NCBI RefSeq assembly: GCF_030142075.1
Contig: NZ_CP126241.1
Coordinates: forward strand, 1,240,001-1,304,000
Source of the DNA: Arthrobacter sp. zg-Y20
GTDB taxonomy: Bacteria; Actinomycetota; Actinomycetes; Actinomycetales; Micrococcaceae
DNA length: 64,000 nt
Direction of reading: 5' to 3'
Shown here: one piece after another, positions 1 to 64,000 of the stretch
How the letters are laid out: every line of letters begins with the position of its first letter
Numbering within the stretch: the first letter of the stretch is position 1
Notes under the pieces: model-generated
What the model was told of the DNA's origin: nothing
What the model saw: the letters and a program-made list of their open reading frames with translations, nothing else
Database searches by the model: none
Made by a program: the position numbers and the translations under genes

Positions 1-1
1 G

Positions 2-325
2 GGCAACCCGCTGCCGGGAGAATGGTGGCTGTACCTGGGCGGCCCGATGGGGTGCGTCTTTATTGGCCTGGCAGCGCTGCTGGTGCGCAGCCTGGGAGTG
101 CTGCTGACGAGCCTCGGCCTGATCGGCGGACAGCTGATCGGCTCCCTGCTGCTCGATATTGTCTTCCCGGCCCCGGGAACCACAGTGGTGGCAGCCACGG
201 TGCTCGGCACCCTGCTGACCCTGGCCGCCATTGTGCTGGCCACCCTGCCGTGGAACATGCCCGGCGGCGGTCCGTTCCGCCGTCGCCGTTCCTCCCGGCC
301 GGACACCGCCGGCACGCCCCGCTGA
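2..325 (+). CDS. YdcZ/DUF606-type DMT transporter, C-terminal part
   Basis: The reading frame is open from the window edge, so the gene starts upstream. The visible 107 residues contain three hydrophobic stretches. A glycine-rich segment, GGPMGCVFIGLAALLV, is followed by LTSLGLIGGQLIGSLLLD, the pattern of the last helices of the YdcZ (DUF606) branch of the drug/metabolite transporter superfamily. The protein ends in a short basic tail (RRRRSSR). Members of this family are inner-membrane proteins, mostly of unknown substrate. The assignment to the family is fairly secure from the helix signatures; the substrate cannot be read from the sequence. A 187-base gap then leads to glyS. Confidence 0.75.
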   Translation, partial: GNPLPGEWWLYLGGPMGCVFIGLAALLVRSLGVLLTSLGLIGGQLIGSLLLDIVFPAPGTTVVAATVLGTLLTLAAIVLATLPWNMPGGGPFRRRRSSRPDTAGTPR

Positions 326-512
326 GACGGGCAGCGACGCACCGAACGGCTCCGGTAGGTGGGCGGGCCCTGCTCGCCTTAAGCTGGTAGTTAAGCTTTG
401 CCTGTTGGCACTGTCCCCGCATGCCCTTTGAAGCTGCGCGGACGGGCCCGGGACCACGAGCGGACCGCACCCAGCGGCCCTGTATACACGAAAAGAACGG
501 CGGTACCATTCC

Positions 513-1901
513 ATGGCTTCGACCAAATCCAAGCTGGATCCGATCATCTCCCTGGCCAAGCGCAGGGGCTTCGTTTTCCAGTCGGGTGAGATTTACGGCG
601 GTTCCCGGTCCGCATGGGATTACGGCCCCCTGGGTGTCGAGCTCAAGGAAAACATCAAGAAGCAGTGGTGGCAGCACATGGTCCGCGGCCGCGACGACGT
701 CGTAGGCCTGGACTCGGCCGTCATCCTGCCGCGCCAGGTCTGGGAAGCATCAGGCCACGTGGAGGTCTTCTCCGATCCGCTGGTCGAGTGCCTGAGCTGC
801 CACAAGCGCTACCGTGCCGACCACCTCGAAGAGGCTTACGAGGAAAAGAAGGGCCACGCCCCTGAGAACGGCCTGGCCGATATTGCCTGTGCCAACTGCG
901 GCACCAAGGGACAGTGGACCGAACCGCAGGAATTCTCCGGCCTGCTCAAGACCTTCCTGGGCCCGGTGGCCAACGAGGAAGGGATGCACTACCTGCGCCC
1001 GGAAACCGCGCAGGGCATCTTCGTGAACTTCAACAACGTGCTGACCACCTCGCGGAAGAAGCCGCCGTTCGGCATCGGCCAGATCGGCAAGAGCTTCCGC
1101 AACGAAATCACGCCGGGTAACTTCATCTTCCGCACCCGCGAGTTCGAGCAGATGGAAATGGAGTTCTTCGTTGAGCCGGGCACGGACGAGGAATGGCACA
1201 AGTACTGGATCGAAAACCGCTTCAACTGGTATGTGGGCCTGGGCATCGATCCCGAAAACCTGCGGCTGTTCGAGCACCCGCTGGAAAAGCTGAGCCACTA
1301 CTCCAAGGGCACCACCGACGTCGAATACCGCTTCGGCTTCCAGGGCTCCGAGTGGGGCGAGCTGGAAGGCATTGCCAACCGCACCGACTTCGACCTCGGC
1401 ACGCACTCCAAGCACTCCGGCACGGACCTGAGCTACTTCAACCAGGCCACCAACGAGCGTTTCACCCCGTACGTGATTGAGCCCGCCGCCGGCCTGACCC
1501 GTTCCTTCATGGCGTTCCTGGTGGACTCCTACACCGAGGACGAGGCCCCCAACGCCAAGGGCGGAGTGGACAAGCGCACCGTCCTGAAACTGGATCCGCG
1601 CCTCGCCCCGGTCAAGGCCGCCGTGCTGCCGCTGAGCCGCAACGAGGACCTCTCGCCCAAGGCCAAGGACCTCGCCGCGCAGCTGCGCCGGAACTGGAAC
1701 ATCGACTTCGACGACGCCGGCGCCATTGGCCGCCGCTACCGCCGCCAGGACGAGATCGGCACCCCGTTCTGCATCACCGTGGACTTCGACACCCTCGAGG
1801 ATCAGGCCGTCACCGTGCGTGAACGCGACACGATGGCCCAGGAGCGGGTGAGCCTGGACAAGGTCGAGGGCTACCTCGCCGAACGCCTGATCGGCGCGTA
1901 A
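513..1901 (+). CDS. glyS: Glycine--tRNA ligase (homodimeric class II type)
   Basis: Charges tRNA-Gly with glycine in the cytosol. The 462-residue length is right for the alpha2-type single-chain GlyRS rather than the split GlyQ/GlyS enzyme. Class II motifs are visible: motif 2 at about residues 196-220 ([20 protein letters not shown]), the substrate-loop segment [11 protein letters not shown] at about residue 160, and a C-terminal HGTP anticodon-binding domain starting near residue 365. Two CxxC pairs (CLSC and CANC, residues 93-130) form the zinc-binding insertion. The ATG start gives the family N-terminus [15 protein letters not shown]. The stop codon overlaps the start of the following GNAT gene by one base (TAATG), so the two are probably co-transcribed. 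Confidence 0.96.
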
Positions 1902-2806
1902 TGGCTCTTTCATTCCGCGAATGGCGTGAAGACGACGATCTCAAGCTGAACCAGCTCTGGGGCGATCCGGAGAGCGTGCAGGCCGGCCAGTTTCGTGCCG
2001 TGCTCCGCCCGTCCTCCAACGAACCGTGGAGCCGCTGCATTGTGGCCGAAGACGACGGTATCCCCGTGGCCGCCGGGGTGGTCTACGAGACCAGCCTGCA
2101 CCCGGACCGGCTCTGGGCCTACGTGGAGGTAGCCCGGGAAAACCGGCGCGCAGGCCTCGGCAGCACCCTGCTGGGCATGCTTCGCAAGGAAGCCGAATCC
2201 GCGCCGTCGGGCGTGCGGAAGCTGCGCGCGAAGGTGGAGCCGGGCACCCCGGGCGCAAAGTTCGCCGAAGCTGTCGGGCTGACACCCATCCAGCGCTCGG
2301 CCGTGATTGTGGTGGAGCCGGGCAAGCTGAAACTGCCCGTGTTCACCGACGACGGTCCCCAGCTGGACGAGGCCGCCACCGGTTCGGTGGAGCTGACCTC
2401 AGCGGTGACGGAGTTCTACAACTCGGTGCACGGCTGGGACCGGGCGGACATGAACCTGGGCCGGGCCCAGCAGATGCTGCTCAATGACGCCACCGGTGCC
2501 TCCGGAGCCATTGTGCTGCGGGACAAGCCAAAGAAGGACGGCGGGAAGATTGCCGCCTTCGCGGTGAGCTACACGCAGGAACGCACTGACGAGCCTGCGG
2601 ACGTGCTGGTGGGCTATGACACCACGCTGGACGACGCCGAGGCGCAGGCCGCCGTGGAGTCGCTCATCGCCATGCTGGCGTACCAGTATCCGGTGCAGCT
2701 GGAAATCGACGAGTCCATGACTGCCGTGGTCCGCGCACTGGAACCGCTGACCCGTGCCGGGGTGGCCCGGCAGGTCGGCAGCGAAACGCTGATCCTCAGC
2801 GACTAG
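1901..2806 (+). CDS. GNAT family N-acetyltransferase
   Basis: A 301-residue protein with one clear GNAT domain at about residues 20-120. The acetyl-CoA-binding motif A is read as VEVARENRRAGLGSTLLGML, with the RRAGLG loop corresponding to the family R/Q-x-x-G-x-G/A. The C-terminal half resembles a second, degenerate GNAT fold and carries no obvious acetyl-CoA loop. The substrate is unknown. The gene is translationally coupled to glyS through a TAATG overlap and is followed by a strong hairpin terminator, so glyS and this gene form a two-gene unit. Confidence 0.8.
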   Translation: MALSFREWREDDDLKLNQLWGDPESVQAGQFRAVLRPSSNEPWSRCIVAEDDGIPVAAGVVYETSLHPDRLWAYVEVARENRRAGLGSTLLGMLRKEAESAPSGVRKLRAKVEPGTPGAKFAEAVGLTPIQRSAVIVVEPGKLKLPVFTDDGPQLDEAATGSVELTSAVTEFYNSVHGWDRADMNLGRAQQMLLNDATGASGAIVLRDKPKKDGGKIAAFAVSYTQERTDEPADVLVGYDTTLDDAEAQAAVESLIAMLAYQYPVQLEIDESMTAVVRALEPLTRAGVARQVGSETLILSD

Positions 2807-2821
2807 GCGTTACCGGCGCCG

Positions 2822-2876
2822 AAAGCGGCGGTCCCTGCATCGAGGATTACTTCGATTCCGGGGGCCGCCGCTTTTC
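2822..2876 (+). terminator. Rho-independent terminator after glyS-GNAT
   Basis: A hairpin with left arm AAAGCGGCGG-TCCC and right arm GGGGGCCGCCGCTTT, plus an inner ATCGA/TCGAT stem, ends in TTTTCTGTTT. It lies just after the GNAT stop codon and before the convergent TetR gene, and could serve both strands. Confidence 0.8.
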
Positions 2877-2907
2877 TGTTTGCGGCGGCTGCGGCCGGAA
2901 AGAGCGG

Positions 2908-3486
2908 CTAGGACTTGAGCTGGCCGGACAGGGCATACAGCACTGAGTCCGTGACCTTTTCCAGCGGGCGTTCGGGGTCAAACACCAGCCAGTCCAGGGC
3001 AGCCATCAGGGTGGCGCCGAAAACACTGCCGGCTATCAGCATCACATTGTCCGGGCCGTCGGTCCCGTTCTCCTGCACGGTCTCACGGATCGGTTCCACG
3101 AACTCGGCCAGCGCCTCCTGGCGCAGCAGGTGCATGGAGTGCTGCCAGGTGCGGTCGGTGCGCAGGATTTCGGCGGCCATCAGCTTGGCCAGCGCCCGGT
3201 TTTCGTACAGCAGTTCCAGGAGGGCCCGGACCATGGACTCGATGGCAGGCCAGCCCGTACGGCCGCTCCGTGCTGTCCGCAGCGAATCAGTCAGGGAGCC
3301 CACACCCTCCAGCGTCAGCTTCTCGAAAAGCTTGTCCTTGGAGGAGAAGTTGTAATAGAGGCTGCCCTTGGCCACACCGGCCCGTTCGGCCACGTCATCC
3401 ATGGTGGTGCCGGAGATGCCGTTCGCTGCGGCTAGTTCCAGCGCGGCATCCAGTATGGCGCGCTGGGTTCCGGATTCGCGTGGCAT
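2908..3486 (-). CDS. TetR/AcrR family transcriptional regulator
   Basis: A 192-residue one-domain-plus-ligand-domain repressor. The N-terminal TetR HTH is clear at residues 8-55: AILDAALELAAANG, the turn TTMDDVAERAGVAKGSLY and the YNFSSKDKLFE helix. The C-terminal part (residues 60-190) is the variable ligand-binding domain and gives no hint of the inducer. The gene is divergent from dusB with a 131-base gap and convergent with the glyS unit, so its target could be itself or dusB, or lie elsewhere. Assignment to the family is firm; the regulon is unknown. Confidence 0.9.
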   Translation of the reverse strand: MPRESGTQRAILDAALELAAANGISGTTMDDVAERAGVAKGSLYYNFSSKDKLFEKLTLEGVGSLTDSLRTARSGRTGWPAIESMVRALLELLYENRALAKLMAAEILRTDRTWQHSMHLLRQEALAEFVEPIRETVQENGTDGPDNVMLIAGSVFGATLMAALDWLVFDPERPLEKVTDSVLYALSGQLKS

Positions 3487-3617
3487 GCGGCAGTACGTCC
3501 TTCACGATGGAAAACATCTCTTCCACTGATCTTAGTTGGCGGCGCAACCGGGCGCGTTTACCGGAAGGTGCAGCGGTGTTCTGAGCAGGATTTGCATCCA
3601 CTTGCGAGAATAGACAG

Positions 3618-4790
3618 GTGACTGTTCTATCTCCGGAGCTCAAGCTCGAGCTTCCCCCGCTGCAATTAGGCCCCATCACTGTGGACACCCCGGTGATTCT
3701 GGCTCCCATGGCCGGTATTACCAACAAGGCCTTCCGCCGGCTCTGCCGTGAATACGGCGGCGGCCTCTACGTGACCGAAATGGTCACCTCGCGCGCCCTG
3801 GTGGAACGTTCGCCGGAGTCGATGCGCATCATCAAGCACGACGACGACGAAAAGGTCCGCTCCGTCCAGCTGTACGGTGTGGACCCCAAGACCGTCGGTG
3901 CAGCCGTCCGCCTCCTGGTGGAGGAAGACCGCGCCGACCACATCGACCTGAACTTCGGCTGCCCGGTGCCCAAGGTCACCCGCAAGGGCGGCGGCTCGGC
4001 GCTGCCCTGGAAGCTGGACCTGTTCACCGCCATTGTGCAGACCGCCGTGAAGGAAGCTTCCCGCGGCAACGTGCCCCTGACCATCAAGATGCGCAAGGGC
4101 ATTGACGAGGACCACCTGACCTTCCTTGACGCGGGGAAGATCGCCCGCGACTCCGGGGTGGCCGCGGTGACCCTGCACGGCCGCACGGCCTCGCAGTTCT
4201 ACTCCGGCAAGGCCGACTGGTCCGCCATCGCCGAACTGCGCGAAGCCCTGCCGGACATGAACGTCCTGGGCAACGGCGACATCTGGTCCGCCGAGGACGC
4301 GATCCGCATGGTGCGCGAAACCGGTGTGGACGGCGTCGTCATCGGCCGCGGCTGCCAGGGCCGGCCCTGGCTGTTCGGTGACCTGGAGGCCGCCTTCGAG
4401 GGCAGCACCGAACGGCACCGGCCCGGACTGAAGCAGGTTTCGGACAGCGTGTACCGGCATGCCGAGTTGCTGGTGGAGACCTTCGGGGACGAAGTCATTG
4501 CCCTGCGCGACATCCGCAAGCACATGGCCTGGTACTTCAAGGGCTACGTGGTCGGGGGAGACCTCCGCGCTAAACTGGCGACGGTACCGTCCCTGGCGGT
4601 GCTCCGTGAACTGCTGGACCAGCTGGATCCCGAAGCTCCGTACCCCGGCGCCGACGCCGAGGGACCGCGCGGACGGGCCGGCACACCCAAAAAGACAGCG
4701 CTGCCGGAAGGCTGGCTGGACGGGCGGGAACTGAACGCCTCCCAGAAAGCCATCATTTCGGCAGCTGAACTCGACGTATCAGGCGGCTAA
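3618..4790 (+). CDS. dusB: tRNA-dihydrouridine synthase DusB
   Basis: Reduces uridines in the D-loop of tRNA using FMN and NADPH. The TIM-barrel opens with LGPITVDTPVILAPMAGITN, and NFGCPVPKVTRKGGGSAL holds the catalytic cysteine (Cys115). Further FMN- and tRNA-binding segments are LTIKMRKG, VTLHGRT and GDIW/GRGCQGRPWLF. The length of 390 aa is normal for actinobacterial DusB, which has a longer C-terminus than the enterobacterial protein. The start is GTG at 3618, with no good Shine-Dalgarno sequence in front of it; a leaderless transcript is possible. dgt follows after 8 bases, so the two genes are likely co-transcribed. Confidence 0.94.
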   Translation: MTVLSPELKLELPPLQLGPITVDTPVILAPMAGITNKAFRRLCREYGGGLYVTEMVTSRALVERSPESMRIIKHDDDEKVRSVQLYGVDPKTVGAAVRLLVEEDRADHIDLNFGCPVPKVTRKGGGSALPWKLDLFTAIVQTAVKEASRGNVPLTIKMRKGIDEDHLTFLDAGKIARDSGVAAVTLHGRTASQFYSGKADWSAIAELREALPDMNVLGNGDIWSAEDAIRMVRETGVDGVVIGRGCQGRPWLFGDLEAAFEGSTERHRPGLKQVSDSVYRHAELLVETFGDEVIALRDIRKHMAWYFKGYVVGGDLRAKLATVPSLAVLRELLDQLDPEAPYPGADAEGPRGRAGTPKKTALPEGWLDGRELNASQKAIISAAELDVSGG

Positions 4791-4798
4791 AGCAACCC

Positions 4799-6082
4799 AT
4801 GACCTTCCCGCAGGCAGTTTCCACCGCAGGCTATACCGATGTTGACCTGGCCCGTTGGGTTACCGAGCCGGCCAAAAACACCAACCGCACGCAGTTCGGC
4901 CGTGACCGGGCGCGGGTGCTGCATTCTTCCGCGCTGCGCCGGCTCGGGGCCAAAACCCAGGTGGTGGCCCCGGATACGGATGACTTCGTGCGGACACGGC
5001 TGACGCACAGCTTGGAAGTGGCCCAGGTGGGCCGGGAACTGGGCAACGCGCTGGGCTGCGACCCCGACGTCGTCGATGCCGCCTGCCTCTCCCATGACCT
5101 GGGGCACCCGCCCTTCGGCCACAACGGCGAGACCGCGCTGAACGACATAGCGCACGTGATCGGCGGGTTCGAGGGCAACGCCCAGACACTGCGGCTGCTG
5201 ACCCGGCTGGAACCGAAGATCATCGCCCCGGACGGCACGCCGGCCGGGCTGAACCTGACCCGCGCCAGCCTGGACGCCGCCACCAAGTACCCGTGGTCCA
5301 TCGCCGACGCCCCGCTGGTTAACGGGCACCGCACCACCAAGTTCGGCGTGTACGAGGATGACCTGCCGGTCTTCACCTGGCTGCGCGACGGCGCCCCCGA
5401 GGGCCGCTCCTGCCTCGAGGCCCAGGTCATGGACCTGGCCGATGACATCTCCTACTCCGTGCACGACGTCGAGGACGCCATTGTCGCCGGCCACGTGCAG
5501 CTCAAGTGGCTGGACAACCCCGACCAGCGGGCCCGCGTAGTCGGCTACACGCAGCAGTGGTACCTGCCCGGCGTCGACCCCGCTGCCATTGAGGCGGCAC
5601 TGGCACGGCTGGAAGCAACCCGGGTGTGGGTCCGGGAGTCTGATGGCAGCCGCCGCGCCATGGCCGCGCTGAAGGACATGACCAGCCAACTGATCGGCAG
5701 GTTCTGCAACAGTGCCCTGGAAGCCACCCGCGGCATTTACGGCAGGGACCCGCTGACGCGCTACAACGCCCAGATGGTGGTCCCCGAGGACACCGCACTG
5801 GAAATCGCAGTGATGAAGGGCCTGGCCACCACCTTCGTGATGACCACCGACCAGCGCCAGCCGCTGTATGAGCGCCAGCGGGAGATCCTCACGGCCCTGG
5901 TTGCCCAGCTCTCCGCCACCGGGGACAAGCACCTGGAGCCGATGTTCGCTGCCGACTGGCAGGACGCGGCCGACGACGGCGCCCGGCTGCGCGTGGTGGT
6001 GGACCAGGTCGCCTCGCTGACGGACGGCTCGGCGCTTGCCCTGCACGAGCGGCTGGTAGGACCGGTTCCGGCGCTCTGGTAG
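4799..6082 (+). CDS. dgt: Deoxyguanosinetriphosphate triphosphohydrolase-like protein
   Basis: Hydrolyses dNTPs to deoxynucleosides and triphosphate, a step in dNTP-pool control. The HD-domain metal ligands are visible: an early histidine in the TRLTHSLEV segment, and ACLSHDLGHPPFGHNGE with the HD pair. At 427 residues it has the usual size of the dNTPase (dgt type 2) family, including the DLADDISYSVHDVEDA segment that carries the last metal-binding aspartate. In many actinobacteria dgt is directly followed by dnaG; here a large surface-protein gene lies between them. The ATG start lies 8 bases after dusB. Confidence 0.93.
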   Translation: MTFPQAVSTAGYTDVDLARWVTEPAKNTNRTQFGRDRARVLHSSALRRLGAKTQVVAPDTDDFVRTRLTHSLEVAQVGRELGNALGCDPDVVDAACLSHDLGHPPFGHNGETALNDIAHVIGGFEGNAQTLRLLTRLEPKIIAPDGTPAGLNLTRASLDAATKYPWSIADAPLVNGHRTTKFGVYEDDLPVFTWLRDGAPEGRSCLEAQVMDLADDISYSVHDVEDAIVAGHVQLKWLDNPDQRARVVGYTQQWYLPGVDPAAIEAALARLEATRVWVRESDGSRRAMAALKDMTSQLIGRFCNSALEATRGIYGRDPLTRYNAQMVVPEDTALEIAVMKGLATTFVMTTDQRQPLYERQREILTALVAQLSATGDKHLEPMFAADWQDAADDGARLRVVVDQVASLTDGSALALHERLVGPVPALW

Positions 6083-6228
6083 GGACTTTCCCTGGGATCT
6101 TTGCAGGATTGCGCGGCTGCTCTCTGGTGGACGGCCGTTTGGGCAGTTAGCCTCTGGCGCGGGGTGGTTCAGCGTCTTCCGATTCACTGACGGGAGATGT
6201 CGGCCGATCGAGCGCACCCGAGGTCCTG

Positions 6229-9200
6229 ATGAGCCCCCAGCAATCCCGTGTACCCCGCCCCCGCCGCCACGTCTTTGGATGGACCCGGCAATCCCGGTTC
6301 CGCAGCGTCCTGGTGTTCCTGACGGGCCTGCTGCTGATGGTCGTTCCGCTCGCGGTGCCTGCGCAGGCTGTCATCGATCCGGGACCGCCGCCGAATCAGG
6401 CGCCGATCGCGGACGCCAACACCGATATTGTCATCACCTCCACGGGGGCCGGTGTCAGCAATGTGCCGGGAGCACTGCCACCGGTGGGAACCAGCTGGCC
6501 GATAACGGCCTACCCCACCAGCATTCCCTCCGGATACGAGAGGGAGACCGTAGGCTTCGCCGGCATCATCAACACCCAGGAAGTCGACGGGACCACCACG
6601 GCACAGATGTACTGCATTGATATCCGTACACCTACCGGCATCGGCTACGGGTATGAAAACGGGTCATGGGATGAGTCCAACGTTCCCAACATCGGATACG
6701 TTAACCGGATCCTGAACACCTATTATCCGAATACCAATCAGCCCGCCGGACTTACCGATAACCGGAAAGCCGCCGCCGTGCAGGCCGCCATCTGGTTCTT
6801 CACGGACGGTTACGTGGTCAATCCCACGAACAACCTGTATTCCGCGGTTGCCTCGATTGTGAACGCCACCATTGCTGCGGGACCGCTTACCGAGCCGGAC
6901 GCCCCGGACATCTCCATCACGCCGGCCACGGCCGAAGCAGCGGTCACAGGGGTTGCGGGACCCTACACCGTCACTTCGGAGGCAGCGGAAATCACCGTCA
7001 CGGCTGATGAGGGGTTTGGGCTCTTCGCAGATGCGGCAGGGACCGTGCCGCTAACCAATCCCGTAGCCAGCGGCACCCAGGTGTGGGTGCGGAGCGAGGA
7101 CGGCGGCACCGGGCCGGCCACCGTGACGGCGCGCGCCACGGTTACCGTCCCCACGGGTAACGTCTATCTCTACGACGGCGCGACCCCCGGGGTGAATGCC
7201 GCGCAGAAGCTGATCCTGGCCGCCACCCGGGAGCTGAGTTCCGCTGCCAGTGCCACGGCGGAGTTCTTCGAGGTGGGCTCCCTGGCCGTCACCAAGTCCA
7301 TTGAAGGCCCCGCCGCCGGCAGCCAGGACGCGGTGGTGATCAGCATCGACTGCGGACCCGGATATCAGTTCACGTTCAATATCGCCGCCGAATCCACCGG
7401 GGCGCCGTCGGAGACCTTCACCGACATCCCGGCAGGTTCCGTCTGTACCATTACCGAGCCCACCAACGGTGCCAATGCAAGTGTCGCGGTGAGCACAAGC
7501 ATTGTGCCGACTGCAGTGACGATCCCCTCGGGTACCGCGGCGACGGCGACGGTCACGGACACCTACACCTTCACCTCCGGGACACTGGTGGTTACCAAAA
7601 CCAATACGGGGGAGGCAGCCGGCGCGCAGGGCGAGGTGACGATCTCCGTGGTCTGCACCCTGGACGGGGCCACGGTACTGAATGAAACGGTGACTATCCC
7701 TGAAGGGACGCTTACGCCGCAGGCAGCAGAATTCCCCAACATCGCCGTAGGCTCCAGCTGCACGGTGACGGAAACCGGAAGGGGGGAGACCACTGCCGTG
7801 GCGGTCACTGTCGAAGGCGAGGGGACTGTGGTCGTTCCGCCGACAGGGAGCGTTACTGCCGCACTGACCAACACCTACACGTTCAATCCCGGGACGCTTG
7901 CGGTGCGCAAGGACATCACCGGGTCCGGGGCGGGCCGGCAGGGCGTTGTGACACTGCAGGTCACCTGCAGTTCCGGTGCAGGCCGAACCATCACCATTCC
8001 GGCCGGCACCACCGAACCCATAACGGAGGAAATCACGGGGCTTCCCGCCGGGACCACCTGCACCGTCACGGAGACAGCGGACGGTGCGACCACAGAGGTC
8101 AGCGTCAGCACCGTGATCGATCCGGCCGGCGGAGCAGTAACCATCCCGGCCGGCGACGGCGTGGAGGTTACGGTCACGGACACGTACACAGTAAATCCTG
8201 GGGCAGTACTGGTGAACAAGACCATTGCCGGCCCGTCGGCGGGCGAGCAGGGCGAGGTCACCCTGGAGGTGACCTGCACCCTGGAGAGCGCGGTGGTGGC
8301 AGAGGGGACCTTCACCGTCGCAACCGGTGCCACCGGAACCGTTGCGGCGGGCACCCTGACCGGCATCCCGGAAGGCGCGAGCTGCGCCTTCACCGAACCC
8401 GTCACGGGGGAGAGTACTGAAATAGGCGTGGTGGTGGACCTGCCTGATTCCGTGACCATCGCCGCAGGTGCCACCGCCACGGCTACTGTGACGGACACCT
8501 ATAGCGAGAATCCCGGCACCCTGATCGTCACCAAGCTCATTACCGGTGAGGCGGCCGGAAACCAGGACGCGGTGGAGGTAGCCGTGCTTTGCACTCTGGC
8601 CGGGGAAACGGTCTTCGAGGAATCCTCGGAGATCCCTGCCGGAGAGACCGGAGAGGTAGGTGCACAGTTCCTGAACATTCCGGCAGGTGCCTCCTGTGCC
8701 ATCACGGAACCGGTCACCGGAGCCACTGAGTTTGTCCAGGTCAGCTCCGAGCTCCCGACACCGGTCACCATAGCGCCTGGCGGCAGGGACAGTGCGACGG
8801 TAACCAACACATACACCTTTACCCCCGGAACCTTGGCCGTCACCAAGGAGTTTGCCGGTGACGCGGCAGGAGCGCAGGGCGAAGTAGTGCTGCAGGTGAC
8901 CTGTGGGCCGGACGGTTCGGTCCTGGATGAAACCGTGACCATTCCCGCCGGGACCGCCGAAACGGTGACCAGGAATTTCGAGGAGCTGCCCGCGGGCACG
9001 GAATGCACTGTCACGGAGACTGAAAGCGGGGCAACAACGACGGTCTCGGTGGACACGGTGATCACTGATCCGGTCACTATCCCCGCGGCGGGCGGTGCGG
9101 AGCTGACGGTGACCAACACCTACGGCTTTAATCCCGGCGTGCTGGTGGTCACCAAGGTCATCGCCGGAGCTGCCGCAGGCACACAGGGCGACATTGTCCT

Positions 9201-9618
9201 GGAAGTCCGGTGCGGCACCGATGGGTCCGCGTTGGATGAAACCGTGAGCATTCCCGCTGGCGCCACGGGGGACGTATCTACGGAATTTGCAGGTTTGACC
9301 GCCGGCGCCGAATGCACCGTCACGGAGACCAGCACCGGGGCCACTGCCTCCGTCACCGTGGAGTCCGAGCTGCCCGGTCCGGTTACGGTGCCGGCCAGCG
9401 AAACCGTTACGGCTGTTATCACCAACACCTACAGTTCCGTAGCCCCCGGACCCGAGCCGCGGCCGGAGCCCTTTAACCCGGTCCGGCCCAACCTCCCGAG
9501 CACCGGGCTGGAGATACCCGCAGGGGTCTATCTGGCACTGGGCGCCGGACTCTGCCTGCTCGGCGGACTGGGGATATACCTGACCCGGCGTCGGGAAGAG
9601 GAGCGCCGCGAAGAGTAA
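6229..9618 (+). CDS. LPXTG-anchored thioester-domain surface protein with seven DUF5979-like repeats
   Basis: A 1129-residue cell-wall protein, probably an adhesin. Residues 1-47 are a Sec signal peptide ending VPAQA. Residues about 75-215 form a thioester domain: Cys129 in MYCIDIR and Gln185 in VQAAIWFFTDG are the two residues expected to form the internal Cys-Gln thioester used by Gram-positive adhesins for covalent host or surface binding. From residue 350 to about 1069 there are seven repeats of about 100 residues. Each opens G-x-L-x-V-x-K and has a conserved Cys pair (V-x-C and C-x-(V/I/F)-T-E-(T/P)) and an end D/N-T-Y, matching the DUF5979-type Ig-like repeat. The C-terminus has a Pro-rich spacer, the sortase signal LPSTG at residues 1089-1093, one membrane helix and a charged RRREEERREE tail. 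It sits alone between dgt and dnaG. Confidence 0.9.
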   Translation: MSPQQSRVPRPRRHVFGWTRQSRFRSVLVFLTGLLLMVVPLAVPAQAVIDPGPPPNQAPIADANTDIVITSTGAGVSNVPGALPPVGTSWPITAYPTSIPSGYERETVGFAGIINTQEVDGTTTAQMYCIDIRTPTGIGYGYENGSWDESNVPNIGYVNRILNTYYPNTNQPAGLTDNRKAAAVQAAIWFFTDGYVVNPTNNLYSAVASIVNATIAAGPLTEPDAPDISITPATAEAAVTGVAGPYTVTSEAAEITVTADEGFGLFADAAGTVPLTNPVASGTQVWVRSEDGGTGPATVTARATVTVPTGNVYLYDGATPGVNAAQKLILAATRELSSAASATAEFFEVGSLAVTKSIEGPAAGSQDAVVISIDCGPGYQFTFNIAAESTGAPSETFTDIPAGSVCTITEPTNGANASVAVSTSIVPTAVTIPSGTAATATVTDTYTFTSGTLVVTKTNTGEAAGAQGEVTISVVCTLDGATVLNETVTIPEGTLTPQAAEFPNIAVGSSCTVTETGRGETTAVAVTVEGEGTVVVPPTGSVTAALTNTYTFNPGTLAVRKDITGSGAGRQGVVTLQVTCSSGAGRTITIPAGTTEPITEEITGLPAGTTCTVTETADGATTEVSVSTVIDPAGGAVTIPAGDGVEVTVTDTYTVNPGAVLVNKTIAGPSAGEQGEVTLEVTCTLESAVVAEGTFTVATGATGTVAAGTLTGIPEGASCAFTEPVTGESTEIGVVVDLPDSVTIAAGATATATVTDTYSENPGTLIVTKLITGEAAGNQDAVEVAVLCTLAGETVFEESSEIPAGETGEVGAQFLNIPAGASCAITEPVTGATEFVQVSSELPTPVTIAPGGRDSATVTNTYTFTPGTLAVTKEFAGDAAGAQGEVVLQVTCGPDGSVLDETVTIPAGTAETVTRNFEELPAGTECTVTETESGATTTVSVDTVITDPVTIPAAGGAELTVTNTYGFNPGVLVVTKVIAGAAAGTQGDIVLEVRCGTDGSALDETVSIPAGATGDVSTEFAGLTAGAECTVTETSTGATASVTVESELPGPVTVPASETVTAVITNTYSSVAPGPEPRPEPFNPVRPNLPSTGLEIPAGVYLALGAGLCLLGGLGIYLTRRREEERREE
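7276..9435 (+). repeat. Seven tandem protein repeats of about 305 bp in the surface-protein gene
   Basis: Repeat units begin near 7276, 7579, 7888, 8197, 8512, 8824 and 9133. Each encodes about 100 residues from the GTLxVTK motif to TNTYxFxP. The units are diverged at DNA level, so this is an old expansion, not a recent slippage product. Confidence 0.85.
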
Positions 9619-9639
9619 GGGTGCTCGCGAAGCCTGAGG

Positions 9640-9673
9640 GGAGGCCCGGACGCCTGGGGGAGTCCGGGCCTCC
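9640..9673 (+). terminator. Hairpin terminator after surface-protein gene
   Basis: A perfect 12-bp stem (GGAGGCCCGGAC / GTCCGGGCCTCC) with a 10-base loop lies 22 bases after the stop. There is no real U-tract, so termination strength is uncertain. It separates the surface-protein gene from dnaG. Confidence 0.6.
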
Positions 9674-9768
9674 TTGGGCAAGCGCACCGCTTGGTGCGGT
9701 CCCCGGACTTCCTGATCGGGAAGTTATATCGGGAATTGTGCAGGCGTTTGGGAAGTAAAGTTGAAGTC

Positions 9769-11739
9769 ATGGCCGGATTGATCAAGCGTGAAGACATCGA
9801 TGAGGTGCGCCTGCGCACCGACATCAAGGCCGTGATTGACGGATATGTGACTCTCAAATCCGCAGGCATCGGCTCCTTCAAGGGGCTGTGCCCCTTCCAC
9901 GACGAGCGCTCGCCGTCCTTTCATGTCCGTCCCCAGGTGGGCACCTACCACTGTTTCGGCTGCGGGGAGAGCGGCGACGTCATCTCCTTTGTGCAGAAGA
10001 TGGACCACGGCACCTTCTCCGAGACGGTGGAAAAGCTTGCCGCCCGGCTCGGCTACGAACTGCACTACGAAGACGGCACCGGCCCGCGCAAGGAAGACGT
10101 GGGCAAGCGCCAACGCCTGCTGGACGCGCACAAGGTGGCTGCCGAGTTCTTCCGGAGCCAGCTGGGCACCCCCGGAGCTGCAGCCGCACGGAACTTCCTG
10201 CAGGAACGCGGCTTCGACCCGGCCGCCGCCGAGCACTTTGGCGTCGGCTACGCCCCGCAGGGCTGGGACTCGCTGCTCAAGCACCTCACCGCCAAGGGCT
10301 TCACCCGTCCCGAACTGGCCGAAACCGGTATGTTCTCCACCGGCTCGGACGCGTCAAGGTTTTACGACCGGTTCCGCGGGCGGCTGATCTGGCCCATCCG
10401 CGATCTCACCGGCTCTGTGATCGGCTTCGGTGCCCGCAAGCTCTACGAAGATGACCAGGGGCCGAAGTACCTGAACACCCCGGAAACCCCGCTGTACAAG
10501 AAATCCCAGGTGCTTTACGGCATCGACCTCGCCAAGCGGGACATCGCCAAGACCCGCCAGATCGTGGTCGTGGAAGGCTACACGGACGTGATGGCCTGCC
10601 ACCTGGCCGGCATCACCACCGCGGTGGCTACCTGCGGCACCGCCTTTGGTACCGACCACATCAAGATTGCCCGCCGGCTGCTCTCCGACGACGGAACCGG
10701 GGGAGAGGTCATCTTCACGTTCGACGGCGACGCCGCCGGGCAGAAGGCGGCACTTCGCGCGTTCGAAGAGGACCAGCGGTTCACCGCGCAGACCTATGTA
10801 GCGGTCGATCCCAACGGGATGGACCCCTGCGACATCCGGCAGACGCATGGTGATTCAGCAGTGGTGGAGCTGATCTCCTCACGGCGCCCGCTCTTTGAGT
10901 TCGCAATCCGTTCAACCCTGCGCAAGTTCGATCTGAACACTGTGGAGGGCCGGGTCTCCGCCCTGCGGGCCGCCGCACCGGTAGTGGCGGACATCCGGGA
11001 CCCGGCCATGCGGCCCGCCTACTCACGCGAGCTCGCCGGGTGGCTGGGCACCGACGTCGACGACGTCACCCGGGCCGTGAACGCGGCCGCCAAGCGCCGC
11101 ACGGCAGGTTCCGGTGCGGAGAACACGGACACGCCGGCGTCGAACTCCCGCGGCCAGCAGCAGGGCAGGCAGGACTACGGCCAGCAGGGTCGGCAGCAGT
11201 ACGGCCAGAACCGGAACCCGCAGGGCCAGCAGCAGCAGCCGGAGCCGGAGGCAGCCCCGGCCTTCAACCGCCCCGACCCGAATGATCCCGCCGCCCGGAT
11301 GGAGCGCCAGGCCCTGGAAGTTGCGCTGCAGCAGCCGGGCCTGCTCGACGCCGGCCAGTGGGAGCGGTTCAAGGCGGCACGGTTCACGGTGCCGGCCTAC
11401 GTGGCAGTCCATGATGCGATCCGTGCCGCCGGCGACGCCGGAACGGTTCCGGCTGCCTGGGTGGAGCGGGTGCGGGAGGAACTGCCGGACGCGCTGCGCG
11501 GTTTCGTCAGTGAACTGGCCGTTACCCCGCTGCCGGCCCGCGACGCCGATGCCCTGGCGCTGTACTGCCGGGACATCCTGAACCGGTTGTTTGAGCTGCA
11601 GGTGACGCATTTGAAGGCGGAAAAACTGGGCCAGCTGCAGCGGTTGGATCCCAATGCCGACCCGGAGCTGTTCCACCAGCTCAACCGCGAGCTGATGGAC
11701 CTGGAGATGCAGCGGCGGGCCCTGCGCGGGGACCAGTAA
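9769..11739 (+). CDS. dnaG: DNA primase DnaG
   Basis: Makes RNA primers at the replication fork with DnaB helicase. The N-terminal CHC2 zinc finger is at residues 40-65 (CPFHDERS ... CFGCGESGD). The primase core follows, with TOPRIM motifs VVEGYTDVM and FTFDGDAAGQKAA near residues 265-325. The C-terminal helicase-binding region starts after a low-complexity Gln/Arg/Asn/Pro linker (about residues 445-505, with QQQ, GQQGRQQ and QQQQPEPE). The ATG at 9769 is preferred over an upstream in-frame start at 9691 because it gives the family start AGLIKREDIDEVR. This gives 656 aa, a normal size. Confidence 0.96.
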   Translation: MAGLIKREDIDEVRLRTDIKAVIDGYVTLKSAGIGSFKGLCPFHDERSPSFHVRPQVGTYHCFGCGESGDVISFVQKMDHGTFSETVEKLAARLGYELHYEDGTGPRKEDVGKRQRLLDAHKVAAEFFRSQLGTPGAAAARNFLQERGFDPAAAEHFGVGYAPQGWDSLLKHLTAKGFTRPELAETGMFSTGSDASRFYDRFRGRLIWPIRDLTGSVIGFGARKLYEDDQGPKYLNTPETPLYKKSQVLYGIDLAKRDIAKTRQIVVVEGYTDVMACHLAGITTAVATCGTAFGTDHIKIARRLLSDDGTGGEVIFTFDGDAAGQKAALRAFEEDQRFTAQTYVAVDPNGMDPCDIRQTHGDSAVVELISSRRPLFEFAIRSTLRKFDLNTVEGRVSALRAAAPVVADIRDPAMRPAYSRELAGWLGTDVDDVTRAVNAAAKRRTAGSGAENTDTPASNSRGQQQGRQDYGQQGRQQYGQNRNPQGQQQQPEPEAAPAFNRPDPNDPAARMERQALEVALQQPGLLDAGQWERFKAARFTVPAYVAVHDAIRAAGDAGTVPAAWVERVREELPDALRGFVSELAVTPLPARDADALALYCRDILNRLFELQVTHLKAEKLGQLQRLDPNADPELFHQLNRELMDLEMQRRALRGDQ

Positions 11740-11811
11740 CGGCCCGGATTCTGCGGGCCGGAAGCCGATTTCGTTTCCGGGGAAAACCTCTGTAAAGTAA
11801 AACCTGCGCTT

Positions 11812-11884
11812 TCCCCCGTAGCTCAATTGGCAGAGCATTCGACTGTTAATCGAAGGGTTACTGGTTCGAGTCCAGTCGGGGGAG
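11812..11884 (+). tRNA. tRNA-Asn (anticodon GTT), copy 1
   Basis: A 73-base cloverleaf with acceptor stem TCCCCCG/CGGGGGA, D-arm GCTC..GAGC, anticodon loop CTGTTAA (GTT) and T-arm CTGGTTCGAGTCCAG. The genome encodes CCA at 11885-11887. An identical second copy lies 141 bases downstream, and each copy has its own terminator. Confidence 0.97.
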
Positions 11885-11890
11885 CCAATG

Positions 11891-11929
11891 AAGCCCCCGG
11901 CCCGTGTTTACATGGGCCGGGGGCTTTTT
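11891..11929 (+). terminator. Rho-independent terminator after tRNA-Asn copy 1
   Basis: A 13-bp stem AAGCCCCCGGCCC / GGGCCGGGGGCTT with a short loop, followed by TTTTTC. It starts four bases after the encoded CCA. Confidence 0.92.
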
Positions 11930-12025
11930 CTTGCCTGCTTCGTAAGCCGGGCGGGCAGCACAGACCACTGAACCCCCGCGGTTCGTGGGCACCCGAAAGT
12001 TCCTGTATAGTTGAGGACGCCGCTT

Positions 12026-12098
12026 TCCCCCGTAGCTCAATTGGCAGAGCATTCGACTGTTAATCGAAGGGTTACTGGTTCGAGTCCAGTCGGGGGAG
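12026..12098 (+). tRNA. tRNA-Asn (anticodon GTT), copy 2
   Basis: Identical over its 73 bases to the copy at 11812, again with encoded CCA (12099-12101). A TATAGT hexamer at 12006-12011, just upstream, is a good -10 candidate. It suggests that this copy has its own promoter and is not only a read-through product. Confidence 0.97.
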
Positions 12099-12103
12099 CC
12101 AGC

Positions 12104-12144
12104 AAGGGTCTGTAGCCGGAGTCATCCGGGTGCAGACCCTTTTT
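12104..12144 (+). terminator. Rho-independent terminator after tRNA-Asn copy 2
   Basis: Stem AAGGGTCTG / CAGACCCTT with a structured loop, followed by TTTTT. The sequence differs from the terminator of copy 1. Confidence 0.88.
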
Positions 12145-12438
12145 GTATCCCCCCGTTTTGCCTCTACCGTGTCCCGTTTTCCGGCCTTGCCGCCCGGCAT
12201 CCCGGCACGCCGAAAGAGCATACTTGCCCGCAGGCACAGCTATGCGCCTACACTGGCCGTAATCGCGCCCGTCACGGCTCGGCCCGGCATCACCGGGCCC
12301 CGCCCGCGGGCAGTAAAGGCATCCCATCCTGTTGCCCCTGGCCCGGAGCCCCACGGCTTCCGGTATCCGCTCTGCATGTCCGTTCATCCCGGACCGGCAG
12401 GGCGGACCTTCCCTGGACCCAACAGTTGGAGAACCGCT

Positions 12439-13611
12439 ATGTCTGCCACTGCCTCTGAAAACATCACCCAGCCCATCAGCGTCGAAGAAATCTTCGCGGC
12501 GCACGAGGGCGGCAAGCTTTCCGTGGAAACGAAGCTGTCCTTGGACTCCAAGCGGGCACTGTCCATTGCCTACACTCCCGGGGTGGCCCAGGTCAGCCGT
12601 GCCATCGCGGCCGATCCGGCACTGGCGGCAACCACCACGTGGGCCTCGCGGTTGGTGGTGGTGGTCAGTGACGGCACCGCCGTGCTGGGGCTGGGAAACA
12701 TCGGTCCGGCAGCATCTTTGCCGGTGATGGAAGGCAAATCGGCCCTCTTCCGTACCTTCGGCGGACTGAATTCCATTCCGCTGGTGCTGGACACCACCAA
12801 CGTGGACGAGATCATCGAAACACTGGTCCGGCTGCGTCCCAGCTACGGCGCTGTGAACCTGGAGGACATTTCCGCCCCGCGCTGCTTCGAACTGGAACAG
12901 CGGCTGATCGAGGCCTTGGATTGCCCGGTCATGCATGATGACCAGCACGGTACCGCCATTGTGGTCCTTGCCGCTCTGGAGAACGCCGCCCGGGTCACGG
13001 ACCGGGAGCTCGCCGGACTGCGGGTGGTGATCTCCGGTGCCGGTGCCGCCGGAGTCGCCTGTGCCAACATCCTGCTGGAAGCCGGCATGACCGACGTCGT
13101 AGTCCTGGACTCCCGGGGAGTGATCGGCCCCGGACGCACAGACCTGACCAGCGTGAAGGAGGACCTCGCCGCCAGGACCAACCCCCGCGGCGTCGACGGC
13201 GGGCCAGCCGAAGCGCTGCAGGGGGCCGACGCGTTCATTGGGGTATCTTCCGGAACCGTCGGAGAGGAGCTGCTGGCCGGAATGGCGCCCGATGCGATCA
13301 TTTTCGCCCTCTCCAACCCGGACCCGGAGGTGCACCCGGACACCGCCCGCCGGTACGCCGCCGTCGTCGCCACCGGCCGCAGCGATTTTCCAAACCAGAT
13401 AAACAACGTCCTGGCCTTCCCCGGGGTGTTCCGCGGAGCGCTGGACAGCGGTGCCCGCCGGATCACGCCGGCCATGAAGGTCGCCGCTGCAGCAGCGATT
13501 GCCAATCTGGTGGGGGAGGAGCTGCGGACGGACTACATTGTGCCGAGCCCGCTGGATCCGCGCGTGGCGCCAGCCGTGGCCGCTGCGGTCGCTGCCGCGG
13601 CCCCGGCCTAG
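12439..13611 (+). CDS. NAD(P)-dependent malic enzyme
   Basis: Oxidative decarboxylation of malate to pyruvate, an anaplerotic and NAD(P)H-forming step. The protein of 390 aa is the short bacterial form. The N-terminal malic domain has SIAYTPGVAQVSRAI (catalytic tyrosine), GLGNIGP, VNLEDISAPRCFELE (metal ligands) and HDDQHGTA. The Rossmann NAD domain has VVISGAGAAGVACANILL and the conserved FALSNPDPE and RSDFPNQINN segments. The ATG at 12439 has GGAGAA six bases upstream; the frame stays open further upstream but without family sequence. The gene stands alone after the tRNA-Asn pair. Coenzyme preference cannot be decided by eye. Confidence 0.93.
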   Translation: MSATASENITQPISVEEIFAAHEGGKLSVETKLSLDSKRALSIAYTPGVAQVSRAIAADPALAATTTWASRLVVVVSDGTAVLGLGNIGPAASLPVMEGKSALFRTFGGLNSIPLVLDTTNVDEIIETLVRLRPSYGAVNLEDISAPRCFELEQRLIEALDCPVMHDDQHGTAIVVLAALENAARVTDRELAGLRVVISGAGAAGVACANILLEAGMTDVVVLDSRGVIGPGRTDLTSVKEDLAARTNPRGVDGGPAEALQGADAFIGVSSGTVGEELLAGMAPDAIIFALSNPDPEVHPDTARRYAAVVATGRSDFPNQINNVLAFPGVFRGALDSGARRITPAMKVAAAAAIANLVGEELRTDYIVPSPLDPRVAPAVAAAVAAAAPA

Positions 13612-13763
13612 CTGCCAATGCGGTACAGAACCCGCACGATTTGCGGTGGGAGGGGTTCCCGGCGAACGCCATGGACGTAGGCTTTTAATTCGCGTGGAGG
13701 GGCCTCGGGACACTCCCCGACGGCGCCGTGGGGGACCGGCACAGCTGACCTCGAGGAGCAGGC

Positions 13764-15194
13764 ATGTCATCAGAGGCCGTACCCCCAGCCCCGGAGGACC
13801 GGGACCAGGTCAAGCACCCAGTGAAGGCCATCCTAGTCTGCGCCGGTGCGGCGGTGGGCGGGATCCTTTTCGGCTTTGACAGTTCGGCGATCAACGGCGC
13901 AGTGGATGCCATCGGCGTGGAGTTCCGCCTCAGCAGCGGTGCCCTGGGCTTCGCGGTGGCCATCGCACTGCTGGGCTGCGCCGTTGGCGCCTGGTTTGCC
14001 GGGCAGCTGGCCGATCTGTGGGGCCGGCGGGCCGTGATGGTGGTCTCCGGCATCGTGTTCACCGCGAACTCGATCGGTTCCGCACTGGCCGGCAGCGACG
14101 TGGAGCTGATGATCTGGCGGTTCATCGGCGGGCTGGCCATCGGCACGGCGTCGGTGATTGCGCCGGACTACATAGGGGAGATTGCCCCGGTTAAATGGCG
14201 CGGCGCCCTGGGCTCCGTGCAGCAGCTGGCCATCACGCTGGGCATCTTCGGGGCACTGCTTTCGGATGCCCTGCTGGCCTCCGGCGGCGGCGCCCTGCAG
14301 CAGTTGTGGTGGGGGCTTGAAGCCTGGCGCTGGATGCTGCTGGTTGGTGTGGTGCCGGCCGTTTTCTACGGGATAGTGGCCCTGCTGATTCCCGAATCCC
14401 CGCACTATCTGATCCGAAAACACCGGGACAAACAGGCCAAACACGTCCTGGCGGACATCAGCGGCGTTGATGACACAGACGCCAAGGTATCCGAGATCCG
14501 GGAGAGCTTCTCCTCCGCTTCCCGTGCCCGCTACCGGGACCTGCGCGGCCCGGCCTTCGGACTGCAGCCCATTCTATGGATCGGGATGACGGTGGCCGCC
14601 CTGCAGCAGCTCGTGGGGATCAACGTGATCTTCTACTACTCCACCACACTGTGGCAGTCAGTGGGATTCAGCACAGAGGACTCCTTTACGACGTCGGTGA
14701 TCACCGCGGTGGTCAACGTGCTGACCACCCTGGTGGCCATTGGATTCGTGGACAGAGTGGGCCGGCGGAAGCTGCTCCTGGCCGGGTCCGTTGGAATGAC
14801 CCTGGGCTTGCTCGCCACTGCCATAGCCTTCTCCCAATCCGTGGACACCGGCGGCGGCGTTTCGCTGCCCGGCGGGTGGGGACCTGTGGCCCTGATCGGC
14901 GCAAACCTGTTTGTGGTCTTCTACGGTGCGTCCTGGGGACCTGTGATGTGGGTGACACTTGGGGAGATCTTTCCCAACCGGATCCGTTCCCTGGGACTGG
15001 GCATCGGCGCCATGGTCAACTGGGTTTTCAACTTCATCATCACCCTCGCCTTTCCCTGGGTTAACACCTCGCTGGGCCCGGCATTTGCCTATTCTGCCTT
15101 CACTTTTTTCGCCTTCGCCTCGTTCTGGTTCGTAAAGCTGGCGCTGCCCGAGTTCAAGGGCCGGGACCTGGAATCGGGACGCATCGTTCAGTGA
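13764..15194 (+). CDS. MFS sugar porter, first of a tandem pair
   Basis: A 476-residue, 12-helix major facilitator of the sugar porter family, expected to import a monosaccharide or polyol with protons. Signatures: GGILFGFDSSAINGAVDAIG in helix 1, ADLWGRR between helices 2 and 3, RFIGGLAIGTASVIAPDYIGE with the conserved Glu, PESPHYLIRK before the central loop, QQLVGINVIFYYS in helix 7 and VDRVGRRKLL. It is strongly similar throughout to the next gene, so the two arose by duplication. RBS GAGGAG lies upstream of the ATG. The substrate is unknown. Confidence 0.92.
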   Translation: MSSEAVPPAPEDRDQVKHPVKAILVCAGAAVGGILFGFDSSAINGAVDAIGVEFRLSSGALGFAVAIALLGCAVGAWFAGQLADLWGRRAVMVVSGIVFTANSIGSALAGSDVELMIWRFIGGLAIGTASVIAPDYIGEIAPVKWRGALGSVQQLAITLGIFGALLSDALLASGGGALQQLWWGLEAWRWMLLVGVVPAVFYGIVALLIPESPHYLIRKHRDKQAKHVLADISGVDDTDAKVSEIRESFSSASRARYRDLRGPAFGLQPILWIGMTVAALQQLVGINVIFYYSTTLWQSVGFSTEDSFTTSVITAVVNVLTTLVAIGFVDRVGRRKLLLAGSVGMTLGLLATAIAFSQSVDTGGGVSLPGGWGPVALIGANLFVVFYGASWGPVMWVTLGEIFPNRIRSLGLGIGAMVNWVFNFIITLAFPWVNTSLGPAFAYSAFTFFAFASFWFVKLALPEFKGRDLESGRIVQ

Positions 15195-15271
15195 CCATCT
15201 GTCCCCGGTTGGCCATTGCGGCTACCCTGCCCGGACAAGCACTCCTAGGGTTATGCGTAGGCTTAAGTGTT

Positions 15272-15299
15272 TTGACAGCAGTCTTATGTATTCAGTAAT
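15272..15299 (+). promoter_or_regulatory. Candidate sigma70-type promoter of second sugar porter
   Basis: A perfect TTGACA at 15272 and AGTAAT at 15294, with a 16-bp spacer, lie 25 bases before the ATG. This suggests the second paralogue is transcribed on its own. Confidence 0.5.
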
Positions 15300-15323
15300 C
15301 CAACAGAAAACGAGGAACGGTCG

Positions 15324-16760
15324 ATGGGCGCGACTCAGCCAGGACCAAATAAGGGCGGATCCGAACGGATTGCCCACCCCGGAAGGGTGATTGGCGTCAC
15401 CGTCGCTGCTGCCGTGGGCGGGTTGCTCTTCGGCTTTGACACCGCCGTCATTAACGGCGCGGTGGACGCCATCGGTGAAGAATTCACCCTGAGCCCGGGC
15501 ATCCTGGGCTTCACCGTGGCCATTACGCTGCTCGGCTGCGCCGTGGGTGCCTGGTTTGCCGGCCAGCTCGCAGACCGGTTGGGACGCAAAACGGTCATGG
15601 TGGGTGCGGCGGTGCTGTTTGCCGCGAACTCGGTGGGTTCGGCCTTCGCCTTCAGCGAGTGGGACCTGATGCTCTGGCGCCTGATCGGCGGCCTGGCCAT
15701 CGGTACTGCCTCCGTTATTGCCCCGGGCTACATTGCCGAAGTGGCGCCGGCAAAATGGCGGGGTGCGCTGGGCTCAGTCCAGCAACTGGCCATCACGCTG
15801 GGTATCTTTGCTGCTCTGCTCTCCGATGCCTTCCTGGCCAACTCGGCGGGAAGTGCGCTGGGGGAACTCTGGGGAGGCATCGCCGCCTGGCGCTGGATGC
15901 TCCTGGTGGGCGTTGTTCCGGCCGTGGTTTACGGCGTGCTCGCCCTGACCATTCCGGAATCGCCGCAGTTCCTGGTTCGCCGCAACCGCGACGAAGAAGC
16001 CGCGAAGGTGCTCAGCTCCATTTCCGGCGTGACGGACACGGACCGGAAGATCGCCGATATCCGGGACAGCTTCAAGAGCCCGAAGCCGACGTTCCGCGAC
16101 CTGCGCGGCCCCAAGTTCGGCCTGCAGCCGATCCTCTGGGTGGGCATGGCCATTGCAGCTTTCCAGCAGCTGGTGGGCATCAACGCGATCTTCTACTACT
16201 CCACCACCCTGTGGAAGTCCGTGGGCTTCAGTGAAAGTGATTCATTCACGACGTCGGTGATCACCTCCGTGGTCAACGTGGTCATGACCCTGGTCGCCAT
16301 TGCCTTCGTGGACCGCATCGGCCGGCGCAAGCTGCTGATGATCGGTTCCGCGGGTATGTTCGTCGGCCTGCTGGCCGCCACCATCTCCTTCCTGCAGGCT
16401 GAGACGGTCAACGGCGAAGTGTCCCTGCCCGACATCTGGGGTCCGGTGGCCCTGGTAGGAGCGAACCTGTTCGTGGTCTTCTTTGCCGCCACCTGGGGCC
16501 CGGTCATGTGGGTCACCCTGGGCGAGGTGTTCCCGAACAACATCCGTTCCCTGGCCCTGGGGCTGGGCGCGATGGTCAACTGGATCTTCAACTTCATCGT
16601 GACTCTGGCCTTCCCGTGGGTCAGTGACAACTTCGGGGTCTGGATTATGTACGCCATCTTCACCGCCTTCGCCGTGCTGTCCTTCTGGTTCGTCAAGTCC
16701 AAGCTGCCCGAACTCTCCGGGCGCGAACTCGAGGACCGCGAGGGGCTGGAAACCGCCTGA
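15324..16760 (+). CDS. MFS sugar porter, second of a tandem pair
   Basis: A 478-residue sugar porter with the same signatures as its upstream neighbour: LLFGFDTAVINGAVDAIGEE, ADRLGRKTVM, APGYIAEVAPAKWRG, PESPQFLVRR, QQLVGINAIFYYSTT and DRIGRRKLL. It keeps the classical PESP-x-x-L motif more closely than copy one. The main differences are in the hydrophilic ends and the loop around residues 170-185, where substrate-independent drift is expected. It has its own promoter-like sequence (TTGACA) in the 129-base gap. The transported sugar is unknown. Confidence 0.92.
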   Translation: MGATQPGPNKGGSERIAHPGRVIGVTVAAAVGGLLFGFDTAVINGAVDAIGEEFTLSPGILGFTVAITLLGCAVGAWFAGQLADRLGRKTVMVGAAVLFAANSVGSAFAFSEWDLMLWRLIGGLAIGTASVIAPGYIAEVAPAKWRGALGSVQQLAITLGIFAALLSDAFLANSAGSALGELWGGIAAWRWMLLVGVVPAVVYGVLALTIPESPQFLVRRNRDEEAAKVLSSISGVTDTDRKIADIRDSFKSPKPTFRDLRGPKFGLQPILWVGMAIAAFQQLVGINAIFYYSTTLWKSVGFSESDSFTTSVITSVVNVVMTLVAIAFVDRIGRRKLLMIGSAGMFVGLLAATISFLQAETVNGEVSLPDIWGPVALVGANLFVVFFAATWGPVMWVTLGEVFPNNIRSLALGLGAMVNWIFNFIVTLAFPWVSDNFGVWIMYAIFTAFAVLSFWFVKSKLPELSGRELEDREGLETA

Positions 16761-16861
16761 CCGGTACGTGATGCGAATGGGCAAGGTGTTAACTATGAGG
16801 GGAATGGTAATTTGGGGTTATGGCTACGGTGAATAGTGAACAGGGGACGGAGGCTGGGCGC

Positions 16862-17644
16862 ATGAATCGCTCTGCTAGCACTCGGACACAGCGGACGGCG
16901 GGAAGCTCTTCGCTGGTGGGGCTGGCGAAGGTGATGGCCCGGCTGACTCCGCGCCAGCTGAATGACGAGTTCGCCCTCGCCACGGCCGAAATGAAGCAAA
17001 AGGGCATCAAGGCCGGCATCGCCGCCGCCTTCATGGTTGTTGCCCTGCTGTTTGTAGCCGCGCTGGCCATCGCGCTGATCGTTGCGGCCATCATGGCACT
17101 GTCCTTGGTGATGCCGGCCTGGCTGGCCGCCTTGCTGGTGGCGGCATTGTTCCTCGTGATCGCGGCAGTTGCCGGGCTGGTTGGCTTCAGCCGGTTCAAG
17201 AAGACCCTGCCGCTGCTTCCCGAGGAGGCCATCCGCGGGCTGCGCTACGATGTCGGCGTGCTGAAGGAAGGCCGCCGCTTTGATCCGGCCACGCTGGATA
17301 AGCCCAAGGAGCCCAAGGAAAAGAAGGACAAGAAGGCAGAGAAGGCCGACAAGCCCGAAGGCCCCAAGCAGCCCAGCCCCGAGGAACTGCGGACCCGCGC
17401 CCGCCAGCGCCGCGAGCACCTTGCCGCCGTCCGTGACGGACTTGGCGAAAAGGTGGACGTCAAGGCACGCATCCAGGAGCTGAAGTCCCGCCGCGCAGCC
17501 GCGTCCCGGGGCAACGGCAGCTCCGCTGCTTCCCCGGCAGATGACGTGCTGGCCATGATCAAGGAACGCTGGCAGCCGCTTGCGGTTATGGGCGCCTCGC
17601 TGCTGGCCATGCTCATCATGTTCCGCCGGCTGGCTCGAAAGTAA
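16862..17644 (+). CDS. Phage-holin-like (DUF1469) / DUF3618 fusion membrane protein
   Basis: A 260-residue membrane protein that joins two families usually found as separate neighbouring genes. Residues about 20-125 resemble the actinobacterial holin superfamily III (DUF1469): an amphipathic helix, then two long membrane helices and a basic stop (FSRFKK). A Lys/Glu/Pro linker (KPKEPKEKKDKKAEKADK) leads to a DUF3618-like part, with RQRREHLAAVRDGLGEKVDVK, a basic stretch, and a final membrane helix ending FRRLARK. Function is unknown; such proteins are chromosomal and not lysis holins. The ATG at 16862 has GGAGG eight bases upstream; an in-frame ATG at 16820 would add 14 residues. The CDP-alcohol phosphatidyltransferase gene follows. 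Confidence 0.7.
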   Translation: MNRSASTRTQRTAGSSSLVGLAKVMARLTPRQLNDEFALATAEMKQKGIKAGIAAAFMVVALLFVAALAIALIVAAIMALSLVMPAWLAALLVAALFLVIAAVAGLVGFSRFKKTLPLLPEEAIRGLRYDVGVLKEGRRFDPATLDKPKEPKEKKDKKAEKADKPEGPKQPSPEELRTRARQRREHLAAVRDGLGEKVDVKARIQELKSRRAAASRGNGSSAASPADDVLAMIKERWQPLAVMGASLLAMLIMFRRLARK

Positions 17645-17680
17645 GCTGTACTCGTACATCTTTGACGAGGGGAACGGACC

Positions 17681-18325
17681 GTGATCAGACTCATCGGTGC
17701 CGGAACACGTCCTGACACGGAAACAACCGTGACGGACGGGTTCTGGACCGTACCGAATCTGGTCACGGTCCTTCGCTTTCTCGGGATCCCGCTTTTCGTC
17801 TGCCTCGTGGCCCAGGACCGGTACGGAAGCGCCTTCATCACGCTGGTGGCGGTGGGCTGCACGGACTGGATTGACGGTTACCTGGCCCGCCGGCTGAACC
17901 AGGTGTCCCGGACCGGGCAATGGCTGGACCCGGTGGCGGACCGCCTCGCGCTGATCATTGTGGCCGCAACCTTCGTGGTGGATGGGATTGCCCCGGTGTG
18001 GCTCATCCTCAGCATCGCCGTTCCCGACGCCGTGCTGACCATCAACTCCCTGCTCCTTTTCCGCGGCAGCCCCGACCTGCCGGTGAGCGTGCTCGGCAAA
18101 ATCCGGACAGCGCTGCTGCTCCTGGGGGCGCCCCTGCTGTTGCTGGACCGTGTGCAGGGTTATGACTTCCAGTGGCTGGCTGCCGCCGGCACCACGGTGC
18201 TGGCCATGGGCTGCATCGGACATGTGGCTGCAGCGGCCGGATACCTGGCGGCGGCATGGGATAAGTACCGCCTCCTGCGCGGCCGGGATGTGCCTGCCGG
18301 AACCGGAACCGGCCATGCACCCTAG
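17681..18325 (+). CDS. CDP-alcohol phosphatidyltransferase family protein
   Basis: A 214-residue membrane enzyme that transfers a phosphatidyl group from CDP-diacylglycerol to an alcohol. The full CAP motif D-x2-D-G-x2-A-R-x8-G-x3-D-x3-D is present as DWIDGYLARR ... GQWLDPVADR, so all catalytic aspartates are intact. The short N-terminal FWTVPNLVTVLRFLGIP is typical of PgsA/cardiolipin-synthase-like members. The actual alcohol (glycerol phosphate, phosphatidylglycerol or inositol phosphate) cannot be decided from the sequence. Start GTG at 17681 with GAGGGGAA upstream. It is followed closely by a DMT transporter and a GT4 glycosyltransferase, which suggests a link to lipid or envelope glycolipid synthesis. 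Confidence 0.9.
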   Translation: MIRLIGAGTRPDTETTVTDGFWTVPNLVTVLRFLGIPLFVCLVAQDRYGSAFITLVAVGCTDWIDGYLARRLNQVSRTGQWLDPVADRLALIIVAATFVVDGIAPVWLILSIAVPDAVLTINSLLLFRGSPDLPVSVLGKIRTALLLLGAPLLLLDRVQGYDFQWLAAAGTTVLAMGCIGHVAAAAGYLAAAWDKYRLLRGRDVPAGTGTGHAP

Positions 18326-18358
18326 GACCGCAGCGCCGGCCCGCGCCCGGCTTGGACA

Positions 18359-19297
18359 GTGCCGATGGTAGGAATAGCCGTCGCCTGTGCCCTTGCCAGT
18401 GCCTTTTTCCTGGCATTCGGGGCCCAGCGCCAAGGCAGCGCGGTGAGCGCCGACACCGGCGGGCTGGCCCTGAACTCGTCGGGTTTCACCCGACTGCTGC
18501 GCAACCCCCGGTGGCTGTTCGGCCTGCTGCTGCTGGGCATCGGCATGGGCCTGAACGTGGCCGCGCTCTCCATGGCCCCGCTGACCGTCGTCCAGCCGAT
18601 CGGGTCCCTTGCCCTGGTAATCACCACGGTGGTGAACTCACGGGACCAGGGGCTGCGGCTGAACCGCATTACAGTGGCGGCTATCGCAGCATGTGTGGCA
18701 GGCAGCATGCTCTTTGTGTCCCTCGCCATCGCGGCCACCCGCTCGGGCCAGCCGGTGGATTCGGCGCAGGAAGTGACAATTGTCCTCATCCTGGCGGTTG
18801 TGGTGGTGTTCTTCGGCGGCTTGAACCTGCTTTTCGGGAAGCGGTTGAAAGCCATCGCGCACATTCTGGGGGCGGGTATCCTGTTCGGCTTCGTGGCGGT
18901 GCTGACCAAGGTCATCATCGGGGACCTGCTCAACCCCAACGGGCGCTTCCTTTGGAACGTGCCCTGGTACACGCTGCTGGGAATTGCGGTGGCCGGAGCC
19001 TTGGGTTCATGGTTTGTGCAGAACGCGTACTCCAGCGGTCCACCGGACCTGGTGATCGCCGGACTGACGGTGATCGATCCAATGGTCGGGATCGCGATCG
19101 GAATCGGGGTGCTGAATGAATTGCGTCCCGATGTGCCCGCAGTGACTGCCGTAGCCATGGCCGTGGCAGGTCTGATTGCTATTGTTGGGGTCGTTGCCCT
19201 CTCGCGGTACCACCCTGATGTCATTCAGAGGCGGAATGAAGAACGGAGGCGGCAGAAGCTGGCCTCCAAGACCCCGAAAGCAGGACCACTCACGTGA
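18359..19297 (+). CDS. DMT-superfamily (NIPA-like) transporter
   Basis: A 312-residue protein with about nine or ten hydrophobic segments and the inverted-repeat layout of drug/metabolite transporters. The segment APLTVVQPIGSLALVITTVV in the first half and PDLVIAGLTVIDPMVGIAIG in the second half are the paired helix ends seen in NIPA/EamA-like proteins. The protein ends in a basic cytosolic tail. Its stop overlaps the GTG start of the glycosyltransferase by four bases (GTGA), so the two are translated together. The substrate is unknown; the coupling suggests that it serves the glycosyltransferase pathway, for example by moving a lipid-linked or nucleotide precursor. Confidence 0.8.
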   Translation: MPMVGIAVACALASAFFLAFGAQRQGSAVSADTGGLALNSSGFTRLLRNPRWLFGLLLLGIGMGLNVAALSMAPLTVVQPIGSLALVITTVVNSRDQGLRLNRITVAAIAACVAGSMLFVSLAIAATRSGQPVDSAQEVTIVLILAVVVVFFGGLNLLFGKRLKAIAHILGAGILFGFVAVLTKVIIGDLLNPNGRFLWNVPWYTLLGIAVAGALGSWFVQNAYSSGPPDLVIAGLTVIDPMVGIAIGIGVLNELRPDVPAVTAVAMAVAGLIAIVGVVALSRYHPDVIQRRNEERRRQKLASKTPKAGPLT

Positions 19298-20490
19298 CCG
19301 ATTCACCGGTAGACAAACCGCTGACGATCCTTATTGCCTGTGACACCTATCCTCCCCACCTGAACGGTGCCGCCCAGTTCGGCTACCGGCTGGCGCGCGG
19401 GATGCATGGGCGCGGACACAATGTCCACGTCCTGGCCCCGAACGACGTCGACGGCGGCAGCCGTTCCGACCTTGAAGGGCAGTGGCCGGTCCACCGCCTC
19501 CGCTCGCACGGAGTGCCCACCCACGAGTACTGGCGGATCTGCCTGCCGTGGGAGATCAAGAAGGAAATCACCCTGCTGTTCGACCGGGTGCAGCCCGACG
19601 TCGTACATATCCAGTGCCATTACATGGTGGGCGACTACACCCTCCAGGAAGCCCGCAAACGCGGCATCCGCGTTATTGCCACCAACCACTTCATGCCGGA
19701 GAACCTGGACCCGTTCCTGCCGTTCCCTAAGTGGGTCAAGCGGATTGTCGCCAAGAACTCCTGGAAGGACATGGGCAAGGTGATGGGGCAGGCCGCCGTC
19801 GTCACCACGCCCACTCCGCTGGCGGCGGAAGCCATGCACCGCCACGCGTTCCTGCACGAGGTGATGCCGCTGTCCAACGGTATCGACGCCTCCGTCTACG
19901 AGCTGCATCCCGGTGAGGAAATAGCTCCGCACCCGGGCCCCACCGTGCTGTTTGTCGGCCGGCTCGCCGAAGAGAAACACGTGGACGTCCTGATCGACGC
20001 CGTGGCCAAGACCCCGGCGGAGCTGGGCGTACGTGCCGAAATTGTGGGCGGCGGAGAAGTGAAGCCGGCGCTGCAGGCCCAGGCTCAGCGGCTTGGTCTG
20101 GGGGACCGAGTGGTGTTCCGCGGGCTGGTCAGTGATGAAGAGTTGCGGGAGGCCTACCTCCGGGCGGATATTTTCTGTATGCCCGGCACTGCCGAACTGC
20201 AGTCCCTGGTAACCCTGGAAGCCATGTCCGCGTCCAAGCCGGTCCTGCTGGCGGACGCCATGGCGCTGCCGCACCTGGTGGACAAGGGGCGCAACGGCTA
20301 CCTCTTCACCCCGGGCAACAGCGACGAGCTGGCGGGCCGCCTCACGGAAATCCTGGAACTCTCGCCCGAGGACCGGCAGAAGATGGGTGAGGCGAGCCGC
20401 GACATGGTGGACAGGCACAGCCTTGATGCCACGCTGGCCACGTTCGAGAAGCTCTACCGCCAGGCAGAACCCGAGGCTGTACGGCCCTAG
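19294..20490 (+). CDS. GT4 family glycosyltransferase (MgtA/Pim-like)
   Basis: A 398-residue retaining GT-B glycosyltransferase. The N-terminal acceptor domain starts LIACDTYPPHLNGAAQFGYR with HVLAPND, typical of lipid mannosyl- or glucosyltransferases of the PimB/PimC/MgtA group. The C-terminal donor domain has LFVGRLAEEKHVDVLIDA, the GGGE loop, and the E-x7-E nucleotide-sugar motif in AELQSLVTLEAMSASKPV. There are no membrane helices, as expected for a peripheral enzyme. The GTG start overlaps the stop of the transporter gene. Acceptor and donor are not proven; a mannolipid or glycolipid role is inferred from family resemblance and the upstream phosphatidyltransferase. Confidence 0.88.
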   Translation: MTDSPVDKPLTILIACDTYPPHLNGAAQFGYRLARGMHGRGHNVHVLAPNDVDGGSRSDLEGQWPVHRLRSHGVPTHEYWRICLPWEIKKEITLLFDRVQPDVVHIQCHYMVGDYTLQEARKRGIRVIATNHFMPENLDPFLPFPKWVKRIVAKNSWKDMGKVMGQAAVVTTPTPLAAEAMHRHAFLHEVMPLSNGIDASVYELHPGEEIAPHPGPTVLFVGRLAEEKHVDVLIDAVAKTPAELGVRAEIVGGGEVKPALQAQAQRLGLGDRVVFRGLVSDEELREAYLRADIFCMPGTAELQSLVTLEAMSASKPVLLADAMALPHLVDKGRNGYLFTPGNSDELAGRLTEILELSPEDRQKMGEASRDMVDRHSLDATLATFEKLYRQAEPEAVRP

Positions 20491-20562
20491 CGGGCGCAGA
20501 CGGCAATTGGTTCTGCGGCGCCCGCACGCACTAGGATGGCTTCATTGCCTGCGGGCAGCTAC

Positions 20563-20636
20563 GGGGCTGTAGCTCAGCTGGTCAGAGCAGCGGACTCATA
20601 ATCCGTGGGTCGTGGGTTCAAGCCCCACCAGCCCTA
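20563..20636 (+). tRNA. tRNA with CAT anticodon (elongator Met, or Ile2)
   Basis: A 74-base cloverleaf: acceptor GGGGCTG/CAGCCCT (G1-U72 wobble), anticodon stem GCGGA/TCCGT with loop CTCATAA, T-arm GTGGGTTCAAGCCCCAC, discriminator A. CCA is not encoded (CCC follows). The anticodon stem lacks the three G-C pairs of initiator tRNA, so it is either elongator tRNA-Met or the lysidine-modified tRNA-Ile2; the sequence alone does not settle which. Confidence 0.9.
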
Positions 20637-20678
20637 CCCGTGTGAAGGGCCGGACAAGCGTTCCGGCTTGGCATCGCC

Positions 20679-20714
20679 AACACCCCGGTCTTCGGACCGG
20701 GGTGTTTTCTTTTG
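20679..20714 (+). terminator. Rho-independent terminator after the CAT tRNA
   Basis: A perfect 12-bp stem AACACCCCGGTC / GACCGGGGTGTT capped by a TTCG tetraloop and followed by TTCTTTT. Confidence 0.93.
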
Positions 20715-20734
20715 GGCTGAACATTGTGATCGTT

Positions 20735-20750
20735 GTTACTGGTGGGTAAC
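20735..20750. promoter_or_regulatory. Inverted repeat GTTAC-N6-GTAAC upstream of acyl-CoA dehydrogenase
   Basis: GTTACTGGTGGGTAAC lies 65 bases before the acyl-CoA dehydrogenase start, in a position to overlap the promoter. The form (5-bp arms, 6-bp centre) fits a dimeric repressor operator of TetR or GntR type. A weak CRP-like match (TGTGATCGTTGTTACT, 20725-20740) overlaps it. No cognate regulator is adjacent. Confidence 0.4.
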
Positions 20751-20815
20751 ATAGGTTCTGCCGGTCCCCGAAGGGTGCCGGTGATCACCGATGATCAGCA
20801 GCGAAGGATATTTCC

Positions 20816-22000
20816 ATGGCAACTATCGACGTCGACAACCTTCCGTACGCGGACGGCGACTTCTACGCATTCGAGGACCTCCTCACGGACAAGGAGCGCG
20901 ACCGCCTGCACGAGATCCGTGCCTGGCTCGCCAAAGAGGTCAAGCCGCACGCCGCTGATTGGTGGAACGCCGGTGAATTCCCGCACCACATGATCCCCAA
21001 GATTGCCGAACTGGACGTCATGAGCCCGGTGTACCGCCAGGGCTACTCCAACCTGTTCGCCGGCCTGTGCCACGCAGAGGTCACCCGCGCCGACACCTCC
21101 TTCGCCACCTTCCTGGGTGTCCACGACGGACTCTTCACCGGCTCCATCGAGGCGCTGGCCTCCGAGGAGCAGAAGGCTGCCTGGCTGCCGGACATCTACG
21201 CCATGAAGAAGATCGGCGCCTTCGGCCTGACCGAGCCGCTCGGCGGGTCCGACGTGGCCGGCGGCACGCGCACCACCGCCCGCCGCGACGGCGACAACTG
21301 GATCCTGAATGGCGAAAAGCGCTGGATCGGCAATGCGACGTTCTCCGACTGGGTAGTCATTTACGCCCGCGACGTTGAGGACAATCAGGTCAAGGGCTTC
21401 ATGGTGGACACCAAGACCCCCGGCTACAGTGCCACCAAGATCGAGAACAAGATCGCCCTGCGCACCGTCCAGAACGCTGACATTGTGCTGGACAACGTGG
21501 TGGTCAGCGACGACTTCCACCTCAAGGGCGCCAACAGCTTCCGCGACACCAACAAGGTCCTGAAGGTCACCCGCCTTGCCGTCGCCTGGCAGGCCGTAGG
21601 CCAGCAGATGGCCGCCTTCGACATTGCCCGCAAGTACGCGGTGGAACGGCACCAGTTCGGCAAGCCGCTGGCCTCGTTCCAGCTGGTGCAGGAACAGCTC
21701 GTGAAGATCCTGGGCAACACCGTCAGCTCCCTCGGCATGATGGTGCGCCTGGCGCAGCTCGAGGACCTGGGCCAGGCGAAGGACGAACAGTCAGCGCTGG
21801 CCAAGGCCTTCACCACTGCACGGATGCGTGAATCCGTCGCCATGGGCAGGAGCATCCTGGGCGGCAACGGCATTGTCACCGACTACGGCATGGCCAAGGT
21901 CTTCGCTGACGCCGAGGCCATCTACTCGTACGAAGGCACCTACGAAATCAACACACTGGTCACCGCCCGGGCAATCACCGGCGTGACCGCGTTCGTCTAG
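20816..22000 (+). CDS. Acyl-CoA dehydrogenase, glutaryl-CoA dehydrogenase-like
   Basis: An FAD-dependent acyl-CoA dehydrogenase of 394 residues. Signatures are FGLTEPLGGSDVAGGTRTTA (acyl-CoA/FAD binding), WILNGEKRWIGNATFSDW, RHQFGKPLASFQLVQEQL and the C-terminal SYEGTYEINTLVTARAITG, in which Glu373 is the catalytic base. The YEGTY-x-I-N-T-L-V-x-x-R-x-I-T-G ending and the early SPVYRQGYSN region point to the glutaryl-CoA dehydrogenase branch, used in lysine and tryptophan breakdown. The gene is a single transcription unit: the tRNA terminator lies before it and a hairpin after it. The substrate is inferred and could be another short acyl-CoA. Confidence 0.88.
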   Translation: MATIDVDNLPYADGDFYAFEDLLTDKERDRLHEIRAWLAKEVKPHAADWWNAGEFPHHMIPKIAELDVMSPVYRQGYSNLFAGLCHAEVTRADTSFATFLGVHDGLFTGSIEALASEEQKAAWLPDIYAMKKIGAFGLTEPLGGSDVAGGTRTTARRDGDNWILNGEKRWIGNATFSDWVVIYARDVEDNQVKGFMVDTKTPGYSATKIENKIALRTVQNADIVLDNVVVSDDFHLKGANSFRDTNKVLKVTRLAVAWQAVGQQMAAFDIARKYAVERHQFGKPLASFQLVQEQLVKILGNTVSSLGMMVRLAQLEDLGQAKDEQSALAKAFTTARMRESVAMGRSILGGNGIVTDYGMAKVFADAEAIYSYEGTYEINTLVTARAITGVTAFV

Positions 22001-22039
22001 GAACGCCGTGTCCGGTTGATGAAAGCCGGCACATGAATA

Positions 22040-22070
22040 CCGGCCGGAGTCCCGCAAGGGTTCCGGCCGG
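22040..22070. terminator. Hairpin terminator between acyl-CoA dehydrogenase and M23 gene
   Basis: Stem CCGGCCGGA / TCCGGCCGG around an inner CCC/GGG pair, followed by TTCCGTTTAA on the plus strand. It lies between two convergent genes and may act in both directions. Confidence 0.65.
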
Positions 22071-22076
22071 TTCCGT

Positions 22077-22646
22077 TTAATAGCCGGAATCCGGCACCGG
22101 CAGCAGCACCGAGGGGCGGCGGTCGCCAACGTAGTTGAGTGGATTCACGTACGCCCCGTGCAGCCGGACGCCCCAGTGCAGGCACTGCCCGCTGCAGTGC
22201 ACCCCTCCAGCCCCGCCGGACGCGGATGCCACCATCCCGACGGGGGAGCCGCGGGACACGGCGCTGCCGGCCGGCACCAGCGGTTCCACGGATTCGAAGC
22301 TGCTCTTGAGGCCACCGCCGTGGTCGATCGTGATCAGGGGACGGTTGACCACCACACCGGCGAAGGCCACGCGGCCATCCGCCGGCGCCAGGACGAGCAC
22401 GCCCGGAACAGCGGGAAGGTCCACCCCGCGGTGCCCGGCCTGCCAGCGCCGGGACGGGGGATCGAAGCCGCGGATCTGCTCCGGCGCCGGGACCGGATCC
22501 AGCGGCCAGCTCCACGGCGGGGAGTATGCGGCGGGCGGGGTACGCAAAGCCGATGCTGACGGCGGGGCGGGCAGCGCAAGGACCGGCACCGCCAGGCCCG
22601 TGGCCAACAGTGCCGCGGCAGCACGGCGGAAGCGTCCATTTGGCAT
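22077..22646 (-). CDS. Degenerate M23 (LytM-type) peptidase-domain protein, secreted
   Basis: A 189-residue exported protein. Residues 1-34 are a Sec signal peptide (NGRFRRAAAALLATGLA ... ASA). The M23 domain keeps the three zinc ligands: His72 and Asp76 in GHRGVDL, and His157 in CLHWGVRL. The two catalytic histidines of active LytM enzymes are gone: the first position of H-x-H is Cys155, and the usual YAHL histidine is Ser119 in SSFESV. The protein is therefore more likely a regulator or binder of peptidoglycan than an active endopeptidase. The short ATG start is chosen because it places the signal peptide at the N-terminus; a longer frame runs up into the rpsB leader. Divergent M23 genes next to rpsB are common in actinobacteria. 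Confidence 0.85.
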   Translation of the reverse strand: MPNGRFRRAAAALLATGLAVPVLALPAPPSASALRTPPAAYSPPWSWPLDPVPAPEQIRGFDPPSRRWQAGHRGVDLPAVPGVLVLAPADGRVAFAGVVVNRPLITIDHGGGLKSSFESVEPLVPAGSAVSRGSPVGMVASASGGAGGVHCSGQCLHWGVRLHGAYVNPLNYVGDRRPSVLLPVPDSGY

Positions 22647-23112
22647 GGGGCACAGCCTGGGCTTTCCCCGGCGCGGAGAGACCGGTGCGGGCCCCCGGGT
22701 GGATGGATCCGGGCCCGAATCCGGCAGGGGAGGAAGGGTGGGCCCGGATGGTGCGGGCGGACGCCGGCAGTCCTGGGCTGTAGTACACTTGTCGGAGCAG
22801 CTTGCTGTGCCATGGGACCTGCCCGGACGTGTTTTATCCACCGCCGGTCCCGCGCCTGGGAGTCGGACCATATCGGCCCGCATCCCATTCACTGGCACTG
22901 GAATCTGACTACGCGTGTCCCAATTATCCCCGTCAAAGGGGGTGCTTCTCCAACGGTCCGGCAACGCCGGCAGGGGGAGCGCGTCGATGCCTGAAAGGGT
23001 AGCGGCTGATGGACACCAGGAGCTCCGCCCGACCGGGCGTACAGCTAAAACCGTCAATTGGCAGTAGGACCAGTGCGCCGTGCGCACGGCTGCTGCCGGA
23101 AGGAGTGACGAC
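22647..23112 (+). promoter_or_regulatory. Divergent intergenic region and long 5' leader of rpsB
   Basis: These 466 bases hold no convincing gene. A TAGTACACT element at 22781-22789 (with TACACT as possible -10) is the best rpsB promoter candidate and would leave a leader of roughly 315 bases. In the leader, a CCCC-GTCAAA-GGGG hairpin (22931-22945) and several GC-rich stems are visible. Ribosomal-protein leaders often bind their own protein (S2 here), but no known leader family is recognised. Confidence 0.4.
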
Positions 23113-23982
23113 ATGCCCGTCGTTACCATGCGCCAGCTGCTCGACAGCGGCGTTCACTTTGGTCACCAGACCCGCCGTTGGAACCCGAAGATGAAGCGCT
23201 TCATCTTCACCGAGCGCAACGGCATCTACATCATTGACCTGCAGCAGTCGCTGTCCTACATCGACCGTGCCTACGAGTTCGTCAAGGCCACTGTGGCCCA
23301 CGGCGGTACCGTACTGTTCGTCGGTACCAAGAAGCAGGCTCAGGAAGCCATCGCCGAGCAGGCCACCCGTGTTGGCCAGCCGTACGTCAACCAGCGCTGG
23401 CTCGGTGGCATGCTCACCAACTTCCAGACTGTTGCCAAGCGTATCCAGCGCATGAAGGAACTCGAAGAGATCAACTTCGAGGACGTCGCTTCCTCCGGCC
23501 ACACCAAGAAGGAGCTCCTGCTCCTCAAGCGTGAACTGACCAAGCTGCAGAACAACCTCGGCGGTATCCGCAACCTGACCAAGGCACCGTCCGTGCTCTG
23601 GGTTGTTGACACCCCGAAGGAACACCTCGCCATTGACGAGGCCAAGAAGCTGAACATCCCCGTTGTTGCCATCCTGGACAGCAACTGCGATCCGGACGAT
23701 GTCGACTTCCCGATCCCGGGCAACGACGACGCCATCCGCTCCGTGAACCTGCTGACCCGCGTCATTGCCGACGCCGTTGCCGAAGGCCTCATCGCCCGCA
23801 ACAACAAGGCCGCAGGCAACACCGAAGCACCGGCTGAGCCGCTGGCTGAGTGGGAGCGCGAACTGCTCGAGGGTGCTGCAGAGACCCCGGCAGCCGACGC
23901 TGCTGCAGAAGCTCCCGCTGCCGAAGCAACCGGCGTCGACGCCGTTGTGGATGCTCCGGCCGCTGAAGTAACCGAGAAGTAA
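23113..23982 (+). CDS. rpsB: 30S ribosomal protein S2
   Basis: Component of the small ribosomal subunit. The family core is complete: [65 protein letters not shown] and [20 protein letters not shown]. After residue 240 there is an acidic Ala/Glu/Pro-rich tail of about 45 residues typical of actinobacterial S2. Start ATG 23113 has GGAAGGAG nine bases upstream; the reading frame continues upstream but only through non-family sequence. It is followed by tsf after a 129-base spacer with two strong hairpins. Confidence 0.98.
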
Positions 23983-23997
23983 ATAACGAATTCCTTA

Positions 23998-24070
23998 GTC
24001 CGGGCGGTCCACCGCCCGGACCAGGTACCTGCGAGTGCGGCTGGCCGGTAATCCGGCCAGCCGCACTCGC
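23998..24070 (+). promoter_or_regulatory. Two strong hairpins between rpsB and tsf
   Basis: First stem GTCCGGGCGG / CCGCCCGGAC (23998-24021). Second is a perfect 18-bp stem from 24031 to 24070 with a TAAT loop. Neither is followed by a U-tract, and tsf starts 41 bases later. They are likely to adjust the rpsB to tsf ratio by partial termination or by blocking RNA decay. Confidence 0.7.
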
Positions 24071-24111
24071 GGAACCGCACCAATACTTATTACGGGAGGA
24101 CTGGAGTCCAA

Positions 24112-24951
24112 ATGGCGAACTACACCGCTGCTGACATCAAGGCACTGCGCGAGCGCACCGGCGCCGGCATGATGGATGTAAAGAAAGCTCTGGACGAGGC
24201 CAACGGCGATGCCGACAAGGCCATGGAGCTCATCCGCATCAAGGGCCTGAAGGGCGCTACCAAGCGTGAAGGCCGTTCCACCGCTGAGGGCCTGGTTGCT
24301 GCCAAGGTCATCGACGGCACCGTCGGCGTCATGATCGAACTCAACTGCGAGACCGACTTTGTTGCCAAGTCCGCCAAGTTCATCGAGCTGGCCGACAAGG
24401 TCCTGGCCGCTGCTGTTGAGTCCGCTGCTGCTGACGCCGAGACCCTCCTCGCCTACAACGTGGACGGCAAGCCCCTGTCCGAGATTGTTGTCGAAGAAGG
24501 CGCCATCCTGGGCGAAAAGGTTGTTGTCCGCCGCGTTGCACGCGTCGAGGGCAAGACCGTTGACGCCTACCTGCACAAGACCTCCAAGGATCTTCCGGCA
24601 CAGGTTGGCGTGCTGTTCGCCGTCGACGGCGAAGGCGCAGAAGCTGCCACCGCCGCACACGACGTTGCCGTGCACACCGCTGCATACGCTCCGACCTACC
24701 TGACCCGCGAGGAAGTTCCGGCAGAGACCGTCGAGAACGAACGCCGGATCGCAGATGAGACGGCACGCGCCGAGGGCAAGCCCGAAGCCGCGCTGACTAA
24801 GATCGTCGAAGGCCGCCTGACCGGTTTCTTCAAGGAAATCGTCCTGCTGGACCAGCCGTTCGCCAAGGACGCCAAGAAGACCGTCGGTAAGGTTCTCGAA
24901 GAAGCCGGTGTCACACCGGTCGGCTTCGCCCGCTTCCGCGTAGGCGCCTAA
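24112..24951 (+). CDS. tsf: Elongation factor Ts
   Basis: Guanine-nucleotide exchange factor for EF-Tu in translation. The N-terminal UBA-like domain reads IKALRERTGAGMMDVKKALD, followed by the core signature VGVMIELNCETDFVAKS and the dimerisation domain. The C-terminus ends GKVLEEAGVTPVGFARFRVG as in other actinobacterial EF-Ts. Length 279 aa is normal. The RBS GGGAGGA lies ahead of the ATG. It forms a transcription unit with rpsB and is closed by a strong terminator. Confidence 0.98.
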   Translation: MANYTAADIKALRERTGAGMMDVKKALDEANGDADKAMELIRIKGLKGATKREGRSTAEGLVAAKVIDGTVGVMIELNCETDFVAKSAKFIELADKVLAAAVESAAADAETLLAYNVDGKPLSEIVVEEGAILGEKVVVRRVARVEGKTVDAYLHKTSKDLPAQVGVLFAVDGEGAEAATAAHDVAVHTAAYAPTYLTREEVPAETVENERRIADETARAEGKPEAALTKIVEGRLTGFFKEIVLLDQPFAKDAKKTVGKVLEEAGVTPVGFARFRVGA

Positions 24952-24997
24952 TAACTTAGGACCAAACGGTTTCGACGAATACGTCATCATGACAGAG

Positions 24998-25028
24998 GGG
25001 GTGGTCACCGCGGGTGACCACCCCTTTT
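24998..25028 (+). terminator. Rho-independent terminator after tsf
   Basis: A perfect 12-bp stem GGGGTGGTCACC / GGTGACCACCCC with a 3-base loop, followed by TTTTG. It closes the rpsB-tsf unit before pyrH. Confidence 0.9.
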
Positions 25029-25088
25029 GCCTGTCCAGAACACCTCACTAGTCTTTAGAAGCAGCAGTACCTATGCCCGGGAGGCACA

Positions 25089-25820
25089 ATGGCCCACGTA
25101 CTCAAAGAATCCGATTCCCCGCGACGCCGCGTCCTGCTCAAACTCTCGGGTGAGGTGTTCGGCGGCGGCAAGCTCGGCGTGGACCCCGACACCGTGCGGG
25201 CAGTGGCCAAGCAGATCGCTGCAACTGTCGGCGAAGTGGAAGTGGCGATCGTCGTCGGCGGCGGTAACTTCTTCCGCGGCGCCGAGCTGTCCGTCAGCGG
25301 CATGGACCGCTCGCGCGCGGATTACATGGGGATGCTCGGCACCGTCATGAACTGCCTGGCCCTGCAGGACTTCCTGGAGCAGGCCGGCGTTGAAACCCGC
25401 GTGCAGAGTGCCATCACCATGGGCCAGGTTGCCGAGGCGTACATCCCGCGGCGTGCCATCCGCCACCTGGAAAAGGGCCGCGTGGTCATCTTCGGCGCCG
25501 GTGCCGGGCTGCCTTACTTCTCCACGGATACCGTCGCCGCCCAGCGTGCCCTCGAGGTCCATGCGGATGAGGTCCTTATGGCCAAGAGCGGCGTGGACGG
25601 CGTCTACACCGCCGATCCGAACAAGGATGCTTCGGCTGTTCGGCTGGAGACCCTGACGTACGACGACGCCCTGCGCCAGGACATCCGCGTTATGGACCAG
25701 ACGGCCATGACCATGTGCAAGGACAATGACCTGGACATGGTGGTCTTCGGCATGGAGGGTGAAGGCAACGTAACCCGTGCCATCCGCGGCGAGAAGATCG
25801 GCACCATCGTTTCCAACTAG
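25089..25820 (+). CDS. pyrH: UMP kinase
   Basis: Phosphorylates UMP to UDP in pyrimidine nucleotide synthesis. This is the bacterial amino-acid-kinase-fold enzyme: [12 protein letters not shown] (ATP-binding loop), [58 protein letters not shown] and a C-terminal [10 protein letters not shown]. Length 243 aa is standard. The ATG has GGGAGG upstream. Unlike in most relatives, frr does not follow at once; a 532-base non-coding stretch full of repeats lies between. Confidence 0.97.
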
Positions 25821-25835
25821 CGGGTGCGGCTCTCG

Positions 25836-25932
25836 GGTCCCGCAGGGACCTGGAACGGCGGCAACGAAATCCCCTCGGCCGCAGGCGGCCTCCGGGATTT
25901 AAAGCCGCCTTCCTCCAGGTCCCTGCGGGACC
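25836..25932. repeat. 97-bp long inverted repeat after pyrH
   Basis: The outer arms are a perfect 19-bp inverted repeat (GGTCCCGCAGGGACCTGGA and its complement). Nested inside are AAATCCC/GGGATTT (25867-25873, 25894-25900), a GCGGC/GCCGC pair and a central GGCCGCAGGCGGCC. The whole can fold into one long cruciform or RNA hairpin starting 16 bases after the pyrH stop. No transposase or target duplication is visible. Confidence 0.75.
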
Positions 25933-26013
25933 GGCACGTCCTCCCAGTGGGGGACGGCAGCCAGTGACTTTTCCTGGGTGGTCACGGTTTGCGTTGCGGC
26001 CCGCAGAGTGGGG

Positions 26014-26280
26014 CTTCGCTCGGTGCAGGGAACCCGCACCCTTTTGCGCCGAAAGGGTTCCCCTCCACCTCGCTTCGCTCGGTGCAGGGAACCCGCACCC
26101 TTTTGCGCCGAAAGGGTTCCCTCCACCTCGCTTCGCTCGGTGCAGGGAACCCGCACCCTTTTGCGCCGAAAGGGTTCCCCTCCACCTCGCTTCGCTCGGT
26201 GCAGGGAACCCGCACCCTTTTGCGCCGAAAGGGTTCCCCTCCACCTCGCTTCGCTCGATGCAGGGAACCCGCACCCTTTT
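26014..26280. repeat. 59-bp tandem repeat, 4.5 copies, with internal hairpin
   Basis: Units start at 26014, 26073, 26131, 26190 and 26249. The last stops after 32 bases. Unit 2 is one C shorter, and unit 5 has one G-to-A change; otherwise the copies look identical. Each full unit contains GGGAACCC ... GGGTTCCC (8-bp arms) with an inner CCCTTTT/AAAGG complement, so each can form a stem-loop. There are no spacers, so it is not a CRISPR array. Frames read through it on both strands look like repeat artefacts. The array ends 72 bases before the frr start. Confidence 0.92.
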
Positions 26281-26352
26281 GGCTTAGGATGATATTAGAG
26301 TCCGGCCACTGAGCGAGAGTGCTTGGTGGACACTGTTTTTAGAGGAGATACC

Positions 26353-26910
26353 GTGATCGAAGACACCTTGAAAGAGGCCGCCGACAAGATGGACAAGGCG
26401 GTGGAGGTTGCCAAGGAGGACTTCTCCTCCGTGCGCACGGGCCGCGCCAACCCGGCACTGTTCTCGCGCGTGCTGGTGGACTACTACGGTTCTCCCACGC
26501 AGCTGCAGCAGCTGGCGTCCTTCGCTACCCCTGATGCGCGCACCCTGCTGATCACCCCGTACGACGTGACGGCCCTGCGCGCCATCGAGCGGGCCCTGAG
26601 CGACTCCGAAGTGGGCGCCAACCCGTCGAACGACGGCAAGGTCATCCGGGTCATCATGCCCGAACTGACCCAGGACCGCCGCAAGGAATACGTCAAGATT
26701 GTCCGCGGCAAGGCAGAAGACGCCAAAGTGTCAGTCCGGAACATCCGCCGCAAGGCTAAGGACGGCATCGACCGCCTGGTAAAGGACAGCGAGGTGGGCG
26801 AGGATGACGGCGCCCGCGCGGAAAAGGACCTTGACGCCCTGACCAAGGCGCACACCGATTCCATTGACGATCTTCTCAAGCGCAAGGAAGCCGAGCTTCT
26901 CGAGGTCTGA
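26353..26910 (+). CDS. frr: Ribosome recycling factor
   Basis: Splits post-termination ribosomes together with EF-G. Family segments are [65 protein letters not shown] and [17 protein letters not shown]. The GTG at 26353 has AGAGGAGA five bases upstream and gives the standard 185 residues; a longer frame starting at 26323 is not supported. The last base of its stop codon is the first base of the cdsA start (TGATG). Confidence 0.97.
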
Positions 26911-27875
26911 TGAGTGACGCCCAGCCTTCCAACCAGGCTGGCGGTGCACCGTCCGTCGAGACAGTTCCGGCAGCAAAGGCCACGGATATGAGCGCAGCCG
27001 ATTCCGGCCGGGTGCCGAGCCGTCGGACCCGGAACCGCAAAGCCGACGCCAAGCCCGCCAAGGCCTCACGCGCCGGACGCAACCTTCCGGCGGCCATCGC
27101 CGTCGGGGTCATCCTCCTGGGTGCCCTGCTGATCGGCCTGCTGTTCTTCCCCTTCGCCATTGTGGTCATTGCCGTGGCCTTCGCTGCGGTAGGGGTATGG
27201 GAAGTTAGCCGCGCGCTGGAAGTGCGCGGCATGAAGGTGCCGCTGGTGCCGGTGCTGGTGGGATCCGTAGGACTGCCGTTTGCCGCGTTCTTCGGCGGCA
27301 CTGAAGCCCTGGCCTTCGCAATGGTGGCCACCGCCGTCGCGATCCTGCTGTGGCGGAGCATCGATACCGCCGAAGAAGCCATCCAGAGCATTCTCGCGGG
27401 AATCTTCGTGGTGCTCTGGGTGCCGTTCCTGCTCAGCTTCGCGTTGCTGCTCCTGCGTGAGCCGGACGGCCAGATCCGCGTCGCCGTGCTGCTCCTGCTG
27501 GTGGTCTCCAATGACACCTTCGGATATCTGGTGGGCGCTTTCTTCGGCAAGCACCCCATGGCCCCCAAGATCAGCCCCAAGAAGTCCTGGGAAGGCTTCG
27601 CCGGATCCGCCGGCGGCGCCACGATCGTGGGTGTTGCAGCGGCCGTGTTCTTCCTGGACCAGCCCTGGTGGTTCGGCGTGGTGCTGGCCGTGGCAACGGT
27701 AGCGGCAGCCACCGCGGGCGACTTCTCCGAATCCATGGTCAAACGAGAGCTGGGCGTGAAGGACATGTCCAACCTCCTGCCCGGCCACGGCGGTGTGATG
27801 GACCGGCTGGACTCCGTGGTGTTCGCTTCTCCGGTGGTCTTCCTGCTTTCCGTGCTGCTCTCCGGCGTGTCCTAG
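26910..27875 (+). CDS. cdsA: Phosphatidate cytidylyltransferase
   Basis: Makes CDP-diacylglycerol from phosphatidic acid and CTP, the branch point for all phospholipids. A long polar N-terminus (about 55 residues, Ala/Lys/Arg rich) is followed by about eight membrane helices. The CdsA signature is intact near residues 205-280: NDTFGYLVGAFFGKHPMAP, KISPKKSWEGFAGS, and the C-terminal GDFSESMVKRELGVKDMSN with LLPGHGGVMDRLDS. It is translationally coupled to frr. The normal downstream core gene dxr is not next; it is found about 22.5 kb further on. Confidence 0.95.
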   Translation: MSDAQPSNQAGGAPSVETVPAAKATDMSAADSGRVPSRRTRNRKADAKPAKASRAGRNLPAAIAVGVILLGALLIGLLFFPFAIVVIAVAFAAVGVWEVSRALEVRGMKVPLVPVLVGSVGLPFAAFFGGTEALAFAMVATAVAILLWRSIDTAEEAIQSILAGIFVVLWVPFLLSFALLLLREPDGQIRVAVLLLLVVSNDTFGYLVGAFFGKHPMAPKISPKKSWEGFAGSAGGATIVGVAAAVFFLDQPWWFGVVLAVATVAAATAGDFSESMVKRELGVKDMSNLLPGHGGVMDRLDSVVFASPVVFLLSVLLSGVS

Positions 27876-27882
27876 CCGCCTT

Positions 27883-27957
27883 CCGGCAGTGCCTGCCGGT
27901 GGACCGGCTGCCTACCAGCCGGATCACCGCGGCGGGACCGTAATACCGTAACGGTCC
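27883..27957. repeat. Three consecutive hairpins after cdsA
   Basis: CCGGCAG/CTGCCGG (27883-27899), CCGGCTG/CAGCCGG (27904-27922) and GGACCGT/ACGGTCC (27935-27957) follow the cdsA stop. They have no U-tract and are likely a transcript end or RNA-stability element. The only other sign in this gap is TAAGAT at 28003-28008, a candidate -10 for the DivIVA-domain gene. Confidence 0.6.
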
Positions 27958-28109
27958 GGCAACGTCCGGTGTGCCTGCACACATACGCGGGTGGCGGCGT
28001 CGTAAGATGTTTCAGAGTTTTTCATACATTGCCCATGCGCCGGATCCTGGATATCCAGCCCTGGCGCAGTAACTCCGTAAGGCAATAACCACAGAGGAAC
28101 AGTAAATTC

Positions 28110-28688
28110 ATGGACGATGCGCGGCAGGCCAGTGCTCCTTTCGAACGCGTGGGACGGCGGGACTTCGGCTACAACATCCGCCAGGTCGATGAGTTCCTGA
28201 CCAAGGCCCGTAACTACTACAACTCCGATTCGAAGGCATCCAACCCGGTCACCAGCGCCGACGTGCGTTCCATGGCCTTCGACCCGGCCAAGGGCGGTTA
28301 CGAGCCGCAGGCCGTAGACGCGGCACTGGACCGCCTCGAAGACGTTTTTGCACAGCGTGAGCGGGACCAGCTGATTGAAGACCGCGGCGAAGAAGCCTGG
28401 CTGCTGCAGATCGGGCGCATCTCCGCCGTCCTGCGTGCACGGCTGCACCGCAAACCGGGGGAGCGGTTCCGCCGTCCCGCCCGCAAGCGTGTGGCCAGCT
28501 ACAACGTCAAAGACGTGGATGCCCTGTGCAACGAATTGCTGGGCTACTTTGAACACGACCGTCCGCTGAGCGTTGACGTTGTCCGCCGTGCGGTGTTCCG
28601 CGAAACCAAAGGCGACCAGGGATATGAAGAAACGCAGGTGGATGCGTTCCTGGACCGCGTTGTCGAACTGATGGCCTCCATCGACTAA
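28110..28688 (+). CDS. DivIVA-domain protein (two domains)
   Basis: A 192-residue soluble protein with two copies of the short actinobacterial DivIVA-domain motif. Copy one reads FGYNIRQVDEFLTKARNYY followed by VRSMAFDPAKGGYEPQAVDA. Copy two reads YNVKDVDALCNELLGYF followed by VRRAVFRETKGDQGYEETQ and VDAFLDRVVELM. DivIVA-family proteins bind curved membrane at poles and septa and organise growth. This small member is commonly found near cdsA/dxr in actinobacteria and its exact job is not known. There is no membrane helix. The ATG has CAGAGGAAC upstream. Confidence 0.88.
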   Translation: MDDARQASAPFERVGRRDFGYNIRQVDEFLTKARNYYNSDSKASNPVTSADVRSMAFDPAKGGYEPQAVDAALDRLEDVFAQRERDQLIEDRGEEAWLLQIGRISAVLRARLHRKPGERFRRPARKRVASYNVKDVDALCNELLGYFEHDRPLSVDVVRRAVFRETKGDQGYEETQVDAFLDRVVELMASID

Positions 28689-28748
28689 CCAGCCCTCCCG
28701 GCTCTAAAGCGGACATCCTTCAGCAACGGACTTTCAGCAGCGGAGCCT

Positions 28749-30272
28749 TCAGCTTCGAGGCGCACTGCCCGGGCGGGGACGCTCCAGCGGCTCGGGGGTG
28801 TGCAGCCGCGCCAAGAACTTCGCGGCGCCTCCCGGCGTTGAGCCGGCCGTTATCCGGGACACGACCACGGTGACCGCGAAGGCCGCGGGTACCGTCCACG
28901 CCGCCGGTTGTTCAATCCAGGCCGGAATCTGCAGTTCGAGCCTCGGCAGGACGGCGGCAGCCGCCATGGACCCGCCGCACAGCAGCGCTCCGGTCAGCAT
29001 GCCGGCCCCGGCACCGGGCGCAGTGAGCCGGCGCCACCAGATCCCCAGTACCAGCAGCGGGCAAAGCGTGGAGGCGGTGAAGGCGAACACCATGCCGATG
29101 CTGCCCGCGAGGGCCGAGGACTCGGTGAGCAGGGCAATGGCCAGCGGTACGACGGCGGCCAGGACAGCGGAGAGCCGGAACCCGCGGACACTGCCGCGGA
29201 AAAACTCCTGGCTGATCACCCCGGCGAGGGATACGGTGAGCCCGCTGCTGGTGGACAGGAACGCGGCAAACGCACCGGCCGTGACCAGCGCTGCCAGCAG
29301 ATCCCCGGTGGCTCCGTCGAAAACACGTCCGGGCAGCAGCAGCACGGCTGCGTCCGTGGCGCCGGCGTCGGCGAGATCCGGTGCGTAGATCCGCCCCAGT
29401 ACGCCGAAGGTGATGGGAAAAAGGTAGAACAGGGACAGCAGCCCCAGCACGATCATGGTGGTGCGGCGGGCGGACGCGCCGTCGGGGTTGGTGTAGAAGC
29501 GCACCAGCACATGAGGCAGTCCGAGCGTGCCGCACAGCAGGGCGATGCTCAAGGAAATGTTCCGGTAGAGCGGGGCGTGGGTCTGCGGGTCCAGTGCTTC
29601 AGCCAGCACCGCTGCGCCGTCCGGGCCGGGCGGCCCGTCGCCGGCGAGCCGGAAGAGGATGAACAGCACCGGAACGGCGATCGCCACCAGTTTCAGCCAG
29701 TACTGGAACGCCTGGACGAAGGTGATGGAGCGCATCCCGCCGGTCACCACGCTCAGGCAGACGACGCCGGTCACGGCCAGGCAGCCGATCTCCGCCGGCA
29801 GTCCGGTGGTGATCCGGATGGTCAGCGCCGCGCCGTGCAGCTGCGGGACGATGTACAGCCAGCCGATGGCGATCACCAGCAGGCTGGTCAGGCGCCGCAC
29901 AGGCAGGGACTCCAGCCGGGCGGAGGCAAAGTCCGGGACCGTGTAGGCCCCGGACCGGCGCAGCGGTGCGGCCACAAACAGCAGGAGCATCAGGTATCCG
30001 CCGGTGTAGCCGATGGGAAACCACAGGGCGTCGACGCCGGAGGCCACTATCAGCCCGGCCACGCCCAGGAAGCTGGCAGCGGAGAGGTACTCGCCGCCAA
30101 TGGCCGAGGCGTTCCACCAGGGCTTGACGGTGCGGGAGGCAACGTAGAAGTCGCTGGTGGTCCGGGAAATCCGCAGCCCGTAGAACCCGATCAGCAGGGT
30201 CGCCGCGGCCACCGCGGCCAGCGCCGTGTAGCCGATGCCCGGACTCATGCCCGGGGCGATGTCCCAGCTCAC
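28749..30272 (-). CDS. SSS-family sodium/solute symporter (ActP-like)
   Basis: A 507-residue, roughly 13-helix sodium:solute symporter. Family marks include GEYLSAASFLGVAGLIVASG near the start, the TVPDF segment with an intact inner core, and LPHVLVRFYTNPDGASARRTT. It resembles the acetate/monocarboxylate branch, like the ActP encoded divergently at 33327, but is clearly a different protein. The start is GTG at 30272, overlapping the stop of the upstream small membrane-protein gene by four bases (GTGA). It is the last gene of a minus-strand operon HK, LytTR regulator, small membrane protein, symporter. The substrate is probably a short carboxylate; this is inference. Confidence 0.87.
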   Translation of the reverse strand: MSWDIAPGMSPGIGYTALAAVAAATLLIGFYGLRISRTTSDFYVASRTVKPWWNASAIGGEYLSAASFLGVAGLIVASGVDALWFPIGYTGGYLMLLLFVAAPLRRSGAYTVPDFASARLESLPVRRLTSLLVIAIGWLYIVPQLHGAALTIRITTGLPAEIGCLAVTGVVCLSVVTGGMRSITFVQAFQYWLKLVAIAVPVLFILFRLAGDGPPGPDGAAVLAEALDPQTHAPLYRNISLSIALLCGTLGLPHVLVRFYTNPDGASARRTTMIVLGLLSLFYLFPITFGVLGRIYAPDLADAGATDAAVLLLPGRVFDGATGDLLAALVTAGAFAAFLSTSSGLTVSLAGVISQEFFRGSVRGFRLSAVLAAVVPLAIALLTESSALAGSIGMVFAFTASTLCPLLVLGIWWRRLTAPGAGAGMLTGALLCGGSMAAAAVLPRLELQIPAWIEQPAAWTVPAAFAVTVVVSRITAGSTPGGAAKFLARLHTPEPLERPRPGSAPRS

Positions 30273-30724
30273 CGGCCCTCCACCAGATCGCGGTAGCGGT
30301 TTTCGTTGCGCTGGGCACTGAGCATGTAGAGCAGCCCGCAGCCGATCACCAGCGGGTACACCCCCACGCCCAGCAGGATCCATGGGGCCGGGATGCCGCC
30401 GATATGCAGGTCGGCACTCACCGGAAGGAAAGCAAGGAGCACGGGAACGCCCAGCAGGATCAGCAGGAACCCTCCGCCCACCACCAGGGCCAGCCGCAGC
30501 TGGCTGCGGATCAGCGAGCCGATAATCAGTTCACCCACTTCGGACTGTTCATCCAGTTCCCGGGACACGGGGAAAGGCGCAGCCCCGGGGGAGGCGCCGG
30601 CGGCAGTGACACGGATCCGCGGCGGGGCAGGGTCGGCGTGCTCAGGTGCCGAGCCGTCAGGCGCAGCCCGGTCAGGCGCCGACCCATCAGGCACAGCCCG
30701 GTCCGGGGCGGCTCCGGCGGTCAC
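30269..30724 (-). CDS. Small membrane protein paired with SSS symporter
   Basis: A 151-residue protein. The first 60 residues are a low-complexity Ala/Pro/Asp region with repeated APDRA and PDGSAP units. Then come a charged helix (LDEQSEVGELIIGSLIRSQLR) and two membrane helices separated by a short loop, with a charged C-terminus (SAQRNENRYRDLV). Its position immediately before a symporter and its two-helix layout match the DUF485-type or similar small partner subunits of ActP-like carriers. The GTG start overlaps the LytTR regulator stop by four bases, and its own stop overlaps the symporter start by four. Function is inferred only from context. Confidence 0.7.
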   Translation of the reverse strand: MTAGAAPDRAVPDGSAPDRAAPDGSAPEHADPAPPRIRVTAAGASPGAAPFPVSRELDEQSEVGELIIGSLIRSQLRLALVVGGGFLLILLGVPVLLAFLPVSADLHIGGIPAPWILLGVGVYPLVIGCGLLYMLSAQRNENRYRDLVEGR

Positions 30725-31458
30725 TGGGCGGGCCTGACCCGGCCGGCGTCGAGTGTGTTCCGCACGGCAGGCAGATGCCGCCGGCTGACCGGCAGGTCCA
30801 CCTCGCCCAGCTGCACACTGGCCCGGCCGCCGGCCAGCCGCACCTGGCGGATGTGGTTCCGGGCCACCAGATAGGACCGGTGGATCCGCACGAAGCCCGC
30901 CCCCGACCACTGTTCCTCCAAATCCGCCAGGGGGACCCGGATCAGGTAGCTGGCATCGGTGGTGTGCAGGCGGGCGTAATCGCCCTGCGCCTGGACGTAG
31001 CGGATGTCGGCGCGGGCAATGATCCGTGTGGTAGCGCCCTGGACCACGGTCACCATGTCGGCCTCGGCCTCCGGTTCAGTGACCGATTCGCAGATCCGGC
31101 GCACGGATTCCGCAAGCCGTTCCGGCCGCACCGGCTTGAGCAGGTAATCCAGGGCGGCCAGGTCAAAGGCCCGCAGTGCCTGGTCTTCGTCGGCCGTCAC
31201 GAACACCACCGCCGGTGGCCGTTCCCGCTGGCCCAGCGCTTTGGCAATGTCCAGGCCGGACAGGGCGGGCATATGGATGTCGAGGAACACGGCGTCGACG
31301 TCGCGGGTGGAGATCTCGTGAAGGGCTGCCGCGCCGCTGGCGGCCCGGTAGACCGTGCCCACCCGGGAGTCCAGGCCGAGCAGGTAGGCGAGCTCCTCGA
31401 CGGCGGGGGCTTCGTCGTCTGCCACCACAACGCTGAGGGGGCGGGGAGGTTTGCGCAT
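30721..31458 (-). CDS. LytTR-family response regulator
   Basis: A 245-residue response regulator. The receiver domain (residues 8-125) has acidic pair Asp14-Asp15, phospho-acceptor Asp60 in VFLDIHMPALSG, Thr88 and Lys108 in YLLKPV. The LytTR DNA-binding domain covers residues about 140-240, with RYVQAQGDYARLHT, LEEQWSGAGFVRIHRSYLV and LPVSRRHLP. Proteins of this kind bind pairs of 9-bp direct repeats, and such a pair lies upstream of this operon (32795-32824). It is encoded 10 bases after the cognate histidine kinase. The closest functional analogues are BtsSR and YpdAB of E. coli, which control carboxylate uptake. Confidence 0.92.
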   Translation of the reverse strand: MRKPPRPLSVVVADDEAPAVEELAYLLGLDSRVGTVYRAASGAAALHEISTRDVDAVFLDIHMPALSGLDIAKALGQRERPPAVVFVTADEDQALRAFDLAALDYLLKPVRPERLAESVRRICESVTEPEAEADMVTVVQGATTRIIARADIRYVQAQGDYARLHTTDASYLIRVPLADLEEQWSGAGFVRIHRSYLVARNHIRQVRLAGGRASVQLGEVDLPVSRRHLPAVRNTLDAGRVRPAQ

Positions 31459-31468
31459 GCGATACAGA

Positions 31469-32680
31469 TTACGCGTTGGTGGGCCGGTTCTCCGGCTGCG
31501 ACTTCGGCACACGCATGGTGATCAGGGTGCCGGCGCCGGGCGCCGTGTCGATGACCAGGCCGTGCTGCCCGCCGTAGACCTGCCGCAGCCGCACATCAAC
31601 GTTGCGCAGGCCTACATGGTCCCCGTCGGCATGCCCGGCCAGGACGGAGCGCAGATGGACCGGGTCCATCCCCACCCCGTTGTCCTCAATGGTGATCACC
31701 GCGTCCGCACCGGCGTCGACGGCGGCAATGGTGATGCGGCCCTGCCCGTCCTTGGCCTCCAGCCCGTGGCGGACCGAGTTTTCCACCAGCGGCTGCAGGG
31801 ACAGGAACGGAATGACGGTGCCCAATACCTCCGGGGCAATCTGCAGGCTGACCTTCAGGCGCTCCCCGAACCGGGCCCGCTCCAGGAGCAGGTACCGGTC
31901 CACGGATTCCAGTTCCTCGGCAATGGTGGTGAAGTTCCCGTGCCGGCGGAAGGAATAGCGGGTGAAGTCGGCGAACTCGACCACCAGCTCCCGGGCGCGC
32001 GCCGGGTCGGTGTTGATATAGGAGGCGATGGCGTTGAGCGAGTTATAGATGAAGTGGGGGCTGATCTGGGCCCGCAGGGCCCGCACTTCTGCTTCCATTA
32101 GCTGCGCCCGGGACGTGTCCAGCTCGGCCAGCTCCACCTGGGTGGCCAGCCACGCGGCCACCTCGTTGGCCGCCCGGACCAGTCCGGCCCGGACCGAGGG
32201 GGCAAACACCGCGACCGTTCCCACGGTCTTTCCGTTGACCGGCAGCGGGGAGACAAGCAGTTCCCGCCCGCAGTCCTGCAGGCCCAGCGCGCGCAGCGCC
32301 GCCCCGCGGAACACCCGGGTCCGGCCCGATTCCAGCACCAGCCGCGCGGCGGACAGCAGCCGTTCGCGGCGGGCCGGAGTATCCGCAACTGCGCCGTCCC
32401 AGGCCAGTACGGCCACCGCGTCGGTAATGACCAGCGTGTCGCAGTCCAAAAGGTCCCGCAGGTGCCGGCTCGCCTTGCGGGCACCGGCCGGAGTCAGGCC
32501 CGAGCGCAGGTGTGCAGAGGCGAGCGACGCCGTGTGCAGGGTGGCGTAGGTGGCACGCTCCGCGTCCGAACCCAGGTCCCGTGCCGAGCGGCTGAGGCGG
32601 AAACCGAGCACGGCCACCACTGCAACCGTCAGGACGGCGACGGCGCAGACCAGGGCAATGTCGACGGCGGGGCTAAGCAT
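31469..32680 (-). CDS. LytS-type sensor histidine kinase
   Basis: A 403-residue kinase. One N-terminal membrane helix (residues 8-28) is followed by a GAF-like sensor region (about 45-180). The His-kinase domain has the phospho-acceptor His209 in AQISPHFIYNSLNAIASYI. The ATPase domain carries the N-box LQPLVENSVRHGLE and the G-box IEDNGVGM. Only one helix is present, unlike the multi-helix 5TM-LYT input of LytS/BtsS, so the signal may be sensed in the cytosol by the GAF-like domain. It is the first gene of the operon with the LytTR regulator and an SSS symporter. Confidence 0.9.
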   Translation of the reverse strand: MLSPAVDIALVCAVAVLTVAVVAVLGFRLSRSARDLGSDAERATYATLHTASLASAHLRSGLTPAGARKASRHLRDLLDCDTLVITDAVAVLAWDGAVADTPARRERLLSAARLVLESGRTRVFRGAALRALGLQDCGRELLVSPLPVNGKTVGTVAVFAPSVRAGLVRAANEVAAWLATQVELAELDTSRAQLMEAEVRALRAQISPHFIYNSLNAIASYINTDPARARELVVEFADFTRYSFRRHGNFTTIAEELESVDRYLLLERARFGERLKVSLQIAPEVLGTVIPFLSLQPLVENSVRHGLEAKDGQGRITIAAVDAGADAVITIEDNGVGMDPVHLRSVLAGHADGDHVGLRNVDVRLRQVYGGQHGLVIDTAPGAGTLITMRVPKSQPENRPTNA

Positions 32681-32794
32681 GGACCCACCCTAGCGGCCCC
32701 CGGCGTCAACCCGGCCGGCCAGCCGGCCAGCCGCCCGCGCGCCCCCGCCCGCCCCCCCGGCCCCCCGCACCCGGCTTACCCGGCGCCGAACGCT

Positions 32795-32824
32795 GCCGTT
32801 CACCGCACGGAACGCACCGTTCAC
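32795..32824. promoter_or_regulatory. LytTR-type direct-repeat operator
   Basis: Two 9-mers, GCCGTTCAC (32795-32803) and ACCGTTCAC (32816-32824), are separated by exactly 12 bp. The arrangement of two direct 9-bp repeats with a 12-13 bp spacer and a GTT-N-A core is the published recognition form for LytTR regulators. The first repeat matches seven and the second eight of nine consensus positions. It lies between the kinase operon (minus) and the DUF485-ActP pair (plus). Confidence 0.65.
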
Positions 32825-32871
32825 CGACGCCCGGCGGCGTCGTGCAGACGATCCGGACCGGCCTGTAGGAA

Positions 32872-32887
32872 AGTGATGAGCGTCACA
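32872..32887. promoter_or_regulatory. CRP/GlxR-type palindrome upstream of DUF485-actP
   Basis: AGTGATGAGCGTCACA matches the TGTGA-N6-TCACA consensus at all but the first base. It lies 72 bases before the DUF485 start, as expected for cAMP-dependent control of a carboxylate transporter. Confidence 0.65.
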
Positions 32888-32958
32888 GCTTGCACGGCGT
32901 CGTGTCCCGGCCTCTTGGCGGGTCAACGCGTGGAGCGTGCCCCAACAGAGGAGGAACA

Positions 32959-33330
32959 ATGGCTGAAGAGCAGCCGGTTTCACACGCTGCGCACCCGGAG
33001 CAGGTGGACTTCCGGGAAGTCCAGAGCTCACCCGAGTTCCGGGAACTGCGCCAGCGCCAGCGCAGCTTCATTTTCCCGATGGCCGTGGCCTTCCTGGTCT
33101 GGTACTTCGCGTATGTGCTGCTGGCCGATTACGCGCACGGGTTTATGTCCACCCCGGTAATCGGCAACATCAACATGGGCCTGATCCTGGGGCTGCTGCA
33201 GTTCGTCAGCACCTTCGGCATCACCATGTGGTACGTCAGCTATGCCAACCGCCGGATGGATCCCATTTCCTCGGAGATCCGCGGAGAACTTGAGGCCAAG
33301 GGCGTCAGCCGGCCGGAGGAGACCAAGTGA
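32959..33330 (+). CDS. DUF485 family membrane protein, ActP partner
   Basis: A 123-residue protein with a polar N-terminus and two membrane helices: FIFPMAVAFLVWYFAYVLLA and a second around residues 72-95. The motif SPEFRELRQRQRSFIFPMA is typical of DUF485 (YjcH family). YjcH is encoded directly upstream of ActP in many bacteria and is thought to assist the symporter. The ATG has GAGGAGG just upstream. The stop codon overlaps the GTG start of the symporter gene by four bases. Confidence 0.93.
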   Translation: MAEEQPVSHAAHPEQVDFREVQSSPEFRELRQRQRSFIFPMAVAFLVWYFAYVLLADYAHGFMSTPVIGNINMGLILGLLQFVSTFGITMWYVSYANRRMDPISSEIRGELEAKGVSRPEETK

Positions 33331-34952
33331 ACAACGTGCACATCGCGGCCGCGGAGGTAACGGCCGAGTCCATCAAGGACACCGGGCTGCTGAACATGGT
33401 CATCTTCGGCCTGTTTGTGGCCGTCACCCTGATAGTGGTGCTCCGCGCAAGCCGCAACAACAAGACCGCCGCGGACTACTACGCAGCCGGCCGATCCTTC
33501 ACCGGACCCCAGAACGGTACCGCCATTGCCGGCGACTACCTCTCCGCTGCCTCCTTCCTGGGTATTGTCGGCGCCATCGCCGTAAACGGCTATGACGGCT
33601 TCCTGTATTCCATCGGCTTCCTCGTCGCCTGGCTGGTAGCCCTGCTGCTGGTGGCGGAAATGCTCCGCAACACCGGCAAGTTCACCATGGCCGACGTGCT
33701 GTCCTTCCGCCTCAAGCAGCGTCCGGTGCGGATTGCGGCAGCCATCACTACCCTGGCAGTCTGCTTCTTCTACCTGCTGGCACAGATGGCCGGCGCCGGC
33801 GGGCTGGTGTCCCTGCTGATGGGCATCGACAGCAAGATCGGGCAGTCCTTGGTGATCACCGTGGTGGGCGCCCTGATGATCATCTACGTACTGATCGGCG
33901 GCATGAAAGGCACCACGTGGGTGCAGATCATCAAGGCCTGCCTCCTGATCGCCGGCGCCGCCGTGATGACCGTGTGGGTCCTGGCGAACCACGGCTTCAA
34001 CCTCTCGGAACTGCTCGGCCACGCCGTGGAAACCACGGGCAACCCCGCCATCCTGGATCCGGGGCTGCAGTACGGCAAAACCGAAACCTCCAAACTGGAC
34101 TTCATCTCGCTGGGCCTGGCCCTGGTGCTTGGCACCGCAGCCCTGCCGCACGTGCTGATGCGCTTCTACACGGTGCCTACCGCCAAGGAAGCCCGCCGGT
34201 CCGTGGTCTGGGCCATCTGGCTGATCGGTATCTTCTACCTGTTCACCCTGGTCCTGGGCTACGGCGCCGCGGCAATGATCGGTTCCGAGGCGATCAAGAG
34301 CGCTCCAGGCGGCGTGAACTCGGCAGCACCGCTGCTGGCCTTCGCCCTCGGCGGGCCGGTCCTGCTGGGACTGATCTCCGCCGTCGCGTTCGCCACCATC
34401 CTGGCGGTGGTGGCCGGGCTGACCATCACGGCGGCTGCTTCCTTTGCCCATGACATTTACGCCAACGTCATCCGCAAGGGCCAGGTGGATGCAGACGGCG
34501 AAGTCAAGGTAGCCCGCACCACGGTGGTGGTCATCGGCATCATCTCGATCCTGGGCGGCATCGGGGCCCAGGGCCAGAACGTGGCCTTCCTGGTGGCCCT
34601 CGCCTTCGCGGTGGCTGCCAGCGCCAACCTGCCCACCATCATCTACTCGCTGTACTGGCGGAAGTTCTCCACCCAGGGCGCAATCTGGAGCATGTACGGC
34701 GGCCTCGGGTCGGCCATCCTGCTGATTGCTTTCTCTCCGGTGGTTTCCGGAACGGAAACATCCATGATCAAGGGTGCAGACTTCTCCTGGTTCCCGCTGA
34801 GCAACCCGGGACTGGTGTCCATCCCGCTGGCCTTCTTCCTGGGCTGGCTGGGCACGGTGCTGGATAAGAACACTGAATCCGCAGTCAAGCAGGCGGAAAT
34901 GGAAGTCCGGTCCCTGACCGGCGTCGGCGCCGAAAAGGCCGTCGACCACTAG
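33327..34952 (+). CDS. actP: Cation/acetate symporter ActP-like (SSS family)
   Basis: A 541-residue sodium:solute symporter with about 13 helices. It shows the ActP-type marks FTGPQNGTAIAGDYLSAASFL, FTMADVLSFRLKQRPVR, ALVLGTAALPHVLMRFYTVP and the long C-terminal region YWRKFSTQGA. It probably takes up acetate, pyruvate, propionate or a similar short carboxylate. It is coupled to the DUF485 gene (GTGA overlap) and divergent from a LytS/LytTR system that has its own SSS carrier. The promoter region contains a LytTR repeat and a CRP-type site. The exact substrate is not readable from sequence. Confidence 0.9.
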   Translation: MNNVHIAAAEVTAESIKDTGLLNMVIFGLFVAVTLIVVLRASRNNKTAADYYAAGRSFTGPQNGTAIAGDYLSAASFLGIVGAIAVNGYDGFLYSIGFLVAWLVALLLVAEMLRNTGKFTMADVLSFRLKQRPVRIAAAITTLAVCFFYLLAQMAGAGGLVSLLMGIDSKIGQSLVITVVGALMIIYVLIGGMKGTTWVQIIKACLLIAGAAVMTVWVLANHGFNLSELLGHAVETTGNPAILDPGLQYGKTETSKLDFISLGLALVLGTAALPHVLMRFYTVPTAKEARRSVVWAIWLIGIFYLFTLVLGYGAAAMIGSEAIKSAPGGVNSAAPLLAFALGGPVLLGLISAVAFATILAVVAGLTITAAASFAHDIYANVIRKGQVDADGEVKVARTTVVVIGIISILGGIGAQGQNVAFLVALAFAVAASANLPTIIYSLYWRKFSTQGAIWSMYGGLGSAILLIAFSPVVSGTETSMIKGADFSWFPLSNPGLVSIPLAFFLGWLGTVLDKNTESAVKQAEMEVRSLTGVGAEKAVDH

Positions 34953-34985
34953 GACTGTCCTTCCGCATAACGCAAGCAGGTAACC

Positions 34986-35017
34986 CAGGCAGGTCCCGCT
35001 CCGGCGGGGCCTGCCTG
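34986..35017. terminator. Hairpin between actP and convergent Lrp gene
   Basis: CAGGCAGG-T-CCCGC / GCGGG-G-CCTGCCTG stem with a small loop, 34 bases after the actP stop. There is no U-tract. It probably ends transcription from both sides. Confidence 0.6.
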
Positions 35018-35028
35018 CGGCGTTGCAG

Positions 35029-35508
35029 CTAGGAAACCCCGTGCCCCGGCCCTGTGCGCAGCAGGGGAGTGGCGCGCAGGGGGATTAGTTCGCCCATGGC
35101 GAGGTTGGTGTCGCACCGCTGCACGCCGTCGATGGCCAGGATCAGCTTGTTGATCCGGAACAGGTCCTCCGCGTCCGCGGCCACCACGCGCAGCAGCAGA
35201 TCCGCGTCTCCGGTGAGCCCGTGCGCCTCGATGACTTCAGGCAGCTCCGCCAGATCGGCGGTGATCCGGGACAGTTCCGGCTGATGCACGTGGACGTGGA
35301 CGAAGGCCATCAGCGGATAGCCCAGTGCGGCCGTGTTGATCCGGCGTTCGAACGGCAGGAACGCACCCTTGCGCTCCAAACCGGCCAGCCGGGCCTGGAC
35401 AGTATTCCGTGAAAGCCCGAGCACGGCGGCCAGCGCCACGGCGGTGCGGGTGGAATCCTCCGCCAGGGCAAGCAGGAGCCGGCGGTCGGTGGCGTCGAGG
35501 GGCTGCAT
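35029..35508 (-). CDS. Lrp/AsnC family regulator (BkdR-like)
   Basis: A 159-residue leucine-responsive-type regulator. The N-terminal HTH is LDATDRRLLLALAEDSTRTAVALAAVLGLSRNTVQARL, and the C-terminal RAM/ligand domain includes MAFVHVHVHQPE and HGLTGDADLLLRVVA with the effector-binding GD pair. It is divergent from the branched-chain 2-oxoacid dehydrogenase operon, the classic place for a BkdR activator. Start ATG 35508 is chosen; a GTG at 35526 would add six residues. That it controls the neighbouring bkd operon in response to branched-chain amino acids is an inference from family and position. Confidence 0.88.
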   Translation of the reverse strand: MQPLDATDRRLLLALAEDSTRTAVALAAVLGLSRNTVQARLAGLERKGAFLPFERRINTAALGYPLMAFVHVHVHQPELSRITADLAELPEVIEAHGLTGDADLLLRVVAADAEDLFRINKLILAIDGVQRCDTNLAMGELIPLRATPLLRTGPGHGVS

Positions 35509-35592
35509 AGTGCGCAACGCTAGCACGGCCCATCGGCCGCTTATAGGGCAGGATGCTCGGTCTTTTCGCTAATGGTTGTGCTGGATGCCGGG

Positions 35593-35608
35593 TGTGAGTA
35601 GGGTCACA
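35593..35608. promoter_or_regulatory. CRP/GlxR-type palindrome upstream of bkd operon
   Basis: TGTGAGTAGGGTCACA has both perfect consensus arms TGTGA and TCACA with a 6-bp centre. It lies 89 bases before the E1alpha start, between the Lrp regulator and the operon. Confidence 0.7.
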
Positions 35609-35681
35609 TTTACGCGGGCAATGGAGCCCGGCGTAGGCCCCGCCACCCCTGGGGCCCAACCACGGAAGGATGCGTATCCCA

Positions 35682-36815
35682 GTGTCCCTGCATACCCCGG
35701 TGCGGCACCCGGAAAACTCCGGCAGCTCACCCACCGATCCCTACGTCCAGCTGATCACACCGGAGGGCGTACGCGTCCCGGACCCCCTGTATGACCGCTG
35801 GGTGAAAGACGTCGACGGCGCCCGGCTCCGGGAACTCTTCCTGGACATGGCAGTCATCCGCCGGATCGATACCGAAGCCACCGCACTGCAGCGCCAGGGC
35901 GAGCTGGGGCTGTGGCCCCCGCTGCTGGGCCAGGAAGCCGCCCAGATCGGCTCCGGCCGGTCGCTGCGCAGCTCCGACTTTGCGTTCACCAGCTACCGCG
36001 AAAACGGCGTGGCCTACTGCCGCGGCGTGGGCATGGAAGACCTGATGCGGGTTTGGCGCGGCAACGCCGCGGCCGGCTGGGACCCCTACAGCGTCAACAT
36101 GGCCCCGACCCAGGTCATCATCGGCGCCCAGGCCCTGCACGCGGCCGGGTACGCCATGGGCATCAGCTATGACGGGTCCGACGATGCCGCCATCAGCTAC
36201 TTCGGTGACGGCGCCACCAGCCAGGGCGACGTCAACGAAGCCATGGTTTTCGCTGCCAGTTACCAGGCGCCGGTGGTCTTTTTCTGCACCAACAACCAGT
36301 GGGCCATCTCCGAACCGGTCACCCTGCAGGCCCAGGTGCCCATTGCCAACCGCGCCCCGGGCTTCGGCATCCCCTCTATCCGCGTGGACGGCAACGACGT
36401 ACTGGCGGTAATGGCCGCCACCCGGGAGGCACTGGACCGTGCCCGCACCGGCAACGGCCCCACCTTCGTTGAGGCCGTGACCTATCGGATGGGCCCGCAC
36501 ACAACGGCCGATGATCCCACCCGGTACCGGGACGCAGCCGAACTGGAGCAGTGGCGCGGCAAGGATCCGCTGGCCCGGGTCCAGGCGCTGCTGGAAACCA
36601 TGGGGCTTTTCGACGCCGCCTTTGCCGCCGACGTCGATGCCCGCACCGACGCAGCAGCGGCGGAACTGCGTGCCGCCTGCCTGGGCATGCCGGACCCGCA
36701 GCCCGCCGACGTTTTCGCGCATGTCTACGCGGAGCCGCATTCCTGGCTGGACCGCCAGCAGGAACAGTACTCGCGTTACCTCAGCGGTTTCGCCGGCGAA
36801 GCGACCCGCTCATGA
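35682..36815 (+). CDS. bkdA: Branched-chain 2-oxoacid dehydrogenase E1 alpha subunit
   Basis: Decarboxylating subunit of the thiamine-diphosphate-dependent dehydrogenase that turns branched-chain 2-oxoacids into acyl-CoAs. The ThDP-binding motif GDGATSQGDVNEAM ... FFCTNN is complete near residue 175-210, and the phosphorylation-loop region YRMGPHTTADDPTRYR is present. Length about 377 aa. The GTG at 35682 (RBS GGAAGGA 11 bases upstream) is chosen; an ATG at 35670 lies on top of that RBS. The stop overlaps the E1beta start by four bases. A pyruvate substrate cannot be excluded by sequence alone, but the Lrp and leucine neighbours favour branched-chain acids. Confidence 0.88.
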   Translation: MSLHTPVRHPENSGSSPTDPYVQLITPEGVRVPDPLYDRWVKDVDGARLRELFLDMAVIRRIDTEATALQRQGELGLWPPLLGQEAAQIGSGRSLRSSDFAFTSYRENGVAYCRGVGMEDLMRVWRGNAAAGWDPYSVNMAPTQVIIGAQALHAAGYAMGISYDGSDDAAISYFGDGATSQGDVNEAMVFAASYQAPVVFFCTNNQWAISEPVTLQAQVPIANRAPGFGIPSIRVDGNDVLAVMAATREALDRARTGNGPTFVEAVTYRMGPHTTADDPTRYRDAAELEQWRGKDPLARVQALLETMGLFDAAFAADVDARTDAAAAELRAACLGMPDPQPADVFAHVYAEPHSWLDRQQEQYSRYLSGFAGEATRS

Positions 36816-37837
36816 CCACCATGACTTTCGGCAAGGCCATTACCGCCGGGCTGCGCCGGGCAATGGAAAACGACCCCAAGGTCCTGATCATGGGGGAAGA
36901 CGTGGGCAAGCTCGGCGGCGTCTTCCGGATCACGGACGGACTCCAGAAGGATTTCGGTGCGGACCGGGTGGTGGACACCCCGCTGGCTGAATCCGGCATT
37001 ATGGGCACCGCCGTGGGCCTCGCCTTCCGCGGCTACCGGCCGGTGGTGGAAATCCAGTTTGACGGGTTCATCTATCCGGCTTTCGACCAGATTGTGTCCC
37101 AGGTGGCGAAGATGCATTACCGGACCCGGGGAGCGGTCAAGCTGCCACTGACTATCCGGGTGCCTTTCGGCGGCGGGATCGGCTCCCCGGAGCACCACTC
37201 CGAGTCGCCGGAGGCCTACTTCACGCACACCTCCGGGCTGCGCGTGATCAGCGTGTCCAACCCCCAGGACGCCTACACCATGATCCAGCAGGCGATCGCT
37301 TCCGACGATCCGGTCCTGTACTTCGAGCCGAAGCGCCGCTACCACGTCAAGGGCGAGGTGGAAGAGGCGGCTGAAGCGCAGCTGCCCATGGGAGCGGCCC
37401 GCGTGGTCACCCCGGGCAGCGACGTCACCCTGGTGGCTTACGGTCCGCTGGTTCCCACCGCCCGCGACGCGGCCGTGGCGGCCTCGGACGAGGGAGTGTC
37501 CGTGGAGGTCATTGACCTGCGTTCGCTGGCGCCGGTGGACTTCGCCACGGTGGAGGCTTCGGTGCGCAAGACCGGCCGGCTGGTGATTACCCATGAGGCG
37601 GCACAGTTCGGCGGACTCGGTGCGGAAATCGCCGCGAGCATCACCGAACGCTGCTTCGACTACCTGGAGCACGCACCCGTCCGGGTGACCGGTTTCGACA
37701 TTCCGTATCCGCCGGCCCGGCTGGAGTCCCACCACCTTCCGGACCTGGACCGGATCCTGGACGGGGTCGACTGCGTCCTGCGCCGCCCCAGTTCCCTTGC
37801 CCCGGCTCCCGGCCGCACCGTCTCGGCGGTGGGCTGA
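36812..37837 (+). CDS. bkdB: Branched-chain 2-oxoacid dehydrogenase E1 beta subunit
   Basis: Second E1 subunit, which completes the ThDP site. Signatures: MGEDVGKLGGVFRITDGL, DTPLAESGIMGTAVGLAFRG, VVEIQFDGFIYPAFDQIVSQ and PFGGGIGSPEHHSESPEAYF. The C-terminal transketolase domain has VIDLRSLAPVD and THEAAQFGGLGAEIAA. Length 341 aa is normal. The ATG at 36812 overlaps the E1alpha stop (ATGA), and its own stop overlaps the E2 start (TGATG), so the three subunits are translated in tight coupling. A longer in-frame reading upstream overlaps E1alpha and is not used. Confidence 0.9.
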   Translation: MTTMTFGKAITAGLRRAMENDPKVLIMGEDVGKLGGVFRITDGLQKDFGADRVVDTPLAESGIMGTAVGLAFRGYRPVVEIQFDGFIYPAFDQIVSQVAKMHYRTRGAVKLPLTIRVPFGGGIGSPEHHSESPEAYFTHTSGLRVISVSNPQDAYTMIQQAIASDDPVLYFEPKRRYHVKGEVEEAAEAQLPMGAARVVTPGSDVTLVAYGPLVPTARDAAVAASDEGVSVEVIDLRSLAPVDFATVEASVRKTGRLVITHEAAQFGGLGAEIAASITERCFDYLEHAPVRVTGFDIPYPPARLESHHLPDLDRILDGVDCVLRRPSSLAPAPGRTVSAVG

Positions 37838-39177
37838 TGCTGCGGGAATTCCGGCTTCCGGATCTGGGTGAAGGCCTCACTGAATCCGAGATCGTCAACT
37901 GGCACATTGCCGTGGGGGATACCGTAACGCTGAACCAGGTGATTGCCGAGGTGGAAACCGCCAAGGCAGTGGTGGAACTGCCCTCCCCGTACGAAGGCGT
38001 GGTGGCATGCCTGCACGAGCAGCCCGGAACCGTGGTGGAGGTCGGCTCGCCGATTGTATCCTTCGAGGTTGCTGCGGCCGCCGGTGCCCAGCCGGAGCAG
38101 GCACCTGACGCCCCGGCCCGGCGCGAACCGAACCTGGTGGGCTATGGGGCGGTGCCGGATTCCACCGGCCGGCCCGCCCGACGACGCCGGGCAGCGGCGT
38201 CGGCAGCGGCAGAACCGGCACCCCGTCCGGCGCCCCAACCGGCACCCGTGTCCGAAGCGCCCGTGTCCGAAGCGCCCGTGTCCGAAGCGCCCGTGTCCGA
38301 ACGCCCCCGGTCCACGCCTCCGGTCCGCAAACTGGCCCGGGACATGGGAATCGACCTGGCCCAGGTCCGGGGTACCGGACCCGAGGGGCTCGTGGTGCGG
38401 GCCGACGTCGTACGCGCCGCCTCCCCGGCGGCAGCGCCGGCCACCGGGACGGCCGCGGAATCCGAGCTGCAGCCGGGACGGGAAGAGCGCATCCGGATTT
38501 CTGGGGTCCGGAAGCACACCGCCGCGGCCATGGTGGCCAGTGCCTTTACCGCACCGCATGCCACCGTGTTCCTGACCGTGGACGTCACAGCCACCATGGA
38601 CCTGCTGGCCCGGCTCCGGGCTCAGCCGGACTTTGACGGTGTGAAGCTTTCACCGCTGACCCTGGCGGCGAAGGCAGTGTGCCTGGGCCTTCGGCGTTTC
38701 CCGGCAGTGAATTCCCGCTGGGACGCGGACGCCGGGGAGATCATCCGCTATAACTACGTGAACCTCGGCATCGCGGCAGCCACGCCCCGCGGACTGACCG
38801 TTCCGAACATCAAGGACGCCCAGAAGCTGAGCCTGCACGGCCTCGCGGCCGCCGTCACCGCGCTGGCACAAACGGCACGGGACGGGAAAACCGCACCAGC
38901 GGACCTCGCCGGAGGCACTATTTCCATCTCCAACGTGGGTGTGTTCGGCGTGGATGCGGGCACACCCATCCTGAACCCGGGGGAGGCGGCCATCCTTGCC
39001 CTGGGTGCGGTCCGCCGCCAGCCCTGGGAGTACAACGGCGATATTGCGCTGCGTTCGATGATGACCCTGAGCCTGTCCTTCGACCACCGGCTGGTGGACG
39101 GAGAACAGGGAGCCGGGTTCCTCCGCGCGGTGGGCGACGTGCTGGCCGAGCCGGTGCTCGCCTTGGCGATGGCCTGA
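37837..39177 (+). CDS. bkdC: Branched-chain 2-oxoacid dehydrogenase E2, dihydrolipoyl acyltransferase
   Basis: Core acyltransferase of the complex, 446 residues. Order of domains: one lipoyl domain (residues 1-78, lipoyl Lys43 in EVETAKAVVELPS), an Ala/Pro-rich linker with four PVSEA repeats at residues 137-156, an E3-binding domain (TPPVRKLARDMGIDLAQVRG, about 160-195), and the catalytic domain with the active-site segment FDHRLVDGEQGAGFL (His near 417) and the Asp/Gly of that motif. The E3 dihydrolipoamide dehydrogenase gene is not in this operon, so the complex must borrow it from elsewhere. The operon ends in a strong hairpin. Confidence 0.92.
   Translation: MLREFRLPDLGEGLTESEIVNWHIAVGDTVTLNQVIAEVETAKAVVELPSPYEGVVACLHEQPGTVVEVGSPIVSFEVAAAAGAQPEQAPDAPARREPNLVGYGAVPDSTGRPARRRRAAASAAAEPAPRPAPQPAPVSEAPVSEAPVSEAPVSERPRSTPPVRKLARDMGIDLAQVRGTGPEGLVVRADVVRAASPAAAPATGTAAESELQPGREERIRISGVRKHTAAAMVASAFTAPHATVFLTVDVTATMDLLARLRAQPDFDGVKLSPLTLAAKAVCLGLRRFPAVNSRWDADAGEIIRYNYVNLGIAAATPRGLTVPNIKDAQKLSLHGLAAAVTALAQTARDGKTAPADLAGGTISISNVGVFGVDAGTPILNPGEAAILALGAVRRQPWEYNGDIALRSMMTLSLSFDHRLVDGEQGAGFLRAVGDVLAEPVLALAMA
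38245..38304 (+). repeat. 15-bp tandem repeat, four copies, in the E2 linker
   Basis: CCCGTGTCCGAAGCG repeated four times, the last ending GAACGC. It keeps the frame and encodes PVSEA units in the flexible linker between lipoyl and E3-binding domains. Near-identical copies suggest recent slippage, so copy number may vary between strains. Confidence 0.85.
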
Positions 39178-39192
39178 CCCGCCTTCAACGCG

Positions 39193-39233
39193 GGCAGGAC
39201 CCGTACCGGATCATCTCCGGTACGGGTCCTGCC
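39193..39233. terminator. Terminator after bkd operon
   Basis: A perfect 18-bp stem around a 5-base TCATC loop (GGCAGGACCCGTACCGGA and complement), followed by TTGTTA. It lies between convergent genes. Confidence 0.85.
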
Positions 39234-39270
39234 TTGTTACAGTCCGCTTTTCGCTGCCTGTAACTATTGC

Positions 39271-39738
39271 CTAGTTCAGTTCGAGCTCGAGTTCCTTGAC
39301 CACGGCGCCGCGCGCGTTGGCGAAGCCCTGGGTTTCACCGATTACCTTGAAGCCGTACTTCTCCAGGATGCGGATGGAACTCACATTGTCCGCAACCGCC
39401 CGGGCGCGGACGGGACGGTCGCTGAACTCTTCCAGGAACAGGCCGACGGCGGCGGTGGTGATGCCGCGGCCCCAGCGTGCCTTGTCGATCCAGTAGCTGA
39501 TTTCGGGGACGTCGCCGTCGCGGTAGGCCAGGATGCTGCCGACTACCTCGCCGTCGGACACGATGGTGCGCACCGTAATGGATTCATCGTTGAGGATGCT
39601 CTGCCAGTGATGGTCAAAGACGCCGCGGTCCGACGGGTTCTTGGCGGTGAAGGCCGCCATATGGTTGGCGCTGGGATCCAGCTGATGGGAGAAGAATTCC
39701 TCCAGATCGGCGGGAACTACGGCACGAAGCTCAATCAC
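39271..39738 (-). CDS. GNAT family N-acetyltransferase
   Basis: A 155-residue single-domain acetyltransferase of the RimJ/RimL-like branch. It opens IELRAVVPADLEEFF, has EISYWIDKARWGRGITTAAVGLFLEE as the acetyl-CoA-binding motif A (R-W-G-R-G-I), and ends with RILEKYGFKVIGETQ, motif B. The start is GTG at 39738. It stands between the bkd operon and a TetR gene and shows no sign of belonging to leucine breakdown. The acceptor (protein N-terminus or small molecule) is unknown. Confidence 0.88.
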   Translation of the reverse strand: MIELRAVVPADLEEFFSHQLDPSANHMAAFTAKNPSDRGVFDHHWQSILNDESITVRTIVSDGEVVGSILAYRDGDVPEISYWIDKARWGRGITTAAVGLFLEEFSDRPVRARAVADNVSSIRILEKYGFKVIGETQGFANARGAVVKELELELN

Positions 39739-39798
39739 AGCAGGTCTTTCTGCTCGGGGTTTGGGGAGTGTTCGGAGGGAAGGAAAAAAGTCCGGCAG

Positions 39799-40428
39799 CT
39801 ACTCGGCGTTCAGGGCCGCCCACGCCATTCTATCGAGCAGGGAGCGCAGCCGTGCGGTCTCCCGGGCGCTGGTGCGCCCGTGCATCGAGTGCGACGTTGA
39901 GTTGATCAGGCCGAAAACGCCCTGCGCCCGGTGCCGCAGCAGCGGCAGGTCGGAGCCGGGATGCAGGGCGGACAGTGCGTCCACCCATACCCCCACGTAC
40001 TGGCGCTGCAGGGACCGGACCCGGCGTTCGTCGTCTTCGGGAAGGCTGCCCAGATCCCGGTCCTGGACCCGGATCACGTCTGCCTGCCGCAGGGCGAAGT
40101 CCACCTGGAATTCCACCAGGCCGCGCAGGGCAATTTCGGGCGTGGCTGATTCGGCCACCACTGCTTTGCCGCCCTCCAGCAGGTCCTGGCTGACTCCCAC
40201 CAGCAGGGCGGAGAGCACGGCCGGTTTGCCGCTGAAGTGCCGGTATACCGCGGGGCCGCTGACGCCGGCGGCCGCACCGAGTTCTTCAATGGAGACCCCG
40301 TTGTAGCCGCGCTCGGCAAACAGGGCCGCGGCGGCGTCGAGCATCGCGGCCCGGCGCGACGCTTTGGCGAGGCTGCGCCCCGTCATCCGGACCTTCTCGT
40401 TGGTTGCATCGTCTTTAGCTGCGTCCAT
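39799..40428 (-). CDS. TetR regulator divergent from leucine-catabolism operon
   Basis: A 209-residue TetR repressor. The HTH region is RRAAMLDAAAALFAERGYNGVSIEELGAAAGVSGPAVYRHF; the ligand domain follows with a VQDRDLGSLPEDDER loop. It is divergent from the carboxylase operon with a 133-base gap that contains an AGTTAAT inverted repeat. Its position matches the TetR gene Rv2506 beside the M. tuberculosis leucine cluster. A probable inducer is an acyl-CoA intermediate such as isovaleryl- or methylcrotonyl-CoA, which is inference. ATG 40428 has AAGGGG upstream; a GTG six bases earlier is possible. Confidence 0.87.
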   Translation of the reverse strand: MDAAKDDATNEKVRMTGRSLAKASRRAAMLDAAAALFAERGYNGVSIEELGAAAGVSGPAVYRHFSGKPAVLSALLVGVSQDLLEGGKAVVAESATPEIALRGLVEFQVDFALRQADVIRVQDRDLGSLPEDDERRVRSLQRQYVGVWVDALSALHPGSDLPLLRHRAQGVFGLINSTSHSMHGRTSARETARLRSLLDRMAWAALNAE

Positions 40429-40480
40429 ACCCACCCCTTCTGATCGGACAGAGCATTTCTCCCATTGTGGTGGACAGGTC

Positions 40481-40523
40481 AGTTAATAACCAATAACCTG
40501 ACTTGGGTTAGGGGTCATTAACT
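40481..40523. promoter_or_regulatory. Candidate operator between TetR and carboxylase operon
   Basis: AGTTAAT (40481-40487) and its complement ATTAACT (40517-40523) flank an A/T-rich segment with two direct AATAACC copies. This is the only AT-rich stretch in the divergent promoter region and the likely TetR binding site. Confidence 0.45.
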
Positions 40524-40561
40524 CGGGTTTGGGCCGGTTAGCCCCTCGGCAGGAGGACGTC

Positions 40562-42166
40562 ATGGAGACACTGAAATCCGGGCTCGACACCGCGGCGGAC
40601 GCGTTTGCGCTCAATACTGCAGCCCAGCAGGCCCTGGCCGATGAACTGCGCAACCGGCTGGCTGCAGCCGCCGAGGGCGGGCCGCAGCGCTCCCGCGAGC
40701 GGCACACCGCGCGGGGCAAGCTGCTGCCCCGGGACCGGGTGAGCCGCCTGCTCGATGTTGGCAGTCCCTTCCTGGAGATCGCTCCGCTGGCTGCCGAGGA
40801 CATGTACGACGGCGAGTGCCCCGGCGCCGGCCTGATCGCCGGCATCGGCCTGGTTCAGGGCCGGCAGGTGATGGTCCTGTCCAACGATGCGACGGTCAAG
40901 GGCGGGACCTACTATCCGATGACCGTCAAGAAGCACCTGCGCGCCCAGGAAATCGCGCTCGAGAACCGGTTGCCGTGCATTTATCTGGTGGACTCCGGCG
41001 GCGCGTTCCTGCCACGCCAGGACGAAGTGTTCCCGGACCGTGAGCACTTTGGCCGGATCTTCTTCAACCAGGCGCAGATGTCCGCCCGCAAAATTCCGCA
41101 GGTCGCCGCGGTCCTGGGCTCCTGCACCGCCGGCGGCGCCTATGTGCCGGCCATGAGCGACGAGACCGTGATTGTCCGCAACCAGGGCACGATCTTCCTG
41201 GGCGGACCGCCGCTGGTCAAAGCTGCCATCGGCGAAATTGTGACCGCCGAGGAGCTGGGTGGCGGCGAGGTGCACTCGCGCACCAGCGGCGTGACGGACC
41301 ACCTCGCCGAGAATGATGCGCATGCGCTGGAAATAGTGCGCAGCATCGTGGAGACCTTTCCGCAGCAGCAGCCCGCGGCTGACCTGGTGGAAACCCGCCC
41401 GCCCGCCGAAGATCCGGCGGAAATCTACGGCGTGGTGCCGACGGACCTGCAGACCCCCTACGACGTCCGCGAACTCATTGCCCGCCTGATCGATGCCAGC
41501 GAATTCCACGAATTCAAAAAGGACTACGGCACCACCCTGGTCACCGGGTTCGCCCGGCTGCACGGCCACCGGATCGGCATTGTGGCCAACAACGGGGTGC
41601 TCTTCAGCGAATCGGCGCTCAAGGGTGCGCACTTCATTGAACTGTGCGACCAGCGAGGCATCCCCCTGGTCTTCCTGCAGAACATCTCCGGCTTTATGGT
41701 CGGCCGGGACTACGAGGCCGGCGGAATCGCCAAGAACGGCGCGAAGATGGTCACCGCCGTCGCCACCGCCCGGGTACCCAAACTAACCGTGGTGGTGGGC
41801 GGCTCCTTCGGGGCCGGCAACTATTCCATGTGCGGCCGGGCCTATTCACCGCGCTTCCTGTGGATGTGGCCGGCGGCCCGGATCTCCGTGATGGGCGGCG
41901 CGCAGGCGTCCTCGGTGCTGGCCACCGTCAAACGCGACCAGTTGGAGGCCCGCGGCGAGCAGTGGCCGGCGGAGGCGGAAGAAGCCTTCAAGGCGCCCAT
42001 CCGCGAGACCTACGAAGCCCAGGGCAGCCCCTACTATTCCACCGCCCGGCTGTGGGATGACGGCATCATCGACCCCCTCGACACCCGCACCGTCCTGGGC
42101 CTGGCCCTGGACGTCTGCGCCAACGCACCCCTGCCGGAGACCTCCTTCGGCCTGTTCCGGATGTGA
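40562..42166 (+). CDS. accD1: Acyl-CoA carboxylase beta subunit (methylcrotonoyl-CoA carboxylase type)
   Basis: Carboxyltransferase that moves CO2 from biotin to 3-methylcrotonoyl-CoA in leucine breakdown. 534 residues with the two crotonase-like halves: the N-terminal half carries [27 protein letters not shown] and [16 protein letters not shown]; the C-terminal half has [36 protein letters not shown] and [15 protein letters not shown]. These are closer to the MCC beta group than to propionyl-CoA carboxylase. Start ATG 40562 has GGCAGGAGG upstream. First gene of a seven-gene operon; the biotin-carrying alpha subunit follows after 7 bases. The gene symbol follows the mycobacterial name. Confidence 0.92.
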
Positions 42167-42173
42167 GCCCCCA

Positions 42174-44333
42174 ATGACACCCTTTGACGCTCCGCTGTTC
42201 CACACCGTGCTGGTGGCCAACCGCGGTGAAATCGCCTGCCGGGTCATCCGCACCCTCCGCGAGCTGGGGATCCGCTCGGTGGCGGTCTACAGCGACGACG
42301 ACGCCGGGGCGCGGCACGTGCGCGAAGCCGACACCGCCGTCCGGCTGGGCCCGGCACCGGCGAGGCAGAGCTACCTGTCCGTGGACGCCGTCCTGGCCGC
42401 GTGCCGCAGCACCGGCGCGCAGGCAGTGCACCCCGGGTACGGTTTCCTCAGCGAGAACGCCGATTTCGCCCGTGCTCTGGCCAACGCCGGCATCACCTTC
42501 ATTGGCCCGGGGGTAACCTCCCTGGACCTGATGGGGGACAAGATCCGGGCCAAGAACCACGTCCAGGCCCACGGGGTGCCCGTGGTGCCGGGCATTGCCG
42601 AACCGGGCCTGGACGATGCCCGGCTGCAGGCAGCCGCGGAGGGGATCGGTTATCCCATCCTGATCAAGCCTTCCGCCGGCGGCGGCGGAAAGGGCATGCA
42701 CGCCGTCGAACGGCCAGAAGACCTCGCTGCGGCACTGCAGACCGCCCGGCGCGTGGCCGCCTCGGCGTTCGGAGACGACACCCTGTTCCTTGAGCGCCTG
42801 GTGTCCTCACCCCGGCACATCGAGGTGCAGGTCCTCGCGGACACGCACGGGAACGTGGTCCACCTGGGGGAGCGGGAATGCTCCCTGCAGCGCCGGCACC
42901 AGAAAGTCATCGAAGAAGCCCCCTCGGTGCTGCTGGATCCGGCCACCCGGGAACGGATCGGCGAAGCGGCCTGCAACGCGGCGCGGTCCGTGGACTACAC
43001 GGGGGCCGGCACCGTGGAGTTCCTGGTCTCCGACGCCGCCCCGGATGAGTTCTTCTTCATGGAAATGAACACCCGCCTGCAGGTGGAGCACCCGGTCACC
43101 GAAATGGTCACCGGAGTGGACCTGGTAGCGGAGCAGGTCCGGATCGCCGCCGGGCACCCGCTGTCCTTCAAGCAGGAGGATGTGGTGCTCACCGGGCATG
43201 CCGTGGAAGCCCGGATCTACGCGGAGGACCCGGAACGGGATTTCCTGCCCACCTCGGGCTCGGTGCAGTGGCTGCAGGAACCGGCCGGAGAAGGTACCCG
43301 GATCGACTCCTCCCTGCTCCCGGGACTCGCAGTGTCCTCCAGCTATGACCCCATGCTGGCCAAGGTCATCGCCTGGGGCCCGGACCGGGGCACGGCGCTG
43401 GCCCGGCTGGACCGCGCGCTTGCCGGAACCACAGTGCTGGGCATCGGCACCAACGTGGAGTACCTGCGGCTGCTTCTGGCCGACCCCGATGTGCGGGCCG
43501 GCCGGCTGGACACCACCCTGATTGAGCGGCGGCTGCCGGGGATGCGGTTCCGCACCCCGGGGGATCCCGAACTGGCCGCCGCGGCCCTGCTGTATCTGCA
43601 GGGGCTGACCGGACCGGCGTCGGGCTCGCCCTGGCGGCGGGCGGACGGCTGGCGAGTGGGGACCGGGAACACCGGGGCCGCTGCGCCGCTGCACCTGGTC
43701 TTCGCCGCCCCGGCACCGGGAGGAGCCGACACTAACGTCACCGTCGCCGGCAGCGCGCAGAAGGCCACGGTGCGGATCGGCGAGGACGGTCCGGAGTACG
43801 CCGCGGCCCTGGTGACCGAGGGCCCGGCCGCGGCCGGCCGTCCCGTCCGGCTGACCCTGGACGGAATCCTGCACACGTTCACCACGGCAGTCGAGCCGGG
43901 CACCGGGGCCCTGTGGCTGGCCGGCAACAGTGCCGACGGACCGTTCACCGCACGCCTGCGCATCCGGAGCCGCACCGAACAGCTGGAGCGGCAGCTGGCG
44001 GCTGCAGGACGGGAAGCGGGCGACGCCGACCCCGTGGTGCGCTCGCCGATGCCCGGCACCGTGGTGGCCGTGGCCGTGCCCGACGGCGCCCGGGTGGCTG
44101 CCGGAGATCCGCTCCTGAGCGTGGAAGCCATGAAGATGGAGCACCAGCTGCGCGCGCCGGTGGCGGGAAGAGTCAGCCTCAGCCTCCGTCCCGGGGACCT
44201 CGTCAAGGCCGACCAGGTCCTGGCCACCGTGACGCCAGACCTTGCCGGCCCCGCCCCTGCAAGCCCTGATCCCGCAGTACCCGAAAGCACCGAACCCGAT
44301 TCCACTGAAGGAGCAGACCATGCCCGACTTTGA
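42174..44333 (+). CDS. accA1: Acyl-CoA carboxylase alpha subunit (biotin carboxylase + BCCP)
   Basis: Carboxylates biotin with ATP and bicarbonate and presents it to the beta subunit. 719 residues. The biotin carboxylase domain covers about 1-450: [47 protein letters not shown] (ATP-grasp), [12 protein letters not shown] and [17 protein letters not shown] middle linker domain is followed by a BCCP domain near 640-715 with the biotinyl Lys654 in [19 protein letters not shown] 42174 is chosen; the frame is open upstream but overlaps accD1 without family sequence. Its last 14 bases overlap the acyl-CoA dehydrogenase start. Confidence 0.93.
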
Positions 44334-45483
44334 ACTCAGCGAGGAATACCAGGACCTCTCCGACACGGTGCGCGACTTCGCCGACGAGGTCATTGCCCCG
44401 GTCTCCGCCCAGCACGACGCCGAGCACAGCTTCCCGTACAAGGTAGTGGCGCAGATGGGGGAGATGGGCCTGTTCGGGCTGCCCTTCCCCGAGGAGTACG
44501 GCGGCATGGGCGGGGACTACTTTGCCCTGGCGCTGGCCCTGGAACAGATTGCCCGGGTGGACCAGTCCGTGGCCATCACCCTGGAAGCGGGCGTCTCCCT
44601 CGGCGCCATGCCCATTTACCGGTTCGGCAACGAGGAACAGAAGCAGCAGTGGCTGCCCCTGCTGGCCAGCGGTGAAGCGCTCGCCGGCTTCGGGCTCACC
44701 GAACGCGAGGCCGGTTCCGACGCCGGGGGAACCAAGACCACCGCGGTGCTCGAGGACGGGCAGTGGGTGATCAACGGCAGCAAGGAATTCATCACCAACT
44801 CCGGCACCGATATCACCCGCCTGGTCACGGTCACCGCCGTCACGGACACGGTCACCGAGCCGGACGGCACCTTCCGGAAGAAAATCTCCACCATCCTCGT
44901 GCCCACCGGCACCCCCGGCTTCACGGCGGAAAAGCCCTACAACAAGGTGGGCTGGAACGCCTCCGACACCCACCCGCTGACCCTCACCGACGTGCGGGTG
45001 CCCGAAGCGAACCTGCTGGGCACCCGCGGCCGCGGTTTCGCGAACTTCCTGCAGATCCTGGACGAGGGCCGCATTGCCATTGCCGCGCTGGCCACCGGCG
45101 CGGCCCAGGGCTGCGTGGATGAATCCCTGAAGTACGCCAAGGAACGCTCCGCGTTCGGAGCAGCCATCGGCACCTACCAGTCCATTTCCTTCAAAATCGC
45201 CCGCATGGAGGCCCGCGCCCACACCGCCCGGCTGGCCTATTACGACGCGGCGGCCCGGATGCTCGCCGGACGTCCGTTCAAGACCCAAGCCGCAATGGCG
45301 AAGATGATTGCCGGGGAAGCGGCCATGGACAATGCCCGGGACGCCACGCAAATCTTCGGCGGCTACGGCTTCATCAACGAATTCCCCGTGGCCCGGCACT
45401 ACCGGGATTCCAAGATCCTGGAAATCGGCGAGGGGACTACTGAGGTGCAGTTGATGCTTATTGCCCGCAGTATGGGCCTGTAA
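44320..45483 (+). CDS. Acyl-CoA dehydrogenase of the leucine operon (FadE19-like)
   Basis: A 387-residue FAD acyl-CoA dehydrogenase expected to oxidise isovaleryl-CoA to 3-methylcrotonoyl-CoA. Segments: [71 protein letters not shown] and [23 protein letters not shown]. The catalytic base is Glu371 in IGEGTTEVQ, at the position used by medium- and short-chain enzymes; human isovaleryl-CoA dehydrogenase has its base elsewhere. The operon position matches FadE19 (Rv2500c) of M. tuberculosis. The start overlaps accA1 by 14 bases and has AAGGAG upstream, so translation is coupled. Confidence 0.9.
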
Positions 45484-45526
45484 CCGGAACCGGCGGCGTG
45501 CGAACCGAGCAGAAACGGATAAAGCG

Positions 45527-46318
45527 ATGATCAACAAGGTGTATCCCGGCGCGGCGGAAGCCGTCGCCGACATCCCGGACGGGGCTTCCCTGGCTGTGGG
45601 CGGCTTCGGCCTCTGCGGCATCCCTGTGGCCTTGATCGATGCCCTGCATGCCCAGGGCACCACGGACCTGGAGACGGTGAGCAACAACTGCGGCGTGGAT
45701 GACTGGGGGCTGGGCCGGCTGCTGGCGGACCACCGGATCCGCCGCACCATCAGCTCCTATGTGGGCGAGAACAAGGAATTTGCCCGCCAGTTCCTCTCCG
45801 GGGAACTGGAAGTGGTCCTGACCCCGCAGGGCACCTTGGCGGAGAAGCTGCGTGCCGGCGGCGCCGGCATCCCGGCCTTCTACACTCCGGCAGGGGTGGG
45901 AACGCAGGTCTCCGAGGGCGGGCTGCCGCAGAAGTACGACGCCGAGGGGTTGGTGGCCGTAGCCTCCGAACCCAAGGAAGTCCGCAGCTTCAACGGCGCC
46001 GACTATGTGCTGGAGGAGTCCCTGACCCCGGACTTCGCCCTGGTCCATGCCGCCAAGGGAGACCGGCACGGCAACCTGGTCTTCCACGCCACAGCCATGA
46101 ACTTCAACCCGCTTTGCGCCGCCGCCGGCCGGATCACCATTGCCGAGGTGGAGGAACTGGTGGAACCGGGTGAGCTGGATCCGGGCCAGGTGCACGTGCC
46201 CGGTATCTTCGTGCAGCGGGTGGTGCTGGCACCGGACGTGGAAAAACGGATTGAAAAACGCACCGTCAGCGCCGCGCCGTCGGCTGCCGAAGCCGCTGCC
46301 GAAATGAAGGAGGCCTGA
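45527..46318 (+). CDS. scoA: 3-oxoacid CoA-transferase subunit A
   Basis: Alpha subunit of a succinyl-CoA:3-oxoacid (acetoacetate) CoA-transferase. Family segments: [72 protein letters not shown] and [16 protein letters not shown]. 263 residues is somewhat longer than the bacterial average because of an Ala/Glu-rich end. It activates acetoacetate, the product of leucine breakdown, to acetoacetyl-CoA. The ATG at 45527 follows the dehydrogenase by 43 bases; the B subunit starts one base after its stop. Confidence 0.93.
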
Positions 46319-46319
46319 G

Positions 46320-46961
46320 ATGGCACTGACCCGGCATGAGCTGGCCGCCCGGGTGGCCCGGGAGCTGCACGACGGCGAATACGTGAACCTGGGCATCGGT
46401 ATGCCCACCCTGATCCCGAACTACATCCCGGAGGGCGTGGAAGTGGTGCTGCACTCCGAGAACGGAATCCTCGGCGTCGGACCCTATCCCGCCGAGGACC
46501 GGCTGGACCCGGACCTGATCAACGCCGGGAAGGAAACGGTTACCGTGAACAGCGGGGCCTCCTTCTTCGATTCCGGGGCGTCCTTCGGCATGGTGCGCGG
46601 CGGGCACGTGGACGTGGCCGTGCTGGGCGCCATGGAAGTGGCGGCCAACGGCGACCTGGCCAACTGGATGGTGCCGGGAAAGATGGTCAAGGGCATGGGC
46701 GGGGCCATGGACCTGGTCTTCGGCGCGAAACGCGTCATTGTGATGATGGAGCACCTGGACCGGGCCGGCCGGCCCAAGATCGTGGCCGAGTGCTCCCTGC
46801 CGCTGACCGGAAAGGGATGCGTGGACCTGATCGTCACGGACCTGGCCGTCATCGAGGTGGGACCGGAGGGGCTGGTGCTGCGCGAAACGGCGCCCGGTGT
46901 CACCGTGGAAGAGGTCCTGGCCGGAACAGGTGCTCCGCTGGAGGTGTCCCTTGACGTATGA
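46320..46961 (+). CDS. scoB: 3-oxoacid CoA-transferase subunit B
   Basis: Catalytic subunit; Glu47 in [12 protein letters not shown] is the residue that carries the CoA thioester. Other family marks: [60 protein letters not shown] and [20 protein letters not shown]. Length 213 aa is standard. The ATG starts two bases after the subunit A stop. The downstream MaoC gene begins inside its last codons, showing tight translational coupling within the leucine operon. Confidence 0.94.
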
Positions 46962-47499
46962 GGAGCCGGACGCCGGCACCGAGAAGACGGCCATGGCGCC
47001 CCGGGTGGTTGAGCAGCGCGGCCTCTGGTACGGGGAATTCGAGCCGGGAACGGTGTACCGGCACCGGCCCGGCCGCACGGTCACCGAAGCGGACAATGTC
47101 CTGTTCACCACCCTGACCATGAACACCCAGGGCCTGCACCTGGACGCCGCCTACAGCCAGGGGCAGCCGTTCGGGCAGCGGCTGGTGAACTCCATGTTCA
47201 CCCTGGCCACGATGGTGGGACAGTCGGTCGCGCAGCTGACGCAGGGCACCCTGGTGGCGCAGCTGGGGCTGGGGGAGATCAGCTTCCCGCACCCGCTGTT
47301 CCAAGGCGACACCCTCTATACCGAAACCGAAGTGCTGGATATGCGGCTGTCCTCCTCCCGGCCGGGCCAGGGGATTGTCACGCTGGCCCACACCGGCCGG
47401 AACCAGAACGGCGACGTCGTCGGCCGGTGTACCCGGACGGCCCTGATGTGGACAGCGGACGGATACGCAGCGCAGGAACAGGCTGCGGCCACGCGATAG
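46951..47499 (+). CDS. MaoC-family hydratase
   Basis: A 182-residue single hot-dog protein of the MaoC dehydratase family. The segment [19 protein letters not shown] includes the catalytic-type D/N...H pattern in altered form, followed by [18 protein letters not shown] and [21 protein letters not shown]. In M. tuberculosis the equivalent Rv2499c works with CitE-like Rv2498c as an (R)-specific enoyl-CoA hydratase in leucine and itaconate degradation. The TTG at 46951 is chosen because GGAGG lies six bases upstream; it overlaps scoB by 11 bases. A later in-frame ATG at 46993 is possible. The reaction here is inferred. Confidence 0.83.
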
Positions 47500-47543
47500 G
47501 TTGGAGCGATAAGCATCACCGTAAAGACCGAGGAGTCCAGCGC

Positions 47544-48356
47544 ATGACCACCTTCCCCATGGGACCCGCCCTGCTTTTCTGCCCGGGAGACCGGCCCGAC
47601 CGTTTCGGCAAGGCAGCCGAACGGGCGGACGCCGTCATCCTGGACCTGGAAGATGCCGTGGCACCCAGGGACAAGGACGCTGCCCGGAAGAACCTCCGGT
47701 CCGCGGAACTGGATCCGGCGTCCACCATTGTGCGGGTCAATCCGCTGGGCAGCGACGAGTTTGAGCGTGACCTTGCCGCCCTGTGGGACACCCCTTACCG
47801 CACGGTGATGCTGGCCAAGGCCGAAGACCCGGCCGCTATCGGGCAGGCGCTCGCAGGCTTCACGGTCGTTGCCCTGCTGGAAACCGCCCTGGGCGTGGTG
47901 CGTGCCGCCGAGATTGCCGCGGTGCCCACCGTGGCAGCCCTCATGTGGGGTGCCGAGGACCTGCTCGCCTCCCTCGGCGGGGAGTCCAGCCGCCGCGACG
48001 ACGGTTCCTACCGCAGCGTGGCCGTCCAGGCCCGGTGCACCGTGCTGCTGGCTGCCGGAGCGTTTGGCAAGGGCGCCATTGACTCCATTTACGGCAACAT
48101 CCCGGACATCGCCGGGCTGGAGCAGGAAGCCCGCGATGCAGTTGCCTCCGGTTTTGCTGCCAAGGCCTGCATCCATCCCGACCAGGTCGCGGCAGTGCGC
48201 GCAGCCTACGCACCGAACCCCGCGGATGTCACCTACGCCGAGCAGGTCCTCGCCGAGGCGAAGAACCACGGGGGAGTGTTCAGCTTCCGCGGCCAGATGA
48301 TTGACGGGCCGCTGCTGCTGCAGGCCGAGCAGACCCTGCGCCGCGCCGGAGCGTAG
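47544..48356 (+). CDS. CitE-like (HpcH/HpaI family) CoA-ester lyase
   Basis: A 270-residue TIM-barrel lyase. Metal- and substrate-binding signatures are present: LLFCPGDRPDRFGKAAERADAVILDLEDAV (Asp-Glu metal ligand pair), VRVNPLG, VVALLETALGVVRA (Glu ligand) and ALMWGAEDLLASLGG. The C-terminal GFAAKACIHPDQVAAVRAAY is typical of free CitE-like lyases, not of the citrate lyase complex. The homologue Rv2498c in the same gene order splits (R)-hydroxyacyl-CoAs, including (S)-citramalyl- and HMG-type CoAs. No classical HMG-CoA lyase is in this operon, so this protein probably fills that step. ATG 47544, RBS GAGGAG. Confidence 0.88.
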   Translation: MTTFPMGPALLFCPGDRPDRFGKAAERADAVILDLEDAVAPRDKDAARKNLRSAELDPASTIVRVNPLGSDEFERDLAALWDTPYRTVMLAKAEDPAAIGQALAGFTVVALLETALGVVRAAEIAAVPTVAALMWGAEDLLASLGGESSRRDDGSYRSVAVQARCTVLLAAGAFGKGAIDSIYGNIPDIAGLEQEARDAVASGFAAKACIHPDQVAAVRAAYAPNPADVTYAEQVLAEAKNHGGVFSFRGQMIDGPLLLQAEQTLRRAGA

Positions 48357-48388
48357 CCCCGCAGGGGCCGGAGGGTAGGCTCATCGCC

Positions 48389-49654
48389 ATGTCCCTTGGC
48401 TGTGCGTTCAATGCCCTGTGGGGTGCGAATTCCGCGTCGAACCTCGCGGACGGGCTGGCTTTCGTGTCGATGCCGCTGCTGGCCGCATCCCTGACGGACG
48501 ACCCGCGGTGGGTTGCCGGGCTCGCTACGGTTTATGCACTTGTACGCCTGCTCGCAGCCCTGCCCGTCGGGGTGTGGGTGGATCGGGCCGACCGCCGGCT
48601 CGTGCTCGTGTCAGCTAATCTGCTGCGGGGCACAGCGGTGGCCACCCTAGCGCTGTGTGTCCACTTCGGAATCGGTGGACTGCTTCTGGTGTATGCCGCG
48701 TTCGCGGTCGTCGGAACGCTTGAAAGCGCTGCCGACAATGCCGCGGTTTCCCTCGTCCCGGGCCTCGTAGGCCCTGGGGACCTGGACCGGGCGAACAGCC
48801 GGATCTCGGCGTCGCAGCTTGTCGCGGATGAATTCGCAGGGCCGCCGTTGGGTGGGCTTCTCTTCGCCCTGGCTGCATCGGCACCCCTCTTTGCGATGGG
48901 CGGGTTGTGGGCCGTGGCAGGGGTGCTGGCCTTGGCCTTGCCGCCGCGCGCCGCCCCGGACAGTACCGCCGGACCGGACCGCACTGCCGCCCCGGACCGT
49001 ATCGCCGTACCCGGCAGCACGGTATGGCGGGATGCCATGGCCGGTGCGCACTGGCTGGTGCGGCACCGGCTGGTCGGCGGGCTTGCGCTTATTGGCGCCC
49101 TCGCCAGCACGGGCTACATGCTGGCCTTCTCGATTCTGGTGCTGTTCGCGCAGCAGCAACTGGGCGTCGACGGCGCCGGGTACGGCATCATCCTCGCCGT
49201 GTCAGCCGCCGGCGGCCTGATCGCCTCGTATGCAACGCCCCGTATGAGTGCATGGTTCGGCTACCGCTGGACCATTTCCGCCGCCCTCGCCATCGGCGCC
49301 GGCTCCCTCCTCGTCCTCGCCGTCACACACAACGCCTCAGCGGCGGCACTGCTTCTGGCGGCGTACATCTTCCACGCTGTTGTGTGGGGGATCTGCGCAA
49401 CATCGCTGAGGCAGCGCCTGGTTCCGGACGGACTCCGCGGGCGTGTCAATGCCGCATCCCGCGTGCTGGGGCTGCTGGGCCTGGCCCTGGGTTCCGCAGC
49501 CGGCGGAGCCCTCGCCGTGGTAAACGTTGCCCTCCCGGTAGCCGCGGGCGGGATGGTTTTCCTCATCTGTGCCGCGGCAGCGGTTTATCTGCTCCGCAAT
49601 GCCGGAGCTGGGACCGGCAGGGCGGGCACGCCTCCGGCACTGAATCGGACGTAA
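48389..49654 (+). CDS. MFS transporter (EntS/MFS_3-like)
   Basis: A 421-residue 12-helix major facilitator resembling the MFS_3 exporters of the EntS type. It begins with ANSASNLADGLAFVSMPLLA, has ALPVGVWVDRADRRLVL between helices 2 and 3 (motif A D-R-x-D-R-R), and RQRLVPDGLRGRVNAASRVLG in the second half. The central loop contains a degenerate repeat of Ala/Pro/Asp (PDST, PDRT, PDRI). It follows the leucine operon by 32 bases but has no obvious link to it and could be a drug or metabolite exporter. Substrate unknown. Confidence 0.82.
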   Translation: MSLGCAFNALWGANSASNLADGLAFVSMPLLAASLTDDPRWVAGLATVYALVRLLAALPVGVWVDRADRRLVLVSANLLRGTAVATLALCVHFGIGGLLLVYAAFAVVGTLESAADNAAVSLVPGLVGPGDLDRANSRISASQLVADEFAGPPLGGLLFALAASAPLFAMGGLWAVAGVLALALPPRAAPDSTAGPDRTAAPDRIAVPGSTVWRDAMAGAHWLVRHRLVGGLALIGALASTGYMLAFSILVLFAQQQLGVDGAGYGIILAVSAAGGLIASYATPRMSAWFGYRWTISAALAIGAGSLLVLAVTHNASAAALLLAAYIFHAVVWGICATSLRQRLVPDGLRGRVNAASRVLGLLGLALGSAAGGALAVVNVALPVAAGGMVFLICAAAAVYLLRNAGAGTGRAGTPPALNRT

Positions 49655-49703
49655 AGCTGTTGCCGGGTGGGAATCATCCGCGGACGGGAGCCGTTTAGCT
49701 GTC

Positions 49704-50381
49704 ATGCGCATAGTGATAGCTGGAGCCCACGGAAGAATTGCCCGCGAACTCGGTCGCCTGCTGGCCGCGGACGGCCACGACGTCGCCGGGTTGATCCGCA
49801 ACCCGGAGCAGGCAGCGGACCTGGAAGGCGACGGCGTGGCTCCGGTGGTCCTGGACCTGGAGAACAGCACCCTCGAAGACGTGGTGCAGGTGCTCACCGG
49901 CGCCGACGCCGCGGTGTTCGCCGCCGGTGCCGGGCCGGGAAGCGGAGCCGCCCGCAAGGACACGGTGGACCGCGCCGCCGCGGTGCTGCTGGCCGAAGCC
50001 GCCGAGCAGGCCGGGGCCGGGCGTTTCCTCCAGGTCTCCTCCGGCGGGCTGGACGCAGTCCGGGATGGTAACCGCCCGCAGGGCCTGGATGAGGTGATGT
50101 ACGCCTACCTCGTGGCCAAGCTCGCCGCCGAAGAGGACCTCATGGCGCGCAGCCAGCTGGACTGGACCATCCTGCGCCCGGGCATCCTCACCAACGACGC
50201 ACCTCTGGGAGTCGTGGAGCTGGCCCCGGACGTACCCCGGGACACCATCCCGCGCTCCGACGTCGCCGCCGTCCTGGCCGAATTGCTGAAGACCGGCGAC
50301 GGCGTCCACCAGGCGCTGGGGCTGATCACCGGCACCACGCCCATCGCCGATGCTGTGCAGGCACTGCAGCCCGGACGGTAG
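49704..50381 (+). CDS. NAD(P)H-binding SDR-like protein
   Basis: A 225-residue atypical short-chain dehydrogenase-like protein. The Rossmann signature [34 protein letters not shown] gives the G-x-x-G-x-x-A/G binding loop. Further on are [23 protein letters not shown] and [14 protein letters not shown], as in NAD(P)-binding YwnB/SDR_a5-type proteins. The canonical Y-x3-K dyad is only loosely present ([12 protein letters not shown]), so catalytic activity is uncertain. Its gene ends 19 bases before dxr, which suggests co-transcription. Confidence 0.82.
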
Positions 50382-50400
50382 GGTGCGGGATACTGGAGGC

Positions 50401-51645
50401 ATGCAGCCTTCCGAATCGATGTCCTCCGACCACGACTACGTCCGTTCCCGCCGGCCCGGTTCGAACCACTTGCCCCGCCGCGTGGTCCTGCTGGGATCCA
50501 CGGGATCCATCGGTACGCAGGCCATCGACGTGGCCGACGGCGCCCCGGAGCGGTTCCGCATTGTGGCGCTGGCGGCCGGCGGCTCGAACCTGGACCTGCT
50601 CGCGCAGCAGGCCGTGCACACCCGGGCCGAAGCAGTGGGATGTGCTGCCGTGGACGTGGCAACGCTGCGCCGGCATATCGATGCGGCCGCAGCCTCCGCC
50701 GGCGTCACCGGCTACGATCCGGAACTGTTTGCAGGCCCCACCGCGGCCACCGCCGTCGCCGCCTGGCCGGAAGCCGACGTCGTGCTGAACGGCATCACCG
50801 GGTCCATTGGCCTGGAACCCACGCTGGCTGCGCTGGCGGCCGGACACATGCTGGCGCTGGCCAACAAGGAGTCCCTGATTGTGGGCGGCGAGCTGGTGAA
50901 GCGGGCCGCCGCACCGGGACAGCTGGTTCCCGTGGACTCCGAGCACTCCGCCCTGGCCCAGGCCCTCCGTTCCGGCACCCACGAGGAAGTGGACCGTCTG
51001 GTGGTCACGGCGTCGGGCGGGCCGTTCCGCGGGCTCAAGCGGGCAGATCTGGCCGATGTGACTCCCGAACAGGCGTTGGCGCACCCCACCTGGAAAATGG
51101 GCCGCATGGTCACCACCAATTCCGCCACCATGGTGAACAAGGCCCTGGAAGTCATCGAGGCGCACCTGCTCTTCGACATCCCGCTGGAACGGATCGACGT
51201 AGTGGTCCACCCGCAGTCGGTGGTGCATTCCATGGTGCAGTTTGTGGACGGGTCCACCATTGCCCAGGCCTCCCCGCCGGACATGCGCCTGCCCATTGCC
51301 CTGGGGATGGGCTGGCCGCACCGCGTACCCGGTGCCGCCAGGCCGTGCGACTGGACCCGGGCCACCGAGTGGACCTTCGAACCGCTGGATGAGGAAGCGT
51401 TCCCCGCCGTCGCCCTGGCCAAGCGCGCCGCAGCCGCCGGCGGCACGAAAATGGCCGTCTACAACGCCGCCAACGAGGAAGCCGTGGATGCCTTCCATGA
51501 CGGGTTGATTGGTTTCACAGACATCGTTGATACGATCGCCGCCGTACTTGGGGAAGCTCCCGACGACGGCCCGCTCACCCTGGACTCGCTGCTTGCAGCG
51601 GAGCGGTGGGCACGCGAAGCGGCGCGGAAGCGTTGTGGAAGATGA
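50401..51645 (+). CDS. dxr: 1-deoxy-D-xylulose-5-phosphate reductoisomerase
   Basis: Converts DXP to 2-C-methyl-D-erythritol 4-phosphate in the MEP isoprenoid pathway, using NADPH and a divalent metal. Signatures: [17 protein letters not shown] (NADPH loop), [45 protein letters not shown] (metal ligands), TASGGPFRG and the flexible-loop region [18 protein letters not shown], then [21 protein letters not shown] 50401 with TGGAGG upstream gives 414 aa; an ATG at 50419 is an alternative. It leads the dxr-rseP-(satD pair)-ispG stretch. Confidence 0.96.
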
Positions 51646-51676
51646 TCAGTTGTGACGTTGAAATGAAGGAAGCCCG

Positions 51677-53020
51677 TTGACCATTCTGCTTTTCATCCTG
51701 GGCGTGCTTTTTGTGGCGCTGGGCATCGCGGCGTCCATTGCGCTGCATGAGGTGGGGCACTTGCTGCCCGCCAAGGCGTTCAAGGTCCGGGTGACCCAGT
51801 ACATGATCGGGTTCGGGCCCACGGTTTTCTCCCGCACCAAGGGTGAAACGGAGTACGGGTTCAAGGCGCTGCCCCTGGGCGGCTACGTGTCCATGGTGGG
51901 CATGTTCCCGCCCAACAAGGAGCACGACGGCGAGGTCCGCCGCTCCAGCACCGGAATGTTCCAGCAGTTGGCTACCGAAGCACGGCAGGCCGAGACCGAC
52001 CGCCTGGTGGAGGGCGACGAAAACCGGGTCTTCTACAAGCTGCCCATCTACAAGCGGATCATCATTATGCTCGGCGGGCCGTTGATGAACCTGCTGATCG
52101 GCGTGGTGCTCTACGCCGTACTGCTGATGGGCTTCGGCACCGCGCAGACCACCACCACGCTGGCGGAGGTCAACAAGTGCGTTATCAGCGCCGAGCAGCA
52201 GGCGGCCACCGGCCAGACCGACTGCACCGCCGAGGACCCCGCGGCGCCGGCGTATGAGGCCGGACTGCTTCCGGGGGACACCATCACGGTCTTTGACGGC
52301 AAGCAGGTGTCCTCCTGGGAGGAGCTCTCCGGCTGGATCCGCGAGACCGCGGGCCGCAGTGTTCCGCTGACCTACGAGCGCGACGGCGTCGAGCAGCAGA
52401 CCACCATCACCCCGCTGCTCACCGAACGTCCGGTGGTGGGCGACGACGGTGCCGCAGAGACCGATGACCAGGGCAACTACGTCACACAGGAAGTGGGCTT
52501 CATCGGCGTCGGTGCCGAGCAGGCCCTCGTCCGGCAGTCTGCCGGGGCGGTGCTGCCCACGGTGGGGGAGAACCTGGCCAACATTGCCAGCGTGGTGGTG
52601 AACCTGCCCCAGCGCGTAGTGGACGTGGCGCAGGCCGCCTTCTCCTCCGAGCCGCGTGACCCGAACGGACCCATGAGCGTGGTGGGCGTAGGCAGGATCG
52701 CCGGGGAAATTTCTTCCCAGGACGCCATCCCGCTCCAAAGCCGGGTAGCCACGCTCATCGGGCTGGTCGCCAGCGTCAACCTGGCCCTGTTTGTGTTCAA
52801 CCTGATTCCGCTGCTGCCGCTGGACGGCGGGCACGTGGCCGGCGCCCTGTGGGAGGGGCTGCGCCGCCGTGTGGCCAAGCTGTTCCGCCGGCCGGATCCG
52901 GGGCCCTTCGACATGGCCAAGATGCTGCCCTTGACGTATGCGGTGGCGGTGCTGCTGATGGGTATGGGCGCGCTGCTGATCTACGCCGACATTGTGAAGC
53001 CGGTCAGCCTGTTCAACTAG
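51677..53020 (+). CDS. rseP: Site-2 metalloprotease RseP/Rip1-like
   Basis: Intramembrane zinc protease that cleaves anti-sigma factors and similar membrane substrates. 447 residues. The HExxH motif is His24-Glu25-x-x-His28 in ALHEVGHLLPAKAF in the first helix; the third ligand lies in the last conserved helix pair as NLIPLLPLDGGHV. A PDZ domain sits between them (about residues 185-255, YEAGLLPGDTITVFDGKQV). A TTG start at 51677 with AAGGAAG upstream is chosen because it precedes the hydrophobic N-terminal helix directly. The family order dxr-rseP-ispG is kept, but a short insertion with two extra genes follows. Confidence 0.94.
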   Translation: MTILLFILGVLFVALGIAASIALHEVGHLLPAKAFKVRVTQYMIGFGPTVFSRTKGETEYGFKALPLGGYVSMVGMFPPNKEHDGEVRRSSTGMFQQLATEARQAETDRLVEGDENRVFYKLPIYKRIIIMLGGPLMNLLIGVVLYAVLLMGFGTAQTTTTLAEVNKCVISAEQQAATGQTDCTAEDPAAPAYEAGLLPGDTITVFDGKQVSSWEELSGWIRETAGRSVPLTYERDGVEQQTTITPLLTERPVVGDDGAAETDDQGNYVTQEVGFIGVGAEQALVRQSAGAVLPTVGENLANIASVVVNLPQRVVDVAQAAFSSEPRDPNGPMSVVGVGRIAGEISSQDAIPLQSRVATLIGLVASVNLALFVFNLIPLLPLDGGHVAGALWEGLRRRVAKLFRRPDPGPFDMAKMLPLTYAVAVLLMGMGALLIYADIVKPVSLFN

Positions 53021-53090
53021 CGGTGTGCTCGGGTGCCTGCGCGCGTCGCCGTCCGATCCCGGCACTTCGCTTCGGTTTGTCCGGATCCCC

Positions 53091-53142
53091 GCGGTTTGTG
53101 GCATTCCCCGCGCTGCGCAGCGCGGGGAATGCCACAAACCGC
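53091..53142. repeat. Perfect 52-bp palindrome after rseP
   Basis: The 26-base half from GCGGTTTGTGG to CGCGCTGC is mirrored exactly by its complement, with no loop. As DNA it can extrude a cruciform; as RNA it gives a very stable stem. It lies 71 bases after the rseP stop, without a following U-tract. It may be a terminator, an IS/REP-like remnant or a protein-binding site. Confidence 0.85.
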
Positions 53143-53298
53143 AGGGTTTCGCCGCGAGGGATTTCCCAAACCGGTCGACCTTTCCCGAAACGGAGGCGCC
53201 GCTACCCCTTCGGACGAGCAGGGACAATCCGCCAGGCGTGGGCGCTAAGCACAGAAACAGTGTCCCCGCACAAGGGTCTCCGGCCTGGCCTCACTGGT

Positions 53299-53363
53299 GG
53301 TTGCAATCGGAAATGAACCCTTTATTGGTTGCAATTTGATTTGCATACGTTTACGGTTGCAGA
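53299..53363 (+). promoter_or_regulatory. Three direct GGTTGCA repeats spaced exactly 28 bp before satD-like gene
   Basis: GGTTGCAAT (53299), GGTTGCAAT (53327) and GGTTGCAGA (53355) start 28 bp apart, and a fourth partial TTGCATAC lies at 53341. The last repeat abuts the start codon. The even spacing in an otherwise plain A/T-richer promoter suggests a multimeric regulator site. The downstream gene encodes an HTH and could regulate itself. Confidence 0.55.
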
Positions 53364-54020
53364 ATGTTCGTCCTGACCATTGACCAAAGGAACAGCCAGG
53401 GGAGCGGAGACCGTGTTCCGGGGCTCCTGGCTGCCCTCGCTGAGCTGCCCATGGTGCTGCCCTTCGAACGCTCCGTTGGGGATGAGGTACAAGGGGTCTG
53501 CGCAAGTGCCGAGACCGCCGTCGACGCCGCTCTCCAGGTCCTCAGGAACGGGAACTGGTACGTGGGAATCGGCGTCGGACCGGTCCATGAACCCTTGCCG
53601 CGCAGCCCGCGGGAGGCCGGCGGGCCGGCCTTCGTTGCCGCCCGCCGAGCCGTCGACCGGGCCAAGAAAACCGGCGACCGGCCCGCGGTGGCGGTCGAAG
53701 GATCGCCCGGCGCCGCCGAGGCGGAGGCAGTACTCGTACTGCTGGGCCGCTTGATCGCCGAGCGGACAGAGTCGGAATGGCGGATCCTGCAACACGTCGA
53801 ACCCGGCAAATGGGGAGCCCAGACAGGTGCCGCCCGTATGCTCGGCATCAGCTCCCAGGCAGTGAGTAAGGCCGTAGCGAGGGCGGGGTGGCAGGAGGAA
53901 TGGGCTGCCCGGCCGGCGGCCGCCGTGCTGCTGCGGCGCGCGGATGACCTCGCCGTACCTCCGGGTGCGGGCGGGGCCGGCAGGGACGGAACAGATCCGG
54001 CAGGGATGGAACAGATATGA
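53364..54020 (+). CDS. SatD-like protein with C-terminal helix-turn-helix
   Basis: A 218-residue cytosolic protein resembling the SatD family. The N-terminal half starts FVLTIDQRNSQGSGDRVPGLLAAL and continues with PFERSVGDEVQGVCASAE and NWYVGIGVGPVHEPLPRSPREA, then GPAFVAARRAVDRAKK. The C-terminal third has a helix-turn-helix, TGAARMLGISSQAVSKAVARAGWQEEW. SatD is named from the Streptococcus mutans sat (secretion and acid tolerance) locus; the molecular role is unknown. It is followed 13 bases later by a small membrane protein typical of its family partner. Identification is by recognition of the overall pattern and partner; a profile search should confirm it. Confidence 0.65.
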   Translation: MFVLTIDQRNSQGSGDRVPGLLAALAELPMVLPFERSVGDEVQGVCASAETAVDAALQVLRNGNWYVGIGVGPVHEPLPRSPREAGGPAFVAARRAVDRAKKTGDRPAVAVEGSPGAAEAEAVLVLLGRLIAERTESEWRILQHVEPGKWGAQTGAARMLGISSQAVSKAVARAGWQEEWAARPAAAVLLRRADDLAVPPGAGGAGRDGTDPAGMEQI

Positions 54021-54033
54021 AGGGGGACCGGTA

Positions 54034-54384
54034 GTGGCTGTCCTGTGGGTTGCGCTTGGACTGCTGGCTGCAGCACTGCTCGGCTGGCCGGTGACCGCCG
54101 GCGTGCTCCGGCTTGCCCGTGACGTCGGCAACCCGCCGCCCCCGCCGCCTGCGGTCCTTCGCGGCGGACTGGCCATCGGAATGCTGGAACGCCTGGCCGT
54201 GGCCGCCGCCGTCCTCGCGGACGAACCCGTGGCGATTGCCTATGTGGTGGCGGTCAAGGGCCTGGGCCGCTACGCCGAACTTAAGGAAACCCCGGCAGCC
54301 GCCGAACGCTTCATCATCGGGACGCTGACTTCCATGCTCTGGGCCGCAGCCGTGGCCATGCCGATCCGGTTGTTCCTGCTGTAG
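54034..54384 (+). CDS. Small membrane protein, partner of SatD-like protein (DUF3307-C-like)
   Basis: A 116-residue protein with an N-terminal membrane helix, a short polyproline stretch (PPPPPP) and two further helices. The C-terminal half, MLERLAVAAAVLADEPVAI, then VVAVKGLGRYAELKE and FIIGTLTSMLWAAAVA, follows the ending of DUF3307 proteins: LER, K-(S/G)-(L/I)-x-R-(F/Y)-x-E and I-G-T-L-x-S. The N-terminal DUF3307 histidine/aspartate region is missing, so it is a short version. The GTG at 54034 has AGGGGGA upstream. Gene order with the SatD-like gene suggests that they work together. Function unknown. Confidence 0.65.
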   Translation: MAVLWVALGLLAAALLGWPVTAGVLRLARDVGNPPPPPPAVLRGGLAIGMLERLAVAAAVLADEPVAIAYVVAVKGLGRYAELKETPAAAERFIIGTLTSMLWAAAVAMPIRLFLL

Positions 54385-54435
54385 CCTGCGTCACTCCTGC
54401 GGTTCGGTATCGGGGCATCCCGTAGGCTTGAGCCC

Positions 54436-54726
54436 ATGAGTATTTTTGCAGTTGAGTATGTCTACGAAGCCGGTTCGGATGAACTCCGCAACGAGCACCG
54501 CCCCGCGCACCGCGGGTGGCTGCAGCAGCTGGCGGACGAGGGCAGGGTACTGTCCGCCGGAGCGTTTGCCGACGGCGCCGGAGCCCTGCTGCTGATGGTG
54601 GCCGAAGAGGAAAGTGATCTGCTCAACCTCCTGAAACAGGATCCGTTCGCCGTTGCGGGCGCCATCTCGGGGATGAAGACCACCGCGTGGAAGCCCGCCA
54701 TCGGCGCTTTCACGGACCTTTCCTGA
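54436..54726 (+). CDS. YciI family protein
   Basis: A 96-residue protein with the ferredoxin-like YciI fold. FAVEYVYEAGSDELRNEHRPAHRGWLQQLADEGRVLSAG contains the conserved D/E-x-R-P-x-H motif, and the end MKTTAWKPAIGAF is typical of the family. Proteins of this group are small cytosolic dimers, often of unknown reaction; the His-Asp pair suggests chlorohydrolase-type chemistry in some members. It stands alone between the SatD pair and ispG. Confidence 0.85.
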   Translation: MSIFAVEYVYEAGSDELRNEHRPAHRGWLQQLADEGRVLSAGAFADGAGALLLMVAEEESDLLNLLKQDPFAVAGAISGMKTTAWKPAIGAFTDLS

Positions 54727-54865
54727 TCCGGGCGCTCTAAGCCCTGAGTGATATCCGCCCCGGTGCCACCGAACAGGTCCGGGCCGGGGTGATAATAGGA
54801 AGGGCGCGTTGTCATACGCGCGTTTCACAGCCTAATACCTGCCGTTTCGGCACATGGAGGACGTT

Positions 54866-56032
54866 TTGACCTCGGTCAACCTTGGAATGCCAGCTGCACC
54901 GCCGCCCACGCTTGCGCCGCGACGCAAAACCCGTCAGATCAAAGTGGGCTCCGTCGGAGTCGGCTCGGACTCGCCCATCAGCGTCCAGTCCATGACCACC
55001 ACCCCCACCACGGACATCAACGGCACGCTGCAGCAGATCGCCGAGCTGACGGCGTCGGGCTGCGACATTGTCCGCGTCGCCTGCCCCAGCGCCGACGACG
55101 CAGCCGCCCTGCCGATCATCGCGAAGAAGTCACAGATTCCCGTGATCGCGGACATCCACTTCCAGCCGAAGTACGTCTTTGCGGCCATCGACGCCGGCTG
55201 TGCAGCGGTTCGCGTGAACCCCGGCAACATCCGCAAGTTTGACGACCAGGTCAAGCAGATCGCCAATGCCGCCAAGGACGCCGGCGTCTCCATCCGCATC
55301 GGTGTCAACGCCGGTTCGCTGGATCCCCGGCTGCTGGCCAAGTACGGCAAGGCCACGCCGGAGGCCCTGGTGGAATCCGCCGTGTGGGAAGCGTCCCTGT
55401 TCGAGGAACACGACTTCCACGACTTCAAGATCTCCGTGAAGCACAATGACCCTGTGGTCATGGTGCGGGCCTACGAACTGCTGGCCGAACGCGGCGACTG
55501 GCCCCTGCACCTGGGCGTGACCGAAGCCGGCCCCGCGTTCCAGGGCACCATCAAGTCCGCCACCGCGTTCGGTGCGCTGCTGTCCAAGGGCATCGGTGAC
55601 ACCATCCGCGTCTCCCTCTCCGCTCCGCCGGTGGAGGAAGTCAAGGTGGGCAACCAGATCCTGCAGTCGCTGAACCTGCGCCCGCGCAAGCTCGAAATCG
55701 TGTCCTGCCCGTCCTGCGGCCGCGCCCAGGTGGATGTCTACACCCTGGCCGAGCAGGTCACCGCCGGACTGGAAGGCATGACCATTCCGCTGCGCGTAGC
55801 CGTAATGGGCTGCGTAGTAAACGGTCCCGGTGAAGCACGCGAGGCTGATCTGGGTGTAGCCTCCGGTAACGGCAAGGGACAGATTTTTGTCAAGGGCGAA
55901 GTCATCAAGACCGTCCCCGAGGACCAGATTGTGGAAACCCTTATCGAAGAAGCGATGAGGATCGCGGAAGAGATGGGGGAACCCGAGGGTGAGGATGCTG
56001 GGACGGGTGGCCCCATGGTTACCGTCAGCTAA
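54866..56032 (+). CDS. ispG: 4-hydroxy-3-methylbut-2-enyl diphosphate synthase
   Basis: Reductive [4Fe-4S] enzyme that makes HMBPP in the MEP pathway. 388 residues with [41 protein letters not shown]-type barrel segment [12 protein letters not shown] and RVNPGNIR. The cluster ligands are Cys281, Cys284 (SCPSCGR) and Cys316 ([10 protein letters not shown]). TTG at 54866 is chosen: an ATG at 54854 lies inside the Shine-Dalgarno sequence GGAGG, which is correctly spaced for the TTG. It shares the MEP pathway with dxr four genes upstream. Its last 44 bases overlap the following GNAT gene. Confidence 0.95.
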
Positions 56033-56897
56033 GCCGGCGAACACGGTCCGCAGCGCCGCCACGAGTGCGGCGCTGCGGATCCTGCGCGACGAAGACACCG
56101 TAGCGCTGTGGGACTTGGCCGCCGCCGATCCGGTGGCCAATATTTTTATGCTCTCGCACTTGGAGACCACCCGTACCGCCGCGCCCACCTCGGCAGGGGG
56201 CCGCATTGTGGGGGTGTTCGACGGCGGCACCCTCATCGGTGCCTGCTGGGCGGGCGTCAACGTGGTCCCCGTGGGCCTGGACGCCGATACCGGGCCGGAG
56301 GTTGGCAGCTACCTTGCCCGGTCCCGGAACCGCTTCTCCTCCGTCTTCGGCCCGTCGGAGGCCGTGCTCTCCATCTGGTCCCAGCTGCGGCAGTCCTCCC
56401 CGGAGCCTTTTGATGTCCGCCCCGATCAGCCTCTGCTGCAGATGACGGCGGAATCCGGCGTCGCCCCGGCACCCGGGCTGCGCGCCGCACGTCCCGGTGA
56501 CCTGGATGTGCTGCTGCCGGCGTGTACGGCCATGTTCGAGGAAGAGGTGGGGTATTCGCCCGTCTCCAACGGAGACCGGCATTACCGGCAGCGGGTGAAG
56601 AACCTCATTGACCGCAGGCATTCCCTGATGGATCTCGACGCCGCCGGGCAAGTGGTCTTCAAGGCGGAACTGGGCACAGTGTCCAGCCAGGCCGTGCAGG
56701 TCCAGGGGGTCTGGATGAACCCGGCGTACCGCGGACGGGGCCTGAGCCGCTCCTACATGTCCGCCGTCGTCGCCGCCGCGCTGGACATTGCCCCCATCAC
56801 CAGCCTGTACGTGAACTCCTACAACGCGCCCGCCCGCGCCACGTACGAGGCCGTCGGCTTTGAGCAGGTGGGCACCTTCGCCACCGTCCTGTTTTAG
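55989..56897 (+). CDS. GNAT acetyltransferase with DUF4081-type N-terminal domain
   Basis: A 302-residue protein. The N-terminal half ([29 protein letters not shown]) is the DUF4081 type, and the C-terminal half is a GNAT domain with [22 protein letters not shown] as acetyl-CoA loop and [23 protein letters not shown] as motif B. This two-domain protein is conserved directly after ispG in many actinobacteria. Its substrate is unknown. The start (GTG 55989, or ATG 55995) lies inside ispG, so expression is coupled. Confidence 0.85.
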
Positions 56898-56996
56898 CCC
56901 CCCGTTTTCACGGCCTGATTCCGGCTGCGCCGTAGGCTCTGGCACACGCACGGGCTGCCCTGGCTGCCCGTCACCTACGACAAATGGGGGAACCAG

Positions 56997-57848
56997 ATGG
57001 ATAAGACAAGGACCCGTTATGCCGGTTTCACGCGTGCCGGAGGGTTCCGTGCCGGAGGGTTCCGTGTCGGAGCTTTCCGTGCCGGAACTTTCCGTGCCGC
57101 CGCCGCAGGACTGGGGGTAACGCTTGCCTTCGCGCTGACCGGATGCGGCGACGGGGACGACGCGGAAGAACGGTCCAAGCCTGCAGCATCCGCGTCGGAG
57201 AAGTCCGCCAAGCCCGCCCAGTCCTCCCAGCCTTCGAGATCCGCTGCAGGGCCCGGCACCGGCGGCAGTATCAGCGGGGCGAACCTGGCCGCACTTCTGG
57301 ATGAGATGAACACGGACCTGGACATTGGCGGCACCGTGGTGGAGGAATCCGATCTCAAGCGGGCCAATATGCAGGCCGTCGAAGCCATGCGCGGCGCCGA
57401 GTATTCCCCCTGCAACCCGACCGAGGATACGGACCTGGCAAAGGCCAGCGAGGAAGCCAGCATGGCGGCCCTGGCCATTGACGGAAATGCCCCGGGGAAA
57501 CCCGACTCCATCTCGGTCATCAGTTGGCCCGGGGAAGAACCGGTGGACGCAGAAATCGAAACCAGCAAACGCCAGCTCTCTGCCTGCCCGCAGTTCACGC
57601 TGACGGTTAACGGCCAGACCATTTCCTCGGTTACCGAAGAGGCTGACATGCCACCGGTTGGGGAGGCATCGCAGGCTTACCAGACCCGGTCCACGGCCAA
57701 CGGAGTCACGGAAACCACGCTGATCCTGACCGCCTGGTCCGGTACCAACTCGGTCCAGATCACCCTCAATGAAGCAGGCGATCCGCGGGAAGCCATCCGC
57801 TACACAGCTCCGGTCCTCGAGGAAGTGCTGAACCGGTTGGAAGGCTAG
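56997..57848 (+). CDS. Lipoprotein with repeat-expanded signal peptide
   Basis: A 283-residue secreted lipoprotein. The signal has an unusually long basic n-region of five pentapeptides (AGFTR, AGGFR, AGGFR, VGAFR, AGTFR), then a hydrophobic core AAAAGLGVTLAFALTGC with the lipobox LTGC (Cys49). Mature protein: a Ser/Ala/Lys-rich linker (about 50-90) and a folded domain with a cysteine pair (SPCNPT and SACPQF). The same layout is seen in the lipoprotein gene 150 bases downstream, so they are paralogues of one another. It resembles mycobacterial extracytoplasmic sensor-type domains only loosely. Function unknown. Confidence 0.75.
   Translation: MDKTRTRYAGFTRAGGFRAGGFRVGAFRAGTFRAAAAGLGVTLAFALTGCGDGDDAEERSKPAASASEKSAKPAQSSQPSRSAAGPGTGGSISGANLAALLDEMNTDLDIGGTVVEESDLKRANMQAVEAMRGAEYSPCNPTEDTDLAKASEEASMAALAIDGNAPGKPDSISVISWPGEEPVDAEIETSKRQLSACPQFTLTVNGQTISSVTEEADMPPVGEASQAYQTRSTANGVTETTLILTAWSGTNSVQITLNEAGDPREAIRYTAPVLEEVLNRLEG
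57021..57095 (+). repeat. 15-bp tandem repeat, five copies, in a lipoprotein signal peptide
   Basis: Units start at 57021, 57036, 57051, 57066 and 57081 with pattern GCCGGAGGGTTCCGT. They stay in frame and encode AGGFR-like pentapeptides. Two adjacent units are identical, so the array probably still changes by slippage. Confidence 0.85.
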
Positions 57849-57887
57849 GCCCGGAGCGCGGCACCGGCCATAATCGGGGATTTTTGG

Positions 57888-57901
57888 GTGAGGTGGATCA
57901 C
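57888..57901. promoter_or_regulatory. Weak CRP-like palindrome before second lipoprotein
   Basis: GTGAGGTGGATCAC has the GTGA-N6-TCAC core of the CRP/GlxR consensus but lacks the outer T and A. It lies 97 bases before the ATG of the second lipoprotein. Confidence 0.35.
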
Positions 57902-57997
57902 GCGGTTAGGATGCTCAGTGAACTTTCCATTTACGGAAAGCTGCAACCATCACACTGCCGCTGCGCAATCCGCAAGCGGGACAAAATTGGGGGAACC

Positions 57998-58729
57998 ATG
58001 AAGAAGACCACAACCGCCGGTGCGCTGCTAGTAGCCGGTGTCCTAGCCCTGACCGGCTGCGGAAGCTCCGCCGAAGGCAAGGACTCCGCCCCGTCGGCCT
58101 CCTCGTCGCCGTCGGAATCGGCCACCCCCACCACCCGTCCGGTGGGCGAGGAGCAGTACATGGAGGATCAGCTCGAAGACGCGCTGCTCGCCGTGAACTC
58201 GGACCAGGCACTCGGCGCCAAGGTCATCAATGACGAGCAGCTGCGTCCGGAGATGACCGGAGCCGGCGATGCGCTGGCGGGCGTGGTTATCACCCCCGAG
58301 CAGTGCGCCGCCTTCGCCTCGACCGATATCGGCGAGCTGCTGGACAACGCAAAAATTGCCATGATGATGCTTTCCCCCACGTCGGCCCTCACCGTGGTCA
58401 GCCACCCCGATGCGGCGGTGCTGGAAACCCAGGTGGAGAATGACAGCAAACTGCTGGACGAGTGCGCAACGTTCCAGATGGACGCAGCTGGCGCCGTGGC
58501 TACGGCCACCAATGTGGGTCTTGACGCGTCTACGGATGCCGATGTAACACAGGCCTTCGTCACCACGGTGACCAGCACCGGCACCATGGATACCACCCTT
58601 CAGGTATCCGGCATCTCCGGAACCACCCGCGTCAACATGAGCGTGCAGGCTCCGGAAGATCCCGAGGCAGCCGTGGCCGAGGCCGAGGAACTCATCAACG
58701 CGGTACTCGCCGAGCTGGAAAAGCAGTAA
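57998..58729 (+). CDS. Lipoprotein, paralogue of the preceding one
   Basis: A 243-residue lipoprotein with a normal short signal: KKTTTAGALLVAGVLALTGC, lipobox Cys21. After a Ser/Pro-rich linker (about residues 25-50), the domain has LLAVNSDQALGAKVINDEQL, VITPEQCAAFAS and LLDECATFQMD. The two cysteines are placed like those of the preceding lipoprotein (one about 90, one about 155 residues in), and the C-terminal amphipathic helix is shared. A 3-oxo or ligand-binding role cannot be claimed. ATG 57998 with GGGGGAA upstream. It is followed by a GC hairpin and proS. Confidence 0.78.
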   Translation: MKKTTTAGALLVAGVLALTGCGSSAEGKDSAPSASSSPSESATPTTRPVGEEQYMEDQLEDALLAVNSDQALGAKVINDEQLRPEMTGAGDALAGVVITPEQCAAFASTDIGELLDNAKIAMMMLSPTSALTVVSHPDAAVLETQVENDSKLLDECATFQMDAAGAVATATNVGLDASTDADVTQAFVTTVTSTGTMDTTLQVSGISGTTRVNMSVQAPEDPEAAVAEAEELINAVLAELEKQ

Positions 58730-58747
58730 GCCCCAGCTGTACGCCCC

Positions 58748-58784
58748 GGCGGGGCCGGTCCTGCAGGTCAGGGCCGGCCCCGCC
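58748..58784 (+). terminator. GC-rich hairpin before proS
   Basis: Stem GGCGGGGCCGG / CCGGCCCCGCC with a 15-base loop, no U-tract. It separates the lipoprotein gene from proS. A TAGATT hexamer at 58825-58830 is a possible proS -10. Confidence 0.5.
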
Positions 58785-58899
58785 GTCGTCGCAGCGCTTG
58801 TCGGGCCGAACCGGCGGTACGCGCTAGATTAGAGGGGAGCATTACTCCCTTTGTCCCAGCTTGAATGCAGCCCTGCGGCTGCAGAAACGGATTCCCAGC

Positions 58900-60699
58900 G
58901 TGGTCCTTCGACTCTCCACCCTTTTCCTGCGCACCCTGCGCGAAGACCCGGCCGACGCCGACGTCGCCAGCCACCGGCTCCTGGTCCGCGCGGGCTACAT
59001 CCGCCGCGCCGCTCCGGGCATCTACTCCTGGCTGCCGCTTGGACTGCGGGTGCTGGGCAAGGTCGAGACCATCATCCGCGAGGAAATGGCTGCCATCGGC
59101 GCCCAGGAAGTCCACTTCCCGGCGCTGCTGCCGCGTGAGCCGTACGAGACCTCCAACCGCTGGACCGAATACGGCGAGAACCTGTTCCGGCTGCAGGACC
59201 GCAAGGGGGCGGATTACCTGCTGGCCCCCACCCACGAGGAAATGTTCACCCTCCTGGTCAAGGATCTGTACAACTCCTACAAGGACCTCCCCGTGTCCCT
59301 GTTCCAGATCCAGACCAAGTACCGCGACGAGGCACGGCCGCGCGCCGGCCTGCTCCGCGGCCGCGAATTCATCATGAAGGACTCCTACTCCTTCGACATG
59401 GACGACGAAGGACTGGACGCCAGCTACCAGGCGCACCGTGAGGCGTACCTGCGCATCTTCGAGCGCCTGGGCCTGGAAATCGTCGTCGTTTCGGCTGTAT
59501 CCGGCGCCATGGGTGGGTCCAAGAGCGAAGAATTCCTGCACCCGATGGCGGTCGGTGAAGACACCTACGTGCGTTCCGCCGGCGGCTACGCGGCCAACGT
59601 CGAAGCCGTCACCACCGTTGTCCCGGCAGAGATCGACTACACCGGAGCTCCCGCAGCCCGCGTGGTGGACACCCCCGACACGCCCACCATCGACACCCTG
59701 GTGACTGACGTCAACGCCCGCTTCCCGCGTGAAACGGGCGAATGGACTGCTGCGGACACCCTGAAGAACGTGGTCCTGGCCGTCACCCTGCCCACCGGCG
59801 AACGCCGCATCGTCGTCGTCGGCGTGCCGGGAGACCGCGCCGTCGACCTCAAGCGCATCGAAGCCAACATCAGCTCCCACGTGGGAATGGGCGGCGAACT
59901 TGCCGTCGACGCCGCTACGGACGAGGACCTCAAGAAGCACCCCGGCCTGGTCAAGGGCTACATCGGCCCGGGACTGTCCGTGGAAGAACCCGTGCTGGGT
60001 GAGGAATCCGCCACCGGCCTGCTCTACCTCGTGGATCCCCGCGTGGTCACTGGCACCAGCTGGATCACCGGAGCCAACGAGCCCGGCAAACACGTCCTCG
60101 GCCTCATTGCCGGCCGTGACTTCACCTGGGACGGCACCATCGAAGCCGTCGAGGTCCGCGAAGGTGACGAAGCGCCGGACGGTTCCGGCCCCCTGGAGGC
60201 CGCACGCGGCATCGAAATGGGCCACATCTTCCAGCTCGGCCGCAAATACGCCGATGCCCTGGGCCTGAAGGTCCTGGACCGCAACGGCAAGCTGGCCACC
60301 GTGACCATGGGCTCCTACGGAGTAGGCGTGACCCGCGCGGTCGCCGCCCTCGCTGAATCCCACCACGACGACAAGGGAATCATCTGGCCCCGGGCCGTGG
60401 CCCCGGCCGACGTGCATGTGGTGGCCACCGGCCGCGGCGAGGAAATCTTCGACGCCGCTGCGAAGCTCTCCGAAGAACTCGAAGCAGCCGGTCTGGAAGT
60501 CATCTACGACGACCGGCCCAAGGTGTCCCCGGGCGTGAAGTTCGGTGACGCCGAACTGATCGGTGTTCCCACCATCCTGGTGGTAGGCCGCGGCCTGGCC
60601 GACGGCGTAGTGGAAATCAAGGACCGCGCCACCGGTACGGCAGAAAACGTTCCGGTAGCCGAAGCGGTGGAGTACGTGCGCCGCGCAGCCGCCCTCTAG
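58900..60699 (+). CDS. proS: Proline--tRNA ligase (bacterial type)
   Basis: Charges tRNA-Pro. A 599-residue ProRS of the ProS type 1, with an editing (INS) domain between class II motifs 2 and 3. Motifs: [43 protein letters not shown] (motif 2 region [21 protein letters not shown]), the INS domain at about 225-395, and [14 protein letters not shown] (motif 3). The C-terminal HGTP anticodon domain follows. GTG 58900 is chosen because it gives the conserved [16 protein letters not shown] start; the frame is open 13 codons further up to a TTG. Gene order proS then rimP, with three other genes between, is close to the common actinobacterial arrangement. Confidence 0.95.
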
Positions 60700-60704
60700 C
60701 CGGC

Positions 60705-61502
60705 GTGGTCTCCGGTCTCGAGGAGGTCACGTTTGCCACCATCGCCCTAGTGGTGGTGGCGGGCCTGGCCGCTGGCTGGGTTGATGCCGTTGTGGGCGGC
60801 GGTGGACTGATCCAGCTTCCTGCGATGCTCCTCGTGCCCGGTATTTCACCGGTTCAGGCCCTGGCAACCAACAAGTTGGGGTCGATCTTCGGCACCACCA
60901 CCAGTGCCATCACGTATTACCGGCGGGCCCATCCGGACCTGCGGACAGCCCTGCCCATGGCCGGCGTGGCGCTGGCCGGAAGTTTCGGCGGGGCCGTGCT
61001 GGCGGCGTCGCTCCCGTCCTCGGTCTTCAAACCCGTGATTGTGGCGGCGCTGGTCGCCGTAGCCGTCTTCACGGCGACGAAGCCAACGGTGGGGGAGCTG
61101 ACGAAACTCCGCCACACCGGACGCCGGCATTACGGCACCGCCGTAGGCATTGGCCTGGTCATTGGCTTCTATGACGGACTGATCGGTCCGGGTACCGGCT
61201 CGTTCCTGATCATCGCCATGGTGACCATGCTCGGCTACAACTTCCTCGCCGCCAGCGCCAAGGCCAAGATCGTGAACATGGCCACCAACCTCGGCGCCCT
61301 GGCCTTCTTCCTGCCGCACGGGTCCCTGCTCTGGGGGCTGGGCCTGGTGCTCGGTTTCGCCAACATGGTGGGCGGATACCTGGGCGCGCGCATGGCGGTA
61401 AAGCAGGGCAGCAAGTTCATCCGGATTGTGTTCCTGGTGGTGGTGGCTGCACTGATCGTCAAACTCGGCCACGACGTCTGGGTGGAGAACATCCGCGGCT
61501 AG
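60705..61502 (+). CDS. TSUP family transporter (TauE/SafE-like)
   Basis: A 265-residue membrane protein with about eight helices in two similar halves. The paired signatures AGWVDAVVGGGGLIQLPAML with the following NKLGSIFGTTTSAITYYRRA, and IGFYDGLIGPGTGSFLIIAM with AKIVNMATNLGALAFF, define the TauE/SafE (DUF81) family. Members move sulfur-containing organic anions or sulfite, but the substrate here is unknown. GTG at 60705 lies five bases after the proS stop, so it is probably expressed with proS. It is convergent with the APH gene, only seven bases apart. Confidence 0.9.
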   Translation: MVSGLEEVTFATIALVVVAGLAAGWVDAVVGGGGLIQLPAMLLVPGISPVQALATNKLGSIFGTTTSAITYYRRAHPDLRTALPMAGVALAGSFGGAVLAASLPSSVFKPVIVAALVAVAVFTATKPTVGELTKLRHTGRRHYGTAVGIGLVIGFYDGLIGPGTGSFLIIAMVTMLGYNFLAASAKAKIVNMATNLGALAFFLPHGSLLWGLGLVLGFANMVGGYLGARMAVKQGSKFIRIVFLVVVAALIVKLGHDVWVENIRG

Positions 61503-61509
61503 GGCGGGC

Positions 61510-62499
61510 CTAGGCTGCCGGCAGCTCGCTCACGGGCGGGACCCCCGGATGGCGCCGGCCGGTCAGGGCGGAGGCCACCCACATGGAACGCTGTGCATCC
61601 CCGTGCCGGCCCAGCCGCACATAGTCCACGGCATTGGCGACCTCGCGCAGGACACTCCAGTCCAGGGCGGCACTGCGGTCCAGCCCGGCGGCACTGCAGA
61701 GCGCGTCCAGACGGGCCAGCAGCGCCGTTTCTGGCGCCTGCGCGTCCAGGTCCTGCAGCCTGTTCCACAGCATGGGCGCCACGGCATACTCCGGCTCGCC
61801 GAAAACAGCCTGCGGATCAATGGCGGCGTATTCGCCCGGCTTTCCCGGGCGGGCCAGCACGTTGGCGTAGTGCAGGTCCCCGTGCACCAGAACGTCGCGG
61901 GAGGAACGCCTGCCCACAGCGCCACGGGTCTGGCATACCTGCAGGGCGGCCTCGAGCAGCCAGCGTTCAAACGGCCGGCCCAGCGCCTCCCACTCCGCGG
62001 GGAGCTCATCGGACAGCTGTTCGGCATGCTCGGCAAGGGCGGGGACGGCCGCCCACTGAGGAGCATCAGACGCGGGCCGGGACAGCCGGCGGACCAGCGA
62101 GCCCCAGATCCGCACGGCGTCGGCCATCTGCACGTCCAGCAGGGAATTGTCCGGATCCAGGCGTTCAAGGACGAGGCATGTTCCGGCAGCGTCACGGTTT
62201 AGCAGGCGTACCGCACCCTGCCCGTCCCACAGTTCCAGGGCAGCGGCCTCAGCGGCGGCTTCCGGATGCGGAAAAGGGAACTTCAGCACGGCCGGCGTCC
62301 CGTCCGCCAGGCGTACGGGGAGGACCATGGCGCCGTGGCCGTGCCACGGCTGGCCCGCGGCGCTTAAATGCGCTGTTGCGCCGAAACCGGCCATGCTGCG
62401 CTCTGCCAGGGCCGGCAGGCCTTCCAGCCAGCTGCGCCCGTCCCGGCTGCCGAGGTAGCGGCGGCGCAGCCCGTCAGGAACAACGACGGCGGGTGCCAT
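61510..62499 (-). CDS. Aminoglycoside/hydroxyurea phosphotransferase-like kinase
   Basis: A 329-residue protein-kinase-like phosphotransferase of the APH(6)/hydroxyurea-resistance family. The kinase core is intact: the ATP-binding VLKFPFPHPEAAAEAAAL segment with its lysine, the catalytic loop VLVHGDLHYANVLA (Asp base, His and Asn) and the metal-binding IDPQAVFGEPEYAVAPML. The family also includes many chromosomal kinases with no resistance role. The neighbouring genes give no hint of substrate. The ATG at 62499 is separated from the DUF4439 gene by 33 bases, so both may be transcribed together. Confidence 0.85.
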   Translation of the reverse strand: MAPAVVVPDGLRRRYLGSRDGRSWLEGLPALAERSMAGFGATAHLSAAGQPWHGHGAMVLPVRLADGTPAVLKFPFPHPEAAAEAAALELWDGQGAVRLLNRDAAGTCLVLERLDPDNSLLDVQMADAVRIWGSLVRRLSRPASDAPQWAAVPALAEHAEQLSDELPAEWEALGRPFERWLLEAALQVCQTRGAVGRRSSRDVLVHGDLHYANVLARPGKPGEYAAIDPQAVFGEPEYAVAPMLWNRLQDLDAQAPETALLARLDALCSAAGLDRSAALDWSVLREVANAVDYVRLGRHGDAQRSMWVASALTGRRHPGVPPVSELPAA

Positions 62500-62532
62500 G
62501 GGGACCTCCGATGCAGTGGGGGACAGGGGGAC

Positions 62533-63690
62533 TCAGTTCCACGGGAGGTCGTCCGGAACGGCGTCCAGCCCCGGAGCCGCCGGGACAGTGTCCGCCGTGC
62601 GGTAGCGCTCCGTGGAGACGGCGGTCAGGCGCTCGATGGCCCAGCCGCGCAGGTTGCCGTCGGACAGCGCCACCAGGTCAGCGTAGACGGCGGGGAACTG
62701 CTCTTCCATAGCGGGCAGCGACGCCGCGGGGTCCCGGAGGAAATCCGGATCCAGCCGGTATGCCGCCACCGGTGCCACGGCCGGGAGGCAGAGGTCGGAC
62801 AGATGCGCCACCGCGTCCGTGCCGGTTGCCTTGTGGCCGGTCACCTGCTTGCGCCACGCCCCGGCCATTTCCGGCGACGGCTCGGCTTGGGCCAGGGCCA
62901 CCTCATAGGCATAGGCCGTGCCCAGTTCGGCATCAATGACTGTCTTGAGGGCAGCGGCCGCATCGGGGCGGTCCCCGGGCGCGGCTGTCGCCGCTGCCGT
63001 TTCGGGGCGGTCCCCGGTCTTGCCGCCGGGGCAGTGGGCGGAGCCGCCGGTGCCGGCGGCGTCCGTGCCTGCTGCATCGGGCCCGGCGGGCAGTTCGACG
63101 CCGGACAGGTCAGCGAGCCGCAGGGCCCAGATCTGCTGCGCGCTGCCGGTGGCGGCCAGGAGGCGGGCAGTGCCTGCATCGGCCCGCCAAGCCGCATGCA
63201 GGTTCGCCTCGGCTGAATCCCACAGCGCCTGAAGATAGCGTTCAGTGTTCCGCTGCTGCCGTTCGGTGTCCGACCCGGGTTCCCCGCCCGGCCCGGCTTC
63301 CGGCCGGGACGTGGAGAGGGTTTCCACGTAACTGTGCCGCGTGGGCGCCGCTGCCGGTTCCCGTCCCGTGCCCGCCAGCAACGCGGCCTGCGTGCGCAGT
63401 CCCTCGGCGTGGAGCTGGAATTCGGCAGCGGTACCGTCCGGCGCCCCGCCGGCCAAGGCCTGTGCCTCGGCCGCGAGGGCGCGTGCTTCGCTGCGGGCCT
63501 GGGCGGAGGCAATCTGCGAGAAGGACCGGGTGTGATCGGCGGCGTCGCCTTTCCCGGCTATCAGGCCGAAGCTGAGCACCACCGAACCCAGTGCGAGGAA
63601 CAACACAACCCGCCGCGCTGCGGCCCTCCGGCGGCCGCGGGTGCGGGCGCGCGGGAGCTCGGTTCCGGCCTTCTGCAAAGGGGTATCCAC
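62533..63690 (-). CDS. Ferritin-like DUF4439 membrane protein
   Basis: A 385-residue protein. A basic N-terminus (RTRGRRRAAARR) is followed by one membrane helix (VVLFLALGSVVLSFGLIAG, residues about 28-46). A long helical middle rich in Ala/Glu follows, then a linker, and a C-terminal DUF4439 domain from about residue 245 starting AALKTVIDAELGTAYAYEVALAQ. DUF4439 is a ferritin-like four-helix family of unknown function, commonly located next to rimP-nusA in actinobacteria, in agreement with this position. Export or membrane anchoring is inferred from the helix. Confidence 0.85.
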   Translation of the reverse strand: MDTPLQKAGTELPRARTRGRRRAAARRVVLFLALGSVVLSFGLIAGKGDAADHTRSFSQIASAQARSEARALAAEAQALAGGAPDGTAAEFQLHAEGLRTQAALLAGTGREPAAAPTRHSYVETLSTSRPEAGPGGEPGSDTERQQRNTERYLQALWDSAEANLHAAWRADAGTARLLAATGSAQQIWALRLADLSGVELPAGPDAAGTDAAGTGGSAHCPGGKTGDRPETAAATAAPGDRPDAAAALKTVIDAELGTAYAYEVALAQAEPSPEMAGAWRKQVTGHKATGTDAVAHLSDLCLPAVAPVAAYRLDPDFLRDPAASLPAMEEQFPAVYADLVALSDGNLRGWAIERLTAVSTERYRTADTVPAAPGLDAVPDDLPWN

Positions 63691-63755
63691 AACAGTCGAT
63701 CATGTCACGAAGGCGCTCCCATCTGCATCGATGCCTCAAGGCCCGCGGAAAGTCG

Positions 63756-63771
63756 GTAGTCTAGGTACTAC
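63756..63771. promoter_or_regulatory. Inverted repeat GTAGT-N6-ACTAC in rimP promoter
   Basis: GTAGTCTAGGTACTAC lies 25 bases before the rimP start in the divergent gap. It overlaps TAGTCT and TAGGTA, both acceptable -10 hexamers, so it may be promoter sequence rather than an operator. Confidence 0.35.
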
Positions 63772-63795
63772 AACAACATCTAGTGGGAGGCAGCT

Positions 63796-64000
63796 ATGGC
63801 GGTTCGGCCCAACCCCAAAAAAGACACGTCATCGGATTACCGCAAGAACGCGATGCGTGCAGAAGTAGCCGCGGAGACGCAGCGGCTCAAGCAATACCTG
63901 GCCCCCACGGTAGAGATGCAGGACCTCTTCCTCGAAGACATCGAGATCAAAATGGCCGGCGCCCACCGCACGGTCCACGTGGTCGTGGACCTTCCCGAGA
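63796..64000 (+). CDS. rimP: Ribosome maturation factor RimP, N-terminal part
   Basis: The first 68 residues are visible before the window ends. TQRLKQYLAPTVEMQDLFLEDIEIKMAGAHRTVHVVVDLPE matches the start of the RimP N-terminal domain, with an actinobacterial N-terminal extension (AVRPNPKKDTSSDYRKNAMR). RimP assists 30S subunit assembly. The ATG has GGGAGG seven bases upstream. nusA and infB are expected beyond the window from the usual gene order. Confidence 0.88.
   Translation, partial: MAVRPNPKKDTSSDYRKNAMRAEVAAETQRLKQYLAPTVEMQDLFLEDIEIKMAGAHRTVHVVVDLPE

What the first reader, a model, noticed from the sequence alone, without database searches (positions are those of the whole stretch)
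32681..33330. Divergent promoter with a LytTR direct repeat and a CRP/GlxR site between two symporter operons
Two 9-bp repeats GCCGTTCAC and ACCGTTCAC with a 12-bp spacer (32795-32824) have the layout known for LytTR regulators, and a LytTR regulator is encoded right beside them. A CRP-type palindrome lies at 32872-32887. One side drives kinase, regulator, small membrane protein and SSS symporter; the other drives DUF485 and ActP. This looks like one carboxylate-sensing unit controlling two different SSS carriers, comparable with E. coli BtsSR/YpdAB but with a single-helix, GAF-like sensor.
Basis: partly seen in the sequence, partly recalled or inferred. Interest (0 to 1): 0.7.

Follow-up and report, generated by a model that had tools for sequence, protein, structure and literature searches.

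The report
Conserved switch for a monocarboxylate importer
A short doubled DNA sign beside a sensor kinase and its partner regulator in an Arthrobacter-like bacterium is conserved in many actinobacteria in front of genes that import small organic acids, which points to a widespread and apparently undescribed acid-uptake control system resembling E. coli's pyruvate-sensing one.

Summary
The repeat is real: GCCGTTCAC-N12-ACCGTTCAC at 32795-32824, the only perfect site in the 3.53-Mb genome, beside its only LytTR gene. All six genes recur in 77 of 80 related loci; the repeat is in all 80 intergenics examined (window plus 79), reading towards DUF485-mctC. Across 394 Actinomycetes genomes a strict form occurs in 151 of 202 with this kinase and 31 of 192 without; the reversed-pattern control differs little. 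Where gene order differs, the repeat mostly stays with mctC (14 of 18 loci) or lies before other carboxylate carriers. mctC promoters of kinase-less genomes: 0 of 20.

So this is a LytS/LytTR-type system for monocarboxylate uptake. The CRP-like palindrome is real, at fixed spacing in 66 of 80, but probably overlaps the promoter core, which suits repression. The kinase lacks the BtsS-type 5TM sensor. Binding, activation and ligand are untested.

The parts
32795..32826 (+). LytTR direct repeat: half-sites 32795-32805 and 32816-32826 (11-bp cores, 21-bp period), reading towards DUF485-mctC
32872..32887 (.). CRP/GlxR-type palindrome AGTGATGAGCGTCACA at +77 from the repeat
32869..32874 (+). tentative -10 element (GAAAGT, form NANNNT), overlapping the palindrome; inference from the A two bases before the palindrome, invariant in 66 of 66 loci
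   Evidence: conservation; assignment inferred
32959..33330 (+). DUF485 small membrane protein, first gene of the target operon
   Evidence: PF04341, 123.3 bits
33327..34952 (+). MctC-type monocarboxylate carrier (SSS family)
   Evidence: NF058657, 915.7 bits, cut-off 670
31469..32680 (-). His_kinase-type sensor kinase (HK), one N-terminal hydrophobic helix, GAF-like domain about residues 69-183
30721..31461 (-). LytTR response regulator (RR), the only LytTR gene of the genome
30269..30724 (-). small membrane protein SMP, no family match; start uncertain, many relatives begin later
28749..30272 (-). second SSS carrier SSS2, Na2-type Ser/Thr pair kept; probable input partner of the kinase (inference)

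Best explanation
[quoted passage not shown] The kinase (one N-terminal membrane helix, cytoplasmic GAF-like domain) phosphorylates the LytTR regulator; two regulator molecules bind the two half-sites on one face of the DNA (21-bp period) upstream of the DUF485-mctC promoter and switch on the monocarboxylate carrier MctC. A CRP/GlxR-type protein binds the palindrome over the promoter core and most likely damps it when a preferred carbon source is present. SSS2 with SMP, in the kinase operon, most likely supplies the input, either as a co-receptor touching the kinase or as a scout importer feeding the GAF domain. Shown by sequence: the repeat, its conservation, its co-occurrence with the kinase, its target genes, gene linkage. 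Inferred: binding, activation rather than repression, phosphorelay, ligand (acetate, pyruvate or propionate class), role of SSS2, sign of the CRP/GlxR effect.
For: Site in all 80 intergenics (window plus 79 loci), recovered with sequence clusters held out; site scores at least 22.6, median 32.0, against at most 12.6 elsewhere in the 79 loci. Strict site in 151 of 202 kinase-bearing and 31 of 192 kinase-less Actinomycetes genomes, p=3.5e-33; reversed-pattern control 64 of 202 and 45 of 192, p=0.07. mctC promoters of kinase-less genomes: 0 of 20 above 12.6, best -2.5; of kinase-bearing genomes: 8 of 20. Where gene order differs, 14 of 18 far loci have a site above 12.6 before DUF485 and three have weaker ones. 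Other genes behind sites include carboxylate carriers of unrelated families: CstA, AceTr, MHS-type MFS. One LytTR gene and one perfect site in this genome. The E. coli BtsR site before yjiY/btsT has the same form, ACCGCTTAC-N12-ACCACTCAG (oligonucleotide table of PMC4847170, passage). SSS2 occurs with the kinase in 112 of 114 genomes, MctC in 177 of 216.
Against: No binding or expression data. 51 of 202 kinase-bearing genomes lack the strict site. One far locus (L143) keeps the six genes without a recognisable site and three have weak ones. Twelve of 20 mctC promoters sampled from kinase-bearing genomes are at or below 12.6, five of them (L205-L209) with nothing like a site. Of 20 further site places that I picked, 6 lie before no clear carrier (L172, L176-L178, L181, L182); of 14 sites examined, 10 show no clear carrier, among them strong ones (L144 29.8, L157 26.4, L130 second site 20.7, L158 20.4; scores). 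ACC(G/A)CT-type repeats also occur at other LytTR proteins' sites (PMC6193735, passage), so likeness to the BtsR site does not prove common descent of the circuit. The GAF match of the window's own kinase is weak (E=0.22).
Confidence: 0.78

Rival explanations
1. One reading: one divergent control region in which the same site drives both DUF485-mctC and the kinase-regulator-SMP-SSS2 operon, so that one sensor controls two SSS carriers.
For: The site lies between the two operons in the window and in the 79 near loci. Ten Microbacteriaceae loci have an added inverted half-site facing the kinase gene.
Against: Orientation towards DUF485 in all 80 near intergenics. In co-directional far loci no site above 12.6 before the kinase or SSS2. 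The distance to the kinase start varies more (39-313 nt, sd 48) than that to DUF485 (120-307, sd 33).
Confidence: 0.2
2. SSS2 is simply a second importer, co-transcribed with the kinase and without part in sensing; the kinase senses through its GAF domain or membrane helix alone.
For: SSS2 keeps a Na2-type Ser/Thr pair (T343 in 109 of 109, S342 in 106 of 109), so it probably transports. The kinase has a GAF-like domain of its own.
Against: SSS2 is with the kinase in 112 of 114 genomes while MctC is with it in 177 of 216; HK, RR, SMP and SSS2 lie in one fetched stretch in 35 of 40 far loci, MctC in 18.
Confidence: 0.4
3. The regulator represses mctC from the repeat, or the CRP/GlxR-type protein is the activator and the LytTR site only modulates it.
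For: CRP-type palindrome at fixed spacing in 66 of 80; sequence alone does not give the sign of control.
Against: The palindrome is absent in 13 of 80 loci that keep the repeat. In L025, L026 and L071-L073 the ribosome site starts 6-12 nt after it, an unlikely place for an activator. BtsR is reported to activate its target (PMC10653868, abstract in the listing).
Confidence: 0.12
4. The repeat is a chance match or belongs to an unrelated regulator.
For: Within the window alone a loose pattern is not significant.
Against: Co-occurrence with the kinase gene and absence from kinase-less mctC promoters; held-out recovery in 80 of 80.
Confidence: 0.02

Closest known systems
BtsS/BtsR-BtsT (and YpdA/YpdB-YhjX) of E. 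coli
   Same: LytS-type kinase with GAF, LytTR regulator, paired ACC(G/A)CT-type half-sites with 21-bp period, very few targets, target a monocarboxylate carrier; some relatives here carry the site before a CstA-family gene, the family of BtsT.
   Different: No 5TM-5TMR_LYT domain found; main target is MctC (SSS family); an SSS carrier and a small membrane protein are in the kinase operon. The catalytic-core residues are invariant among 55 homologues, whereas BtsS is reported not to be autophosphorylated (PMC5431176, passage).
RpuS/RpuR-MctP of Sinorhizobium fredii, with CrbS/CrbR and CbrA/CbrB (SLC5/STAC kinases)
   Same: An SLC5/SSS protein tied to a kinase that controls pyruvate or acetate use; direct repeat in the target promoter (PMC9100948, passages).
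   Different: There the SLC5 part is fused to the kinase and the regulator of the RpuS and CrbS systems is LuxR-type; here they are separate proteins of the His_kinase/LytTR kind.
MctC of Corynebacterium glutamicum
   Same: Same carrier family (NF058657 cut-off met).
   Different: C. glutamicum, one of the control genomes, gave no LytTR match; control of mctC by RamA/RamB there is recalled, not checked.
LytTR Regulatory Systems (LRS, such as HdrRM and BrsRM)
   Same: Repeats of the same 9-N12/13-9 form, also in Actinobacteria (PMC6193735, passage).
   Different: LRS pair a LytTR regulator with a membrane inhibitor (passage); that they have no kinase or receiver domain is recalled. Here there is a kinase and a receiver domain.

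Membership tests
LytTR response regulator | receiver plus LytTR DNA-binding domain | tested here: met
   PF00072 75.8 bits (cut-off 30.2), PF04397 74.4 bits (cut-off 22.6)
LytTR response regulator | paired 9-11 nt repeats separated by 11-13 nt at the target | tested here: met
   definition from a passage of PMC4847170
LytTR response regulator | regulator binds the repeat | not testable with these tools
   needs gel shift or footprint
BtsSR/YpdAB (LytS/LytTR) | 5TM-5TMR_LYT domain in the kinase | tested here: not met
   not among the 20 families matched by 55 homologues at E<=1; definition from PMC5552118 passages
BtsSR/YpdAB (LytS/LytTR) | GAF domain before the His_kinase domain | tested here: met
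   41 of 55 homologues at E<=1, best 9.4e-7; window protein E=0.22
BtsSR/YpdAB (LytS/LytTR) | NCBIfam BtsR equivalog cut-off | tested here: not met
   136 bits against 246, although the best-scoring family
BtsSR/YpdAB (LytS/LytTR) | one or few target operons | tested here: met
   one perfect site in the genome; functional targets not testable here
BtsSR/YpdAB (LytS/LytTR) | pyruvate as stimulus | not testable with these tools
   needs ligand binding or expression assays
MctC monocarboxylate transporter | NF058657 cut-off | tested here: met
   915.7 against 670
ActP acetate symporter | TIGR02711 cut-off | tested here: not met
   478.1 against 1099.25
SLC5/STAC histidine kinase | SLC5 domain fused to the kinase | tested here: not met
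   separate genes in the window and in the loci
SLC5/STAC histidine kinase | STAC domain | tested here: inconclusive
   no STAC match in the Pfam or NCBIfam scans of SSS2 or the kinase; whether those libraries hold a STAC model was not checked
CRP/GlxR site | TGTGA-N6-TCACA consensus, conserved position | tested here: met
   9 of 10 consensus bases; GTGA-N6-TCAC near +77 in 67 of 80 loci
CRP/GlxR site | bound by the CRP-like protein | not testable with these tools
   a CRP-like gene is present (L121); needs a binding assay

The most novel reading that the evidence does not exclude
SSS2-SMP and the single-helix GAF kinase form a split transporter-sensor: a multi-protein actinobacterial counterpart of the fused SLC5 kinases (CbrA, CrbS, RpuS) that arose in the LytS/LytTR lineage, in which an Na+-coupled carrier reports a monocarboxylate to a kinase that then induces MctC, or in other genomes CstA, AceTr or MHS carriers. 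The kinase is in about half of the sampled Actinomycetes genomes (202 of 394).
Probability: 0.38. Interest if true: 0.75.

Novelty: new variant of a known kind. Interest (0 to 1): 0.55.

Why it matters
It assigns a probable target set, DNA motif and physiological role to a LytTR system whose kinase is in 202 of 394 sampled Actinomycetes genomes and that I did not find described (searches; open-licence PMC texts only). In Streptomyces coelicolor a review lists SCO1217 as an orphan kinase and SCO1220 as an orphan LytTR regulator (PMC9739842, table passage); the RR-SMP-SSS2-kinase order of four loci here (L132, L139, L145, L163) suggests, as inference, that they are one system. It also offers a separable carrier/kinase pair in which to test whether a transporter acts as a sensor.

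Tried and rejected
Chance: rejected. Membership in the BtsSR family: not claimed (no 5TM domain found, equivalog cut-off missed). A CstA target in this genome: its one cstA (L184) has no site (best score 0.4). Literature on an actinobacterial LytTR-symporter system: nothing found. In PMC3293853 (passages) the SCO1220-SCO1221 region was tested for ArgR binding with an unclear or absent shift; not pursued. In one search one control region scored 25.7; one search shows that the only high-scoring places outside the nominal interval are the main sites of L071 and L085, which lie at other coordinates, so the control most likely caught one of those; one search repeats the control with the true interval excluded (maximum 12.6; there the matrix was trained on all sites). 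The SSS2 count at E<=1e-80 misses genomes in which an insertion splits the alignment (G101, the genome of L132, is missing from it although L132 holds SSS2), so 112 of 202 is a lower bound. In one search the second set is labelled mctC away from HK; the kinase position was listed for only some of these genomes, so read it as kinase-bearing genomes. A -35 element could not be fixed. Loci are related to each other, so counts of loci are not counts of independent events.

Full report
What is there. The two 9-base repeats and the CRP-like palindrome are at the stated places. The minus-strand operon encodes a His_kinase/HATPase_c kinase (HK), a receiver-LytTR regulator (RR), a small membrane protein without a family match (SMP) and an SSS symporter (SSS2); the plus strand encodes DUF485 and an MctC equivalog. 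The window lies in a 3.53-Mb genome of one contig whose nearest named relatives are Arthrobacter species (93% kinase identity: zg-Y769, zhaoxinii, yangruifuii, zg-Y238).

Conservation. MctC, DUF485, HK and RR are together in 79 of 80 (not L084, titled Nonomuraea); SMP and SSS2 as well in 77, the other two (L025, L085) having short stretches that stop after RR. The HK-DUF485 intergenic regions of the window and the 79 loci all give a best match to RCCGYTYRNCG-N10-RCCGYTYRNCG reading towards DUF485. Tests: the RCCGYT pair is at +21 in 52 of 80, at +20 in 12, and at any other spacing listed in at most 5, against a mean of 0.04 at +21 in 200 first-order Markov runs; with each of 26 sequence clusters held out in turn the top position is the same site in 80 of 80; sites score at least 22.6 (median 32.0), while the rest of the 79 loci never exceeds 12.6. 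The loci are related, so these are not 80 independent events.

Specificity. The genome has one LytTR domain and one perfect site; the two 1-mismatch sites are at control level. In 120 genomes of the family a strict pattern is in 25 (once in 23 of them, twice in two), and its reversed control in 5; this strict form misses many true sites (one search shows the spread). In 394 Actinomycetes genomes the kinase (E<=1e-25) is in 202 and a slightly different strict pattern is in 182: 151 of 202 with and 31 of 192 without the kinase (p=3.5e-33); the reversed pattern is in 64 of 202 and 45 of 192 (p=0.07). Some of the 31 are 7-base tandem repeats, visible. I then fetched 20 mctC promoters from the 39 genomes that have MctC but no kinase match: none has the site (best score -2.5). 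Of 20 from kinase-bearing genomes 8 exceed 12.6, several more show weaker pairs, and five (L205-L209) show nothing like it. Three of those five genomes (G328, G265, G382) carry the site before a CstA gene (L175, L174, L129); the other two were not examined.

Target. In 40 stretches that I chose from other genomes of the class, for variety of family, DUF485-MctC lies near the kinase in 18, in 15 of them co-directionally after SSS2. In 14 of 18 a site above 12.6 lies about 165-300 bp before DUF485; L125, L147 and L151 have weaker ones and L143 none. No site above 12.6 lies before the kinase in the co-directional loci. Elsewhere sites precede CstA-family genes (L129, L165, L174, L175, L180; 822-847 bits), GPR1/FUN34/YaaH acetate carriers (L130, L135; L130 also meets the AceTr_1 cut-off) and MHS-type MFS carriers (L164 and L168 by Pfam, L164 also by NCBIfam, just under the cut-off of TIGR00883; L166, L167, L170, L171 by likeness). 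L154 has a weak site (10.7) before a further SSS carrier. Against this: of the 20 places that I picked, 14 lie before a carrier (four of them DUF485-mctC) and 6 do not; of 14 sites examined, four lie before a carrier and 10 do not clearly, some of these strong by score (L144, L157, L158, second site of L130). The E. coli BtsR site in a published oligonucleotide has the same form (PMC4847170, passage), but so have sites of other LytTR proteins (PMC6193735, passage).

Which symporter does what. SSS2 (E<=1e-80) is in 114 of 394 genomes, 112 of them with the kinase (the other two, G014 and G060, are 72% and 78% complete); MctC (E<=1e-130) is in 216, 177 of them with the kinase (p=5e-6 for the difference). 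HK, RR, SMP and SSS2 lie within one fetched stretch in 35 of 40 far loci. In L132, L139 and L145 the SSS2 and HK reading frames overlap by a few bases, with start codons chosen by script. SSS2 keeps the Ser/Thr pair at the Na2 position (T343 in 109 of 109, S342 in 106 of 109), while MctC has Ala-Val there in 98 of 98 (SiaT numbering and residue roles are recalled, the MctC-5NV9 alignment is), so the two carriers probably differ in coupling ion. I read this as SSS2 serving the kinase's input and MctC being its output; the first half is inference.

Promoter. GTGA-N6-TCAC lies at +76 to +78 from the repeat in 66 of 80 loci and at +83 in one (0.08 expected); it is absent in 13: ten Agromyces/Microbacterium, two Cryobacterium, one MAG. 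The A two bases before it is invariant (66 of 66) though outside the palindrome, and in L025, L026 and L071-L073 the ribosome site starts 6-12 nt after it. This suggests that the promoter core lies under the palindrome, a repressing position; the transcript start is not known. GlxR acts as an activator of cytochrome genes in C. glutamicum (PMC7026483, passage); GlxR repression of glyoxylate genes is recalled. A CRP-like gene is present (L121: cNMP_binding 95.5 bits; best NCBIfam match CRP, 117.5 against a cut-off of 266).

Sensor. GAF matches in 41 of 55 kinase homologues at E<=1 (best 9.4e-7; window protein 0.22), and no 5TM-5TMR_LYT is among the 20 families matched. Hydropathy finds one segment in the first 40 residues in 114 of 120 homologues; 61 of the 120 have one or two further segments that I did not assign. 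BtsS and YpdA carry the 5TM domain plus GAF, and BtsR and YpdB each control one gene in E. coli (PMC5552118, passages). The ligand is unknown.

Noticed in passing
L075-L082, L085, L086 intergenic, for example L075:5839-5849: In these ten Agromyces/Microbacterium loci the second half-site is followed by GACGAGCGGC or GACGAACGGC, an inverted third half-site facing the kinase gene; possible lineage-specific autoregulation.
   Followed up: partly
window 35593-35608: A second CRP/GlxR-type palindrome, TGTGAGTAGGGTCACA, between an Lrp/AsnC gene and a dehydrogenase E1-alpha gene that meets an NCBIfam pyruvate dehydrogenase cut-off.
   Followed up: no
window 26013-26281: Tandem array of a 59-bp unit, 4.6 copies, 98% matches.
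   Followed up: no
L166:1879-1931: Three half-sites in 21-bp register before an MHS-type MFS gene.
   Followed up: no
L021, L073: Contigs titled Vibrio cholerae 35D and Sporosarcina beigongshangi carry the same locus as the Arthrobacter contigs; probably mislabelled or contaminated assemblies.
   Followed up: no
L157, L158: A second kinase-regulator pair in two large genomes has a strong site 90-117 bp after the regulator gene, without SSS2 or MctC found in the stretch (L157 ends at a contig end); target unidentified.
   Followed up: partly
L176-L178: A match to the site is conserved in three genomes of one genus with no convincing gene behind it; possibly it lies inside a coding gene on the other strand.
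   Followed up: no
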